Below are positions 1 through 44,525 of a stretch of 44,525 nucleotides of DNA, one piece after another (position 1 is the stretch's first letter; each line of letters starts with the position of its first letter). The notes beneath the pieces are model-generated. The model saw only the letters and a program-made list of their open reading frames with translations. It ran no database searches and had not been told where the DNA came from. This stretch comes from Candidatus Gastranaerophilales bacterium. GTDB lineage: Bacteria > Cyanobacteriota > Vampirovibrionia > Gastranaerophilales > Gastranaerophilaceae. The stretch covers positions 1 to 44,525 of the forward strand of contig CANQNX010000006.1 in assembly GCA_947625345.1 (NCBI GenBank). The letters are read 5' to 3'. Both the position numbers and the translations under genes were made by a program.

Positions 1-42
1 ATATTAAGATTATATAAAGGCACTTTAAAGGTGTGCTAAACT

Positions 43-48
43 TATAAT
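43..48 (+). promoter_or_regulatory. Probable -10 box of the aminotransferase gene
   Basis: A perfect TATAAT lies here with no convincing -35 hexamer 17 bases upstream. Transcription would begin at about 55, leaving a leader of about 20 bases that carries the AAGGAG ribosome binding site at 65-70. This placement supports the start codon at 77 rather than the in-frame ATG at 56. Confidence 0.4.
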
Positions 49-76
49 ATGGGGTATGAAAGTTAAGGAGAGAAAA

Positions 77-1195
77 ATGATTCCGATTTTAGATTCAAAA
101 AGACAATATGCAAAAATAGGTAAAGAGATTGAAAAAGAAGTTATTGAAGTATTATCTTCAGGTCAATATATTTTGGGAAAACATAATAAAGCATTCCAAA
201 GTGAATTTTCGGAATTTGTCGGAACAAAATATTCGGTAGGGTTAAATTCAGGCACTGATGCACTTCATTTAGCTTTAAGAGCCTTAGATATAGGCAGAGG
301 TGATGAAGTAATAACAACTGCATTTACTTTTGTAGCGACAGCGAGTGCTATAGGTTTAGCAGGTGCAACTCCTGTTTTTGTAGATATCAACCCAGATACA
401 TTTAATATTGATGCCAATAAAATTGAAGCGGCTATAACTTCAAAGACAAAAGCAATAATACCCGTACATTTATACGGTCAGCCTGCTGAAATGGATAAAA
501 TAATGGATATAGCAAAACGACATAATTTAAAAGTCGTAGAAGATTGCTGTCAAGCTATAGGAGCGGAATTTAAAGGACAAAAAGTAGGTTCCTTTGGCGA
601 TATCGGTTGCTTTAGCTTTTATCCGACAAAAAATTTAGGCGGTATGGGCGACGGCGGTATGATAACTTGCAATGATGAAAATCTTTATAACAGAATTATT
701 GCTCTAAGAAACCACGGTGGTGCCATTAGATATTATCATGATGAACTCGGTGTTAACTCAAGACTTGATGAAATTCAGGCAGCTATCTTAAGAGTTAAAA
801 TGCCTTATATTAATGAATGGAATGAAAAAAGAAGAGAAAATGCATACAGATATAATGAAATGTTTTCTAAATATCCCGAAATTTTAACTCCTAAAGAAGT
901 TGAAAATTCATACTGTGTATATCATCAATACACAATAAGAATTGAAAACAGAGACGAAGTACATAAACTTCTGCAAGAAAACGGCATAGGGGCAATGATT
1001 TATTATCCAGTACCTCTTCATTTACAAAAATTACATAAAGAATTAGGCTACAAAGAAGGCGACTTGCCGTTAACGGAAAAAGATACAAAACTTGTTATGT
1101 CCCTGCCGATGTTCCCTGAAATTACTCCTGAAGAACAGCAAACAGTTGTTGATACTGTTGTTAAATGTTTAAACATGACAAAACAAACAGTTTAA
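77..1195 (+). CDS. DegT/DnrJ/EryC1/StrS-family PLP aminotransferase
   Basis: A 372-residue protein of the sugar-nucleotide aminotransferase family, which transfers an amino group to a keto-sugar nucleotide for cell-surface glycans. It opens with the family N-terminus MIPILDSKRQY. It has the SGTDAL cofactor-binding turn, the ED pair (Asp156) that contacts the pyridine nitrogen, and the Schiff-base lysine K185 in the run SFYPTKNLGGMG. Length is normal. I chose the ATG at 77 because AAGGAG lies six bases before it; an in-frame ATG at 56 has no binding site. The nearest relatives are likely WbpE/WlbC/FdtB-like enzymes making 3-amino sugars, but no other sugar gene is in the window, so the substrate is open. 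A hairpin terminator follows. Confidence 0.88.
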   Translation: MIPILDSKRQYAKIGKEIEKEVIEVLSSGQYILGKHNKAFQSEFSEFVGTKYSVGLNSGTDALHLALRALDIGRGDEVITTAFTFVATASAIGLAGATPVFVDINPDTFNIDANKIEAAITSKTKAIIPVHLYGQPAEMDKIMDIAKRHNLKVVEDCCQAIGAEFKGQKVGSFGDIGCFSFYPTKNLGGMGDGGMITCNDENLYNRIIALRNHGGAIRYYHDELGVNSRLDEIQAAILRVKMPYINEWNEKRRENAYRYNEMFSKYPEILTPKEVENSYCVYHQYTIRIENRDEVHKLLQENGIGAMIYYPVPLHLQKLHKELGYKEGDLPLTEKDTKLVMSLPMFPEITPEEQQTVVDTVVKCLNMTKQTV

Positions 1196-1221
1196 AATCT
1201 TAAAATTAAATAAGCATAAAT

Positions 1222-1253
1222 TAAACAGGCATGAATTAAATCATGCCTGTTTA
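1222..1253 (+). terminator. Hairpin terminator after the aminotransferase
   Basis: AAACAGGCATGA pairs perfectly with TCATGCCTGTTT around a six-base ATTAAA loop. The downstream T run is weak (TTTATATTT), so termination may be inefficient or factor-assisted. The shared 15-base element begins a few bases later. Confidence 0.7.
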
Positions 1254-1257
1254 TATT

Positions 1258-1272
1258 TAATCTATTGCCGCA
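1258..1272 (+). promoter_or_regulatory. Shared 15-base upstream element, copy 1 (before dnaK)
   Basis: TAATCTATTGCCGCA. It matches 13494-13508 and 14871-14885 with only two variable positions among the three copies. It ends 113 bases before the dnaK start and about 50 bases before the dnaK -35 box, in intergenic sequence. The spacing would suit a regulator site. Function is inferred only from recurrence. Confidence 0.5.
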
Positions 1273-1323
1273 CAATTTTATTGAAACTGAAATATTAATT
1301 TTTTGTTTATTTTTTAAAGAAAG

Positions 1324-1352
1324 TTGAAAAACGGTGTTATAAAAAATATAGA
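1324..1352 (+). promoter_or_regulatory. dnaK promoter (sigma-70 type)
   Basis: TTGAAA at 1324-1329 and TATAGA at 1347-1352 are separated by exactly 17 bases. No CIRCE inverted repeat (TTAGCACTC-N9-GAGTGCTAA) is present, so HrcA control is not indicated. Confidence 0.65.
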
Positions 1353-1367
1353 GAAAAAATTAATTAA

Positions 1368-3224
<1,857 letters not shown>

Positions 3225-3256
3225 ATTTAATAAGAAAAATATAAAAGATTAAACTT

Positions 3257-3296
3257 AAACCCTAAAATCAAATTAAAATTGGTTTTAGGGTTTTTT
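3257..3296. terminator. Bidirectional terminator between dnaK and the carbonic anhydrase gene
   Basis: AAACCCTAAAATCAA pairs with TTGGTTTTAGGGTTT through one wobble pair, with a seven-base loop, followed on the + strand by T6. It sits between convergent genes. On the minus strand the stem end also gives TTT, so it probably serves both. Confidence 0.8.
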
Positions 3297-3314
3297 ATAA
3301 CTTTAGAAATTATT

Positions 3315-3890
3315 TTACATAACATCCACAAGTCCTGTCTCGTGGTCAAAGTGGCATTTTGCTATATAAAGTTTTTTATTTTTTACTGCATTATTAATTA
3401 TCACGGAATGTTTCATCAGATAATCTTCAACCCATTTTGTATGTTCTCTGGCAAAGAAATTATGACAAGTTATATCTTCTTTTTTATCCAATACAGGGTA
3501 GACACATTTCATAATTGAAGAAAAATCCGAAGTCGGCTCGGGGTAATGTTCTTTTGCATATTTCATAACACCGCAATCATCGTGACCTAACAGTATTAAT
3601 AAAGGTACTTCAAGTTTTTTTACGGCATATTCAACACTTTCCACTATATTCGCACCCACTGTCATGCCTGCTACTCTAATAACAAAGAGTTCACCTATTC
3701 CGCAATCAAAAATTATTTCCGGTACCACTCTTGAATCAGAACACGTAAGTACAATAGCATAAGGTTCCTGATGAAAAGCATATTTTTTAAGCGTATCAAG
3801 AGTCATATTTTTCGTGGTCGGGGTTGAATTTACAAAGTTTTTATTACCATTAAGAAGTTTATTTAATTCTGTTTTTGCTTTATCAATCAT
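3315..3890 (-). CDS. Beta-class carbonic anhydrase
   Basis: A 191-residue beta-carbonic anhydrase, interconverting CO2 and bicarbonate in the cytosol. The zinc-site residues are all visible: C50-x-D52-x-R54 in the TCSDSR motif, then H103 and C106 in GHDDCGV. This is the last gene of a five-gene minus-strand operon, 27 bases after the thioesterase gene, with AGGA eight bases before its ATG. Bicarbonate supply for carboxylating enzymes is the usual role of such genes in anaerobes; nothing here shows a carboxysome or CO2-concentrating function. The family call is firm from the motifs. Confidence 0.93.
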   Translation of the reverse strand: MIDKAKTELNKLLNGNKNFVNSTPTTKNMTLDTLKKYAFHQEPYAIVLTCSDSRVVPEIIFDCGIGELFVIRVAGMTVGANIVESVEYAVKKLEVPLLILLGHDDCGVMKYAKEHYPEPTSDFSSIMKCVYPVLDKKEDITCHNFFAREHTKWVEDYLMKHSVIINNAVKNKKLYIAKCHFDHETGLVDVM

Positions 3891-3917
3891 ATTAAAATCC
3901 TGTTAAAAGCTAATAAT

Positions 3918-4334
3918 CTAATCTGAAGAAAGAATACTTAAGAATTTATCATACATTTGCTGAGGCATTTTTCGATACATTTTATTTGTTTTAGAATCAA
4001 AAACCACAATAGTAGTGTGTGCAATAACTCTTAATGTTTGAGTTTCTTTTTCAAAAACCTTATGTTCAAACGTAACACTTAACGGTTTAACTTCAACTGC
4101 TTTAGTTTTTATAATTATTCGCTCATTCATTTTTGCTGAAGATTTGTATCTTATGTTTAGTTCAACGACAGGGAACAAAAAATTATTACTTTCAAGTTCT
4201 TCAAGTTTCAAACCTGCTTTTTCAACGAGTTCAACTCTTGCCGCCTCAAACCATTTAGTATAAGCACCATGCCACACAACACCGTATGAATCAGTATCAC
4301 TATATAAAACTCTTATTTCCTGAATATATTCCAA
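3918..4334 (-). CDS. Hotdog-fold acyl-CoA thioesterase (YbgC/FadM-like)
   Basis: A 138-residue single hotdog-domain protein. The N-terminal motif YSDTDSYGVVWHGAYTKWFE matches the 4-hydroxybenzoyl-CoA thioesterase/YbgC group, whose conserved Asp in the DTD segment is catalytic, so it should hydrolyse acyl-CoA thioesters. The start codon is TTG, supported by a strong AGGAG six bases upstream that overlaps the stop codon of the preceding TPR gene; the two are probably translationally coupled. No ATG fits as well. YbgC often accompanies Tol-Pal genes, but none are here. Substrate is unknown. Confidence 0.85.
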   Translation of the reverse strand: MEYIQEIRVLYSDTDSYGVVWHGAYTKWFEAARVELVEKAGLKLEELESNNFLFPVVELNIRYKSSAKMNERIIIKTKAVEVKPLSVTFEHKVFEKETQTLRVIAHTTIVVFDSKTNKMYRKMPQQMYDKFLSILSSD

Positions 4335-4343
4335 AATCTTCTC

Positions 4344-5936
4344 CTAAGTAAATAAGTCCTGAATTTTTTCTTCTATTTCAACGGGGTCCATTTCCTGAGT
4401 GTACTTATTAATATCTAAGGCCATTCTATATAATTTAGCAGCTTCAACTTTATCACCGGTAATAGCAATTGAACGTGCTAAGTTATAGTTTGCGAGTGCA
4501 TAGTTAGGATTAGACCTTCTTGCTGCTTCAAAGAGCTCTATTGCCTTTTTAACACGTCCTAAATCGTCTAAATATATAACTCCAAGGTTATTATATGCTA
4601 TATCATAAGTATTATCATATTTTATAGCCTTTTCATATTCTTTTATAGCCTCTTCAAGATTACCTTTACCCCAATATAAATAACCCAAATTACAATGTAA
4701 TCTTGCATTATATGGTGATGCTTCCAATGCTTTTTTATAAACTATTAAAGCATTATCATAAGAACCCTTTTCAAAAAAGACATTACCTAAATTTAAATAT
4801 ATATCTATATCCGAAGGATTCAAATTAAATGCATTTTGATATGAACTTACGGAAGCATCTAAATCCTTTGTATTTTCCTGAAAAATAAACCCTAAAGTTT
4901 GAGCTACAACACTTGTCCACTGAGGATTAGGATTTAAGGTAACGGCGGTTTGATAGTGTTCTATTGCTTCTTGAACTTCATTTTCAAGGTATAAATATTG
5001 TGCTATTCTGCAGTGGAAATCGGCAACATGCGGTTGCAATTCAATCAGTTTTCTGCATATTTCTATGGCATTTTTATAATCACCCAATTCTTCATATACA
5101 CGACATAAATAATAATATGCACGTACATTAAGACTGTCTAACCATATCGCCATTTTATACTCACAAATGGCATCATCATACCTTTTTAATTCAAAATAAA
5201 CTCTTCCTAAATTAATATATAATTCAACAAATCCGGGAGCTTTATCTATTGTTTCTCTATAGATATCAAGTATTTTTTCATTAAATCCATGACAAAATAT
5301 CATAATTGATGTCTTTAATAAAACAGGTATAAATTTAAGATATGACAACTTCCTTATAAATTCTTTCATTGCATACTTATCAAAAGGTAAAGTAAAAAAA
5401 GACATTAAATAATAATAAGTATTTTTAAACCAATTTTCTTTCTTTAAAAGATTGTTTATTGTGTATAACAACAAATAAGCACGTGAAGAACTAAAAGGTT
5501 TTACACAAACAGCCTTTTGCGCAAATTCAGTTGATTCAATAAAATCGCCTTTTCTCATGGAAATTTCTGCCATCATAAAATAAACTTCAGACATTTTCGG
5601 ATTATATTCCAATGCAAGTTTAAAATAATTAACAGCCTTATCCAATTCACGCTTATAATAAAAAGCCATGCCGATTTTATAATAAATTTCGGAACTTTCC
5701 ACACAAGATTCAAGAGCAAGCTGATATTCCGTAATTGCTTCATCTGCGTATTGTTTAACCTGATGAATATCAAGATGCCATTCCATGTACAAATCACCCA
5801 ATTTAACATGTAAATCGGTATTATTTTTATCCATAGATATAGCACTTTGACAGGTTTCTATAGCTTTTTGAATGTTACCTGTCTTGCGAAATTTTTCTAT
5901 CTGTTTTCTTATTTTATTTTTATCGGTATTGTTCAT
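4344..5936 (-). CDS. Large tetratricopeptide-repeat protein
   Basis: A 530-residue protein made almost entirely of TPR units, a helical scaffold for protein-protein contacts. Typical repeats are visible as A..L(G)..Y...G.Y..A...Y..AL...P, for example around NLGNVFFEKGSYDNALIVYK and NLGYLYWGKGNLEEAIKEYE. I estimate ten or more repeats. There is no signal peptide or membrane helix. A less regular, aromatic-rich segment at roughly 165-205 (KENWFKNTYYYLMSFFTLPF) interrupts the array. It lies 38 bases after the second M16 gene and nine bases before the thioesterase gene. Its start has only a weak ribosome site. Partner unknown; it may organise the operon products. Confidence 0.85.
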   Translation of the reverse strand: MNNTDKNKIRKQIEKFRKTGNIQKAIETCQSAISMDKNNTDLHVKLGDLYMEWHLDIHQVKQYADEAITEYQLALESCVESSEIYYKIGMAFYYKRELDKAVNYFKLALEYNPKMSEVYFMMAEISMRKGDFIESTEFAQKAVCVKPFSSSRAYLLLYTINNLLKKENWFKNTYYYLMSFFTLPFDKYAMKEFIRKLSYLKFIPVLLKTSIMIFCHGFNEKILDIYRETIDKAPGFVELYINLGRVYFELKRYDDAICEYKMAIWLDSLNVRAYYYLCRVYEELGDYKNAIEICRKLIELQPHVADFHCRIAQYLYLENEVQEAIEHYQTAVTLNPNPQWTSVVAQTLGFIFQENTKDLDASVSSYQNAFNLNPSDIDIYLNLGNVFFEKGSYDNALIVYKKALEASPYNARLHCNLGYLYWGKGNLEEAIKEYEKAIKYDNTYDIAYNNLGVIYLDDLGRVKKAIELFEAARRSNPNYALANYNLARSIAITGDKVEAAKLYRMALDINKYTQEMDPVEIEEKIQDLFT

Positions 5937-5974
5937 TTTTATATGTCGATTTTAACATATTTTATTATATTTTT

Positions 5975-7213
5975 TCAATTCGTTGCTATATTTTTCAAAT
6001 ATTTCTCAGGTGCTAAAATACATAACGCATTTGGGGTTGAAAAATATTTATCTGCCGTATTTATTATATCTTCTTTTGTTGCAGCTTGAATATTTTTTAT
6101 GAGTTTTTCTTCAAAATCATATCCTAAACCTAAGAACTCATAATAACCCGACAAATTTGCTTCCAAAAGATTTGTTTCAGTGTAAAACTGTCTTTTACCC
6201 ACGGCGTTATTTTTAGCATTCTCAAGTTCTTCATCGGATATTAATTCTTTCATTATTTTATTTATCTCAGTTTTAAAACCATCTAACGAAGTTTTAATAT
6301 TTTTCGGTTCGGTTGCAATATAGACAAAGAAATTTCCGCATAAAGTAAAAGGTTCAAAGACACTTCTCACTGTATATGCAAGACCTTTTTTTTCTCTTAA
6401 TTCAAGAAACAATCTTGAAGATAAACCTGATGACCCTAAGATAGTATTCAAAAGTATTATCTTAGGATAATCTTCACAATATACGGAAGGGAAATGCCAT
6501 CCCTGAAATATTTGAGCCTGATTAGCATCTTCTTTTTCAACAAAAGATACTCTGTTCTCTTTTATGGGTTCTACTTTTTTTCTTTTATCATCTTCTTCTA
6601 TACTTTTTAAATTTAAAAAATGCTTCTCCAATAAAGGCTTTAATTCTTTGGAATCAAGCCCTGATACCACTGATATATTTTTCTTAAATTTATATTTCAC
6701 ATCGTTAAATACATTAAATAAGTCATCTTTATTAATAGAATCAATGCTTTCAAGTATTTCTTTTCTGCCGACGGAATAAGGATGCCCCTTAAACATTGTT
6801 CTGTAAAATTCATCCTGAGCTTTTATTTTGGCAGAATCCAAATCTGCTTCAAATTCTCCTTTAATTTTAAAGACTTCTTTTTCCAAATCATCAAAAGTTG
6901 AATTATTGATAATATCTTCCGTTATTTCAAGACCGGAATTAATATCTTCATTAAGACATAACAGTTTAAATTTTATATAATCCGCTTTTTTATCTATGCT
7001 TAAATCAATGGCATTTTCGTCAAGAATATTAGCTATTTCCTCTGAACTTTTAGTTTTTGTTCCTTTTAAAAATAATCTTGATAAAAGATAATAAATACCT
7101 GTCTTTTTTTCATCTTCATTTAGTTTAACATACATTATAACAGCCGTTCTCGGGGTATTATTATTTTTCTTTATAATTACGTTAATTCCGTTCGTAAGTG
7201 TATATTTTTCCAT
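5975..7213 (-). CDS. M16-family peptidase homologue lacking the zinc motif
   Basis: A 412-residue member of the insulinase/processing-peptidase (M16) family. The fold is recognisable from LTNGINVIIKKNNN at the N-terminus and the FLELREKKGLAYTVRS segment of the C-terminal half. Where the active enzyme has HFLEH this protein reads YYLLS (residues 41-45), so zinc binding and catalysis are lost. In this family an active subunit commonly pairs with an inactive one, and the active paralogue lies immediately upstream with a 12-base gap and a good AAGGA site. I infer a heterodimer in which this subunit helps hold the substrate. Confidence 0.9.
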   Translation of the reverse strand: MEKYTLTNGINVIIKKNNNTPRTAVIMYVKLNEDEKKTGIYYLLSRLFLKGTKTKSSEEIANILDENAIDLSIDKKADYIKFKLLCLNEDINSGLEITEDIINNSTFDDLEKEVFKIKGEFEADLDSAKIKAQDEFYRTMFKGHPYSVGRKEILESIDSINKDDLFNVFNDVKYKFKKNISVVSGLDSKELKPLLEKHFLNLKSIEEDDKRKKVEPIKENRVSFVEKEDANQAQIFQGWHFPSVYCEDYPKIILLNTILGSSGLSSRLFLELREKKGLAYTVRSVFEPFTLCGNFFVYIATEPKNIKTSLDGFKTEINKIMKELISDEELENAKNNAVGKRQFYTETNLLEANLSGYYEFLGLGYDFEEKLIKNIQAATKEDIINTADKYFSTPNALCILAPEKYLKNIATN

Positions 7214-7225
7214 ATTTTTTCCTTT

Positions 7226-8569
7226 TTATTTCATACTTTCAGGCAATAAAATTGATATCACCGCTTTATCCAAACTTAAGTACTTATTTGCAGTATCTTT
7301 AATGTCATCTAATGTTATCGAATCAATTATCTTTACATATTCCTCAACACATTCAAGATTATTGCATACAGTCATATAATAACCGATTGTATCTGCAATA
7401 TCTGAAACGGTTTCAGAGTTTTCCGCAAAACTGACCTTTAGTTTTTTCTTTGCTTTGTTAAGTTCTCTTTCACTTATCCCGTTAATTAATAAGTCTTTTA
7501 ATTGTTCTTCAATAAGATTAACCGCTTCATCTTTATTTTCAGGCTTAAAATTAGCTTGAATAAAGAAGTTACCGCCATCTCTGAATGAATAATAATCCGT
7601 TGACACAATATTAAATATGGAATTATCAGTTTTTTCAATTAAGTTTTGATATAATCTTGAACTGTATCCTTCACCTAAAATTATACCTATCATCTCAAGT
7701 ATTGTATTATTTTTAATATCTTTTGCTTCGGGACAAAGATAACCGAACATCAAAAATCCCGTATTAATTTGTGAATATTTTACAACCGTTTTTTGAGTTT
7801 GAACCGGTTTATCAATTTCATAAATATTTGTATTGTTATTTTGTCTGTTTTTAAAATCAAACTCTTTAACAATCATAGGTAATATTTCATCCGGATTTAC
7901 ATCACCTGCTATTATGGTTGTAATATTTGAAGGTGTATAATATTTTTTATAATAATTAAGTACATCTTCTCTTTTAACCTGAGATATAATTTGTTCATTA
8001 CCTATAACATCCCGTTTATAAGGATGTGATGTATACATATTGGCATTCAAATTGTTATAAACCGTAGTCCAAGGTTGGTCTTTGCGCATCCTTATTTCTT
8101 CAATAACCACATGACGTTCTCTTTTTGTTGTTATATTCGGATTGTTTAAGTCAAAAGGTTCACCGATTTCATTATCAGGTATAACAGGATTCAGCATCAT
8201 ATCCGCATGAAGTTCTAACGTGTCCTTAAAATTCTTATCCCCTGTACCTTTAGGAATAGTAACATAATAAAAAGTATAATCTTTCCAAGTTGCAGCATTA
8301 ACTATTGCACCTCTTGATTCAAGAATTCTGTCAAATTCTCCGGCTTTATGTTTATTTGTTCCTTTAAACATAAGGTGTTCAAGGAAATGAGATATTCCGT
8401 TATTTTCATCATTTTCATTAATTGAGCCTGTCTTAACCCAGCTGCTTATATTTAAAAGTTCTCCTCTTTTATAAGCAAAAACTATTTTATGTCCGCATTC
8501 TCTTTCATATATTTCCACGGGTTTTTCAAGATAAGGATAATTAACCTTAATTTTTTTCATATTTTCCAT
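7226..8569 (-). CDS. M16-family zinc metallopeptidase (active subunit)
   Basis: A 447-residue M16 peptidase, the first gene of the five-gene operon. The inverted zinc motif HFLEH (H61, E64, H65) is intact, and the downstream glutamate lies in HVVIEEIR (E157 or E158). The C-terminal half has the YSSRLYQNLIEKT segment seen in M16B enzymes. Between the two motifs there is a short insertion (around GEPFDLNNPNITTKR). I place the start at the ATG preceded by CGAGG with a six-base gap; a longer in-frame opening of 21 codons has no ribosome site. No signal peptide is present, so it is probably cytosolic. Likely role: degradation or processing of peptides with its inactive neighbour. Confidence 0.93.
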   Translation of the reverse strand: MENMKKIKVNYPYLEKPVEIYERECGHKIVFAYKRGELLNISSWVKTGSINENDENNGISHFLEHLMFKGTNKHKAGEFDRILESRGAIVNAATWKDYTFYYVTIPKGTGDKNFKDTLELHADMMLNPVIPDNEIGEPFDLNNPNITTKRERHVVIEEIRMRKDQPWTTVYNNLNANMYTSHPYKRDVIGNEQIISQVKREDVLNYYKKYYTPSNITTIIAGDVNPDEILPMIVKEFDFKNRQNNNTNIYEIDKPVQTQKTVVKYSQINTGFLMFGYLCPEAKDIKNNTILEMIGIILGEGYSSRLYQNLIEKTDNSIFNIVSTDYYSFRDGGNFFIQANFKPENKDEAVNLIEEQLKDLLINGISERELNKAKKKLKVSFAENSETVSDIADTIGYYMTVCNNLECVEEYVKIIDSITLDDIKDTANKYLSLDKAVISILLPESMK

Positions 8570-8689
8570 AATTAACCTCGATTCTTTATACATTTTATCA
8601 GATTTTACATTAATTTCATATTTAAAGCGCAAATTTTTTTTTGTCCGTTTTTTAGTCCGAATATAAAATAGAAATCAAAGGAAAAATTC

Positions 8690-9094
8690 ATGAATATTTC
8701 ACCCGTATCATTCGGCTCATTAATGGTATGTCATATAAAAGATAACAAACCGCATGCTCCTATTCCTGCACTTGTTGAGGTTTCTTTTTTAAATAATCAG
8801 TCACTTAAAAAATATTCTCTTCAACCTACAAGAGTATATCCGGAAATAATTGACGGAACTATTAATAATGCAAACAAAAAATTTGCAATGGAATTAGATA
8901 ATAAATATAAAAAAGAATTACCCAAGCATTCTAAAGATGTTATTTTAACAGAAGTTGATGCGTATATAAATCCTAAAGATACGGAAAAAAGATATTTTAT
9001 TACTGCAGCTACCGAGGATGATGAAAAGAAAATCCATAAATATTTAAGTCAAACAAGCGGATTTCTCACGGCAAAATTTAAATACAGAAAATAA
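8690..9094 (+). CDS. Hypothetical protein with an N-terminal PVSFG motif
   Basis: A 134-residue soluble protein that I do not recognise. AAAGGA lies seven bases before ATG. It begins MNISPVSFG, a pattern shared in loose form with the unrelated protein encoded at 14267-14794 (MLINNNVSFG). There is no signal peptide or transmembrane segment; the composition is lysine-rich and the tail is basic (KFKYRK). It is transcribed divergently from the M16 operon and stands alone. Its stop codon abuts the stop of the convergent DUF4127 gene with no base between. The ORF is supported by the ribosome site and its fit into the gap between neighbours. Function unknown. Confidence 0.7.
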   Translation: MNISPVSFGSLMVCHIKDNKPHAPIPALVEVSFLNNQSLKKYSLQPTRVYPEIIDGTINNANKKFAMELDNKYKKELPKHSKDVILTEVDAYINPKDTEKRYFITAATEDDEKKIHKYLSQTSGFLTAKFKYRK

Positions 9095-10498
9095 TTATAT
9101 ATTAATTCCAACCTCAAAAAAACGATTCCAAGGGAAATAATATTTAATATTCTTTTGATTTATATTAAATTTGCCTGATAAAATATTTTCATATTTAACC
9201 ATTTTTTCTTTTACTATATTGTTTTTTAAATTATCCGAATTATTTCTTATTTCATTTCTTATATTAGCCTGATATGCCCAGTCATCAAGAAATCTTATTA
9301 ATTGAAGTCTTTTAAAAGCTTTTTTGTCCGGATTTTTGGCTTTATAATATGTCATTGCAGCAGAAATTGAACTTCCTAAAGTATTTCCCGTGGTATTCCA
9401 TCCGGCATATCCGTAAAACTCCTTCAAGTCAGTATTTTTTAAAAATGATAATACAAAATTATTATCACCTCCGTTGGCATTTAATATATCGGCTATAAAA
9501 TAAGGTTTATCAAACGGTTTAAAACTGCCTTCATATAAAGGAACATCAACCCCCATAACAAGTTCACCCTGTTCGTTCTTAAAATTATTAACGTAAAGAA
9601 CCATATCACATTCATCAAAACTTGAAACTTCACCGCCGGATAGCTCTATCTGAGATTCCACCGATTCTGATACACTTATATCTTCATATTTTGAAATTTT
9701 ATCTATACTTTCCATAAAACTGTACACAGGCGCTATTTTTACTTTTTTATCAGAATTTATAGCCCTTGATAACAGTGTTAAGGGTATTTCATCCGCACCC
9801 GTTTTTATAAAAATATTTTCCTCTGATTCGGAATATAATTTTAACTCTTCTGCTTCTTTAACATTTAAACCATACTCGGCACAATCATCTTTTGAAAATA
9901 CCAAAGTATCAAAATATCCCTGCTTTTTTAATTCAATATAGTATTTATTTATTTCAAAATTTCTTTTTCTGCCTTCAAGATAGTCTTTCAAAATATTTTC
10001 AGGAATTTCTTTTAATGCTTGTTCGATTTTTTTATCGCAATCACTTACAAAAGTTTTTTCTTTTTTATGTAAATTATATGAATATTCAAAAATTTTCTTT
10101 CCGTATAAGTTGTAGTAATCTTTTTCTTCTTCGTTGAAATTATTGTCAGGAATACGCATTATACTTGAGAATGCATAAACTTTTGCCTTTAATTTTTTTG
10201 TTTTTAATATAAATTCATCTATTCTTTTTTTGATGATATCAATATTATCAAGACTTCTTCTTGATGATATTAATCCGCCATAAGCTAATGTATCCAAGGA
10301 AACTATGATTATATCAATATTTTTTAATTCACTGAGCCAATTATATATTCCCTTTATATCCGCAGGCTTATTTAAATTACCCAATAACATTTTATCTGGA
10401 AGAAATAATTTATAACTTTTATCACAGGAAATAATATCTTTAGGTAATTCATAACAAACATTTCTGTCATCTATGGGAATAAAAGCAATATTTTTCAT
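9095..10498 (-). CDS. DUF4127-family protein
   Basis: A 467-residue protein that resembles the uncharacterised DUF4127 family, known mostly from Firmicutes. Family-like segments are FIPIDDRNVCYELPKD at the N-terminus, SLDTLAYGGLISSR near residue 70, and the later NANGGDNNFV and GYAGWNTTGNTLG, rich in Asp, Asn and Gly and suggestive of a ligand or active site. No signal peptide is seen. It is the last gene of an operon with two WYL regulators. Its GGAG site overlaps the end of the upstream WYL gene and the intergenic gap is six bases. The context suggests that the regulators control or sense something tied to this protein. Biochemical function is unknown. Confidence 0.82.
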   Translation of the reverse strand: MKNIAFIPIDDRNVCYELPKDIISCDKSYKLFLPDKMLLGNLNKPADIKGIYNWLSELKNIDIIIVSLDTLAYGGLISSRRSLDNIDIIKKRIDEFILKTKKLKAKVYAFSSIMRIPDNNFNEEEKDYYNLYGKKIFEYSYNLHKKEKTFVSDCDKKIEQALKEIPENILKDYLEGRKRNFEINKYYIELKKQGYFDTLVFSKDDCAEYGLNVKEAEELKLYSESEENIFIKTGADEIPLTLLSRAINSDKKVKIAPVYSFMESIDKISKYEDISVSESVESQIELSGGEVSSFDECDMVLYVNNFKNEQGELVMGVDVPLYEGSFKPFDKPYFIADILNANGGDNNFVLSFLKNTDLKEFYGYAGWNTTGNTLGSSISAAMTYYKAKNPDKKAFKRLQLIRFLDDWAYQANIRNEIRNNSDNLKNNIVKEKMVKYENILSGKFNINQKNIKYYFPWNRFFEVGINI

Positions 10499-10504
10499 AA
10501 TGAA

Positions 10505-11416
10505 TTACTCCAAATTTTTCATAATAGATTCTGTAAGTCTTAAAAGTTCTTTTTGCATTGAAACAGGTTTCAATATTTTACAATTTTCACCGTATTTTAA
10601 CAATCTTAATACCAAGGTATCTTTATCTTCATCAGTGTTTGACACAGTTAATTCTCCGTGAGAAAAATCTATAACATTTTCAGAAGGTTTTAATCTGTAT
10701 GATTTAGCTAACCTCCCCGATAATTTATATATAACAGGATTATACATTAAAGTTTCCGGAGTTTTTTGTGCGAGTTGTTTTAATTCTACAATTGAATCAA
10801 TTAAAATCCTTCTGTTTTTCATCCATAAAGAATTATAACAGGTAATGTACATTTTATTATTTTTCTTTATTATATTTTTTATTTCCGTTATGATTGTTTC
10901 TTCATCCGAAGAATTATTTTTCTTATATGTTAAGCTAACGAGTTGTTTATCAGCTATGTAATTAACAATAGTTGTTATTACATTATTTTTTATATTTTCA
11001 TTTTTTATTTTTTTATTTTCCGAGATAATATTTCTTATTTTTTCCGACAATTTAACGTTTACATATTTTTCAGTTTTTTTAAACAAACTGTAAATACAAT
11101 CTTCCAAATCCTTATTATAAAGTTTGTCGGTATTTTGTATAATTTTTAATAATAAATTTTCTTCCTCTAAAGTAAGTTCAACACCTGTAAGAGCATTATT
11201 AAGTTTATAAACACGTCCTTCTTTATCAATTTTTAATCCGACAGCTTCTAAGGTATTAAAATATTTAATAAAAGCTTCTTGAGTATAAACACATTCAACA
11301 GTAGAATTAGTTTTTAATTTATCAATTAATTGGTGTTTTGTAACGTCATTTCTTAAAAGTATTTTAAGTACCTCAAGAATTCTTAAAGCCGTATCATTAT
11401 TTTTATCTTTTTTCAT
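10505..11416 (-). CDS. WYL-domain transcriptional regulator, second of a pair
   Basis: A 303-residue regulator with an N-terminal winged-helix region (residues about 8-70), a central WYL-type Sm-like fold (around VSLTYKKNN to RRILIDSIVEL, with MYI in place of the WYL triad), and a C-terminal WCX-like extension (from about FSHGELTVSN). WYL domains bind nucleic acid or nucleotide-like ligands. Its ATG overlaps the stop of the preceding WYL gene by one base (TAATG), so the two are translationally coupled and probably work together, like PafB and PafC of actinobacteria. The triad differs from consensus, so ligand binding may be altered. Confidence 0.82.
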   Translation of the reverse strand: MKKDKNNDTALRILEVLKILLRNDVTKHQLIDKLKTNSTVECVYTQEAFIKYFNTLEAVGLKIDKEGRVYKLNNALTGVELTLEEENLLLKIIQNTDKLYNKDLEDCIYSLFKKTEKYVNVKLSEKIRNIISENKKIKNENIKNNVITTIVNYIADKQLVSLTYKKNNSSDEETIITEIKNIIKKNNKMYITCYNSLWMKNRRILIDSIVELKQLAQKTPETLMYNPVIYKLSGRLAKSYRLKPSENVIDFSHGELTVSNTDEDKDTLVLRLLKYGENCKILKPVSMQKELLRLTESIMKNLE

Positions 11417-12357
11417 TATTTTTCATACCTTTGACGAATTAATTTAACTTTATTCAAAAGCTTCTTCTTGAAGAAATCAGGAGAAATAATTTTAAAGTCA
11501 TCTCCGAGCTGCAAAATTCTTTGTATAAACCAAAATTCATTAGACACGACAGCCCTGACAATAATTGAATTATCATCCGATTTTATAATTTCCTCGTAAT
11601 CTTTAAGAATAAAATCTTTAACGGAAGTATTTTTAACTTTGTAAATAACCTCGTATGTATTATCAATCTCATAATTTTTAGAAATATCTACGGAATTAAT
11701 ATTGATAATTTTAGCAACATTCAACATAGTATTTGTTTGATATTTAAATATAAAACACCAAAGATAAATATGATTATTTTCATAAACCAAACGAAAAGGA
11801 ATTATATCAATATTTTCATTACCGTTTTTAGTTGAATTATAGTTAATATTTACTTTTTTACCTATAATTTTAGGATTTGAAATTTCATAAAGAATATTTT
11901 CATTCAAATCACCTAAAGGTGCAGTGTTGTTGATAAGGGAAATTTGAGATTGATTTCCTGTTAATTTAATAATTTTATCATATAACTTATTAATTTTTAA
12001 AATTGTACTCAAATTTAAATCTTCAGCACAAATTTCTCTTAAAAGTCTGAGAGATAAAAGTTCATTATCTGATAAATAAAGACCAAAAGGATTATTAAGA
12101 AGCTCATATTTATATTCGTTAGATTTATTAGGTCTTGTAAATTCACAACCTGCATTTTTTAAAGTATTTAAAGTCACTCTTAAAGTATCTTTAGATAAAG
12201 ACTTATTAGTAATATTATTATTTTTGATAATTTCAATAAGCTCAGAGCCTGAAAGTGAAGCCTCCATAAGTGCTTTTAAAATAATTAAAGCTCTGTATCC
12301 CGTTAAACTGACCCAAAATTTTTTTTGCTTATTATCTAAAGAATTAACTGTATTCAT
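11416..12357 (-). CDS. WYL-domain transcriptional regulator, first of a pair
   Basis: A 313-residue protein with an N-terminal helix-turn-helix (about residues 18-80, GYRALIILKALMEASLSG onward) and a clear WYL domain around IIPFRLVYENNHIYLWCF, where YLW marks the WYL turn. A C-terminal WCX-like part follows. It is transcribed first in the WYL-WYL-DUF4127 operon and faces the dCMP deaminase gene across a 96-base divergent intergenic region. No ribosome site precedes the ATG, but TAAAAT ends exactly six bases before it, which suggests a leaderless transcript. Paired WYL proteins are commonly DNA-damage or nucleotide-stress regulators; that role here is inference. Confidence 0.83.
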   Translation of the reverse strand: MNTVNSLDNKQKKFWVSLTGYRALIILKALMEASLSGSELIEIIKNNNITNKSLSKDTLRVTLNTLKNAGCEFTRPNKSNEYKYELLNNPFGLYLSDNELLSLRLLREICAEDLNLSTILKINKLYDKIIKLTGNQSQISLINNTAPLGDLNENILYEISNPKIIGKKVNINYNSTKNGNENIDIIPFRLVYENNHIYLWCFIFKYQTNTMLNVAKIININSVDISKNYEIDNTYEVIYKVKNTSVKDFILKDYEEIIKSDDNSIIVRAVVSNEFWFIQRILQLGDDFKIISPDFFKKKLLNKVKLIRQRYEK

Positions 12358-12363
12358 ACAACA

Positions 12364-12369
12364 ATTTTA
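12364..12369 (-). promoter_or_regulatory. Candidate -10 box giving a leaderless WYL operon transcript
   Basis: On the minus strand TAAAAT is followed by six bases and then the ATG of the first WYL gene, which lacks a Shine-Dalgarno sequence. The -35 position (TTATTA, 17 bases upstream) is weak. Confidence 0.4.
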
Positions 12370-12407
12370 AATTAAAATACATATATTAATAAATAATTTA
12401 CAAAACA

Positions 12408-12436
12408 TTGTTACTTAATATGAAGTCTAATATAAT
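12408..12436 (+). promoter_or_regulatory. Promoter of the dCMP deaminase-rubrerythrin operon
   Basis: TTGTTA at 12408-12413 and a perfect TATAAT at 12431-12436 are spaced by 17 bases. The predicted transcript starts about 10 bases before the AGAGGG ribosome site. Confidence 0.7.
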
Positions 12437-12453
12437 AAAGCAAAGAGGGTAAT

Positions 12454-12912
12454 ATGGTTAAAGAATGGAATGAATATTTTCTTGAAATAGCAAAAACATG
12501 TTCGACAAGATCAAATTGTTTAAGAGCGCATGTTGGAGCCGTAATAGCAGGAGAAGATAAAAAAATAAAAGCAACGGGCTATAACGGTACTCCGTCAAAA
12601 GTAATATCTTGTATGGAAAGAGGTAAATGCTACAGAATAGAAAATAATATACAATCAGGCACAAGATACGAAACATGCAGAAGTATTCATGCAGAACAAA
12701 ACGCAATTATTCAAGCCGGACAGGACAGATGTAAAGATGCAACAATGTATATTTACGGACATAACTTTATATGTATATTATGTAAAAGATTTATTGTTCA
12801 GGCAGGGATAAAAGATGTATATTTAAAAAAAGATGACAATTCACCCATAGAACATATAAGTGTGGAAGATATAAAAAAAGAATTATCAAACAGTATTAAA
12901 GAATTTATTTAA
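12454..12912 (+). CDS. comEB: Deoxycytidylate (dCMP) deaminase
   Basis: A 152-residue zinc-dependent deaminase that converts dCMP to dUMP for thymidylate synthesis. The zinc ligand and proton-shuttling glutamate lie in HAE (H79, E81), and the two cysteine ligands in ICILC (C107, C110); the usual proline before the first Cys is replaced by Ile. LRAHVGAVI and [11 protein letters not shown] are conserved in the family. Length is typical. AGAGGG lies just before the ATG. Rubrerythrin follows after 13 bases in the same transcript. The name follows the Bacillus orthologue; competence involvement is not implied. Confidence 0.92.
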
Positions 12913-12925
12913 GGAGACAGTTGTT

Positions 12926-13465
12926 ATGGAATTAAAAGGTTCAAAAACGGAAAAGAATTTACAAGAAGCGTTTTCAGGTGAATCACAAGCGAGGAATAAA
13001 TACACATATTATGCCGCACAAGCAAAGAAAGACGGTTATGTACAAATAAGCAAATTCTTTGAAGAAACGGCAAATAATGAAAAAGAACACGCAAAAATAT
13101 GGTTTAAATTATTACATGGCGGCAGTGTAGGAACAACAACAGAAAATTTGGAAGATGCAGCAAACGGAGAAAATTATGAATGGACTCAAATGTATGCTAA
13201 GTTTGCACAAGAAGCAAGAGAAGAAGGATTTAATGATATAGCATTCCTGTTTGAAAGTGTTGCCAAAATAGAAAAAGACCACGAAGAAAGATACAGAAAA
13301 TTATTGGAAAATATAAAAACAGGAAAAGTATTTAAAAGAGAAGAAGAAAAACAATGGGAATGTGCAAATTGCGGATATTCATATAAATCAGACAGCGCTT
13401 TAGAAGTATGTCCCGTTTGTGCTCATCCGAAAAGCTTTTTCTTTTTAAAAGAAAAAAATTATTAA
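12926..13465 (+). CDS. rbr: Rubrerythrin
   Basis: A 179-residue non-haem diiron peroxidase of anaerobes that reduces hydrogen peroxide with electrons from rubredoxin-type donors. The four-helix ferritin-like domain holds iron-ligand motifs including EKEH (residues 52-55) and EKDH (116-119). The C-terminal rubredoxin domain has four cysteines as CxxC...CxxC (C146, C149, C162, C165). AAGGAG precedes the ATG. Co-transcription with dCMP deaminase is unusual but the spacing is clear. Its presence with the [FeFe]-hydrogenase indicates an oxygen-sensitive anaerobe needing peroxide defence. Confidence 0.96.
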
Positions 13466-13468
13466 AAA

Positions 13469-13490
13469 AAGCGGATTTAATTATCCGCTT
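13469..13490. terminator. Hairpin after rubrerythrin
   Basis: AAGCGGAT pairs with ATCCGCTT around TTAATT. The + strand has no T run after it; instead an A7 run precedes it, so by sequence it is a better intrinsic terminator for minus-strand transcripts. It may still act as a 3-prime end hairpin for the rubrerythrin mRNA. Confidence 0.55.
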
Positions 13491-13493
13491 AAA

Positions 13494-13508
13494 TAATCTA
13501 TTGTCGCA
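13494..13508 (+). promoter_or_regulatory. Shared 15-base upstream element, copy 2 (before the flavoprotein gene)
   Basis: TAATCTATTGTCGCA, ending 54 bases before the ATG of the flavoprotein gene. It is followed closely by the palindrome TGACAGCAACTGTCA (13512-13526), which could be a second operator or a small hairpin. Confidence 0.5.
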
Positions 13509-13562
13509 CTCTGACAGCAACTGTCAATTGATATCATAGAATTCAAAAAACGGGAGAAAAAT

Positions 13563-14198
13563 ATGAAAGTAATGCTTTTAAACGGTTCGCCGCACAAAGA
13601 AGGAAATACATATACGGCATTAAGCGAAATAGCAAAAACCTTAAATGAAGAAGGAATAGATTCAGAAATATTTCATATAGGAAAAGAACCAATAGCATCT
13701 TGCATGGGTTGCGGAGCATGCTCAAAGTTAGGTAAATGCGTATATGATAAAGATAGAGTAAATGAATTTGTTGATAAAATGACTGAATGCGATGCGCTTA
13801 TAGCAGGTTCACCGGTACATTATGCCGCTGCCTCTGGAGCAATAACTGCATTTTTAGGCAGAGCTTTTTTCTCGGGTTGGCGCTCAGGAAAAAATACTTT
13901 CGGATTAAAACCTGCAGCATCAGTAGCAGTAGCAAGAAGAGCAGGTACAAGTTCAACTCTTGATCAGTTAAATAAATTTTATTCAATATCTCAAATGCCT
14001 ATCATATCCGGCAGATATTGGAATAATGTATACGGACAAACTATAGGTCAAGTAAATGAAGATAAAGAAGGTATGCAAAATTTGAGATATCTCGCAAGAA
14101 ATATGGCATATTTCCTAAAATGCAAAGAAGCCGGAAAGAATGCGGGTATTTTGCCGCCTACGGAAGAAAATGTTGAATTTACCAACTTTATAAGATAA
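13563..14198 (+). CDS. Flavodoxin-fold NAD(P)H-dependent FMN reductase / Fe-S flavoprotein
   Basis: A 211-residue protein of the NADPH-dependent FMN reductase family. The N-terminal phosphate-binding loop LLNGSPHKEGNTYTAL binds FMN, and SPVHYAAASGAITAFLGR is the second flavin-contact segment. Four cysteines in CMGCGACSKLGKC (C47, C50, C53, C59) suggest an added Fe-S cluster, as in archaeal and clostridial iron-sulfur flavoproteins. GGGAG lies seven bases before the ATG. It is transcribed alone, with the shared 15-base element upstream. Likely an electron-transfer or quinone/nitro-group reductase in an anaerobe; the substrate cannot be read from the sequence. Confidence 0.87.
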   Translation: MKVMLLNGSPHKEGNTYTALSEIAKTLNEEGIDSEIFHIGKEPIASCMGCGACSKLGKCVYDKDRVNEFVDKMTECDALIAGSPVHYAAASGAITAFLGRAFFSGWRSGKNTFGLKPAASVAVARRAGTSSTLDQLNKFYSISQMPIISGRYWNNVYGQTIGQVNEDKEGMQNLRYLARNMAYFLKCKEAGKNAGILPPTEENVEFTNFIR

Positions 14199-14206
14199 TA
14201 AAGCAA

Positions 14207-14254
14207 GATAAAGTGAGCGTTAGTATAATGCCCGAATGAATAACGTACCTTATC
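14207..14254. terminator. Imperfect hairpin between convergent genes
   Basis: GATAAAGT (14207-14214) can pair with ACCTTATC (14247-14254) with one mismatch, and CGTTA with TAACG inside it, leaving an 18-base apical loop. It sits between a + gene and a convergent - gene, so a bidirectional 3-prime end role is plausible. No T run follows. Confidence 0.35.
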
Positions 14255-14266
14255 GCAAACACTATT

Positions 14267-14794
14267 TTAATTTAAATTTATTCTTAACTGTTCTGATATA
14301 TATGGTGATTCACTTTTATAAATAGCAGAACTTATAATATTAGGATTTGAGCCGGCAACAACATGTATAAATGAATTTTTTAAACTGTTATTGCCGTTTT
14401 CAATCATTTTAATAAGATTATTTTCATTATGTTTAATAATGATATCATTTAAAGATTGAGCAAAATCATCAACATAATTTTGTTCATTAAACAAACACTC
14501 TTCTTTAATATCTTGGGTTAATTCCTGAGCTTTTTCAGCTTCTTTACCGCTAAATATATAACAATCACCCGAACTAAATTCATAAACTTTTGCTTTTGTT
14601 GTTTCAGAGGTAATATCATTAAATATTTTTTTAGTAAATTCCTCTAAAGCAGAACTTTTATCGCAATTACAATCATTATCACCTTTTTCAAATGCACTGT
14701 TTGAATAATTAGCTAACAGTTTAGCAAATTTTTTACTGTTATCACCCGTAACTTTTATTGCTCTTCCAAAGCTAACATTATTATTTATTAACAT
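14267..14794 (-). CDS. Hypothetical protein with an N-terminal NVSFG motif
   Basis: A 175-residue acidic soluble protein that I do not recognise. The start is supported by AAAGGA about six bases upstream. It begins MLINNNVSFGRAIKV, sharing the xVSFG pattern with the protein at 8690-9094. A short cysteine cluster CNCDK lies near residue 42. No signal peptide or membrane helix is evident. The middle is helical and charged. It is divergent from the hydrogenase operon and convergent with the flavoprotein gene. Function unknown; possibly a lineage-specific family. Confidence 0.7.
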   Translation of the reverse strand: MLINNNVSFGRAIKVTGDNSKKFAKLLANYSNSAFEKGDNDCNCDKSSALEEFTKKIFNDITSETTKAKVYEFSSGDCYIFSGKEAEKAQELTQDIKEECLFNEQNYVDDFAQSLNDIIIKHNENNLIKMIENGNNSLKNSFIHVVAGSNPNIISSAIYKSESPYISEQLRINLN

Positions 14795-14870
14795 AAATTT
14801 CCTTTCAAAAAATAAATTCTATAAAAATAAAACAACAACAAAAATAATTTTGCACATATAATTTTTTATT

Positions 14871-14885
14871 TAATCTAGTGTCGCA
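14871..14885 (+). promoter_or_regulatory. Shared 15-base upstream element, copy 3 (before the hydrogenase operon)
   Basis: TAATCTAGTGTCGCA, ending 102 bases before hydC. It lies in the divergent region shared with the gene at 14267-14794, so it might act on either. A TATAAT at 14950-14955 is the probable hydC -10 box. Confidence 0.5.
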
Positions 14886-14949
14886 ACATTACGCTTGCTT
14901 ATCGTAAAAATTTACTCGGACAAAATTTTTCAAAGTAAAATGTTGATGA

Positions 14950-14955
14950 TATAAT
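14950..14955 (+). promoter_or_regulatory. Probable -10 box of the hydCBA operon
   Basis: A perfect TATAAT 32 bases before the hydC ATG, with only a weak -35 match (TTTTCA region) 17 bases upstream. A weak -35 would fit an activated promoter, with the 15-base element about 65 bases further upstream. Confidence 0.45.
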
Positions 14956-14987
14956 TTATATAAAATGAGTAACAGGAGAGAGAAAAA

Positions 14988-15476
14988 ATGAGTGCATCAA
15001 GTCTCTTAGACAAAAATAAATTGGATGAAATTATCCAAAGTTATGACGGAGAAAAGTCATATTTAATTGCAATGCTTCAAAAAGTACAGGAAATATATAA
15101 ATACCTGCCGGAAGAAGCAATGACATACATAGGTTCAAAAGTAGAAGGCTTGTCGCCTGCAACGGTATTCGGTGTTGCAACATTCTATGCACAATTTTCA
15201 TTGGAACCGAAAGGTAAATATGAAATAAAAGTATGTGACGGGACAGCATGCCATGTTAGAGGTTCAATGCCCGTATTAGAAGCGGTAAAAAAGAAAATTC
15301 AATTACAAAACGGAAAAATGACAACCGAAAACGGAATGTTTTCACTTGAAACAGTAAGCTGCTTAGGTGCTTGCAGTTTAGCTCCGGCTATGGTTATAAA
15401 CGGTAAAATTTACCCGAAAATGACACCTGATGCCGTTGAAATTGTTATTGACACAATATTGAAAGAGAACGTGTAA
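14988..15476 (+). CDS. hydC: NuoE-like [2Fe-2S] subunit of bifurcating hydrogenase
   Basis: A 162-residue thioredoxin-like [2Fe-2S] protein homologous to the 24 kDa subunit of complex I. The four cluster cysteines are C83 and C88 in CDGTACHVRG and C125 and C129 in CLGACSLAPA. In trimeric [FeFe]-hydrogenases such as that of Thermotoga, this subunit (HydC) joins the NuoF-like HydB in electron bifurcation between NADH and ferredoxin. An AGGAG site precedes ATG, and a single base separates its stop from the next start, so translation is coupled. Confidence 0.93.
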   Translation: MSASSLLDKNKLDEIIQSYDGEKSYLIAMLQKVQEIYKYLPEEAMTYIGSKVEGLSPATVFGVATFYAQFSLEPKGKYEIKVCDGTACHVRGSMPVLEAVKKKIQLQNGKMTTENGMFSLETVSCLGACSLAPAMVINGKIYPKMTPDAVEIVIDTILKENV

Positions 15477-15477
15477 T

Positions 15478-17337
15478 ATGGAAAAAGTAAAATTAACTAT
15501 TGATATAAAAGAAGAGCAGGCAAAAGCTCAGGAATTAATAAAAAAACAGGGCAGAAGAATTCTCGTTTGCGCTTCAACAGGCTGTATCGCTAACGGTGCT
15601 TTGGATTTAATAGCAGAATTTAAAAGACTCGGTGCTGATGCCGATGTTCTTACAAATGACGTAAAAATGAGTGTTATCCCGACAGGTTGTATAGGCTTTT
15701 GTGAACAGGGCTGTTTAGTTGTTGTTCCCGATAAAAAACTTACATATGTTCACGTAAAAAAAGAAGACGTCGCTGAAATATATGAATCATTAAAAAATGA
15801 TACTGTTGTTGAACGTTTGTTATATGTAGACCCTGCTTTAAATAAAAAAATTGTAAATAATGAAGAAATGAACTTCTATGCAAAGCAGACAAGAACGGCA
15901 ATGAAAAACTGCGGTATTATTAATCCGGAAAGTTTGGACGAAGCTATAGCAGTAGGCGCATACAGCGCACTATCAAAAGTTCTTGAGATAAACGACCAAG
16001 AGTATGTAATAAAAGAAATAGAAGATTCAGGCTTAAGAGGCAGAGGCGGCGGCGGATTTGCTACGGGCAAAAAATGGCGCAGTGTATACAGACACCAAGG
16101 CGGAAAATCTTACGTTATCTGTAACGGTGACGAGGGTGACCCGGGTGCCTTTATGGACAGAAGCGTTATGGAAGATGACCCCAATAAACTGCTTGAAGGT
16201 ATGGCGATAGCAGCATTTGCCGTAGGCGCAGATGAAGGTTATATCTACGTAAGAGCAGAATATCCTTTAGCTATTAAACGTTTAAAAATGGCTATAAAAG
16301 CTGCCGAAGAAAGAAACCTGCTCGGTAAAAATATTATGGGAAGTAATTTCAGTTTCCATATACATATTAAAGAAGGTGCAGGCGCATTTGTTTGCGGTGA
16401 ATCATCAGCTCTAATCGCTTCTATTGAAGGCGAAAGAGGAATGCCGAGACCAAAGAATATCCACATGGCAGAATGCGGTCTGTTTAAACGTCCTACATTA
16501 TTAAATAACGTAGAAACATTTGCAAATGTTCCGTTAATTATATTAAACGGCGCTAAATGGTTTGCATCAATGGGTACTGAAACTTCAAAAGGTACAAAAA
16601 CATTTGCCCTGACAGGCGAAGTAAATAACACCGGTTTAATTGAAGTACCTATGAACACAACCTTAAGACAAATTGTATTTGACTTAGGAGGCGGAATAAG
16701 AAACGGAAAGAAATTTAAAGCCGTTCAAATCGGAGGCCCGTCAGGCGGCTGCTTAACGGAACAACACCTTGATATGCCAATGGATTATGACCAATTAACA
16801 AAAGTCGGTGCAATGGTCGGCTCAGGCGGTCTTGTTGTTATGAATGAAGATACCTGCATTGTTGAAGTTGCAAGGTTCTTTATGAACTTTACTCAGCATG
16901 AAAGCTGCGGTAAATGTACTCCTTGCCGTGAGGGAACAAAGCAAATGTTAGCTATTTTGGAAAGAATAGTTAAGGGACAGGGAAAAATGGAAGACCTCGA
17001 TATGCTTGAAGAACTCGGGCATGTAATAAAGGTCGGTTCATTATGCGGCTTGGGTAAATCGGCTCCAAACCCTGTTTTATCAACATTAAAATACTTTAGA
17101 GATGAATATATTGCTCATATAAAAGACAAAAAATGTCCTGCAGGAGTATGCACGGCTCTTAAACATTATGAAATCGAAGCCGATAAATGCAAGGGCTGTA
17201 CAAAATGTGCAAGAAACTGCCCTGTTGGCGCTATTGAAGGCACAATAAAAGAACCGCACAAGATTAACCAAGATAAATGTATTAAGTGCGGAGCTTGCAA
17301 AGACAATTGTCCGTTTAAAGCAATAGTAACAAAATAG
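15478..17337 (+). CDS. hydB: NuoF-like flavoprotein subunit of bifurcating hydrogenase
   Basis: A 619-residue, multi-cofactor subunit. An N-terminal thioredoxin-like [2Fe-2S] domain has C31, C36, C71 and C75. The central NuoF domain shows the FMN/NADH loop RGRGGGGFATGKKW and CNGDEGDPGAFMDR. The [4Fe-4S] segment is HESCGKCTPCREGT. Two ferredoxin-type clusters close the protein (CKGCTKCARNCP and CIKCGACKDNCP). This architecture is that of HydB in Thermotoga-type HydABC, longer than ordinary complex I NuoF. It probably holds the bifurcating flavin that couples NADH and reduced ferredoxin oxidation to hydrogen production. hydA follows after 14 bases. Confidence 0.95.
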   Translation: MEKVKLTIDIKEEQAKAQELIKKQGRRILVCASTGCIANGALDLIAEFKRLGADADVLTNDVKMSVIPTGCIGFCEQGCLVVVPDKKLTYVHVKKEDVAEIYESLKNDTVVERLLYVDPALNKKIVNNEEMNFYAKQTRTAMKNCGIINPESLDEAIAVGAYSALSKVLEINDQEYVIKEIEDSGLRGRGGGGFATGKKWRSVYRHQGGKSYVICNGDEGDPGAFMDRSVMEDDPNKLLEGMAIAAFAVGADEGYIYVRAEYPLAIKRLKMAIKAAEERNLLGKNIMGSNFSFHIHIKEGAGAFVCGESSALIASIEGERGMPRPKNIHMAECGLFKRPTLLNNVETFANVPLIILNGAKWFASMGTETSKGTKTFALTGEVNNTGLIEVPMNTTLRQIVFDLGGGIRNGKKFKAVQIGGPSGGCLTEQHLDMPMDYDQLTKVGAMVGSGGLVVMNEDTCIVEVARFFMNFTQHESCGKCTPCREGTKQMLAILERIVKGQGKMEDLDMLEELGHVIKVGSLCGLGKSAPNPVLSTLKYFRDEYIAHIKDKKCPAGVCTALKHYEIEADKCKGCTKCARNCPVGAIEGTIKEPHKINQDKCIKCGACKDNCPFKAIVTK

Positions 17338-17351
17338 GTAAGGATAAGAAA

Positions 17352-19106
17352 ATGAGCGATAAAAAAACATTATTTATAAACAACGTTGAAGTTGAATATA
17401 CAAATGAAAAGACAGTACTTGAAGTCATCCGCAATAACGGATTTGATGTTCCAACATTTTGCCATCGCCCCGATTTAACACAATTCGGTGCTTGCAGAAT
17501 GTGTATAATCGAGCAGGACGGAAAATGGATTCAAGCCTCCTGCACAATGCCTCCGAAAGAAGGTATAAGAATTGAAACAAATTCTGAAAAGGTGCGCAAA
17601 ATAAGAAAAACTATTCTTGAATTATTACTCGCTAATCATAAAAGAGAATGTTTAACCTGCAATAAATCAGGTAACTGCGAACTTCAAAAGTATGCGGCTG
17701 AATACGGAATTGAAGAAATAAGATTTCCTAAACTTGAAGAAAAAGATTATCTTCCCGTTGACAGTATGAATCCTTCATTAGTACGTGACCCTTCTAAATG
17801 TATACTTTGCGGAGCGTGCGTTAGAGCTTGCTCTGAATTTCAAGGACACAGTGTGTTAGGTTTCGTAAACAGAGGCTCAAATACAAGAGTAGAACCTATG
17901 AACGGAAGATGTTTATCTCAAGTTGACTGTGTATTTTGCGGACAATGTCAGGCAGTTTGCCCGACAGGCGCAATTTCAATAAAATCATCAATAGATGAAG
18001 TTTGGAAACAGATTAATAATCCAGAAAAAAAGGTTGTAGTTCAATTTGCACCGTCAGTAAGGGTTGCATTAGGTGAAGAATTTAACTTGGAACCGGGGGA
18101 AAATACAATCGGCAAAATTTATGCCGCAGCAAGAAGATTAGGTTTTGACTTAATCTTTGATACAAACTTTTCAGCGGATTTAACAATAACCGAAGAAGCA
18201 AACGAATTTGTTGAAAGACTGACAAAAGGCGGAGTTCTTCCGATGTTTACATCTTGTTGTCCTGCTTGGGTAAGATATATAGAAACTCAGCACCCTGAGT
18301 TAATTAAACATTTATCAAGCTGTAAATCACCTCAAGGAATGATGTCGCCGGTTATGAAAGAATTTTTACCGAAATACTATGAAGGTTATACAAAAGAAAA
18401 TATAGTTGTTGTATCCGTTATGCCTTGTACGGCTAAAAAGTATGAAGCAATAAGAGAACAGCTTCATGGTGAAACGGACTATGTATTAACCACACAAGAA
18501 TTTGCAAAAATGATAAAAGCTGCAGGTATTAATTTTAAAGCTTTAAAAGAAGAACAGGCAAATTCTCCGTTCGGTCAATATTCAGGTGCAGGTACAATCT
18601 TTGGTGCATCAGGCGGTGTAGCAGAGGCTGCAGTCAGAACAGCATACTATTATGTAACAGGTGAAGAACTTTCTAATATAGATGTAACACCTTTAAGAGG
18701 TGTTGATGCAAACTCCAGAACAAAAGATACAATTATTGATATTAAAGGAAAACAAGTAAAAATCAGAGTTGTATCCACATTAAAAGAAGCTGAAAAATCT
18801 TTAAAAGAACTAAAAGAGGGTAAAGCAGATTTTCATATAATGGAGGTTATGGCATGCCCCGGAGGATGTGTAAACGGAGGCGGACAACCAACAAGCTGTT
18901 TAGATGCAACAATTAAAGAAAAACGTGCTAAAGGATTATATGAAGAAGATAAAAATCTTGAATACAGAAAATCACATACAAATCCTGACATTAAAAAGTT
19001 GTACGCTGAATGCTTGGGCGGAAAACCCGGAAGCGAAATAGCACATCATTTATTACATACAACATATATAGACAGATTTACGGGTTCATACAAAGATATA
19101 AAATAA
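17352..19106 (+). CDS. hydA: [FeFe]-hydrogenase catalytic subunit
   Basis: A 584-residue catalytic subunit that reduces protons to hydrogen, or the reverse. From the N-terminus: a plant-type [2Fe-2S] (C37, C48, C51, C64), a His-Cys [4Fe-4S] (H96, C100, C103, C109) and two [4Fe-4S] clusters (C150-C160 and C193-C203). The H-cluster domain has all three signatures: TSCCPAW (about 300-306), MPCTAKKYE, and EVMACPGGCVNGGGQP. These are complete, so the enzyme should be active. The maturation genes hydE, hydF and hydG are not in this window. Gene order C-B-A matches group A3 trimeric hydrogenases. Confidence 0.97.
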   Translation: MSDKKTLFINNVEVEYTNEKTVLEVIRNNGFDVPTFCHRPDLTQFGACRMCIIEQDGKWIQASCTMPPKEGIRIETNSEKVRKIRKTILELLLANHKRECLTCNKSGNCELQKYAAEYGIEEIRFPKLEEKDYLPVDSMNPSLVRDPSKCILCGACVRACSEFQGHSVLGFVNRGSNTRVEPMNGRCLSQVDCVFCGQCQAVCPTGAISIKSSIDEVWKQINNPEKKVVVQFAPSVRVALGEEFNLEPGENTIGKIYAAARRLGFDLIFDTNFSADLTITEEANEFVERLTKGGVLPMFTSCCPAWVRYIETQHPELIKHLSSCKSPQGMMSPVMKEFLPKYYEGYTKENIVVVSVMPCTAKKYEAIREQLHGETDYVLTTQEFAKMIKAAGINFKALKEEQANSPFGQYSGAGTIFGASGGVAEAAVRTAYYYVTGEELSNIDVTPLRGVDANSRTKDTIIDIKGKQVKIRVVSTLKEAEKSLKELKEGKADFHIMEVMACPGGCVNGGGQPTSCLDATIKEKRAKGLYEEDKNLEYRKSHTNPDIKKLYAECLGGKPGSEIAHHLLHTTYIDRFTGSYKDIK

Positions 19107-19128
19107 AATAAATAAAAATAACATAATT

Positions 19129-19176
19129 AAAAGCCTTAAAATTAAACAAAAATGTTTATATTAAGGCTTTAATTTT
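19129..19176 (+). terminator. Terminator of the hydCBA operon
   Basis: AAAAGCCTTAA pairs with TTAAGGCTTT, an inner AAACA/TGTTT stem extends it, and AATTTTT follows. The -10 box of the next gene lies only a few bases downstream. Confidence 0.7.
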
Positions 19177-19181
19177 TAATA

Positions 19182-19187
19182 TATAAT
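19182..19187 (+). promoter_or_regulatory. -10 box giving a candidate leaderless transcript
   Basis: A perfect TATAAT ends six bases before the ATG at 19194. No ribosome binding site precedes that ATG, so the mRNA probably starts at or next to the A of the start codon. No good -35 is visible; it overlaps the hydA terminator. Confidence 0.45.
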
Positions 19188-19193
19188 TAAATT

Positions 19194-19493
19194 ATGATAT
19201 TAAAAGAATTTTCAAAATATTTACAAAATAATAAAGATAAAAACTCGGTAAACTTATTAAATGAATGGCTAAAAGAAAGATTAAATAAACCTTCATTAAA
19301 TAAAGTAGACATAATATTAAAGACAGAACTTTATTTTGCAAAAAATAATAACGGAAAAACTCTTATAATAGCAAAAAGTGATACGGGAAGAACTTTATTA
19401 AATGCTTTATATAATTTTTCATTGAGTTTTGAACAATATAAACTGTCAAAATTTTTACATGATAAAAAAACAAACGATTTTAAACAAGATTAA
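19194..19493 (+). CDS. Small hypothetical protein beside the candidate origin
   Basis: A 99-residue lysine- and asparagine-rich protein, predicted helical, that I do not recognise. No Shine-Dalgarno sequence is present; the TATAAT six bases before ATG suggests a leaderless mRNA. It lies between the hydrogenase terminator and the AT-rich candidate origin. No motif, signal peptide or membrane segment is seen. The ORF could be chance in AT-rich DNA, but it is closed-frame from a plausible promoter and has ordinary codon use. Function unknown. Confidence 0.55.
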   Translation: MILKEFSKYLQNNKDKNSVNLLNEWLKERLNKPSLNKVDIILKTELYFAKNNNGKTLIIAKSDTGRTLLNALYNFSLSFEQYKLSKFLHDKKTNDFKQD

Positions 19494-19909
19494 AAAACAG
19501 ATAGTAAGCATGTTTTCATGCCATTTTTGTATCAAAAATTTACAAATTATTTTAAAAATATATTGTAGAAAACTTGTAGAAAACTAATAAAAAAAATTGT
19601 TCAAAAATTTTTAAAATTATAATAAAGATAAAAAAACAGAAAAATTTATATTTAATTTTGAACAAGTTATAAATATTTTTATATATTTTTTAAACAAATT
19701 TTGAACAATTTTAAAAATCAATATTTATTTATGTTTATAACAGTTTTCTACAAGTTTTTTAAAAACCTATTACTACTATTAAATTATTTAATATAAAAAT
19801 ATAAAAAGTAGTAAAAAAATAAATATATATTTAAAAACAAAAAAAAATGAAACTATTTTAATTTTTTCTTATATAATAAAATAGTGCACATAATAAATTG
19901 AGGATAATT
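19494..19909. other. Candidate chromosomal replication origin (oriC) upstream of dnaN
   Basis: A 416-base gene-free, extremely AT-rich stretch. It contains six 9-mers of the form TTTTNNACA. Three are on the minus strand in the left part: TTTTCTACA at 19564-19572 and 19575-19583 (a perfect 11-base tandem), and TTTTGAACA at 19598-19606. Three are on the plus strand to the right: TTTTGAACA at 19656-19664 and 19699-19707, and TTTTCTACA at 19744-19752. TTTTCTACA is one base from the cyanobacterial DnaA box TTTTCCACA as I recall it. The boxes face each other around an A/T core that could unwind. An 8-base inverted repeat TTACTACT/AGTAGTAA lies at 19770-19777 and 19807-19814. The dnaN -10 box TATAAT is at 19872-19877. 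dnaA is not in the window, and flanking genes do not switch strand here, so this is a candidate only. Confidence 0.55.
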
Positions 19910-21025
19910 ATGCTTTTTACAATTGACAGAGATTCTTTATTAAATAAATTAAGAGTAGTTGAAAAAGTTACTTCGCAAAGAGGAAACGTACAACCGGTAT
20001 TAGCAAATGTTTTATTCGATGTTAAAGATAATATCTTAAATTTAAGTGCAACCGATTTGGAAATATCAGTGAAAGCCAATGCTGCAGTAGCGGTAAAAAA
20101 GGAAGGAAAAATAACACTTCCCGCAAAAAAATTAGTTGAAATTGCATCAAAACTTCCTGATAAACCCGTTGAATTTTCACTTAATGAAGATACTAACATA
20201 GTAAGTGTATCTTGCGGTAATTCAAAGTTTGAGATAATAGGTATATCCGCATCGGAATTTCCAAAGACGGAAGAAGAAATAGAAGGCGGAAGTGAAATAG
20301 AGATAGAACTTGAACCTTTTATAAAATCAATAAAAAATACGGTTTATGCGGCAGCTAATTATGAAAACAGAAATGTAATATCCGGAGTATTTTGTCAAAT
20401 AAAAGGCAATAATATAGAAATGGCTGCAACAGACGGAAACAGACTTACAAGAATAGTGGAAAAGATAAACAATAAAGATGATAAAACCGCAAAACTTGTT
20501 ATTCCTTCAAAAACATTAAATGAATTTTTAAGAATATGTTTCTTTTTACCTGATGAAAAAGTAATTTTAATTGCAAATAATTCTAAATTAACGTTGAAAA
20601 CAATGAGTTTTTCAATAAATTCAAGATTAATAGAAGGAGAATATCCTCCTTATCAGCAGTTAATACCTAAAACAACTGCAAATAAAGCATTAATAGACAG
20701 ACATGAATTGATAGATGCTTTAGACAGAGTATCAATAATGGTAAATGACAGAACAAGTATAGTAAAATTTGTATTTGGCGAAAACAAATTAATTCTGAAA
20801 GCCGAAACACCAAATTCAGGTAATTCTGAAGATGTGATAGATTGTAAGTATGAAGGTGAAGATTTATCAATAGCTTTTAATTATAAATATGTTTTGGATT
20901 CGATAAAAACAATGGAAGCAAAGGAAGTAAAAGTAGGATTAAACGGAAGTTTATCGGCAACATTGTTCAAACCTGAAAGCGAAGAAGAATATATTTGTTT
21001 GATAATGCCTATTCAAATAAGGTAG
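19910..21025 (+). CDS. dnaN: DNA polymerase III beta subunit (sliding clamp)
   Basis: A 371-residue clamp protein that encircles DNA and tethers polymerase III. It starts with LFTIDRDSLLNKLRVVEKV and shows the three-domain clamp pattern, with VLANVLFDVKDNILNLSATDLE in domain I, RNVISGVFCQI and AATDGNRLTR in domain II, and a C-terminus ending LIMPIQIR, the usual partner-binding end. I take the ATG at 19910, with GAGG six bases upstream; an earlier in-frame TTG at 19898 overlaps that site and is rejected. thrB starts five bases after the stop, so the two share a transcript. Confidence 0.97.
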   Translation: MLFTIDRDSLLNKLRVVEKVTSQRGNVQPVLANVLFDVKDNILNLSATDLEISVKANAAVAVKKEGKITLPAKKLVEIASKLPDKPVEFSLNEDTNIVSVSCGNSKFEIIGISASEFPKTEEEIEGGSEIEIELEPFIKSIKNTVYAAANYENRNVISGVFCQIKGNNIEMAATDGNRLTRIVEKINNKDDKTAKLVIPSKTLNEFLRICFFLPDEKVILIANNSKLTLKTMSFSINSRLIEGEYPPYQQLIPKTTANKALIDRHELIDALDRVSIMVNDRTSIVKFVFGENKLILKAETPNSGNSEDVIDCKYEGEDLSIAFNYKYVLDSIKTMEAKEVKVGLNGSLSATLFKPESEEEYICLIMPIQIR

Positions 21026-21030
21026 AGATT

Positions 21031-21957
21031 ATGAAAGTCAGTGTAAGAGTACCTGCAACAACAGCAAACTTAGGGCCGGGATTTGATTGTTTAGGAATAG
21101 CACTTCCTATTTATAATGAAATAACAGTTGAAGAAACAGTTATGCCGGGAAGCGGTGTAGAAATTAATATATTGGAAGATAATGAAAATTTTGATGTATT
21201 ATCTATACCTAAAGATGAAAATAATATAGCTTATAAAGCAATAGAGCTTTTATATAATTTTATCGGGCAAACGGCAAGTGATTTAAAAATAACAATAAAA
21301 ACAAACATACCCGTAACAAGAGGACTTGGTTCGAGTGCATCGGTAATAGTCGGGGGTTTAATGGCAGCAAATCATTTGCTCGGAAATCCTGCTGACGATG
21401 CAGTTCTTTTATCTATAGCATCAGAAGTTGAAGGTCATCCTGATAATGTTACTCCTGCAATGTTTGGAGGGTTTTGTTTATCTTCAATGGAATCTGACGG
21501 AAGTGTTATTTACTCAAAAATATCTTGGCCGCAAGAGTGGAAATTTACACTTTTAATACCTGATTATGAACTTGATACTAATATAGCAAGATCTGTATTA
21601 CCTGAATGTATTAGCGTAAAAGACGCAGCATTTAATATAAGAAAATGCGCTATGTTAATTGATGCGGTTAATAAAAAAGATGCTGAATTAATGAAAAAAT
21701 GTTTACAAGATAAAATACATCAGCCCTATAGAGAAAAATTAGTTAAAGGATTTAAAGAACTGAAAGAATTTTTTGAAAATAAAGAAGATATTTTAGGATG
21801 TGTAATATCAGGTGCAGGTCCGACTATTCTTGTTATTTCTTGTAATAACGGGTTTGAAAAAATTAAAGATGATGTTAGAAATATATTTAACGATTTAAAT
21901 GTAAATTGTGATATAAGAACTTTAAATATTGAAAATGAAGGCAGTATAGTTGTATAA
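21031..21957 (+). CDS. thrB: Homoserine kinase
   Basis: A 308-residue GHMP-superfamily kinase that phosphorylates homoserine, a step of threonine synthesis. The N-terminal VPATTANLGPGFDCLG, the ATP-binding loop TRGLGSSASVIVGGL and the C-terminal ISGAGPTILVIS are characteristic. ATG at 21031 has a GGTAGAG site; a longer in-frame opening from TTG at 20995 would overlap dnaN and is rejected. It is the middle gene of dnaN-thrB-pgk. No other threonine gene is near, so the grouping is probably transcriptional convenience rather than a pathway operon. Confidence 0.95.
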   Translation: MKVSVRVPATTANLGPGFDCLGIALPIYNEITVEETVMPGSGVEINILEDNENFDVLSIPKDENNIAYKAIELLYNFIGQTASDLKITIKTNIPVTRGLGSSASVIVGGLMAANHLLGNPADDAVLLSIASEVEGHPDNVTPAMFGGFCLSSMESDGSVIYSKISWPQEWKFTLLIPDYELDTNIARSVLPECISVKDAAFNIRKCAMLIDAVNKKDAELMKKCLQDKIHQPYREKLVKGFKELKEFFENKEDILGCVISGAGPTILVISCNNGFEKIKDDVRNIFNDLNVNCDIRTLNIENEGSIVV

Positions 21958-21969
21958 AGGAGAAATGAG

Positions 21970-23166
21970 ATGAAAAAATCCATAAAAGATTTAGGTGACA
22001 TAAAAGGAAAAAAAGCTCTTGTAAGAGTTGATATTAATGTTCCTTTGGACGAAAACAAAAATGTAACTGATGATACAAGAATACAAGCAATATTACCTAC
22101 TTTGAATTTCTTAAAAGAAAAGGGTGCAAAAATTGTTTTAATGGCACACTTAGGCAGACCAAAAGGTGAAAAGAATCCTGAATTTACACTATCACCGGTT
22201 GCAAAATATATGTCTAAACTTCTCGGGGAAGAAGTTATGTTTATACCTGATGTTGATGCAGCTGAAGAAATGCTCAAAAATTTAAAAGAAGGTCAAGTGG
22301 CATTACTTGAAAACATTAGATATTATAAAGCGGAAGAAGCAAAAGATGATGATATGACTTTTGCTAATCAGCTTGCTAAATTAGGTGATTTTTATGTGAA
22401 TGATGCATTCGGTGCAGCACACAGAAATCATACATCAACAGCAAAACTCGCTAAAGTTTTAAAACCTGCGGTATCAGGTTTATTAATGGAAAAAGAAATA
22501 AGATGTTTATCTCAAGCTTTGGATAATCCTACTCGTCCGTTTACTGCGGTTGTAGGCGGTGCTAAAGTTTCTTCAAAAATCGGAGTTCTTGAAAACTTAC
22601 TTGATAAAGTAGATAACATGATAATCGGCGGCGGTATGGCTTATACATTTGTAAAAGCAAACGGCGGTAAAATAGGTAATTCAATTTGCGAAGACGATCA
22701 ATTAGATGTTGCTAAAGCTATTGAAAAGAAAGCACAAGAAAAAGGTGTTAAACTTGTTATGGCAACTGATGTATTAGTTACAAACGATTTTTCGGGTAAC
22801 GGCGAAAATAAATTCGTAAAAATTAATGAAATACCTGACGGATTCGAAGGTGTTGATGCAGGTTTAGATTCAAGAAAAGCATTTGCCGAAGTATTAAAAT
22901 CCTCAAAAACAATATTAATGAACGGACCTGTCGGAGCTTTTGAAAATCCGAAATTTGCAGAAGGTACAAAAGCAGTACTTCAAGCTATAGTTGAAGCTAC
23001 AAAGAATGGTGCGGTATCAGTAATTGGCGGTGGTGACAGCGTATCTGCGGCTAAAAAATTCTGTAAAGCTGAAGACTTTACACATGTTTCAACAGGCGGC
23101 GGAGCTTCATTAGAATTTATTGAAGGTAAAGTTCTTCCGGGTGTTGCCGCATTAGATGATAAATAG
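21970..23166 (+). CDS. pgk: Phosphoglycerate kinase
   Basis: A 398-residue glycolytic enzyme that transfers phosphate from 1,3-bisphosphoglycerate to ADP. It has the signature KALVRVDINVPLD near the N-terminus, HLGRPKGE, the FVNDAFGAAHR-like segment (residues DFYVNDAFGAAHRNHTS), and the C-terminal nucleotide loop VIGGGDSVSAAKKF with STGGGASLEF. The length is standard. An AAAGGAG site precedes the ATG, 12 bases after thrB. A perfect 13-base-pair hairpin closes the operon. No gapA or tpiA is adjacent. Confidence 0.98.
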   Translation: MKKSIKDLGDIKGKKALVRVDINVPLDENKNVTDDTRIQAILPTLNFLKEKGAKIVLMAHLGRPKGEKNPEFTLSPVAKYMSKLLGEEVMFIPDVDAAEEMLKNLKEGQVALLENIRYYKAEEAKDDDMTFANQLAKLGDFYVNDAFGAAHRNHTSTAKLAKVLKPAVSGLLMEKEIRCLSQALDNPTRPFTAVVGGAKVSSKIGVLENLLDKVDNMIIGGGMAYTFVKANGGKIGNSICEDDQLDVAKAIEKKAQEKGVKLVMATDVLVTNDFSGNGENKFVKINEIPDGFEGVDAGLDSRKAFAEVLKSSKTILMNGPVGAFENPKFAEGTKAVLQAIVEATKNGAVSVIGGGDSVSAAKKFCKAEDFTHVSTGGGASLEFIEGKVLPGVAALDDK

Positions 23167-23176
23167 ATAATATTAA

Positions 23177-23206
23177 TACTAAGAGGCTTATTTAAGCCTC
23201 TTAGTA
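23177..23206 (+). terminator. Hairpin terminator of dnaN-thrB-pgk
   Basis: TACTAAGAGGCTT pairs perfectly with AAGCCTCTTAGTA around ATTT. No T run follows, so it may be a weak intrinsic terminator or an RNA-stabilising 3-prime end. Confidence 0.65.
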
Positions 23207-23251
23207 AACTTGAAAATAAATTTCATAGTTATAAAATGAAAATATAACCAA

Positions 23252-23323
23252 AGCGGTATCGTCTAGGGGTCAGGATAGCAGATTCTCATTCTGTTGACAC
23301 GGGTTCAAATCCCGTTACCGCCG
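23252..23323 (+). tRNA. tRNA-Glu, anticodon CUC
   Basis: A complete cloverleaf. T8-C9 precede a D arm GTC...GAT. The anticodon stem GCAGA/TCTGT encloses loop TTCTCAT, with the anticodon CTC at 23285-23287. The T arm is ACGGG-TTCAAAT-CCCGT, the 3-prime acceptor strand is TACCGCC and the discriminator is G. The short variable loop makes it class I, and the D-arm pattern GTCTAGGGG is typical of glutamate tRNAs. The first acceptor pair would be A1:C72, a mismatch; the other six pair normally. CCA is not encoded. A T8 run follows and probably terminates transcription. Confidence 0.9.
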
Positions 23324-23489
23324 GTTATTTTTTTTAATAATATAATATCTCACTTTGCAGCCAACATTAAATTAAATCAATAAGATATAAGTATATTAAT
23401 CTTTAGTATTATAAATTTCAATCTTAAGACTATATTCCCTTTTGAAAATATTAAATAGAATTAATTTAAGGAATAAGGGGGATATTATT

Positions 23490-24251
23490 TTGAGCGGAAA
23501 ATCAGAACAAAAAGTTTTAAATAATTCTGAAGAAATAATTTCTGCCGCACAAAAATATTTTCATCAAGCGGAAGAACTGAGACAAAATTTAAAATATAAA
23601 GAATCCGTGGAAAATTATTTGTATTCAATTATGATTGACAGAGAAAACTACACCTCATATTTAGGTTTAGCAATGTCATATAAAAATTTAAAGAATTATA
23701 ATAAAGCAATATTAAATCTTCAAAAAGCGGAGAAATTAAGTCCGTTTGATGTTGAAATTCAAAAAGAATTAGCATTATGTAACATAATAAAAGGTGAATT
23801 TGAAACGGGTATAAGTTATTTAAGAACAGCAATAAGACTTGAACCTGATAACCTTAATACACAAATGCAGTTAGCTCTTGTTCATGAAATGATTGAAGAA
23901 GAAGATATGGCGTTAATGATATATCAAAAAATAATAGAAACAAATCCTGATTATATAAGAGCTTATATTCAAAAAGCTACACTTTACATGCATATTTGTG
24001 ATTATTTAAATTCAGCAAGATTGTTTAAAGAAATTATAAAAAAAGATAAAGAATATTACAGAGCATATTTAGCATTAGCTATATGCTGTGAAAAACTTGA
24101 TAATATTCCTGCCGCAAAAAGATATTATAAAAAATACATTAATTTGTGTAAAGATTGCAATAATTACAAAGAAGTAATGAACAGATTGAAAGAATTAAAT
24201 GGACAATATATAAGAAAAAATCATAATCTCAAAGTTATGGTAAGAAATTGA
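23490..24251 (+). CDS. TPR-repeat protein
   Basis: A 253-residue tetratricopeptide-repeat protein with about five repeats, for example around SYLGLAMSYKNLKNYNKAILNLQKAEKLSP and YLALAICCEKLDNIPAAKRYYKKY. It has no signal peptide or membrane helix, so it should be a cytosolic scaffold. I place the start at a TTG preceded by AAGGGGG with an eight- to nine-base gap; an in-frame TTG 16 codons earlier has no binding site. It follows tRNA-Glu and is read into the PfkB gene, whose promoter overlaps its stop codon. Partner unknown. Confidence 0.8.
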   Translation: MSGKSEQKVLNNSEEIISAAQKYFHQAEELRQNLKYKESVENYLYSIMIDRENYTSYLGLAMSYKNLKNYNKAILNLQKAEKLSPFDVEIQKELALCNIIKGEFETGISYLRTAIRLEPDNLNTQMQLALVHEMIEEEDMALMIYQKIIETNPDYIRAYIQKATLYMHICDYLNSARLFKEIIKKDKEYYRAYLALAICCEKLDNIPAAKRYYKKYINLCKDCNNYKEVMNRLKELNGQYIRKNHNLKVMVRN

Positions 24252-24276
24252 TAAATTTATATATTTTTGATAAAGT
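24248..24276 (+). promoter_or_regulatory. Promoter of the PfkB kinase-csaB pair, leaderless
   Basis: TTGATA at 24248-24253 and TAAAGT at 24271-24276 are spaced by 17 bases. The -10 hexamer ends six bases before the ATG at 24283, which lacks a ribosome site, so the transcript should begin at or beside the start codon. The -35 box overlaps the stop codon of the TPR gene. Confidence 0.5.
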
Positions 24277-24282
24277 CAAAGT

Positions 24283-25230
24283 ATGGAAGAGAAATTAAAC
24301 ATAATAACAATAGGTGAAAGTCTGATAGAACTTTCAACCGATGAAAATCTCACTAATGCACAAAGTTTAAATAAGTATTATGGTGGTGATACTATTACTA
24401 CAGCTATTTCAGCATTAAGATTAGGTTCAAAAGTGGGATTTATATCGAGAATAGGTTTAGATTGTTTTAAAAATTATTTGTTGGAAAGCTGGCAAAATGA
24501 AGGGCTTGATATATCTCATGTTAAGCCGATAGAAGGAATTAACGGACTTTATCTTATTTCTAAAAAAGAATATTCAGATGTAAATGAATATTCATATTAC
24601 AGAAAAAAAACCGCAGCTACTAACCTTTCAATAGATGATATTTCAGCTGATTTCATTATGAATACATCAATTTTATATTCGACAGGTGTAACTCAATCTT
24701 TATCAATTTCTGCCCGTGAAGCTGTAAAAAAAGCTTTTCAAATTGCAAAAGAAAATAATGTTACTACAGCTTATGACCCAAATTATACATCTAAATTATG
24801 GTCAAGTGATGAAGCAAAAGAAGCATTTAATGAAGTTGTTGAAAATATAGATATAATTTTTCTTAATGCAAAATATGATTCAAAAATTATAATTGATGCA
24901 AATTCTGTCGATAATATTATTAAATATTTATACGATAAAGGAGTATCAACCGTAATAATACGTTCAAGTATAGATAAAGGATATTATGTCGGAAATCAGG
25001 GCAGAACTGAATTTATAAAGTATTTTGATGATGAAGCAATTGATAAAACCGGTGCAGGCGATACTTTTAACGGTGCGGTGCTTCATGGGATATCGTCAGG
25101 CATGTCACCTTTTAAAGCTGTTTATTTGGGCTCTATTGCTTCAGGCTTGCAAGTAAAAAAATATGGTGCTATAAAATCTATTCCTTATAAGGAAGAAGTT
25201 TATAAAATTTTCAAAGGTGAAAATGACTAA
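24283..25230 (+). CDS. PfkB-family carbohydrate kinase (2-keto-3-deoxygluconate kinase-like)
   Basis: A 315-residue ribokinase-fold sugar kinase. It begins NIITIGESLIEL, has the glycine-rich substrate region NKYYGGDTITTAISALRLG, and carries the PfkB signature with catalytic aspartate in DKTGAGDTFNGAVLHG. The layout most resembles 2-keto-3-deoxygluconate kinases, but family members also phosphorylate fructose, ribose or nucleosides, so the substrate is uncertain. It overlaps csaB by eight bases (ATGACTAA), which couples their translation. With csaB next to it, a role in a sugar precursor of the cell wall polymer is possible but unproven. Confidence 0.85.
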   Translation: MEEKLNIITIGESLIELSTDENLTNAQSLNKYYGGDTITTAISALRLGSKVGFISRIGLDCFKNYLLESWQNEGLDISHVKPIEGINGLYLISKKEYSDVNEYSYYRKKTAATNLSIDDISADFIMNTSILYSTGVTQSLSISAREAVKKAFQIAKENNVTTAYDPNYTSKLWSSDEAKEAFNEVVENIDIIFLNAKYDSKIIIDANSVDNIIKYLYDKGVSTVIIRSSIDKGYYVGNQGRTEFIKYFDDEAIDKTGAGDTFNGAVLHGISSGMSPFKAVYLGSIASGLQVKKYGAIKSIPYKEEVYKIFKGEND

Positions 25231-26242
25231 AAAAATATGTATTTCGGGTTATTATGGGTTTAATAATTTTGGTGATGAAATTATTTTAAAAATTTTAATT
25301 GATAACTTGAAAAAGTTTGATTTTAAAACAGATATAACGGTATTTTCATCAAATCCGGTTGAAACATCGTCACTTTATGATGTAAAAAGTGTTAAATCAT
25401 TTAATTTTCTTAGTGTATTTTTTTCTTTATTATTTTGTAATTGCCTTATATCCGGAGGAGGAAGCCTTCTTCAGGATGTTACAAGTAAAAAAAGCCTTGT
25501 TTATTATTTAATCGTTTTATTGTTAGCAATAATTTTCGGAAAAAAAGTAATTATATTTGCTCAGGGTATAGGTCCGGTTAATAACAAATTTTTGTTAAAA
25601 ATAACTAAATTTGTACTTAAACACGCAAATTATATAACGGTAAGAGATATAAGAAGCTATAATTTGCTTAAACAATGGAATATTGAATCTCATCTTTGTC
25701 ATGATCCGGCATGGAATATAAATGTAAAACAAACGGAAAAAACTAATAAATTAGGAATTCAGTTAAGAAGTTGGAATTATGATAATTTTGATTTTATCAA
25801 AAAATTAGCATACTGCATTGAAAAATATTACAATGATAAAGAAATTAATATTCTTTCGCTTCAAAATAAAGCAGATATTGAGGTTTGTACAAAATTAAAA
25901 GATGAAATATTAAAATTAAATAAGAATATTGAAGTTTATGTAATAGAAAATACATCAAATGATAAAGTTATTGAGGATATATCTTTATTTGATGAAATGA
26001 TAGCAATGCGTTATCATGCCTGTGTTATGGCAATTAAAAGCATGAAAAAAGTTTTACCTGTAAATTATGATATTAAGATAGAAGAATTAGCAAAGGAATT
26101 TAATATCAATTATTTAAATTTAGATGAAACAGATGATATGGAAAGTAAGATTGAAAAATTTAAGTTTAAAGAAGCGGATTATAATGAAGAAAAACTCAAA
26201 AAACTTAAGTTTGATTTTAAATTATTGGAAAAATTTATATAG
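25223..26242 (+). CDS. csaB: Polysaccharide pyruvyl transferase CsaB
   Basis: A 339-residue enzyme that adds a ketal-linked pyruvate to a cell-wall polysaccharide, the modification that anchors S-layer-homology proteins. The N-terminal GYYGFNNFGDE and the later MRYHACVMAIKSMKKVLPVNYD are family hallmarks, and ISGGGSLLQDVTSKKSL is conserved. CsaB is common in bacteria with SLH-anchored outer proteins, including cyanobacterial relatives. Start at ATG 25223 rather than an upstream GTG, because AAGGTG is well placed. It overlaps the kinase gene and converges on fliA with 16 bases between them. No SLH protein is in the window. Confidence 0.9.
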   Translation: MTKKICISGYYGFNNFGDEIILKILIDNLKKFDFKTDITVFSSNPVETSSLYDVKSVKSFNFLSVFFSLLFCNCLISGGGSLLQDVTSKKSLVYYLIVLLLAIIFGKKVIIFAQGIGPVNNKFLLKITKFVLKHANYITVRDIRSYNLLKQWNIESHLCHDPAWNINVKQTEKTNKLGIQLRSWNYDNFDFIKKLAYCIEKYYNDKEINILSLQNKADIEVCTKLKDEILKLNKNIEVYVIENTSNDKVIEDISLFDEMIAMRYHACVMAIKSMKKVLPVNYDIKIEELAKEFNINYLNLDETDDMESKIEKFKFKEADYNEEKLKKLKFDFKLLEKFI

Positions 26243-26258
26243 AGTTTGTAAAAATAAA

Positions 26259-27074
26259 TTAAATATTATATTTTCCGGATTTATTTTGGTTAAGAATATT
26301 TCTTAATTTCATAATGGCTTGAGCATGGATTTGACAAACTCTTGATTCGGTTACGTCAATATTTTCCCCTATTTCTTTTAATGTCATGTTTTCGTGATAG
26401 TAAAGCACCATTACCATTCTTTCTCTTTCTGGTAATTTTTTAAGTGCATTTTGAAGCTCGCATTGAACATCTTTTTCTTCCAATTTATCCAAAGGACTTT
26501 GGGAATTGGTATCTTCAATTGTATCAATTAACTCAATACCTTCATCATCCGAATATTTTTTTTCATATAAAGAACTTATAGAAGTTTCTTCTGAGAGAAG
26601 CGAAGATATTTTATTTTTTTCAATTTGAAGTTTATCTGAAATTTCTTGCAAAGAAGGCATTCTGCCTAGTTCTTGTTTCATGGCTTCAATTGCATTTTTT
26701 ATATCTTTAATTTTTTTTCTGATACTTCTGGGGAGCCAATCTTGAGAACGGATTTTATCGATTATTGCACCTCTTATTCTCATAATGGCATATGTTTCAA
26801 ACCTTGCACCTTTGTTTGGTGAAAATTTTTCTATAGCATCTATTAAACCTTCCACTCCGAAGCTTATAATGTCTTCCGATGCAATATTATTCGGGAGATT
26901 AATTTGTATTCTGTTAATTACATATCTTGTTAAATAAATATATTGAACAATAAGTTCATCTCTTATTTTTTTATTTGATTTATCTTTTAAATATGTACCC
27001 CAAAGAGTTTCTAATTCTTCATCAGAAACACGTTTAATATTACCGTATATGTTATATTCTGTCTGCTCTCCCAT
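26259..27074 (-). CDS. fliA: Alternative sigma factor of the FliA/WhiG type (sigma-28)
   Basis: A 271-residue sigma-70-family factor. Region 2 includes RYVINRIQINLPNNIASEDIISFGVEGLIDAIEKF and the FliA-type RIRGAIIDKIRSQDWLPRSIR. Region 4 ends with MTLKEIGENIDVTESRVCQIHAQAIMKLR. It directs RNA polymerase to flagellar and chemotaxis promoters in most bacteria. No flagellar gene is in the window, so here it could also control pili or another surface system. It probably shares a transcript with the unknown gene upstream, though 91 bases separate them. Confidence 0.93.
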   Translation of the reverse strand: MGEQTEYNIYGNIKRVSDEELETLWGTYLKDKSNKKIRDELIVQYIYLTRYVINRIQINLPNNIASEDIISFGVEGLIDAIEKFSPNKGARFETYAIMRIRGAIIDKIRSQDWLPRSIRKKIKDIKNAIEAMKQELGRMPSLQEISDKLQIEKNKISSLLSEETSISSLYEKKYSDDEGIELIDTIEDTNSQSPLDKLEEKDVQCELQNALKKLPERERMVMVLYYHENMTLKEIGENIDVTESRVCQIHAQAIMKLRNILNQNKSGKYNI

Positions 27075-27166
27075 AAGTCCCCAAGCAAAAAGTTAAACTA
27101 TACTAATACAATTTTATGTTTTATAAAGGATTATAGAATCATTTATATATATGATGTTTTGTTTGG

Positions 27167-27736
27167 TTACTTATTTATCAAAATAGGATTTTGTTTTATA
27201 CGTAATTTCCACGTGGAAAAAGGTTTAACTTTATAATATAACATTTCGCCAAACATTTCTTTTTCATATTGGCTTTGGTTTTCATCAATAGTGAATTCGT
27301 TAGAAAGTAATAGCTTTTTAAGTTTTTTCCTTATGTTTAATGGAAATGTTAAGCTTATTTTAACTTCTTGTTCTGATGTATTATATAAGGCTTTTTCAAT
27401 TGCTGTTTGTATAAGATTCATAATTATATTTTCAATATTAAAAATATTTTTAAAATTAAAATTAATAACGAAAACACAATCTTTGTATATTCTTAAATCC
27501 ATATTAGCAAGAATTTCACCTTCTTGAGATTTTACCATATACTTTTCGAGCATGTTTTTTGAAGAGAATTTTCTCATTAAATTCACGCTAAATTTTTTCT
27601 TTCCAAAAAACATTGTATTTTGGAAAACGGATAAAGTTGAAATCTTTTCCCATTTAGGGAGAAGGTACATATTTTCTTTTAAATTTTCTACAAGGAATTT
27701 ATTTTTATTATTTTTTATTTCTATTGTATTTATCAT
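27167..27736 (-). CDS. Hypothetical protein upstream of fliA
   Basis: A 189-residue lysine- and asparagine-rich soluble protein. I do not recognise the family. The order of a charged N-terminal half, a strand-like FVINFNF, a long amphipathic helix (NIENIIMNLIQTAIEKAL) and a closing LLSNEFTIDEN...MLYYKVKP is faintly like a GNAT acetyltransferase, but no acetyl-CoA-binding glycine motif is visible, so I do not assign it. A sigma-28-like promoter sequence lies at 27763-27790. It may be a regulator or partner of FliA; that is inference from position only. Confidence 0.65.
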   Translation of the reverse strand: MINTIEIKNNKNKFLVENLKENMYLLPKWEKISTLSVFQNTMFFGKKKFSVNLMRKFSSKNMLEKYMVKSQEGEILANMDLRIYKDCVFVINFNFKNIFNIENIIMNLIQTAIEKALYNTSEQEVKISLTFPLNIRKKLKKLLLSNEFTIDENQSQYEKEMFGEMLYYKVKPFSTWKLRIKQNPILINK

Positions 27737-27762
27737 AATTTTCTCTGAAAAGTGAATTTATT

Positions 27763-27790
27763 CTTTCGGCAATTCTTTTATTATATTTTA
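27763..27790 (-). promoter_or_regulatory. Candidate sigma-28-type promoter
   Basis: On the minus strand TAAA is followed after 16 bases by GCCGAAAG, against a consensus TAAA-N15-GCCGATAA. It lies about 27 bases before the unknown gene that precedes fliA, so it would let FliA activate its own operon. A sigma-70-like TATAAT overlaps it, and the spacer is one base long. Confidence 0.35.
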
Positions 27791-27838
27791 ACTCAAAATT
27801 AAAAAAAATCATCAAAAAATTAAAAAAATTAATAAAAA

Positions 27839-27868
27839 TAAAGAACAACTTTTGAAAGTTGTTCTTTA
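27839..27868 (-). terminator. Terminator of rplU-rpmA
   Basis: TAAAGAACAACTT pairs with AAGTTGTTCTTTA around a short loop, followed on the minus strand by ATTTTTATT and further T runs. On the plus strand it is also followed by TTTT, but no plus-strand gene ends here. Confidence 0.8.
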
Positions 27869-27886
27869 TTTTAAAAAAAAAATCAA

Positions 27887-28141
27887 TTATTGAGCATAAA
27901 CACTGACTTGTTTTCTGTCACGTCTGTGAGGTTCAAATTTAACAACACCGTCAATTAAAGAGAAGAGAGTATAATCTTTTCCCATACCAACGTTGTTTCC
28001 GGGATGTATTTTTGTACCTTTTTGACGAACAATAATATTACCGACTGTAACAGATTCACCGCCGAATTTTTTTACGCCTAATCTTTTACTTTCGCTGTCA
28101 CGACCGTTTTTACTCGATCCGACACCCTTCTTATGTGCCAT
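27887..28141 (-). CDS. rpmA: 50S ribosomal protein L27
   Basis: An 84-residue ribosomal protein that stabilises tRNA at the peptidyl-transferase centre. The N-terminus [15 protein letters not shown] is the direct type, without the cleavable extension found in Firmicutes (MLRLDLQFFASKKG-type), which argues against a firmicute host. [17 protein letters not shown] and [16 protein letters not shown] are conserved. An AAGGAG site precedes it, 22 bases after rplU. A strong terminator follows. Confidence 0.98.
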
Positions 28142-28163
28142 TTTATATTCTCCTTAAATTATT

Positions 28164-28511
28164 TTATTCTTCAACAGTTTCTGCTTTACTTTTTTGAGCG
28201 GTTGTTCTGATTTTATTAATCATAACTCTTGTAAAGTTTTGTCTGTGGCCTTGTTTTCTTCTGTAGCCCTTTTTAGCTCTTTGTTTGTATACTAAAACTT
28301 TTTTATCTCTGTCATGTTTAACGATTTCGCCTTCTACGCTTGCGTTTTTAACGTATGGCAAACCCAATTTTGATTTTTTTCCGTTAACAATCATAACGAT
28401 GTTTTGAAAAACTACTTTAGATTGGGGTTCATTTTCCAATAATTCAATATCAACATAACGACCTTCGGTAACTTGATATTGTTTTCCGCCTGTTTCAATA
28501 ATTGCGAACAT
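28164..28511 (-). CDS. rplU: 50S ribosomal protein L21
   Basis: A 115-residue 23S rRNA-binding protein. It opens MFAIIETGGKQYQVTEGRYV and carries the RAKKGYRRKQGHRQNFT segment typical of L21. The short acidic tail AETVEE is lineage-specific. AAAGGA precedes the ATG. It starts an rplU-rpmA operon with a consensus promoter and a structured leader of about 90 bases, which suggests feedback control by L21, as known in Bacillus. Confidence 0.98.
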   Translation of the reverse strand: MFAIIETGGKQYQVTEGRYVDIELLENEPQSKVVFQNIVMIVNGKKSKLGLPYVKNASVEGEIVKHDRDKKVLVYKQRAKKGYRRKQGHRQNFTRVMINKIRTTAQKSKAETVEE

Positions 28512-28530
28512 AATTTATTCCTTTCACTTG

Positions 28531-28570
28531 AGGGGACCGCAGCTTAATAGCATTTAAAAGCGGTATTCCT
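28531..28570 (-). promoter_or_regulatory. Candidate L21 leader hairpin in the rplU 5-prime UTR
   Basis: On the minus strand ACCGC and GCGGT pair (28560-28564 with 28536-28540) and AGG...CCU extends the helix across a small internal loop. A partial inner CTT/AAG stem can form. It lies between the TSS and the AAAGGA site. The L21 leader of Bacillus has comparable placement, but I cannot show homology. Confidence 0.4.
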
Positions 28571-28608
28571 ATCTAAACACATGTACACAAATGTACATTA
28601 TGTTTAAA

Positions 28609-28637
28609 AGTTTATCGTGCACAAAGTTTAATGTCAA
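28609..28637 (-). promoter_or_regulatory. rplU promoter
   Basis: On the minus strand TTGACA (28632-28637) and TAAACT (28609-28614) are spaced by 17 bases, giving a leader of about 90 bases. Downstream of it, within the leader, two TGTACA palindromes occur at about 28583-28596. Confidence 0.65.
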
Positions 28638-28732
28638 CAAAAAATTACTTTTTATCACTCTGTTTGAAGGATTTTATTTTTATTGAAATTTGATAGAATT
28701 TTTGAAGAAGCTTAACGAGAAGGGGAAAAAGC

Positions 28733-29410
28733 ATGAGAAAACTTATTTATTTAGGACATAGCGCTTTTTATATAGAAAAAGATAATGATGGAATTCTCAT
28801 TGACCCTTTTATTTCAGGCAATCCTTCAGCTAATTTTGATTACGGAAATAAAAAAATTACTAATATATTTGTAACACATGCTCATAATGATCATTTAGGT
28901 GATGCAATAGAAATTTCAAAAGCCAAAAATGCTCCTATTGTTACTATTGTTGAACTGGCAAATTACTGTTCATCAAAAGGTGCCAAGGCTATGGGTATTA
29001 ATATAGGAGGAAAAATTGATTTTAAATGGGGAAGTGTAAGAGTTTTCAACGCACTTCATTCAAGTTCAAATCATGAATTATCATATGGCGGAAATGCATT
29101 AAGTTTCTTGTTTGATATAGACGGAACGACCGTTTACCATGCCGGAGATACCGGACTTATGCCTGATTTTTCATTAATAGGAGAATTATATAATCCTTAT
29201 TATGCACTTTTACCTATTGGCGGATTTTATACCATGGGAATTGAGGAAGCGGCAGTTGCGGCAAAAATGCTTTTTGCAATGGAAGTCATACCTATGCATT
29301 ATAATACTTTTTCTAATATTAAAGCGGATGTACAAAAATTTAAAGATTTGATTGAAGCTCAAGGTCAAAAATGCTTACCGTTAAAGGTAAATGAATATGT
29401 TGAATTATGA
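28733..29410 (+). CDS. UPF0173-family metallo-beta-lactamase-fold hydrolase
   Basis: A 225-residue metal-dependent hydrolase of the UPF0173 family. The zinc motif HxHxDH is seen as H49, H51, D53, H54 in THAHNDHLGD, and the later ligands lie in VYHAGDTGL and IPMHYNTF. AAGGGG precedes the ATG. It is cytosolic and its natural substrate is unknown in the family. It overlaps the DUF3326 gene by 20 bases, and together with the pseudopilin they form a three-gene operon. Confidence 0.92.
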   Translation: MRKLIYLGHSAFYIEKDNDGILIDPFISGNPSANFDYGNKKITNIFVTHAHNDHLGDAIEISKAKNAPIVTIVELANYCSSKGAKAMGINIGGKIDFKWGSVRVFNALHSSSNHELSYGGNALSFLFDIDGTTVYHAGDTGLMPDFSLIGELYNPYYALLPIGGFYTMGIEEAAVAAKMLFAMEVIPMHYNTFSNIKADVQKFKDLIEAQGQKCLPLKVNEYVEL

Positions 29411-30398
29411 TGAAACCAAGCCTTTAATTGCATTAATTGTTCCGACGGGTATCGGTGCATCAGTAGGAGGATATGCAGGTGATGCATCATTAACGGCTAA
29501 AATGTTTGCCAAAGATTTTAATGTAATTGTTAATCCTAATGTTGTAAATGCTGCATGTTTTTCGGGTATTTCTCAAAATATGCATTATATTGAAGGTTAT
29601 TTGTTGAATGAATTTTTTAAGGGAAAAATTTGTTTTAAAACGTCTGTTAATAATAAAATAGGTATTATTTTTGATAAAGCTATTTCAAAAGATATATTAA
29701 ATGTTCATATAAATACCGTTAATGCAGTTAAAACAATATATGGAGTTAATGTTGTTGATTATATAATTACAAAAGAAGAAGCAGGGGTTAACTTTTATAA
29801 TACATCTTCAGGTGCTTCAACGGGCGGGGTTAAAAATAATAAAACTATTGTTGAAGCAGGAAAAAAACTTATTGAAAAAGGTGTAAATCAAATAGCTGTA
29901 GTCTTAAAATTTGATGAACCCCCTGAAGATAATTATAAATCAGGAGAAGGTGTTGATATAATTGGCGGTGTTGAAGCTGTGGTTTCTCATTACCTTACAA
30001 GAGAATTAGGTGTTATGTGTGTTCATGCTCCGGCTTTTGAGAATATTGATATAGAAAGAGAGCTTGTTGATAAAAGAGCAGCTGCTGAATATATAACTCC
30101 GACTTTTTTACCTTGTTTATTGTTAGGACTTCAAAATGCACCGTTATTTTCATATAAAAATGTGGAACAATATATAAGTATAAAGAATCTTAAAGCACTT
30201 ATTATGCCTTATAATTCTTTAGGTTCATCAATAGTTTCAGATGCACTTGAAAGAAATATAAAAGTTTTTGCCGTCAAACAGAATAAAACTATTTTGAATA
30301 TTACAAAAGACATATTGAAGAAAAATGATATAATTGAAATAGAAACGTATGAAAAATGTTATCTGAAGTTAAAGGAATTATTATATGAAAAAATTTAA
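29391..30398 (+). CDS. DUF3326-family protein
   Basis: A 335-residue protein matching DUF3326 as I know it, a family seen mostly in cyanobacteria and plant relatives. Diagnostic segments are PTGIGASVGGYAGDA near the start, VNPNVVNAA, HYIEGYLLNEF, TSSGASTGGVKN, GEGVDIIGGVEAVVSH and TFLPCLLLGLQNAP. No signal peptide. Function unknown. ATG 29391 has its AAAGG site only three bases away; an in-frame ATG at 29397 gives a better nine-base gap and may be the true start. It overlaps the hydrolase by 20 bases and the pseudopilin by 14, so the three are co-translated. It is the clearest cyanobacterial-lineage marker in the window. Confidence 0.82.
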   Translation: MNMLNYDETKPLIALIVPTGIGASVGGYAGDASLTAKMFAKDFNVIVNPNVVNAACFSGISQNMHYIEGYLLNEFFKGKICFKTSVNNKIGIIFDKAISKDILNVHINTVNAVKTIYGVNVVDYIITKEEAGVNFYNTSSGASTGGVKNNKTIVEAGKKLIEKGVNQIAVVLKFDEPPEDNYKSGEGVDIIGGVEAVVSHYLTRELGVMCVHAPAFENIDIERELVDKRAAAEYITPTFLPCLLLGLQNAPLFSYKNVEQYISIKNLKALIMPYNSLGSSIVSDALERNIKVFAVKQNKTILNITKDILKKNDIIEIETYEKCYLKLKELLYEKI

Positions 30399-31764
30399 TT
30401 ATGGATTTACATTAGTAGAACTTCTTGTTTGTTTTTTGATAATAGGTATAATTCTTGCAGCATCAATACCTGCAATAAAAAAGGTAAGTATGTCATATCC
30501 GACAATGACTTATCATGCTTTTGAAAATGTTAAAACAATTGTTAAAATAATGATGCAAACAAATGAAATTAACCCTGTGGAAACTGATAACAATGTTGCT
30601 TTAACAAATAAAGATATGTTAATTTCATCTTGCTACATACACGACAGAAATGATAGCGGACAAATTATTGATGACAGGATTTTGTGGAGCGGCCCAATTT
30701 TAAAACCTGATATTAGTGGATATATTTGCGGGAATGATGATTATTATAATGAGGATGAAACAAGTGACGATGATGAGTCGTTAGAAAGTTGCAGCCTTTA
30801 TACTACTCGTCCTTTTTCTGAGCATTTAGCTCCTGATTGTTTCAATAGATTTGAAAGTGGTGTCCAAGGTGGTGATGCTGACAGTCATACTGCTAATTTC
30901 TGTGAACGTGTAGCAGCTATGGCAAATACTACAGGTAAAATAGATTGCGAACGATTATTTGGAGTTGATTTTATTACTAATTATTATAATGGCGGAACAT
31001 TTAGTATTAAGGAACCTTATATTAAGTTTAACGCAAATAACACTACAGAAAATCCTAATTTTACTGCTACTAACGGACAAAGATATTATATAAGTCAAAG
31101 AATAGTAAATGAAGATATTTCGGAAGATTTTGGTTTCAGACTTATTGCAATAGATTTAAACGGACAAAAAGGACCTAACATAGCCAGTCCTAATGCAGAA
31201 AATAATATTGTAAAAAAGTTAAATCAATTGCCTGATATAATTACATTCCTTATTTTGGATAATGGTGACATATACCCCTTAGGTGCTGCGGCTGATAATG
31301 TTCAAATTGGTAATAATGGTCAGAGGGGAAGTATAAATGTAAATTACTTAAATTCTAAGATAAAAGGTACTAATTATTCGGAACAACCGATACAAGATCA
31401 ATTTAGTGCTAATGCTCAGTGTTTAGTCGGAAATGATAACAGTGAAACCAGACATAGAGTAGGTTGTCAGTTTTTAATTAGATATCTGCAATCACAAGGT
31501 TTTATTGATAAAAACGGTATAAATTATTATCAGGGAAATGGTTCGGTCGGACCATACAGAGTTAAATTCTGCGGTGCAAATAACTCTTTAGACAGTTATT
31601 ATCCCGGTTATTGCGGTTTATCATCTTCGGGTACTCAAGTCGGTATAGGACCTGCTAACGGATGTATGGGAAGTGAAAATCCTGATACTGTAGTAGGAAA
31701 TAGTATAAGATATGACGAATGTAAAGTAGTTCCCATTAAACCTGTATTCAGAATTGCATTATAA
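30385..31764 (+). CDS. Type IV pilin-like / type II secretion pseudopilin
   Basis: A 459-residue protein with a class III prepilin leader, MKKFNYG followed by FTLVELLVCFLIIGI. Cleavage would occur after G7, and the conserved E12 is the fifth residue of the mature protein. A single membrane helix (about 8-30) is followed by a large periplasmic or extracellular domain, much longer than normal pilins, with many cysteines that could form disulfides. It is assembled by a type IV pilus or type II secretion machinery not seen here. It overlaps DUF3326 by 14 bases. A strong terminator follows. Its size suggests an adhesive or minor tip pseudopilin. Confidence 0.85.
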   Translation: MKKFNYGFTLVELLVCFLIIGIILAASIPAIKKVSMSYPTMTYHAFENVKTIVKIMMQTNEINPVETDNNVALTNKDMLISSCYIHDRNDSGQIIDDRILWSGPILKPDISGYICGNDDYYNEDETSDDDESLESCSLYTTRPFSEHLAPDCFNRFESGVQGGDADSHTANFCERVAAMANTTGKIDCERLFGVDFITNYYNGGTFSIKEPYIKFNANNTTENPNFTATNGQRYYISQRIVNEDISEDFGFRLIAIDLNGQKGPNIASPNAENNIVKKLNQLPDIITFLILDNGDIYPLGAAADNVQIGNNGQRGSINVNYLNSKIKGTNYSEQPIQDQFSANAQCLVGNDNSETRHRVGCQFLIRYLQSQGFIDKNGINYYQGNGSVGPYRVKFCGANNSLDSYYPGYCGLSSSGTQVGIGPANGCMGSENPDTVVGNSIRYDECKVVPIKPVFRIAL

Positions 31765-31777
31765 AAAATGTTTTGTT

Positions 31778-31816
31778 AATAATAAGCCTGCTATTCAGTG
31801 GCAGGCTTATTATTTT
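31778..31816 (+). terminator. Terminator after the pseudopilin gene
   Basis: AATAATAAGCCTGC pairs perfectly with GCAGGCTTATTATT, nine-base loop, then TT ATG. A 14-base-pair stem. Confidence 0.8.
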
Positions 31817-31923
31817 ATGTCTTAATTATAGCCAACAGGCTAATATATATCTGTATAATATTACCTTGTCGGATAATATATTTTTAATTTTGCTTTTAAT
31901 ATCCTTTTTATGGGAGATTTGAA

Positions 31924-33204
31924 GTGATTACAAAAGAAAAAAGCATAAATATTAAATTTGAAGATTTTATTCATACTAAAGAAAATGAAGATTTATTCGG
32001 TAAGGCAAAAAGGGTTTCAGATGTATTATCAACCGGTGTATTAACAGGAAATGAAGGTTTGGGAATGCAGATAATGAATAAAGTTTGTCCCGAATCGACA
32101 ATAAAAGAAAAAGACGGAATAGAACACTCTGTTATAATGCTTGGTTCAAATTCATATCTGAATTTATCTTCCCATCCGAAGGTTATTGAAGCGGCAATTC
32201 AAGCAACAATTAAATATGGATATGGCATGGGTGCCGTATCAAATTATGCCGGTATAACACCTATTCACAGAGAACTTGAACTTAATATAGCTGATTTTTA
32301 TGAAACACAGGATTGTATAGTTTTTCCGAGCGGATACGGAACAAATACGGGAGTTATTTCGGCATTATGTAATAAGGGAGATATTATAATTAATGACAGT
32401 GCAAATCATGCTTCAATATTTGACGGCTGTAAGCTATCGGGAGCTGAAATAAAAGTGTATCCTCACGGAGAAATGAAATATCTTGAAAAGATTTTGGAAA
32501 AAATACCTGATAATCAAACAGGCAGATTAATAATAACCGATGGTGTTTTTTCAATGGACGGAGATTTGGCAAAGTTAGATAAGATTTATGAATTGGCACA
32601 AAAATACAGGTGCCGTATTATGGTTGATGATGCGCACGGATTAGGAGTAGTAGGTTCTAACGGCAGGGGAACTGCGGAACAGTTCGGATTATTGGGAAAA
32701 ATTGATTTAAATGTCGGTATGCTCTCGAAAGGTCCCGGAGGTTTGGGCGGATATTGTGCAGCTTCAAAAGAAATTGTTCAATATTTAAGATTGTATGCGA
32801 GAAGTTATTTCTTCTCGACCGCTATTCCTGCACCTGTTGCAGCAGGTTTAAATGAGGTTTTTAAACTGCTTAAAGAAGATAAAGCAGGAAGATTAAAACT
32901 TATTGAAAATACCGTTTATTTGAAACAATTGCTGTTGGAAAAAGGATTTGACATAGGGCATGGTCAAAGTGCAATTGTACCTGTCATGGTTTATAATGAA
33001 GAGGTTTTATTTAAACTTTATGATGAACTGAGAAAATCGGGAGTTTATGTTAATATCGTTACCTATCCTGCAGTCAGAAGAAAAGAATGCCGTTTAAGAT
33101 TGTGTGTTATGAAAGATTTAACAAAAGAACAAATAAAAAGAGCGGTAGATATCATTTATGAAATAGGGAAAAAATATAATATTACACATTTAAAAACTTC
33201 TTAA
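31924..33204 (+). CDS. Alpha-oxoamine synthase-type PLP enzyme
   Basis: A 426-residue fold-type I PLP enzyme of the alpha-oxoamine synthase group, which condenses an amino acid with an acyl-CoA. Members include glycine C-acetyltransferase, 8-amino-7-oxononanoate synthase and serine palmitoyltransferase. The cofactor residues are H162 (NDSANHAS), D236 and H238 in DDAHG, and the Schiff-base lysine K269 in LSKGPGGLGGY. Start is GTG with GGGAG seven bases before. No biotin, threonine or sphingolipid genes are near, so the product is undecided. Its 3-prime end overlaps the convergent unknown gene by 23 bases. Confidence 0.88.
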   Translation: MITKEKSINIKFEDFIHTKENEDLFGKAKRVSDVLSTGVLTGNEGLGMQIMNKVCPESTIKEKDGIEHSVIMLGSNSYLNLSSHPKVIEAAIQATIKYGYGMGAVSNYAGITPIHRELELNIADFYETQDCIVFPSGYGTNTGVISALCNKGDIIINDSANHASIFDGCKLSGAEIKVYPHGEMKYLEKILEKIPDNQTGRLIITDGVFSMDGDLAKLDKIYELAQKYRCRIMVDDAHGLGVVGSNGRGTAEQFGLLGKIDLNVGMLSKGPGGLGGYCAASKEIVQYLRLYARSYFFSTAIPAPVAAGLNEVFKLLKEDKAGRLKLIENTVYLKQLLLEKGFDIGHGQSAIVPVMVYNEEVLFKLYDELRKSGVYVNIVTYPAVRRKECRLRLCVMKDLTKEQIKRAVDIIYEIGKKYNITHLKTS

Positions 33205-33562
33205 GTGTATGCCATATCCCTTTTGGTGTTTCTGAATTAGGAAACAGTGCTTCATTATGGTATGGTTTGTAACTTTTAATTATATTATTGGGAAGTTCTT
33301 CTCCCTTTTCCAAAGTATGAGCAATGTATTCAATATATTCATCCTGAACTTCTTTATACATTGAATCTTTGGCTCTTAAATCCTCATCCGCTTCAAGGTG
33401 GCACAATGCATGCCAGCTCGCAGTAATTGTTTTATCACTGCAATCTTTAGGAAATTTAGTCAGAGCCTCAGAAATTGTCATTTTTTCAGTTAATACCAAA
33501 AAAAATAACCTGCCTACAAATTTTCTTTCGTTCTGATAATTTACGCTTTTACTCCCGAACAT
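33182..33562 (-). CDS. Hypothetical protein downstream of a BlaI-like regulator
   Basis: A 126-residue protein I do not recognise, soluble and helical, with a conserved-looking KTITASWHALCHLEADEDLR segment. It overlaps the BlaI-like gene by 22 bases at its start and the convergent PLP-enzyme gene by 23 bases at its end. There is no clear ribosome site before the ATG, so it is probably coupled to the upstream gene. It sits where BlaR1/MecR1-type sensors usually sit, but it is not a membrane protein or peptidase. Function unknown. Confidence 0.6.
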   Translation of the reverse strand: MFGSKSVNYQNERKFVGRLFFLVLTEKMTISEALTKFPKDCSDKTITASWHALCHLEADEDLRAKDSMYKEVQDEYIEYIAHTLEKGEELPNNIIKSYKPYHNEALFPNSETPKGIWHTLKKFLNV

Positions 33563-33891
33563 TGTTTTTCAAGCACTCTCATTAATGAATGTATGTCATT
33601 GTTAAAATATTGAGAAGCAAGGTTGTTTATGGCGCTTTTTGCCATTTCTTCTCTTGACTCGACTGATTTATAACAAAATTTCTTACCGCTTTTATGTCTT
33701 GAAAGCATTTTCTTATCTACGAGTCTGTCCATTACGGTTTTAACTGTTGTATATGCTCTTATATTTCCGTTGTTATTTATTTCATCTAACACTTCGCTGA
33801 CGGAAATATCTTTTATATTCATTCCTTTTTCTTCCATCAACCAAACAGCATTTAATATTTCATTCTCAAGCGTTCCGTGTGTATAAGCCAT
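33541..33891 (-). CDS. BlaI/MecI/CopY-family winged-helix repressor
   Basis: A 116-residue winged-helix DNA-binding protein. The recognition motif is visible as GTLENEILNAVW with AYTTVKTVMDRLVDKKML and RHKSGKKFCYK. BlaI-type repressors act as dimers and are released by partner-peptidase cleavage. No such membrane peptidase (BlaR1/M56) is adjacent, nor a beta-lactamase or copper gene. The start has an AAGGAT site. It is 53 bases after the helicase gene, in the same orientation. Target unknown. Confidence 0.83.
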   Translation of the reverse strand: MAYTHGTLENEILNAVWLMEEKGMNIKDISVSEVLDEINNNGNIRAYTTVKTVMDRLVDKKMLSRHKSGKKFCYKSVESREEMAKSAINNLASQYFNNDIHSLMRVLEKQCSGVKA

Positions 33892-33944
33892 GAAATCCTT
33901 CCTTTGTATTCAATTTATTATAAAATTTAAAAATTAATAATCAA

Positions 33945-36900
33945 TTAACTACTACTATTATAGCATTTGTTTTTATCAAATTCATTATTTTGTAAAATAT
34001 TATTAAAATTAATAATTTCTTCAATTATTTTTATATTTTCGGTATTTTTTCGTTTAAGTGTATTTCTCGAATTACTTAAAAATAAACCTTTTTTAGCTCT
34101 TGTTATACCTACGTATAACAACCTTAAAGTTTCACATATTAATTCGGATTTTAATTCCAAAGGTTGTTTAATCTCAGAATCCGTTTCAAGTCTCTTTATT
34201 GTTTGAACAAAATGTCCGCCGCTTTTTAATTTTACATGTTCCATTGATACGGGATAATTTTCTTCATTCATTAAAGGACAAAATACATAATCAAATTCAT
34301 CACCTTTTGATTTATGCATTGTCATTATATTTACACAGCCTTTCTCAACGGATGTATTTTCTTCAAAAAATAAATTATTACCCAAAGGTCTTTGTGAATA
34401 ATATTCTAATTTCTTTAGTATGTCTTCTTCTTTGTCATTTACGCTTTTTAACCTTCTTATTACTGATACCGTAAAGGCTGTATTTGATTTATCAATTGAG
34501 TTTTTTGAATAGTACATTCCTATATTTAATGCCTGAATATCAATATCAAAAGTCGATTTATTAAGCCAATATTCAATATCAAAATATAGTTGAAGCAAAT
34601 TTTCGCTTTCAATTTCTTCTGTATTTATATCGGTAAAAGGTCTTTTTAAATTTTTTATAAAGTCAATTTCATCAGAAGTTATATTTCTGATTTTATTTTG
34701 TTTGTAAATTTCGGCTAAATTAATAATTTCTTTGTTGTTCTTTGGATTTTGTATTAATTTTAAAATTTGAAAAATTATTTTAAATATGGGTTTCTCGCAT
34801 AAATAATCGTTTCTTGTTATGGTTTTTATATTGTTAGATAAAAAATATTCATTATATTCACTAACTTGGGTATTAGCCCTTAAAAGTATTGCAATTGAAG
34901 CATCAGGCTCTTTCTGAAATATTTCTTTTATTCTGTTTAATATAAAAGTTTTTTCTTCAATATCTTTTTCAAAGATTTTGTATTCGGGTTTATAAATAAT
35001 CTTGGGATTATTTTCAGTCCCTCTAATTTCTATATCGTAAAATGCATTTTTTGAATTTTCATTATTTATTGATTCTTTTATAAGCCTGTTTGCAAATGTA
35101 TATATTTCTTCAGCACTTCTTTGGGAGGATTTCATCTCTATTTTGTTACTGTTTTTTATAAAATCTCTGAATCCTTCAAGAGAACTGTCCGTAAATGTTG
35201 ATGTTATAGCCTGATTTATATCTCCGCATCTGACTATATTATTGTACTTCCCCGTCAAAAGAGATATTAGTTTCTGCTGAATTTCAACGGAATCCTGTGC
35301 TTCATCTTCAATTACATATTTACACAAGTCTTGATAATACCTAAGTATGGACTTATTCTCTTTTAATAGTTGAACGGCATATCTGAGCATATCATCATAA
35401 TCTATTAAATTATTAACTTTAAGAGTTTTATTATATTCATTTAAAAAATTATAAAATTCTCTGATATCTTTAAACTTAGAAGAAATATTTCCTTCTTTTT
35501 CTGATAATTTTGATATCGAAATACACCTTAAAAAGTTGTCATATTTATCATCATCTATTTTTAATTTGAAAAATAATTCTTTTATTATTCTCTCTTTTTG
35601 TGTTTCATCAATGATTTCAAACCCTTCATCAAGTCCTATTTTGGTATAATTGGCATTTTCTTTAATTATCCTGAGTGCTAAACCGTGAATTGTTGAAATA
35701 TTAGGTAAAGATGTTGTGTCAGGTAGTATTAATTTTAAACGTTCTTTGAAATTTTTTGCCGCCGATTCCATATAAGTTAATACAAAAATATTTTCTCCGG
35801 AAACTCCGTTTTCCGTTAGTTTAACTATAAGGGACAGTAATATTGTTGTTTTACCTGCGCCCGGTACGGCTATTATTCCTGTTTTGCCTTTTTTGTAGTT
35901 TAATACGGGTTTTTGGTCATCTCGGGGAACGATTTTAAATATGGGTTTATTATTGTTTGATATCTCTATAAAATCTGATAATCCGCCATAATTTTCTATT
36001 GCATTATTATCGTATATGCTTGAATAAAAACTTATATTCTTTGAGCACAATAGCATTAACTTTCTTACGGTTCTTGCTGTTTTATCTTTTTTTAATTCTA
36101 TATTATCTTCCGTTTTAAATTCTTTTTTGTTCCATTCTCTGTTCATTACCCAAGAATTATATAATGTACCCGTATCGTCTTTTAACCACTCTGAGTCTGA
36201 TACATCTATCCATAATTGATATTTGGTATTTATAGAATAATCAATTAATTTTTGAGGGGTTGTTATTATAACCTTATTGTTTTTTACCTTAAAAATATCA
36301 GACGGATTTTCGCTTATTACACTGTTTTCTATTTGCAAAATAAACTGTTCCGCCGAATTTTCCGTTATATTTTTAAATGCACTCTCAAAGCTGTCGGCTT
36401 CTTTTAATAAAAACTCATATTTACTTTTATCATATTCCCTGTTTTTGATTAAATTTTCAAATATAATCTCAATTTCTTTATTCAGAGTATTTCTTGACTT
36501 TTTTACCGCTTCAATTACGGAATATAATTTTTTATAAGAATCGAGATGTTTTTCATTATTTTCAAAATATTTAAATCCGTTTTTATCTAACTGTTTTGTT
36601 TGTGTATATTCTTTGATTAACCCGTAACATATTTTATAGGGAATTTTTAAAAGATTTATTAATAAATTTTTTAATTCATATTCCTTTAGTTCAATGCCTG
36701 ATGATAATTTTAATATATTTAAAATATGCTTTATAAAATCATAATCTATAAGTTTTTCATTGCCTGAAATTAACTGACACTCAAATCCGATAAGACTGTC
36801 TGTTAATTCATTTATAAGTATTTTATCGGCTTTTGGAGTTATTATGGCAATTTCACTCTGCTTTACACCTGATTTTATTAATTCTCTAACGTCTTTTATG

Positions 36901-37817
36901 ACTTCTTCCGTCATATTAAAGCGTTTTACAAAACTTTTGTATTCAAAAGATTCAAATTTAGTCTTTTTTCCGGATTTTATATTTTCAAAAAACTTTTGTG
37001 ATATATCTTTAAAAGGTAAATTATTTTCTAATTTTATTTCTTTTTGAGGGTATCTTTTACTAAATTCACTAACCCCTTTTTTATAAGCGCATAAGTATCC
37101 GCACCTCGTTGAACCGTATAAATCATACAAAATATAGCATTCTTTAAGGTATGGCATTATTGAGTTTACAAAGTCCCAAAGTGCATAAGAATATTCATCC
37201 GCATCATCAATAATTAAATATTTTATATTACTGAAATAGGAAGTATTGTTGTATATTAACGGTAAAACCGATAACTGCCTTAAATAATCAAAGCTTTTAA
37301 ATTTATTTGTTTTTATCTTGTATAACTCTATTGCTTTTTTTGCATCCTCATAAAATGTTTCACACAGTATTTCAGAACGCTCTTTAATCTCTTCTTCACT
37401 TAATCTGTTATGAACAATCAAAGAATAACGCCTGAAGAGCTGATGAAGTAAATTGACTTTAGATATGTAATCGGAAAAATCAGCCTCTTTTATACAATGT
37501 TTAAAAATATACTGAGATACCTCAAGTCCGCATAAATTGTATTCTTCATCTTCTTTATAACCTAACAATTTTGAAATATATGCCCGATTATCTCTAAAAG
37601 CTCTGTAACACAACCCTGAAAATGTTACGATATTGTTTTCTTCATTAGAGTAATCTTGATTTAAATTTTCTATTTTCTTTAATAACAAATCTTTTTTATA
37701 AGCATTAAGAACAACGGTAAGAATTTCATCCTGACTTACTCCCGTGTCTCGTAACCGTATGTATTTATTTGCTATAAAATGTATATTTTCTTTATTTGAA
37801 CAACTCTGTATAAGCAT
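33945..37817 (-). CDS. Tandem double SF1 helicase: degenerate N-terminal core fused to a UvrD-type core
   Basis: A 1290-residue protein with two SF1A-like halves. The C-terminal half (about 620-1290) has intact UvrD/Rep motifs: a DDQKPVLN Q-motif, Walker A VPGAGKT (651-657), EDEAQD (837-842), GDINQA (865-870), IMTMHKSKGDEFDYVF (motif V) and LLYVGITRAKKG (motif VI). The N-terminal half (1-about 610) retains the layout with ATPase motifs lost: QSCSNKE where Walker A should be, and DDAD (204-207) near motif II, plus ITTPQK and LWIDVSDSEW in motif V/VI positions. No nuclease domain is seen. It resembles an AddB-like dead half fused to an active UvrD-like half. No ribosome site; TACAAT lies six bases before the ATG. 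Function likely DNA repair or recombination. Confidence 0.82.
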   Translation of the reverse strand: MLIQSCSNKENIHFIANKYIRLRDTGVSQDEILTVVLNAYKKDLLLKKIENLNQDYSNEENNIVTFSGLCYRAFRDNRAYISKLLGYKEDEEYNLCGLEVSQYIFKHCIKEADFSDYISKVNLLHQLFRRYSLIVHNRLSEEEIKERSEILCETFYEDAKKAIELYKIKTNKFKSFDYLRQLSVLPLIYNNTSYFSNIKYLIIDDADEYSYALWDFVNSIMPYLKECYILYDLYGSTRCGYLCAYKKGVSEFSKRYPQKEIKLENNLPFKDISQKFFENIKSGKKTKFESFEYKSFVKRFNMTEEVIKDVRELIKSGVKQSEIAIITPKADKILINELTDSLIGFECQLISGNEKLIDYDFIKHILNILKLSSGIELKEYELKNLLINLLKIPYKICYGLIKEYTQTKQLDKNGFKYFENNEKHLDSYKKLYSVIEAVKKSRNTLNKEIEIIFENLIKNREYDKSKYEFLLKEADSFESAFKNITENSAEQFILQIENSVISENPSDIFKVKNNKVIITTPQKLIDYSINTKYQLWIDVSDSEWLKDDTGTLYNSWVMNREWNKKEFKTEDNIELKKDKTARTVRKLMLLCSKNISFYSSIYDNNAIENYGGLSDFIEISNNNKPIFKIVPRDDQKPVLNYKKGKTGIIAVPGAGKTTILLSLIVKLTENGVSGENIFVLTYMESAAKNFKERLKLILPDTTSLPNISTIHGLALRIIKENANYTKIGLDEGFEIIDETQKERIIKELFFKLKIDDDKYDNFLRCISISKLSEKEGNISSKFKDIREFYNFLNEYNKTLKVNNLIDYDDMLRYAVQLLKENKSILRYYQDLCKYVIEDEAQDSVEIQQKLISLLTGKYNNIVRCGDINQAITSTFTDSSLEGFRDFIKNSNKIEMKSSQRSAEEIYTFANRLIKESINNENSKNAFYDIEIRGTENNPKIIYKPEYKIFEKDIEEKTFILNRIKEIFQKEPDASIAILLRANTQVSEYNEYFLSNNIKTITRNDYLCEKPIFKIIFQILKLIQNPKNNKEIINLAEIYKQNKIRNITSDEIDFIKNLKRPFTDINTEEIESENLLQLYFDIEYWLNKSTFDIDIQALNIGMYYSKNSIDKSNTAFTVSVIRRLKSVNDKEEDILKKLEYYSQRPLGNNLFFEENTSVEKGCVNIMTMHKSKGDEFDYVFCPLMNEENYPVSMEHVKLKSGGHFVQTIKRLETDSEIKQPLELKSELICETLRLLYVGITRAKKGLFLSNSRNTLKRKNTENIKIIEEIINFNNILQNNEFDKNKCYNSSS

Positions 37818-37823
37818 AATAAA

Positions 37824-37829
37824 ATTGTA
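37824..37829 (-). promoter_or_regulatory. Candidate -10 box giving a leaderless helicase transcript
   Basis: On the minus strand TACAAT is followed by TTTATT and then ATG. No Shine-Dalgarno sequence is present. The -35 region is weak. Confidence 0.35.
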
Positions 37830-38015
37830 ATCAATATTAACTTTAAAATCAGTTTTATTACAACATATTAAGAAAAAACTTAAAATTTGAATTTTAACTT
37901 TACATTTCTTTATAAAAGGATTGAATTTTATTTTTTAAAGTGATATATTAAATATATACAAAAGATATACAAATAAGAAATCAATTGCTGATGTTGTGTG
38001 TAATTTTGTCGGGGT

Positions 38016-38048
38016 ATGCAATTGAGAAAAGCCTTTATGAGGCTTTAA
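38016..38048 (+). promoter_or_regulatory. Possible leader peptide and hairpin before the sigma factor gene
   Basis: A ten-codon ORF (MQLRKAFMRL) follows GTCGGGGT, though its binding site is only about one base from ATG. The codons overlap a seven-base-pair hairpin AAAGCCT-TTATG-AGGCTTT (38028-38046). The 281-base gap holds no other gene. An attenuator-like role is speculative. Confidence 0.3.
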
Positions 38049-38098
38049 TTATCATGTCAAAAAAAGTGTGTACAAAAGTTTAATCGGGGGCTAAAAGT

Positions 38099-38989
38099 AT
38101 GGTTGTAAATTACGGTTTGAATTATGAAAATGAATCAGTAAAAAACAATTTATTTAATGAAGAAAAATTAGCGGACTACATAAAAAAAGTAAACAGTTAT
38201 AAAAATTTAAGTTTGGAAGAAGAACAGGAATTAGGCAGGTTAATAAAAGAAGGTTCCGTCGAAGCAAAAAAGAAGTTAGCCGAAGCAAATTTAAAGTTAG
38301 TAATAATAATTGCAAAAAAAGTAATTCACACGAGCAAGTTGCCTATGACAGATCTTATACAGGAAGGCAATATAGGATTAATGGCGGCTGTTGAAAAATT
38401 TAATTATAAATTTGGATACAGATTTGCAACATACGCATCATGGTGGATTAAACAAGCAATGTTTAAAGCCATTTCCGAGCAATCACACAGTGTTAAAATA
38501 CCTGTATACATACAGGAAACGCTGTCAAAATATTCAAAAATAAAAGAAGAAATGGAAAAAGAATCTTCAGATGAAGTTAAATTAGATGATATAGCAAAAA
38601 AGATGAACATGGAATCAGGAAAAATAAACAACTACTTAAATGCATACAAAAAGACTTTGTCATTGGAAGGTGATTTTGAAATTAATAACGGTTCTGAGGT
38701 CAGATTAATAGATATAATAGAGGACAAAACTTCATCCACGTCAAAGAATGCCGAATATGAATCATTGAAAAAAGAAATTGTATCACTTTTGTACAATTTA
38801 AAAGACAGAGAGCAAAAGGTGATTACTTTAAGATTCGGATTAAACGGCAAAGAAAAACAAACCCTTGAAGATATAGGAAGAATATATGGCGTAACAAAAG
38901 AGTGTATACGACAAACTGAAACAAGAGCATTAAATAAATTAAGAAATAACAAGTTAACATTAAGTTTATTTGAAGATTACGCATTTTAA
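38099..38989 (+). CDS. Sigma-70-family factor of primary-like (group 2) type
   Basis: A 296-residue RpoD-like sigma factor. Region 1.2 is DYIKKVNSYKNLSLEEEQELG; region 2 spans ANLKLVIIIAKKV to DLIQEGNIGLMAAVEKFNYKFGYRFATYASWWIKQAM; region 4 ends TLEDIGRIYGVTKECIRQTETRALNKLR. There is no region 1.1, and region 4.2 departs from the consensus RERIRQIEAKALRKLR, so this is likely a group 2 or alternative sigma, not the housekeeping one. CGGGGG lies eight bases before ATG. The long leader with a hairpin suggests extra control. Confidence 0.9.
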   Translation: MVVNYGLNYENESVKNNLFNEEKLADYIKKVNSYKNLSLEEEQELGRLIKEGSVEAKKKLAEANLKLVIIIAKKVIHTSKLPMTDLIQEGNIGLMAAVEKFNYKFGYRFATYASWWIKQAMFKAISEQSHSVKIPVYIQETLSKYSKIKEEMEKESSDEVKLDDIAKKMNMESGKINNYLNAYKKTLSLEGDFEINNGSEVRLIDIIEDKTSSTSKNAEYESLKKEIVSLLYNLKDREQKVITLRFGLNGKEKQTLEDIGRIYGVTKECIRQTETRALNKLRNNKLTLSLFEDYAF

Positions 38990-39042
38990 ATGACATATAT
39001 ATAGTTATAGATGCCCTTATGAGCCAAAAAAAGTTGTAAATA

Positions 39043-39071
39043 TTTACAAAAACTGATAAAATTTGTATAAT
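39043..39071 (+). promoter_or_regulatory. rpsA: rpsA promoter
   Basis: TTTACA at 39043-39048 and TATAAT at 39066-39071, spaced by 17 bases. The leader is about 25 bases and carries GAGGGAG. Confidence 0.75.
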
Positions 39072-39101
39072 ATAAGATGCATAAAATGGCGAGGGAGAGA
39101 C

Positions 39102-40157
39102 ATGACAGAACAAGTATATACTGATGCTGAATTTGAAGCGTTACTTAACAATTATGATTACAGTTTTCAAAAAGGAGATTTAGTAAAAGGTATTGTATGT
39201 TCGTATGACTCGTCAGGTGTAATAGTTGATATAGGTGCAAAAACAGCAGCTTATGTTCCGACAAAAGAAGCAATAGTTGATAAATCAGTTGATATAGAAG
39301 AAACATTAAAAAAAGGGCAGGAATATGAATTCTTAATAATCCGTGAAGAGGATGAAGAAGGCAGATTTATGCTTTCATATAAGAAAGTTGCAATGGCATA
39401 CAGCTGGAGAGAACTTGAAGAATTAAAAGCTAATGATGAAGTTGTTGAAGGCACTATAGTTTCTGTTGTTAAAGGCGGTGTTCTTGTTGAAGTTAAAGGT
39501 GTCAGAGGATTTGTTCCTTCAAGTCATTTAAAATTAAAATCAACAGATAATTTAATTGGTGAAAAATTAGAATTAAAAATTCTTACTATGGATATACAAC
39601 AAGGAAACTTCATTTTATCTAACAGAAAAGCATATGCTGATGATAAAGAAGAAGGTAAAAAAGATATTTTTGAATCAGTAGAAGTGGGTCAGGTTGTAAA
39701 AGGTGATGTAGTAAGAATTACAGACTTCGGTGCTTTCGTTGATATCGGCGGAATTGATGCTTTACTTCCTTTATCTCAAATTTCCTGGAGATGGGTTGAT
39801 CATCCTTCGGATATTCTTAAAGTCGGTGATAATATCAGTGTAGAAATTATTGTAATTGATAAAGAAAAACAAAGAATCAGCTTAAGCTTGAAAAATCTTG
39901 AAAAAGATCCTTGGGTGGAAGCAAAAGGAAAAATTTCAGACGGCGATAAAATTGAAGGTACAATTACAAGAATTAAACACTTTGGTGCTTTTGTAGAAGT
40001 TTTCCCCGGAGTTGAAGCTTTGCTTCCTAATAATGAACTTATTGAATATCAAAACCAAAATTCTACTATTTTAAAAGTCGGTGACAAAATTCAAACTACC
40101 ATTTTAAAATTTAATCCCGATGACAGAAGAATCAGTTTAAGTATTAAAAATGACTAA
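39102..40157 (+). CDS. rpsA: 30S ribosomal protein S1
   Basis: A 351-residue RNA-binding protein with four S1 OB-fold repeats: around residues 23-90 (GDLVKGIVCSYDSSGVIVDIG), 105-160 (EGTIVSVVKGGVLVEVKG), 190-265 (GQVVKGDVVRITDFGAFVDIGG) and 275-350 (DKIEGTITRIKHFGAFVEV). It loads mRNA on the 30S subunit. Four repeats, rather than six, match cyanobacterial and some Gram-positive forms. Start at ATG 39102, with GAGGGAG upstream; the earlier in-frame TTG at 39063 overlaps the promoter and is rejected. It overlaps the kinase gene by eight bases. Confidence 0.95.
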   Translation: MTEQVYTDAEFEALLNNYDYSFQKGDLVKGIVCSYDSSGVIVDIGAKTAAYVPTKEAIVDKSVDIEETLKKGQEYEFLIIREEDEEGRFMLSYKKVAMAYSWRELEELKANDEVVEGTIVSVVKGGVLVEVKGVRGFVPSSHLKLKSTDNLIGEKLELKILTMDIQQGNFILSNRKAYADDKEEGKKDIFESVEVGQVVKGDVVRITDFGAFVDIGGIDALLPLSQISWRWVDHPSDILKVGDNISVEIIVIDKEKQRISLSLKNLEKDPWVEAKGKISDGDKIEGTITRIKHFGAFVEVFPGVEALLPNNELIEYQNQNSTILKVGDKIQTTILKFNPDDRRISLSIKND

Positions 40158-40686
40158 CAAGAAAAAAATTATAATTTTTTCCGGTAAACAATTTTCCGGA
40201 AAAGATACTGTTGCCAAAATTTTATTAGAGCATTTTAAAAGTTTTAAAAGAATCGGTATTGCTGATGCCATTAAATTACAATATTCAAAAAAGACGGGAT
40301 TAAGCTTAGAAGAAATTGAAAAAAATAAATCTATATATAGGCAAGATTTAATAGACTTAGGAAATTGGGGAAGGAACAAAGACCCTGATTACTGGCTTAA
40401 TTCAATATTAAATTATAATTGTGATATTATAGTTACCGATATAAGAGTTAAACACGAGTTAAATTTATTTCGTTCTTTCGGTGCATTTTGTATCAGAGTG
40501 GAAGCGGACAAAGAGGTAAGAAGTCAACGAGGTATACTTTCTTCCGAAAATGATATAACCGAAACAGCTCTTGATGATATTAATGATTGGGATTTTATTG
40601 TTAATAACAACGGAAGCTATTTTAAATTACAAGAAGAAGTAAAACAACTTATTGATAAAATTAACGAGTATTATGATATTAAATAA
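40150..40686 (+). CDS. P-loop deoxynucleotide monophosphate kinase-like protein
   Basis: A 178-residue P-loop kinase. Walker A is GKQFSGKDT (residues 12-20), and IVTDIRVKHELNLFRSFG is the base-binding region typical of dNMP kinases of the phage T4 gp1 family. The ATG overlaps the rpsA stop (ATGACTAA), as in the kinase-csaB junction, so translation is coupled. Function in dNTP supply is likely, but similar folds phosphorylate other small metabolites (for example phosphomevalonate), so the substrate is not certain. Confidence 0.72.
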   Translation: MTNKKKIIIFSGKQFSGKDTVAKILLEHFKSFKRIGIADAIKLQYSKKTGLSLEEIEKNKSIYRQDLIDLGNWGRNKDPDYWLNSILNYNCDIIVTDIRVKHELNLFRSFGAFCIRVEADKEVRSQRGILSSENDITETALDDINDWDFIVNNNGSYFKLQEEVKQLIDKINEYYDIK

Positions 40687-40714
40687 ATAAGCCGCTTAAT
40701 AGCGGCTTATTTAT
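40683..40714. terminator. Bidirectional terminator between the kinase gene and ileS
   Basis: AAATAAGCCGCT pairs perfectly with AGCGGCTTATTT around TAAT, extended by two more A:T pairs. T-rich runs flank both sides, so it serves both converging genes. It abuts the ileS stop. Confidence 0.85.
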
Positions 40715-43546
40715 TTATTCTGTTATAGCTTCATAACACTCATCACAAAGAGTTTCATATCCTTTATGATTTCCTAAAGGTCTATATTTCCAACATCTTT
40801 CACATTTTTCGCCGAGCGCTTTTGTTATATATATACTGTACCCTTCTTCACTGTACTCATTCATAATATCCGAAGGTTTTTCGTTAACTACAAATGCTTG
40901 AGAAGTTATGAAAATATTACATAATTCGGATTCATATTTTTTCAACAAATCAGAAGTTTGAGCAACAATATAGACGGCAGTTTCTAATGAACTTCCTATT
41001 TTTTTATCGGCTCTCAATGGTTCAATTGCCTTAGTTACTATTTCACGAACTTTTAATATTTGAGTAAATTCTTCTTCAAGTTGAGGGTTATTCCATTGAG
41101 GATTAACTTTAGGCCAATCCGAAAGAAGAATGCTTTCAAGACCGTCTCTTTGTTTTTCGGGTGTATTTTGCCATATATCTTCAGCTTGATGAGGCATAAC
41201 AGGAACAAGTATTCTTGTAAGTGCTTGTGATATCTCATACAGTACCGTCTGGCATGCTCTTCTTGAAAGTGATTTTTTACCGCTCGTATAAAGTCTGTCT
41301 TTTACTATATCCAAGTAGAATGAACTTAAATCAACTGCGGCAAAGTTTTGAAGATATTGAAAATACCTGTAAAATTCATATGCTTCAAATGCGTCCGTTA
41401 CATTGTTAATTAATATATTTAACTTATGAAGGGCGAATTTATCAATTTCTTTTAAATCTTCATAATTTACATAATCAACTTTTGGGTCAAAATCAAATAA
41501 GTTACCGAGTAAAAATCTTGAGGTATTTCTTGTCTTTTTAAAGATTTCAACAAGTTGTTTAATAATATTATCGCCGATTTTGACGTCATTTCTGTAATCT
41601 ATTGAAGCTGCCCAAAGTCTTAATATATCAGCACCATAGTTTTTAATTATATCATCGGGTCTGATGTAGTTTCCTAAAGACTTAGACATTTTTCTTCCGT
41701 CTTCACCGAAAACGAATCCGTGAGTAAGTACTTGTTTATATGGTGCGTGTTCAACGGTTGCTACAGAAGTCAAGAGCGAAGACTGGAACCATCCTCTATG
41801 TTGATCTGAGCCTTCAAGATACATATCAACAGGAGTGTGACCCAATTCTTCCGAGCGGTTTTCAACAACAGCTCTCCAAGATATACCCGAATCAAACCAC
41901 ACATCCATAATATCTTTTTCTTTTCTGAAATGTGTTTTACCGCATTTAGGACATTTAAATCCTTTAGGAAGTAATTCTTTAGCGCTGTGGTTTACCCAAG
42001 CATCAGAGCTTTCCTTTGAATATATTTGTGCAATATTTTCAATAGTTTCATCCGTACAAATAACTTCACCGCAGTCTTCACAATAAAATACCGGAATCGG
42101 AACACCCCATGCTCTTTGACGTGATATACACCAATCAGTTCTTCCTGCGACCATGTTGCCGATTCTGCTTTCACCGCTTGATGGAATCCATTTTACATTT
42201 TTTATGGCTTCCATTGCTTTATCTCTGAATTTGTCAACTTTGACAAACCATTGCGGTGTAGCTCTGTATATAACAGGGTTTTTACATCTCCAACAATGAG
42301 GGTAACTGTGAGTTATATCAGCTTTTGACAGTAAAGCTTTCCTATCTTCAAGTTTTTGTATAACTATTTCATTACCTTTATAATATGGAACGCCTATTAA
42401 ATCGGGGTCATCAAACATATCTGACTTTTGCCAAATACCTTTTGAGTCTAACGGAGAAAATGTAGGAATTGAATATTTCTGACATACTTCCCAGTCTTCA
42501 AGACCATGTCCGGGGGCTGTATGAACACAACCCGTACCAGCATCAAGCGTAACGTGGTCACCTAATATTATCTTACTTTCTCTGTCATATAAAGGATGAA
42601 ATGCGCTCATGTTTTCTAATTCTGCGCCGCTTAATGTTCCTAATATCTTGATTTCGTTTTCATCCCAATTAACACCTTTTAAGAAGCTGTTTAATAATTC
42701 GGTTGCCACTATATAATTATCGTTATTATACGTAAATACACTGTATTCAAGTCTTGAATTTAAACAAACAGCTAAGTTTGAAGGAATTGTCCACGGAGTT
42801 GTTGTCCAAATTACCACGTATAAATCATTTTGTGCATCAGATTTAATAAGGTTATAAACTTTGTTTTTGTCATCAGAGTTAAACTTAAATCTTACGTAAA
42901 TACTTGTTGAAACGTGGTCGGCATATTCAACTTCAGCTTCAGCGAGTGCTGTTTCACAAGATGCACACCAATAAACAGGTTTTAAACCTTTTTCAATGTA
43001 GCCTTTTTTATACATTTCGCCGAATACTCTTATTTGTTCGGCTTCATATTCGGGTGCTATTGTAAGATATGGATTAGACCAATTTCCGAGTACACCCAAG
43101 CGTTTAAAAGCAGCTTCCTGACCTTTTAAACTGTTTTTAGCGTATTCTCTGCACTTTTGTCTGAGTTCACCTTCCGATACTGCTTGTCTTCCGCCTTTTA
43201 TTGTCTTTACGACCGCATTTTCAATCGGAAGCCCGTGTGCATCATACCCCGGTACATAAGGTGCATAATAACCGCTTTGGGATTTATATTTTATTATTAT
43301 ATCTTTTAATATTTTATTTAATGCGGTTCCAACATGTATTTTATCCGAACTCAAATACGGAGGTCCGTCATGTAAAACAAAGGATTTTGTTTTATCTCTT
43401 TGTTCAAGGATTTTTTCATATATGTTGTTATCTTCCCAAAATTTTTGGGTATTAGGTTCTTTTTGTACCGCATTTGCTCTCATTTCAAGCGTTGTTTTCG
43501 GTAAATTTATACTGTCTTTTAATTCTTTTTTTTCACACTCTGTCAT
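40715..43546 (-). CDS. ileS: Isoleucyl-tRNA synthetase, variant HIGH motif
   Basis: A 943-residue class Ia synthetase of the bacterial type-1 form, charging tRNA-Ile. Catalytic motif 1, normally HIGH, reads HVGT (residues 71-74) within GPPYLSSDKIHVGTALNKI. PYVPGYDAHGLPIE replaces the usual WDCHGLPIE. KMSKS is intact in GRKMSKSLGNY, and the WCISRQRAWGVPIP core and editing domain are present. The C-terminal zinc domain has CERCWKYRPLG...CDECYEA. I use the ATG at 43546 with GGGTG upstream, not the earlier GTG. Mupirocin-resistant forms differ from this type. Confidence 0.95.
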   Translation of the reverse strand: MTECEKKELKDSINLPKTTLEMRANAVQKEPNTQKFWEDNNIYEKILEQRDKTKSFVLHDGPPYLSSDKIHVGTALNKILKDIIIKYKSQSGYYAPYVPGYDAHGLPIENAVVKTIKGGRQAVSEGELRQKCREYAKNSLKGQEAAFKRLGVLGNWSNPYLTIAPEYEAEQIRVFGEMYKKGYIEKGLKPVYWCASCETALAEAEVEYADHVSTSIYVRFKFNSDDKNKVYNLIKSDAQNDLYVVIWTTTPWTIPSNLAVCLNSRLEYSVFTYNNDNYIVATELLNSFLKGVNWDENEIKILGTLSGAELENMSAFHPLYDRESKIILGDHVTLDAGTGCVHTAPGHGLEDWEVCQKYSIPTFSPLDSKGIWQKSDMFDDPDLIGVPYYKGNEIVIQKLEDRKALLSKADITHSYPHCWRCKNPVIYRATPQWFVKVDKFRDKAMEAIKNVKWIPSSGESRIGNMVAGRTDWCISRQRAWGVPIPVFYCEDCGEVICTDETIENIAQIYSKESSDAWVNHSAKELLPKGFKCPKCGKTHFRKEKDIMDVWFDSGISWRAVVENRSEELGHTPVDMYLEGSDQHRGWFQSSLLTSVATVEHAPYKQVLTHGFVFGEDGRKMSKSLGNYIRPDDIIKNYGADILRLWAASIDYRNDVKIGDNIIKQLVEIFKKTRNTSRFLLGNLFDFDPKVDYVNYEDLKEIDKFALHKLNILINNVTDAFEAYEFYRYFQYLQNFAAVDLSSFYLDIVKDRLYTSGKKSLSRRACQTVLYEISQALTRILVPVMPHQAEDIWQNTPEKQRDGLESILLSDWPKVNPQWNNPQLEEEFTQILKVREIVTKAIEPLRADKKIGSSLETAVYIVAQTSDLLKKYESELCNIFITSQAFVVNEKPSDIMNEYSEEGYSIYITKALGEKCERCWKYRPLGNHKGYETLCDECYEAITE

Positions 43547-43662
43547 ATTATTCACCCGTTTTTTCTTTTCAAAAATATTCTAATATAAAAACAGTCAATA
43601 GTAAAAACGCAATTTTTTATGTTCTTATAACTTTATTAAGTTAGCGGAGTTATCTAAAATAT

Positions 43663-44514
43663 ATGTTTGGTAAAGTACATCTTAATAGTAATTATTCTCT
43701 GAGTCCTTTGAATTATGTCGGGTTAAATCCTTCCTTTAATGCTTTAGATAAAAATTTAACAAATAAAGATTCAAAAATTGATGAAGAAAAAATAAAAGCA
43801 GCTAAAGAAGATATTATTAACACACTTAAAACACAACATATTGAACAGGGATATCTTATAAATCCTGACGGAAGTGTTCATAATTCAAAAGGTGAAGCGT
43901 ATTCTTGCAGTATTAATCCCTCATTGATTCAAAAAGGCGGTATATTATTGCATGGGCATCCAAATAAGACTCCTTTATCAACTCAAGATGTAGTTTTTCT
44001 TCTTACTACCGATGCAATAAGCCAAGAAGCTGTTTCAAAAGATGGGTCTTTTTCAAAACTTACCAAAAAAACTCAATTTAAAATTGATAAAAATCCTCAA
44101 GCTCTTTATTTGGATTTAGAAAAAATTATATATTCAAAAGTCCTTGACAGGCTTAAAATTGACTATAAAGAAAATGAAAATGATGTGATTCTGTTAGCTG
44201 ATAAGGCATTTGGCAACAACTTATTTATTGATTTTACGAAACTTTCATATGAAGAAGTTTTGGAAAAATTAAATAAAATCGGTATAGATACTTCACTTAA
44301 TCCGCAAGAAATTGCAAATATATTAAAAAATCAATTTTTAATACCTAAAGACTATAATAATTATAAATATGATAAATTGAATAATAAAATATTTGAAAAT
44401 ATGGATAAAATCAAAGAATATTTATCAACTAAGGAAGGAATTAAACTGGGTCACGACTTCTTGAAGGAATTAGCGGATAAATATAATATGGTTTACGAAA
44501 CAGATATGATTTAA
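43663..44514 (+). CDS. Hypothetical protein with JAMM-like HxH...SxxD motif
   Basis: A 283-residue protein I cannot name. Residues 97-109 read HGHPNKTPLSTQD, matching the JAB/MPN metalloprotease pattern H-x-H-x(n)-S-x-x-D, though with six rather than seven intervening residues; E61 in EQGYLINPDG could be the catalytic glutamate. RadC-like proteins have HNHPSGxPxxSxxD at the same place. The remainder is lysine- and asparagine-rich and helical. No signal peptide. A weak GGAG is 14 bases upstream; TATCTA six bases before ATG hints at a leaderless start. The downstream edge of the window follows its stop. Function unknown. Confidence 0.65.
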   Translation: MFGKVHLNSNYSLSPLNYVGLNPSFNALDKNLTNKDSKIDEEKIKAAKEDIINTLKTQHIEQGYLINPDGSVHNSKGEAYSCSINPSLIQKGGILLHGHPNKTPLSTQDVVFLLTTDAISQEAVSKDGSFSKLTKKTQFKIDKNPQALYLDLEKIIYSKVLDRLKIDYKENENDVILLADKAFGNNLFIDFTKLSYEEVLEKLNKIGIDTSLNPQEIANILKNQFLIPKDYNNYKYDKLNNKIFENMDKIKEYLSTKEGIKLGHDFLKELADKYNMVYETDMI

Positions 44515-44525
44515 TTTTATAAAAT

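Follow-up and report, generated by a model that had tools for sequence, protein, structure and literature searches.

Where on its chromosome does Candidatus Gastranaerophilales bacterium start to replicate its DNA? The question is raised by a gap of 416 bp (positions 19494-19909) on contig G000:C6, which was analysed over its whole length of 44.5 kb (the window) and belongs to a genome of 1.6 Mb in 108 contigs. The gap, with a G+C content of 13%, is flanked by an ORF of 99 aa and by dnaN, and it had been put forward as a candidate replication origin. The clustering of the DnaA boxes, the skew minima of relatives and an architecture shared upstream of dnaN all support this proposal. We conclude, with a probability of about 0.94, that the element extending from about 19427 to 19890 (Table 1) is oriC, the DnaA-dependent chromosomal origin of this bacterium.

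Table 1. Features of the putative origin and of its flanks, in window coordinates
Feature	Coordinates	Strand	Basis
Uncharacterised 99-aa gene adjoining the origin	19194..19493	+	Homologues beside the origin genus-wide and in several families of the order
Far DnaA-box-like site TTTTGAACA in the 3' end of the 99-aa ORF	19427..19435	+	Precedes the tandem by 137 bp
Intrinsic terminator GCATGTTTTCATGC with a T run behind it	19508..19521	+	Sole terminator-like site found; shuffles expect 0.0
Conserved TTTTTGTATCAAAAATTTACA block beside the terminator	19524..19544		TTTTTGTATNAAAA kept in 26/29 genus sequences
DnaA box TTTTCTACA, first of the tandem with an 11-bp period	19564..19572	-	Tandem in 26/29 genus sequences
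DnaA box TTTTCTACA, second of the tandem	19575..19583	-	Conservation of the tandem in the genus
DnaA-box-like TTTTGAACA	19598..19606	-	Relatives often have a box 22-23 bp from the tandem
A+T core separating the facing arrays	19607..19655		Sequence
DnaA-box-like TTTTGAACA	19656..19664	+	Pattern match
DnaA-box-like TTTTAAACA, absent from the original prediction	19688..19696	+	Pattern match
DnaA-box-like TTTTGAACA, 45 bp ahead of the last box	19699..19707	+	Spacing of 42-45 bp recurs in the order and class
Last DnaA box TTTTCTACA, anchor of the DnaA-trio	19744..19752	+	Pattern match, conservation in the genus
DnaA-trio, top strand TATTACTACTATTA	19768..19781	-	3'-AAT GAT GAT AAT-5' on the minus strand, 19770-19781
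Very A+T-rich stretch past the trio, proposed DNA unwinding element	19782..19890		Sequence
dnaN, DNA polymerase III beta clamp	19910..21025	+	Pfam PF00712, PF02767 and PF02768 above cut-off

The identity of dnaN, on which the original prediction relied, was borne out by its three Pfam domains, all above cut-off. A Pfam search with the product of the 99-aa gene returned no match. Homologues of this gene are also found near the origin in other families of the order (L035, L036, L043, L044 and L048, with 34-46% identity), and its product is a possible origin-linked candidate. GCATGNTTNCATG, which is part of the terminator behind the gene, is present in 22 of the 29 genus sequences; this terminator would stop transcription of the 99-aa gene ahead of the origin and would thereby shield the latter. 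An Rfam scan of the window detected one tRNA and nothing else. Elsewhere in the window, a minus-strand ORF of 175 aa (14267-14794) had no Pfam match.

Six DnaA-box-like 9-mers had been reported in the gap, and each was recovered at its place and in its orientation. Their division into two facing arrays also held, but the count of three in each was too low: a seventh site lies at 19688 on the plus strand, and two more plus-strand sites, at 19427 and 19478, stand just outside the gap. The perfect 11-base tandem is present (TTGTAGAAAAC twice at 19563-19584), as is the nearly pure A/T core between the arrays, and the inverted match described as 12 bases long exists with a length of 13 (CTTGTAGAAAACT at 19573-19585 against AGTTTTCTACAAG at 19742-19754). 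The pattern TTTTNNACA was observed 7 times in the gap for a mean of 0.87 in dinucleotide shuffles, none of the 5000 reaching 7. For TTTTCTACA and TTTTGAACA, observed 3 times each, the means were 0.01 and 0.03, respectively, and none of the 5000 shuffles reached 3. When 416-bp windows were slid along the 44.5 kb, no more than 3 matches were counted anywhere away from the gap region despite the other AT-rich gaps, which settles for the window the concern that such 9-mers might be common in this kind of DNA. Genome-wide, TTTTCTACA is not enriched (38 occurrences in 1.6 Mb, compare with 97 for its reversed control pattern), and the clustering is thus local. The gap therefore has what a DnaA-dependent oriC is expected to have, boxes far above chance that are unmatched elsewhere in the window.

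The canonical DnaA box of the E. coli type, TTWTNCACA, varies between lineages, and it does not occur in the gap. The boxes of the gap are TTTTCTACA, TTTTGAACA and TTTTAAACA, and the cyanobacterial box TTTTCCACA is not among them. They had been described as one base away from the cyanobacterial box; the difference falls exactly on position 6, and it is systematic throughout the class (see below).

Two features were absent from the original list of sites, the far box and the DnaA-trio. In 22 of the 24 genus loci showing both the tandem and AGTTTTGAACA, the latter is located 134-138 bp from the former (about 136 bp), and the spacing is 125 and 122 bp in L024 and L032, respectively. We considered that the far box at 19427 could be mere coding sequence, and rejected this idea: the spacing persists in loci (for example L017 and L028) where the ORF ends earlier or was not found whole alongside, meaning that the far box is preserved as DNA and not as code alone.

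The DnaA-trio follows the last box, with 15 bp between the end of this box (19752) and the TATTA of the trio. The pattern TATTA(C/T)TA(C/T)T was found in 25 of the 29 genus sequences; the spacer between box and trio, as measured with this kind of pattern, is 12-14 bp in the genus, and it is 11-17 bp in the order. In the basal unwinding system, the trio consensus is 3'-GAT-5' and the spacer peaks at 10-13 bp with a maximum of 16 bp (PMC8287927). As in that system, at least three trios with a central A stand here beside a DnaA box at a spacer of at most 16 bp, but the 15-bp spacer falls near the upper limit of the published values, and this counts against the oriC reading. The succession of box, spacer, 3'-AAT GAT GAT AAT-5' trios and adjacent A+T-rich DNA is that of Bacillus subtilis; what differs here is a spacer of mostly 12-15 bp, diverged boxes, an activity that is predicted, and the lack in the genus of a clear G+C cluster, in the place of which some order relatives have CTCCC or CTGCT. 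The A+T-rich DNA past the trio, whose opening is likewise predicted, contains TATATAATA, a −10-like box of dnaN conserved in 28 of the 29 genus sequences. An A+T-rich unwinding element next to the boxes is expected of a DnaA-dependent oriC, and the 13% G+C of the 416 bp agrees with this.

From this layout we infer that DnaA would bind, through its domain IV, both facing arrays of TTTTN(T/A)ACA boxes, and that a DnaA filament would be guided from the last box (19744) onto the minus-strand trio. The A+T-rich stretch would then open toward dnaN, the helicase would be loaded, probably with DciA, and replication would depart bidirectionally.

Alignment with the regions upstream of dnaN in relatives, which had been suggested as a check, showed the same architecture. 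Within the order, facing arrays and a trio precede dnaN in six families (f1, f2, f3, f4, f6 and f7), and tandems with an 11-bp period occur too; box arrays are present elsewhere in the class (f8, f9, f10 and f13). The boxes of f12 are not readable with confidence. The families f11 and f14 showed no such layout ahead of dnaN, which counts against the oriC reading. Within the genus, the element is missing directly upstream of dnaN in three sequences (L005, L025 and L029), and two of these three genomes (G009 and G014) carry it elsewhere. On the long contigs G018:C1, G021:C1 and G045:C1 (258, 238 and 560 kb, respectively), the element is the densest box cluster. In addition, outgroup classes of the phylum have the same layout upstream of dnaN with the canonical boxes TTTTCCACA or TTATCCACA (L229, L231, L234 and L237), several of them with the same trio; the element and the dnaN-linked oriC of cyanobacteria are therefore most likely homologous.

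We then looked at strand composition. Because the host genome is split into 108 contigs, its own skew is readable over no more than 44.5 kb, and the long contigs of relatives were used in place of a closed host chromosome. On G045:C1 (560 kb read), the cumulative GC-skew minimum, at 262,798, falls inside the candidate (262,715-263,114). The raw minima of G018:C1 (258 kb) and G014:C2 are at 127,487 and 56,082 for elements at 126,420-126,820 and about 56,300-56,700, respectively, so that the minimum of all three relatives is within the element or 0.2-0.7 kb off. Two raw values count against the oriC reading: on G021:C1 the minimum (100,072) is about 12.5 kb from the element (112,580-112,981), and in the window it is at 12.4 kb. 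Over the 44.5 kb of the window the raw skew is misleading, since gene orientation dominates and misplaces the minimum, and it was replaced by the third-codon-position skew, which is freed of the gene-strand effect, together with the long contigs. With this measure the switch of the window is at 17.9 kb with a likelihood range of 17,462-20,896 that covers the gap (skew of −0.157 to the left of it and +0.069 to the right), and the switch of G021:C1 is at 110,709, about 2 kb from the element. A strand-composition switch is thus found at or near the element by both routes, the minima of three relatives and the third-position range of the window.

The position of dnaA was also examined. It is on another contig in the host genome and 49-57 kb from the element in G021 and G018, where it lies across the element from dnaN, each gene being transcribed away from the element. 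In cyanobacteria, oriC is linked to dnaN and dnaA is unlinked (PMC4674748, PMC7198777), and in S. elongatus the skew shifts near dnaN (PMC7198777). The location found here, upstream of dnaN and away from dnaA, is of this type. The cyanobacterial oriC (Synechococcus elongatus, Anabaena, Cyanothece), with its TTTTCCACA boxes near dnaN, further shares with the element the facing arrays and the trio past the last box (L237 and L234), and differs by a C at box position 6 instead of T/A, by helix 5 of DnaA (KDHTT there, RKHTT here), and by the other flank, occupied here by the 99-aa gene. The host DnaA (L001) has its ATPase and helix-turn-helix domains above the Pfam cut-offs. An origin at dnaA itself was considered and rejected: the gene starts 14 bp past an aspS-like ORF and has dciA as its downstream neighbour, and most relatives in the genus have no cluster there. 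In four close relatives (L054 at 3048-3267, L055, L056 and L057), but not in the window's genome, TTTTCTACA-like boxes of one orientation form a small cluster just downstream of dnaA; this cluster is secondary and may serve to titrate DnaA or in regulation. The G002 bin contains another, distant pair of dnaA and dnaN (G002:C9:10054-12877; 39% and 29% identity), which is probably contamination.

The change at box position 6 was compared with the DnaA sequences. Every one of the 29 outgroup genomes read has Asp at residue 433 (E. coli numbering), helix 5 being KDHTT or RDHTT. In the Gastranaerophilales DnaA read, helix 5 is RKHTT (KKHTT in one) and residue 433 is Lys; in other members of the class it is mostly Lys or Arg, with Gln in G058 and G103, Thr in f12 and Gly in f11, and Asp433 was found in no genome read of the class. 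The f11 DnaA (L300, L302 and L304, from G061, G067 and G079) has GRGNS as recognition helix, compare with RDHTT, and may use very different sites. We counted the sixth base of the TTWTNNACA boxes upstream of dnaN: the outgroups with Asp gave C89 A3 T3, the class outside the order C7 T46 G4 A27, the order T83 A32 G4 C2, and the genus T123 A57 G1 C1. The Fisher test between Asp outgroups and class outside the order gave p of about 1e-34, a value that counts sites and not events and ignores shared ancestry, and that is therefore not readable as so many independent observations. What emerges looks like a class-wide switch in initiator/origin specificity, correlational and mostly one ancestral event. 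The change at position 6 and the replacement of D433 by Lys probably belong together. The odds are about even for the fuller statement that the initiator of the class (Vampirovibrionia) lost the near-universal Asp433 and that the box moved along with it (D with C6, K with T6/A6, Q with A6, R with G6/A6). A comparable case is that of the Epsilonproteobacterial origins (H. pylori, TCATTCACN), where a lineage-specific box shift also goes with altered recognition-helix residues; in that case the shift has been linked to box position 5 and to residues 435, 438 and 439, with Asp433 retained (PMC5043019), whereas the changes seen here affect position 6 and residue 433.

Could the sites be something other than an origin? 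Since the array stands immediately upstream of dnaN, with the conserved TATATAATA between the trio and the gene, they might be operators of the dnaN promoter, for DnaA or another regulator, the origin being elsewhere. Natural separations make this very improbable: in G009 the element and dnaN are on separate contigs, and in G014 (G014:C2:50259-56286, L320) about 6 kb of genes part an intact element from dnaN. There, the third-codon-position switch (56,071, range 54,889-59,608) stays with the element, as does the raw minimum, and the start of dnaN (50,207) is outside the range; the origin signal thus tracks the element and not the gene. A DnaA-trio at a fixed spacing would also be unexpected for an operator, although the sites could regulate dnaN in addition to their role in the origin. 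Slightly less credible still is the view that the sites serve another DNA-binding protein and resemble DnaA boxes by the chance of AT-rich DNA. It draws on the non-canonical base at position 6 and on the predicted nature of DnaA binding, and it runs against the outgroups that have canonical boxes in the same layout, which makes the sites homologues of known boxes altered at one position, and against the recognition helix of DnaA, which is altered in the same lineages.

The oriC reading being retained, it is quite possible, if somewhat short of an even chance, that the box change has a cause other than residue 433, the boxes having drifted to T/A under AT bias or followed another residue of DnaA. 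One ancestral event accounts for most of the correlation, the genomes are AT-rich, and the contact of D433 has been placed at box position 7, which adjoins the changed position 6 (PMC8235120, the only paper with an explicit position in the literature searched for this base contact). AT bias alone is nevertheless insufficient: f8 members with 42-46% G+C upstream of dnaN use TTTTCTACA or TTATCTACA, that is T6, whereas the AT-rich outgroup L229 (22% G+C), which has D433, keeps TTATCCACA, that is C6. Moreover, other residues go with other bases in the few genomes read, Gln with TTATCAACA and Arg with TTATTGACA and TTTTGAACA.

In the freely accessible papers searched, we found no description of a Gastranaerophilales origin and no mention of TTTTCTACA as a DnaA box. 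The new part is one of specificity, namely a changed box combined with a lost Asp433. Origin finders based on TTWTNCACA or TTTTCCACA would rank the element poorly; since these standard patterns score poorly, box, trio and far box together make origins callable throughout the class, fragmented metagenome genomes included, with possible uses in contig orientation and in growth estimates from coverage. As both the sites and the recognition residue differ class-wide from those of other bacteria, these lineages offer a natural test of initiator/origin co-evolution, and a few purified domains and oligonucleotides would suffice for a direct test of how initiator specificity evolves. If the link with residue 433 is true, the class holds a natural series of switches in specificity, with the base at box position 6 dictated by one residue, and the origins of neighbouring lineages may be mutually incompatible.
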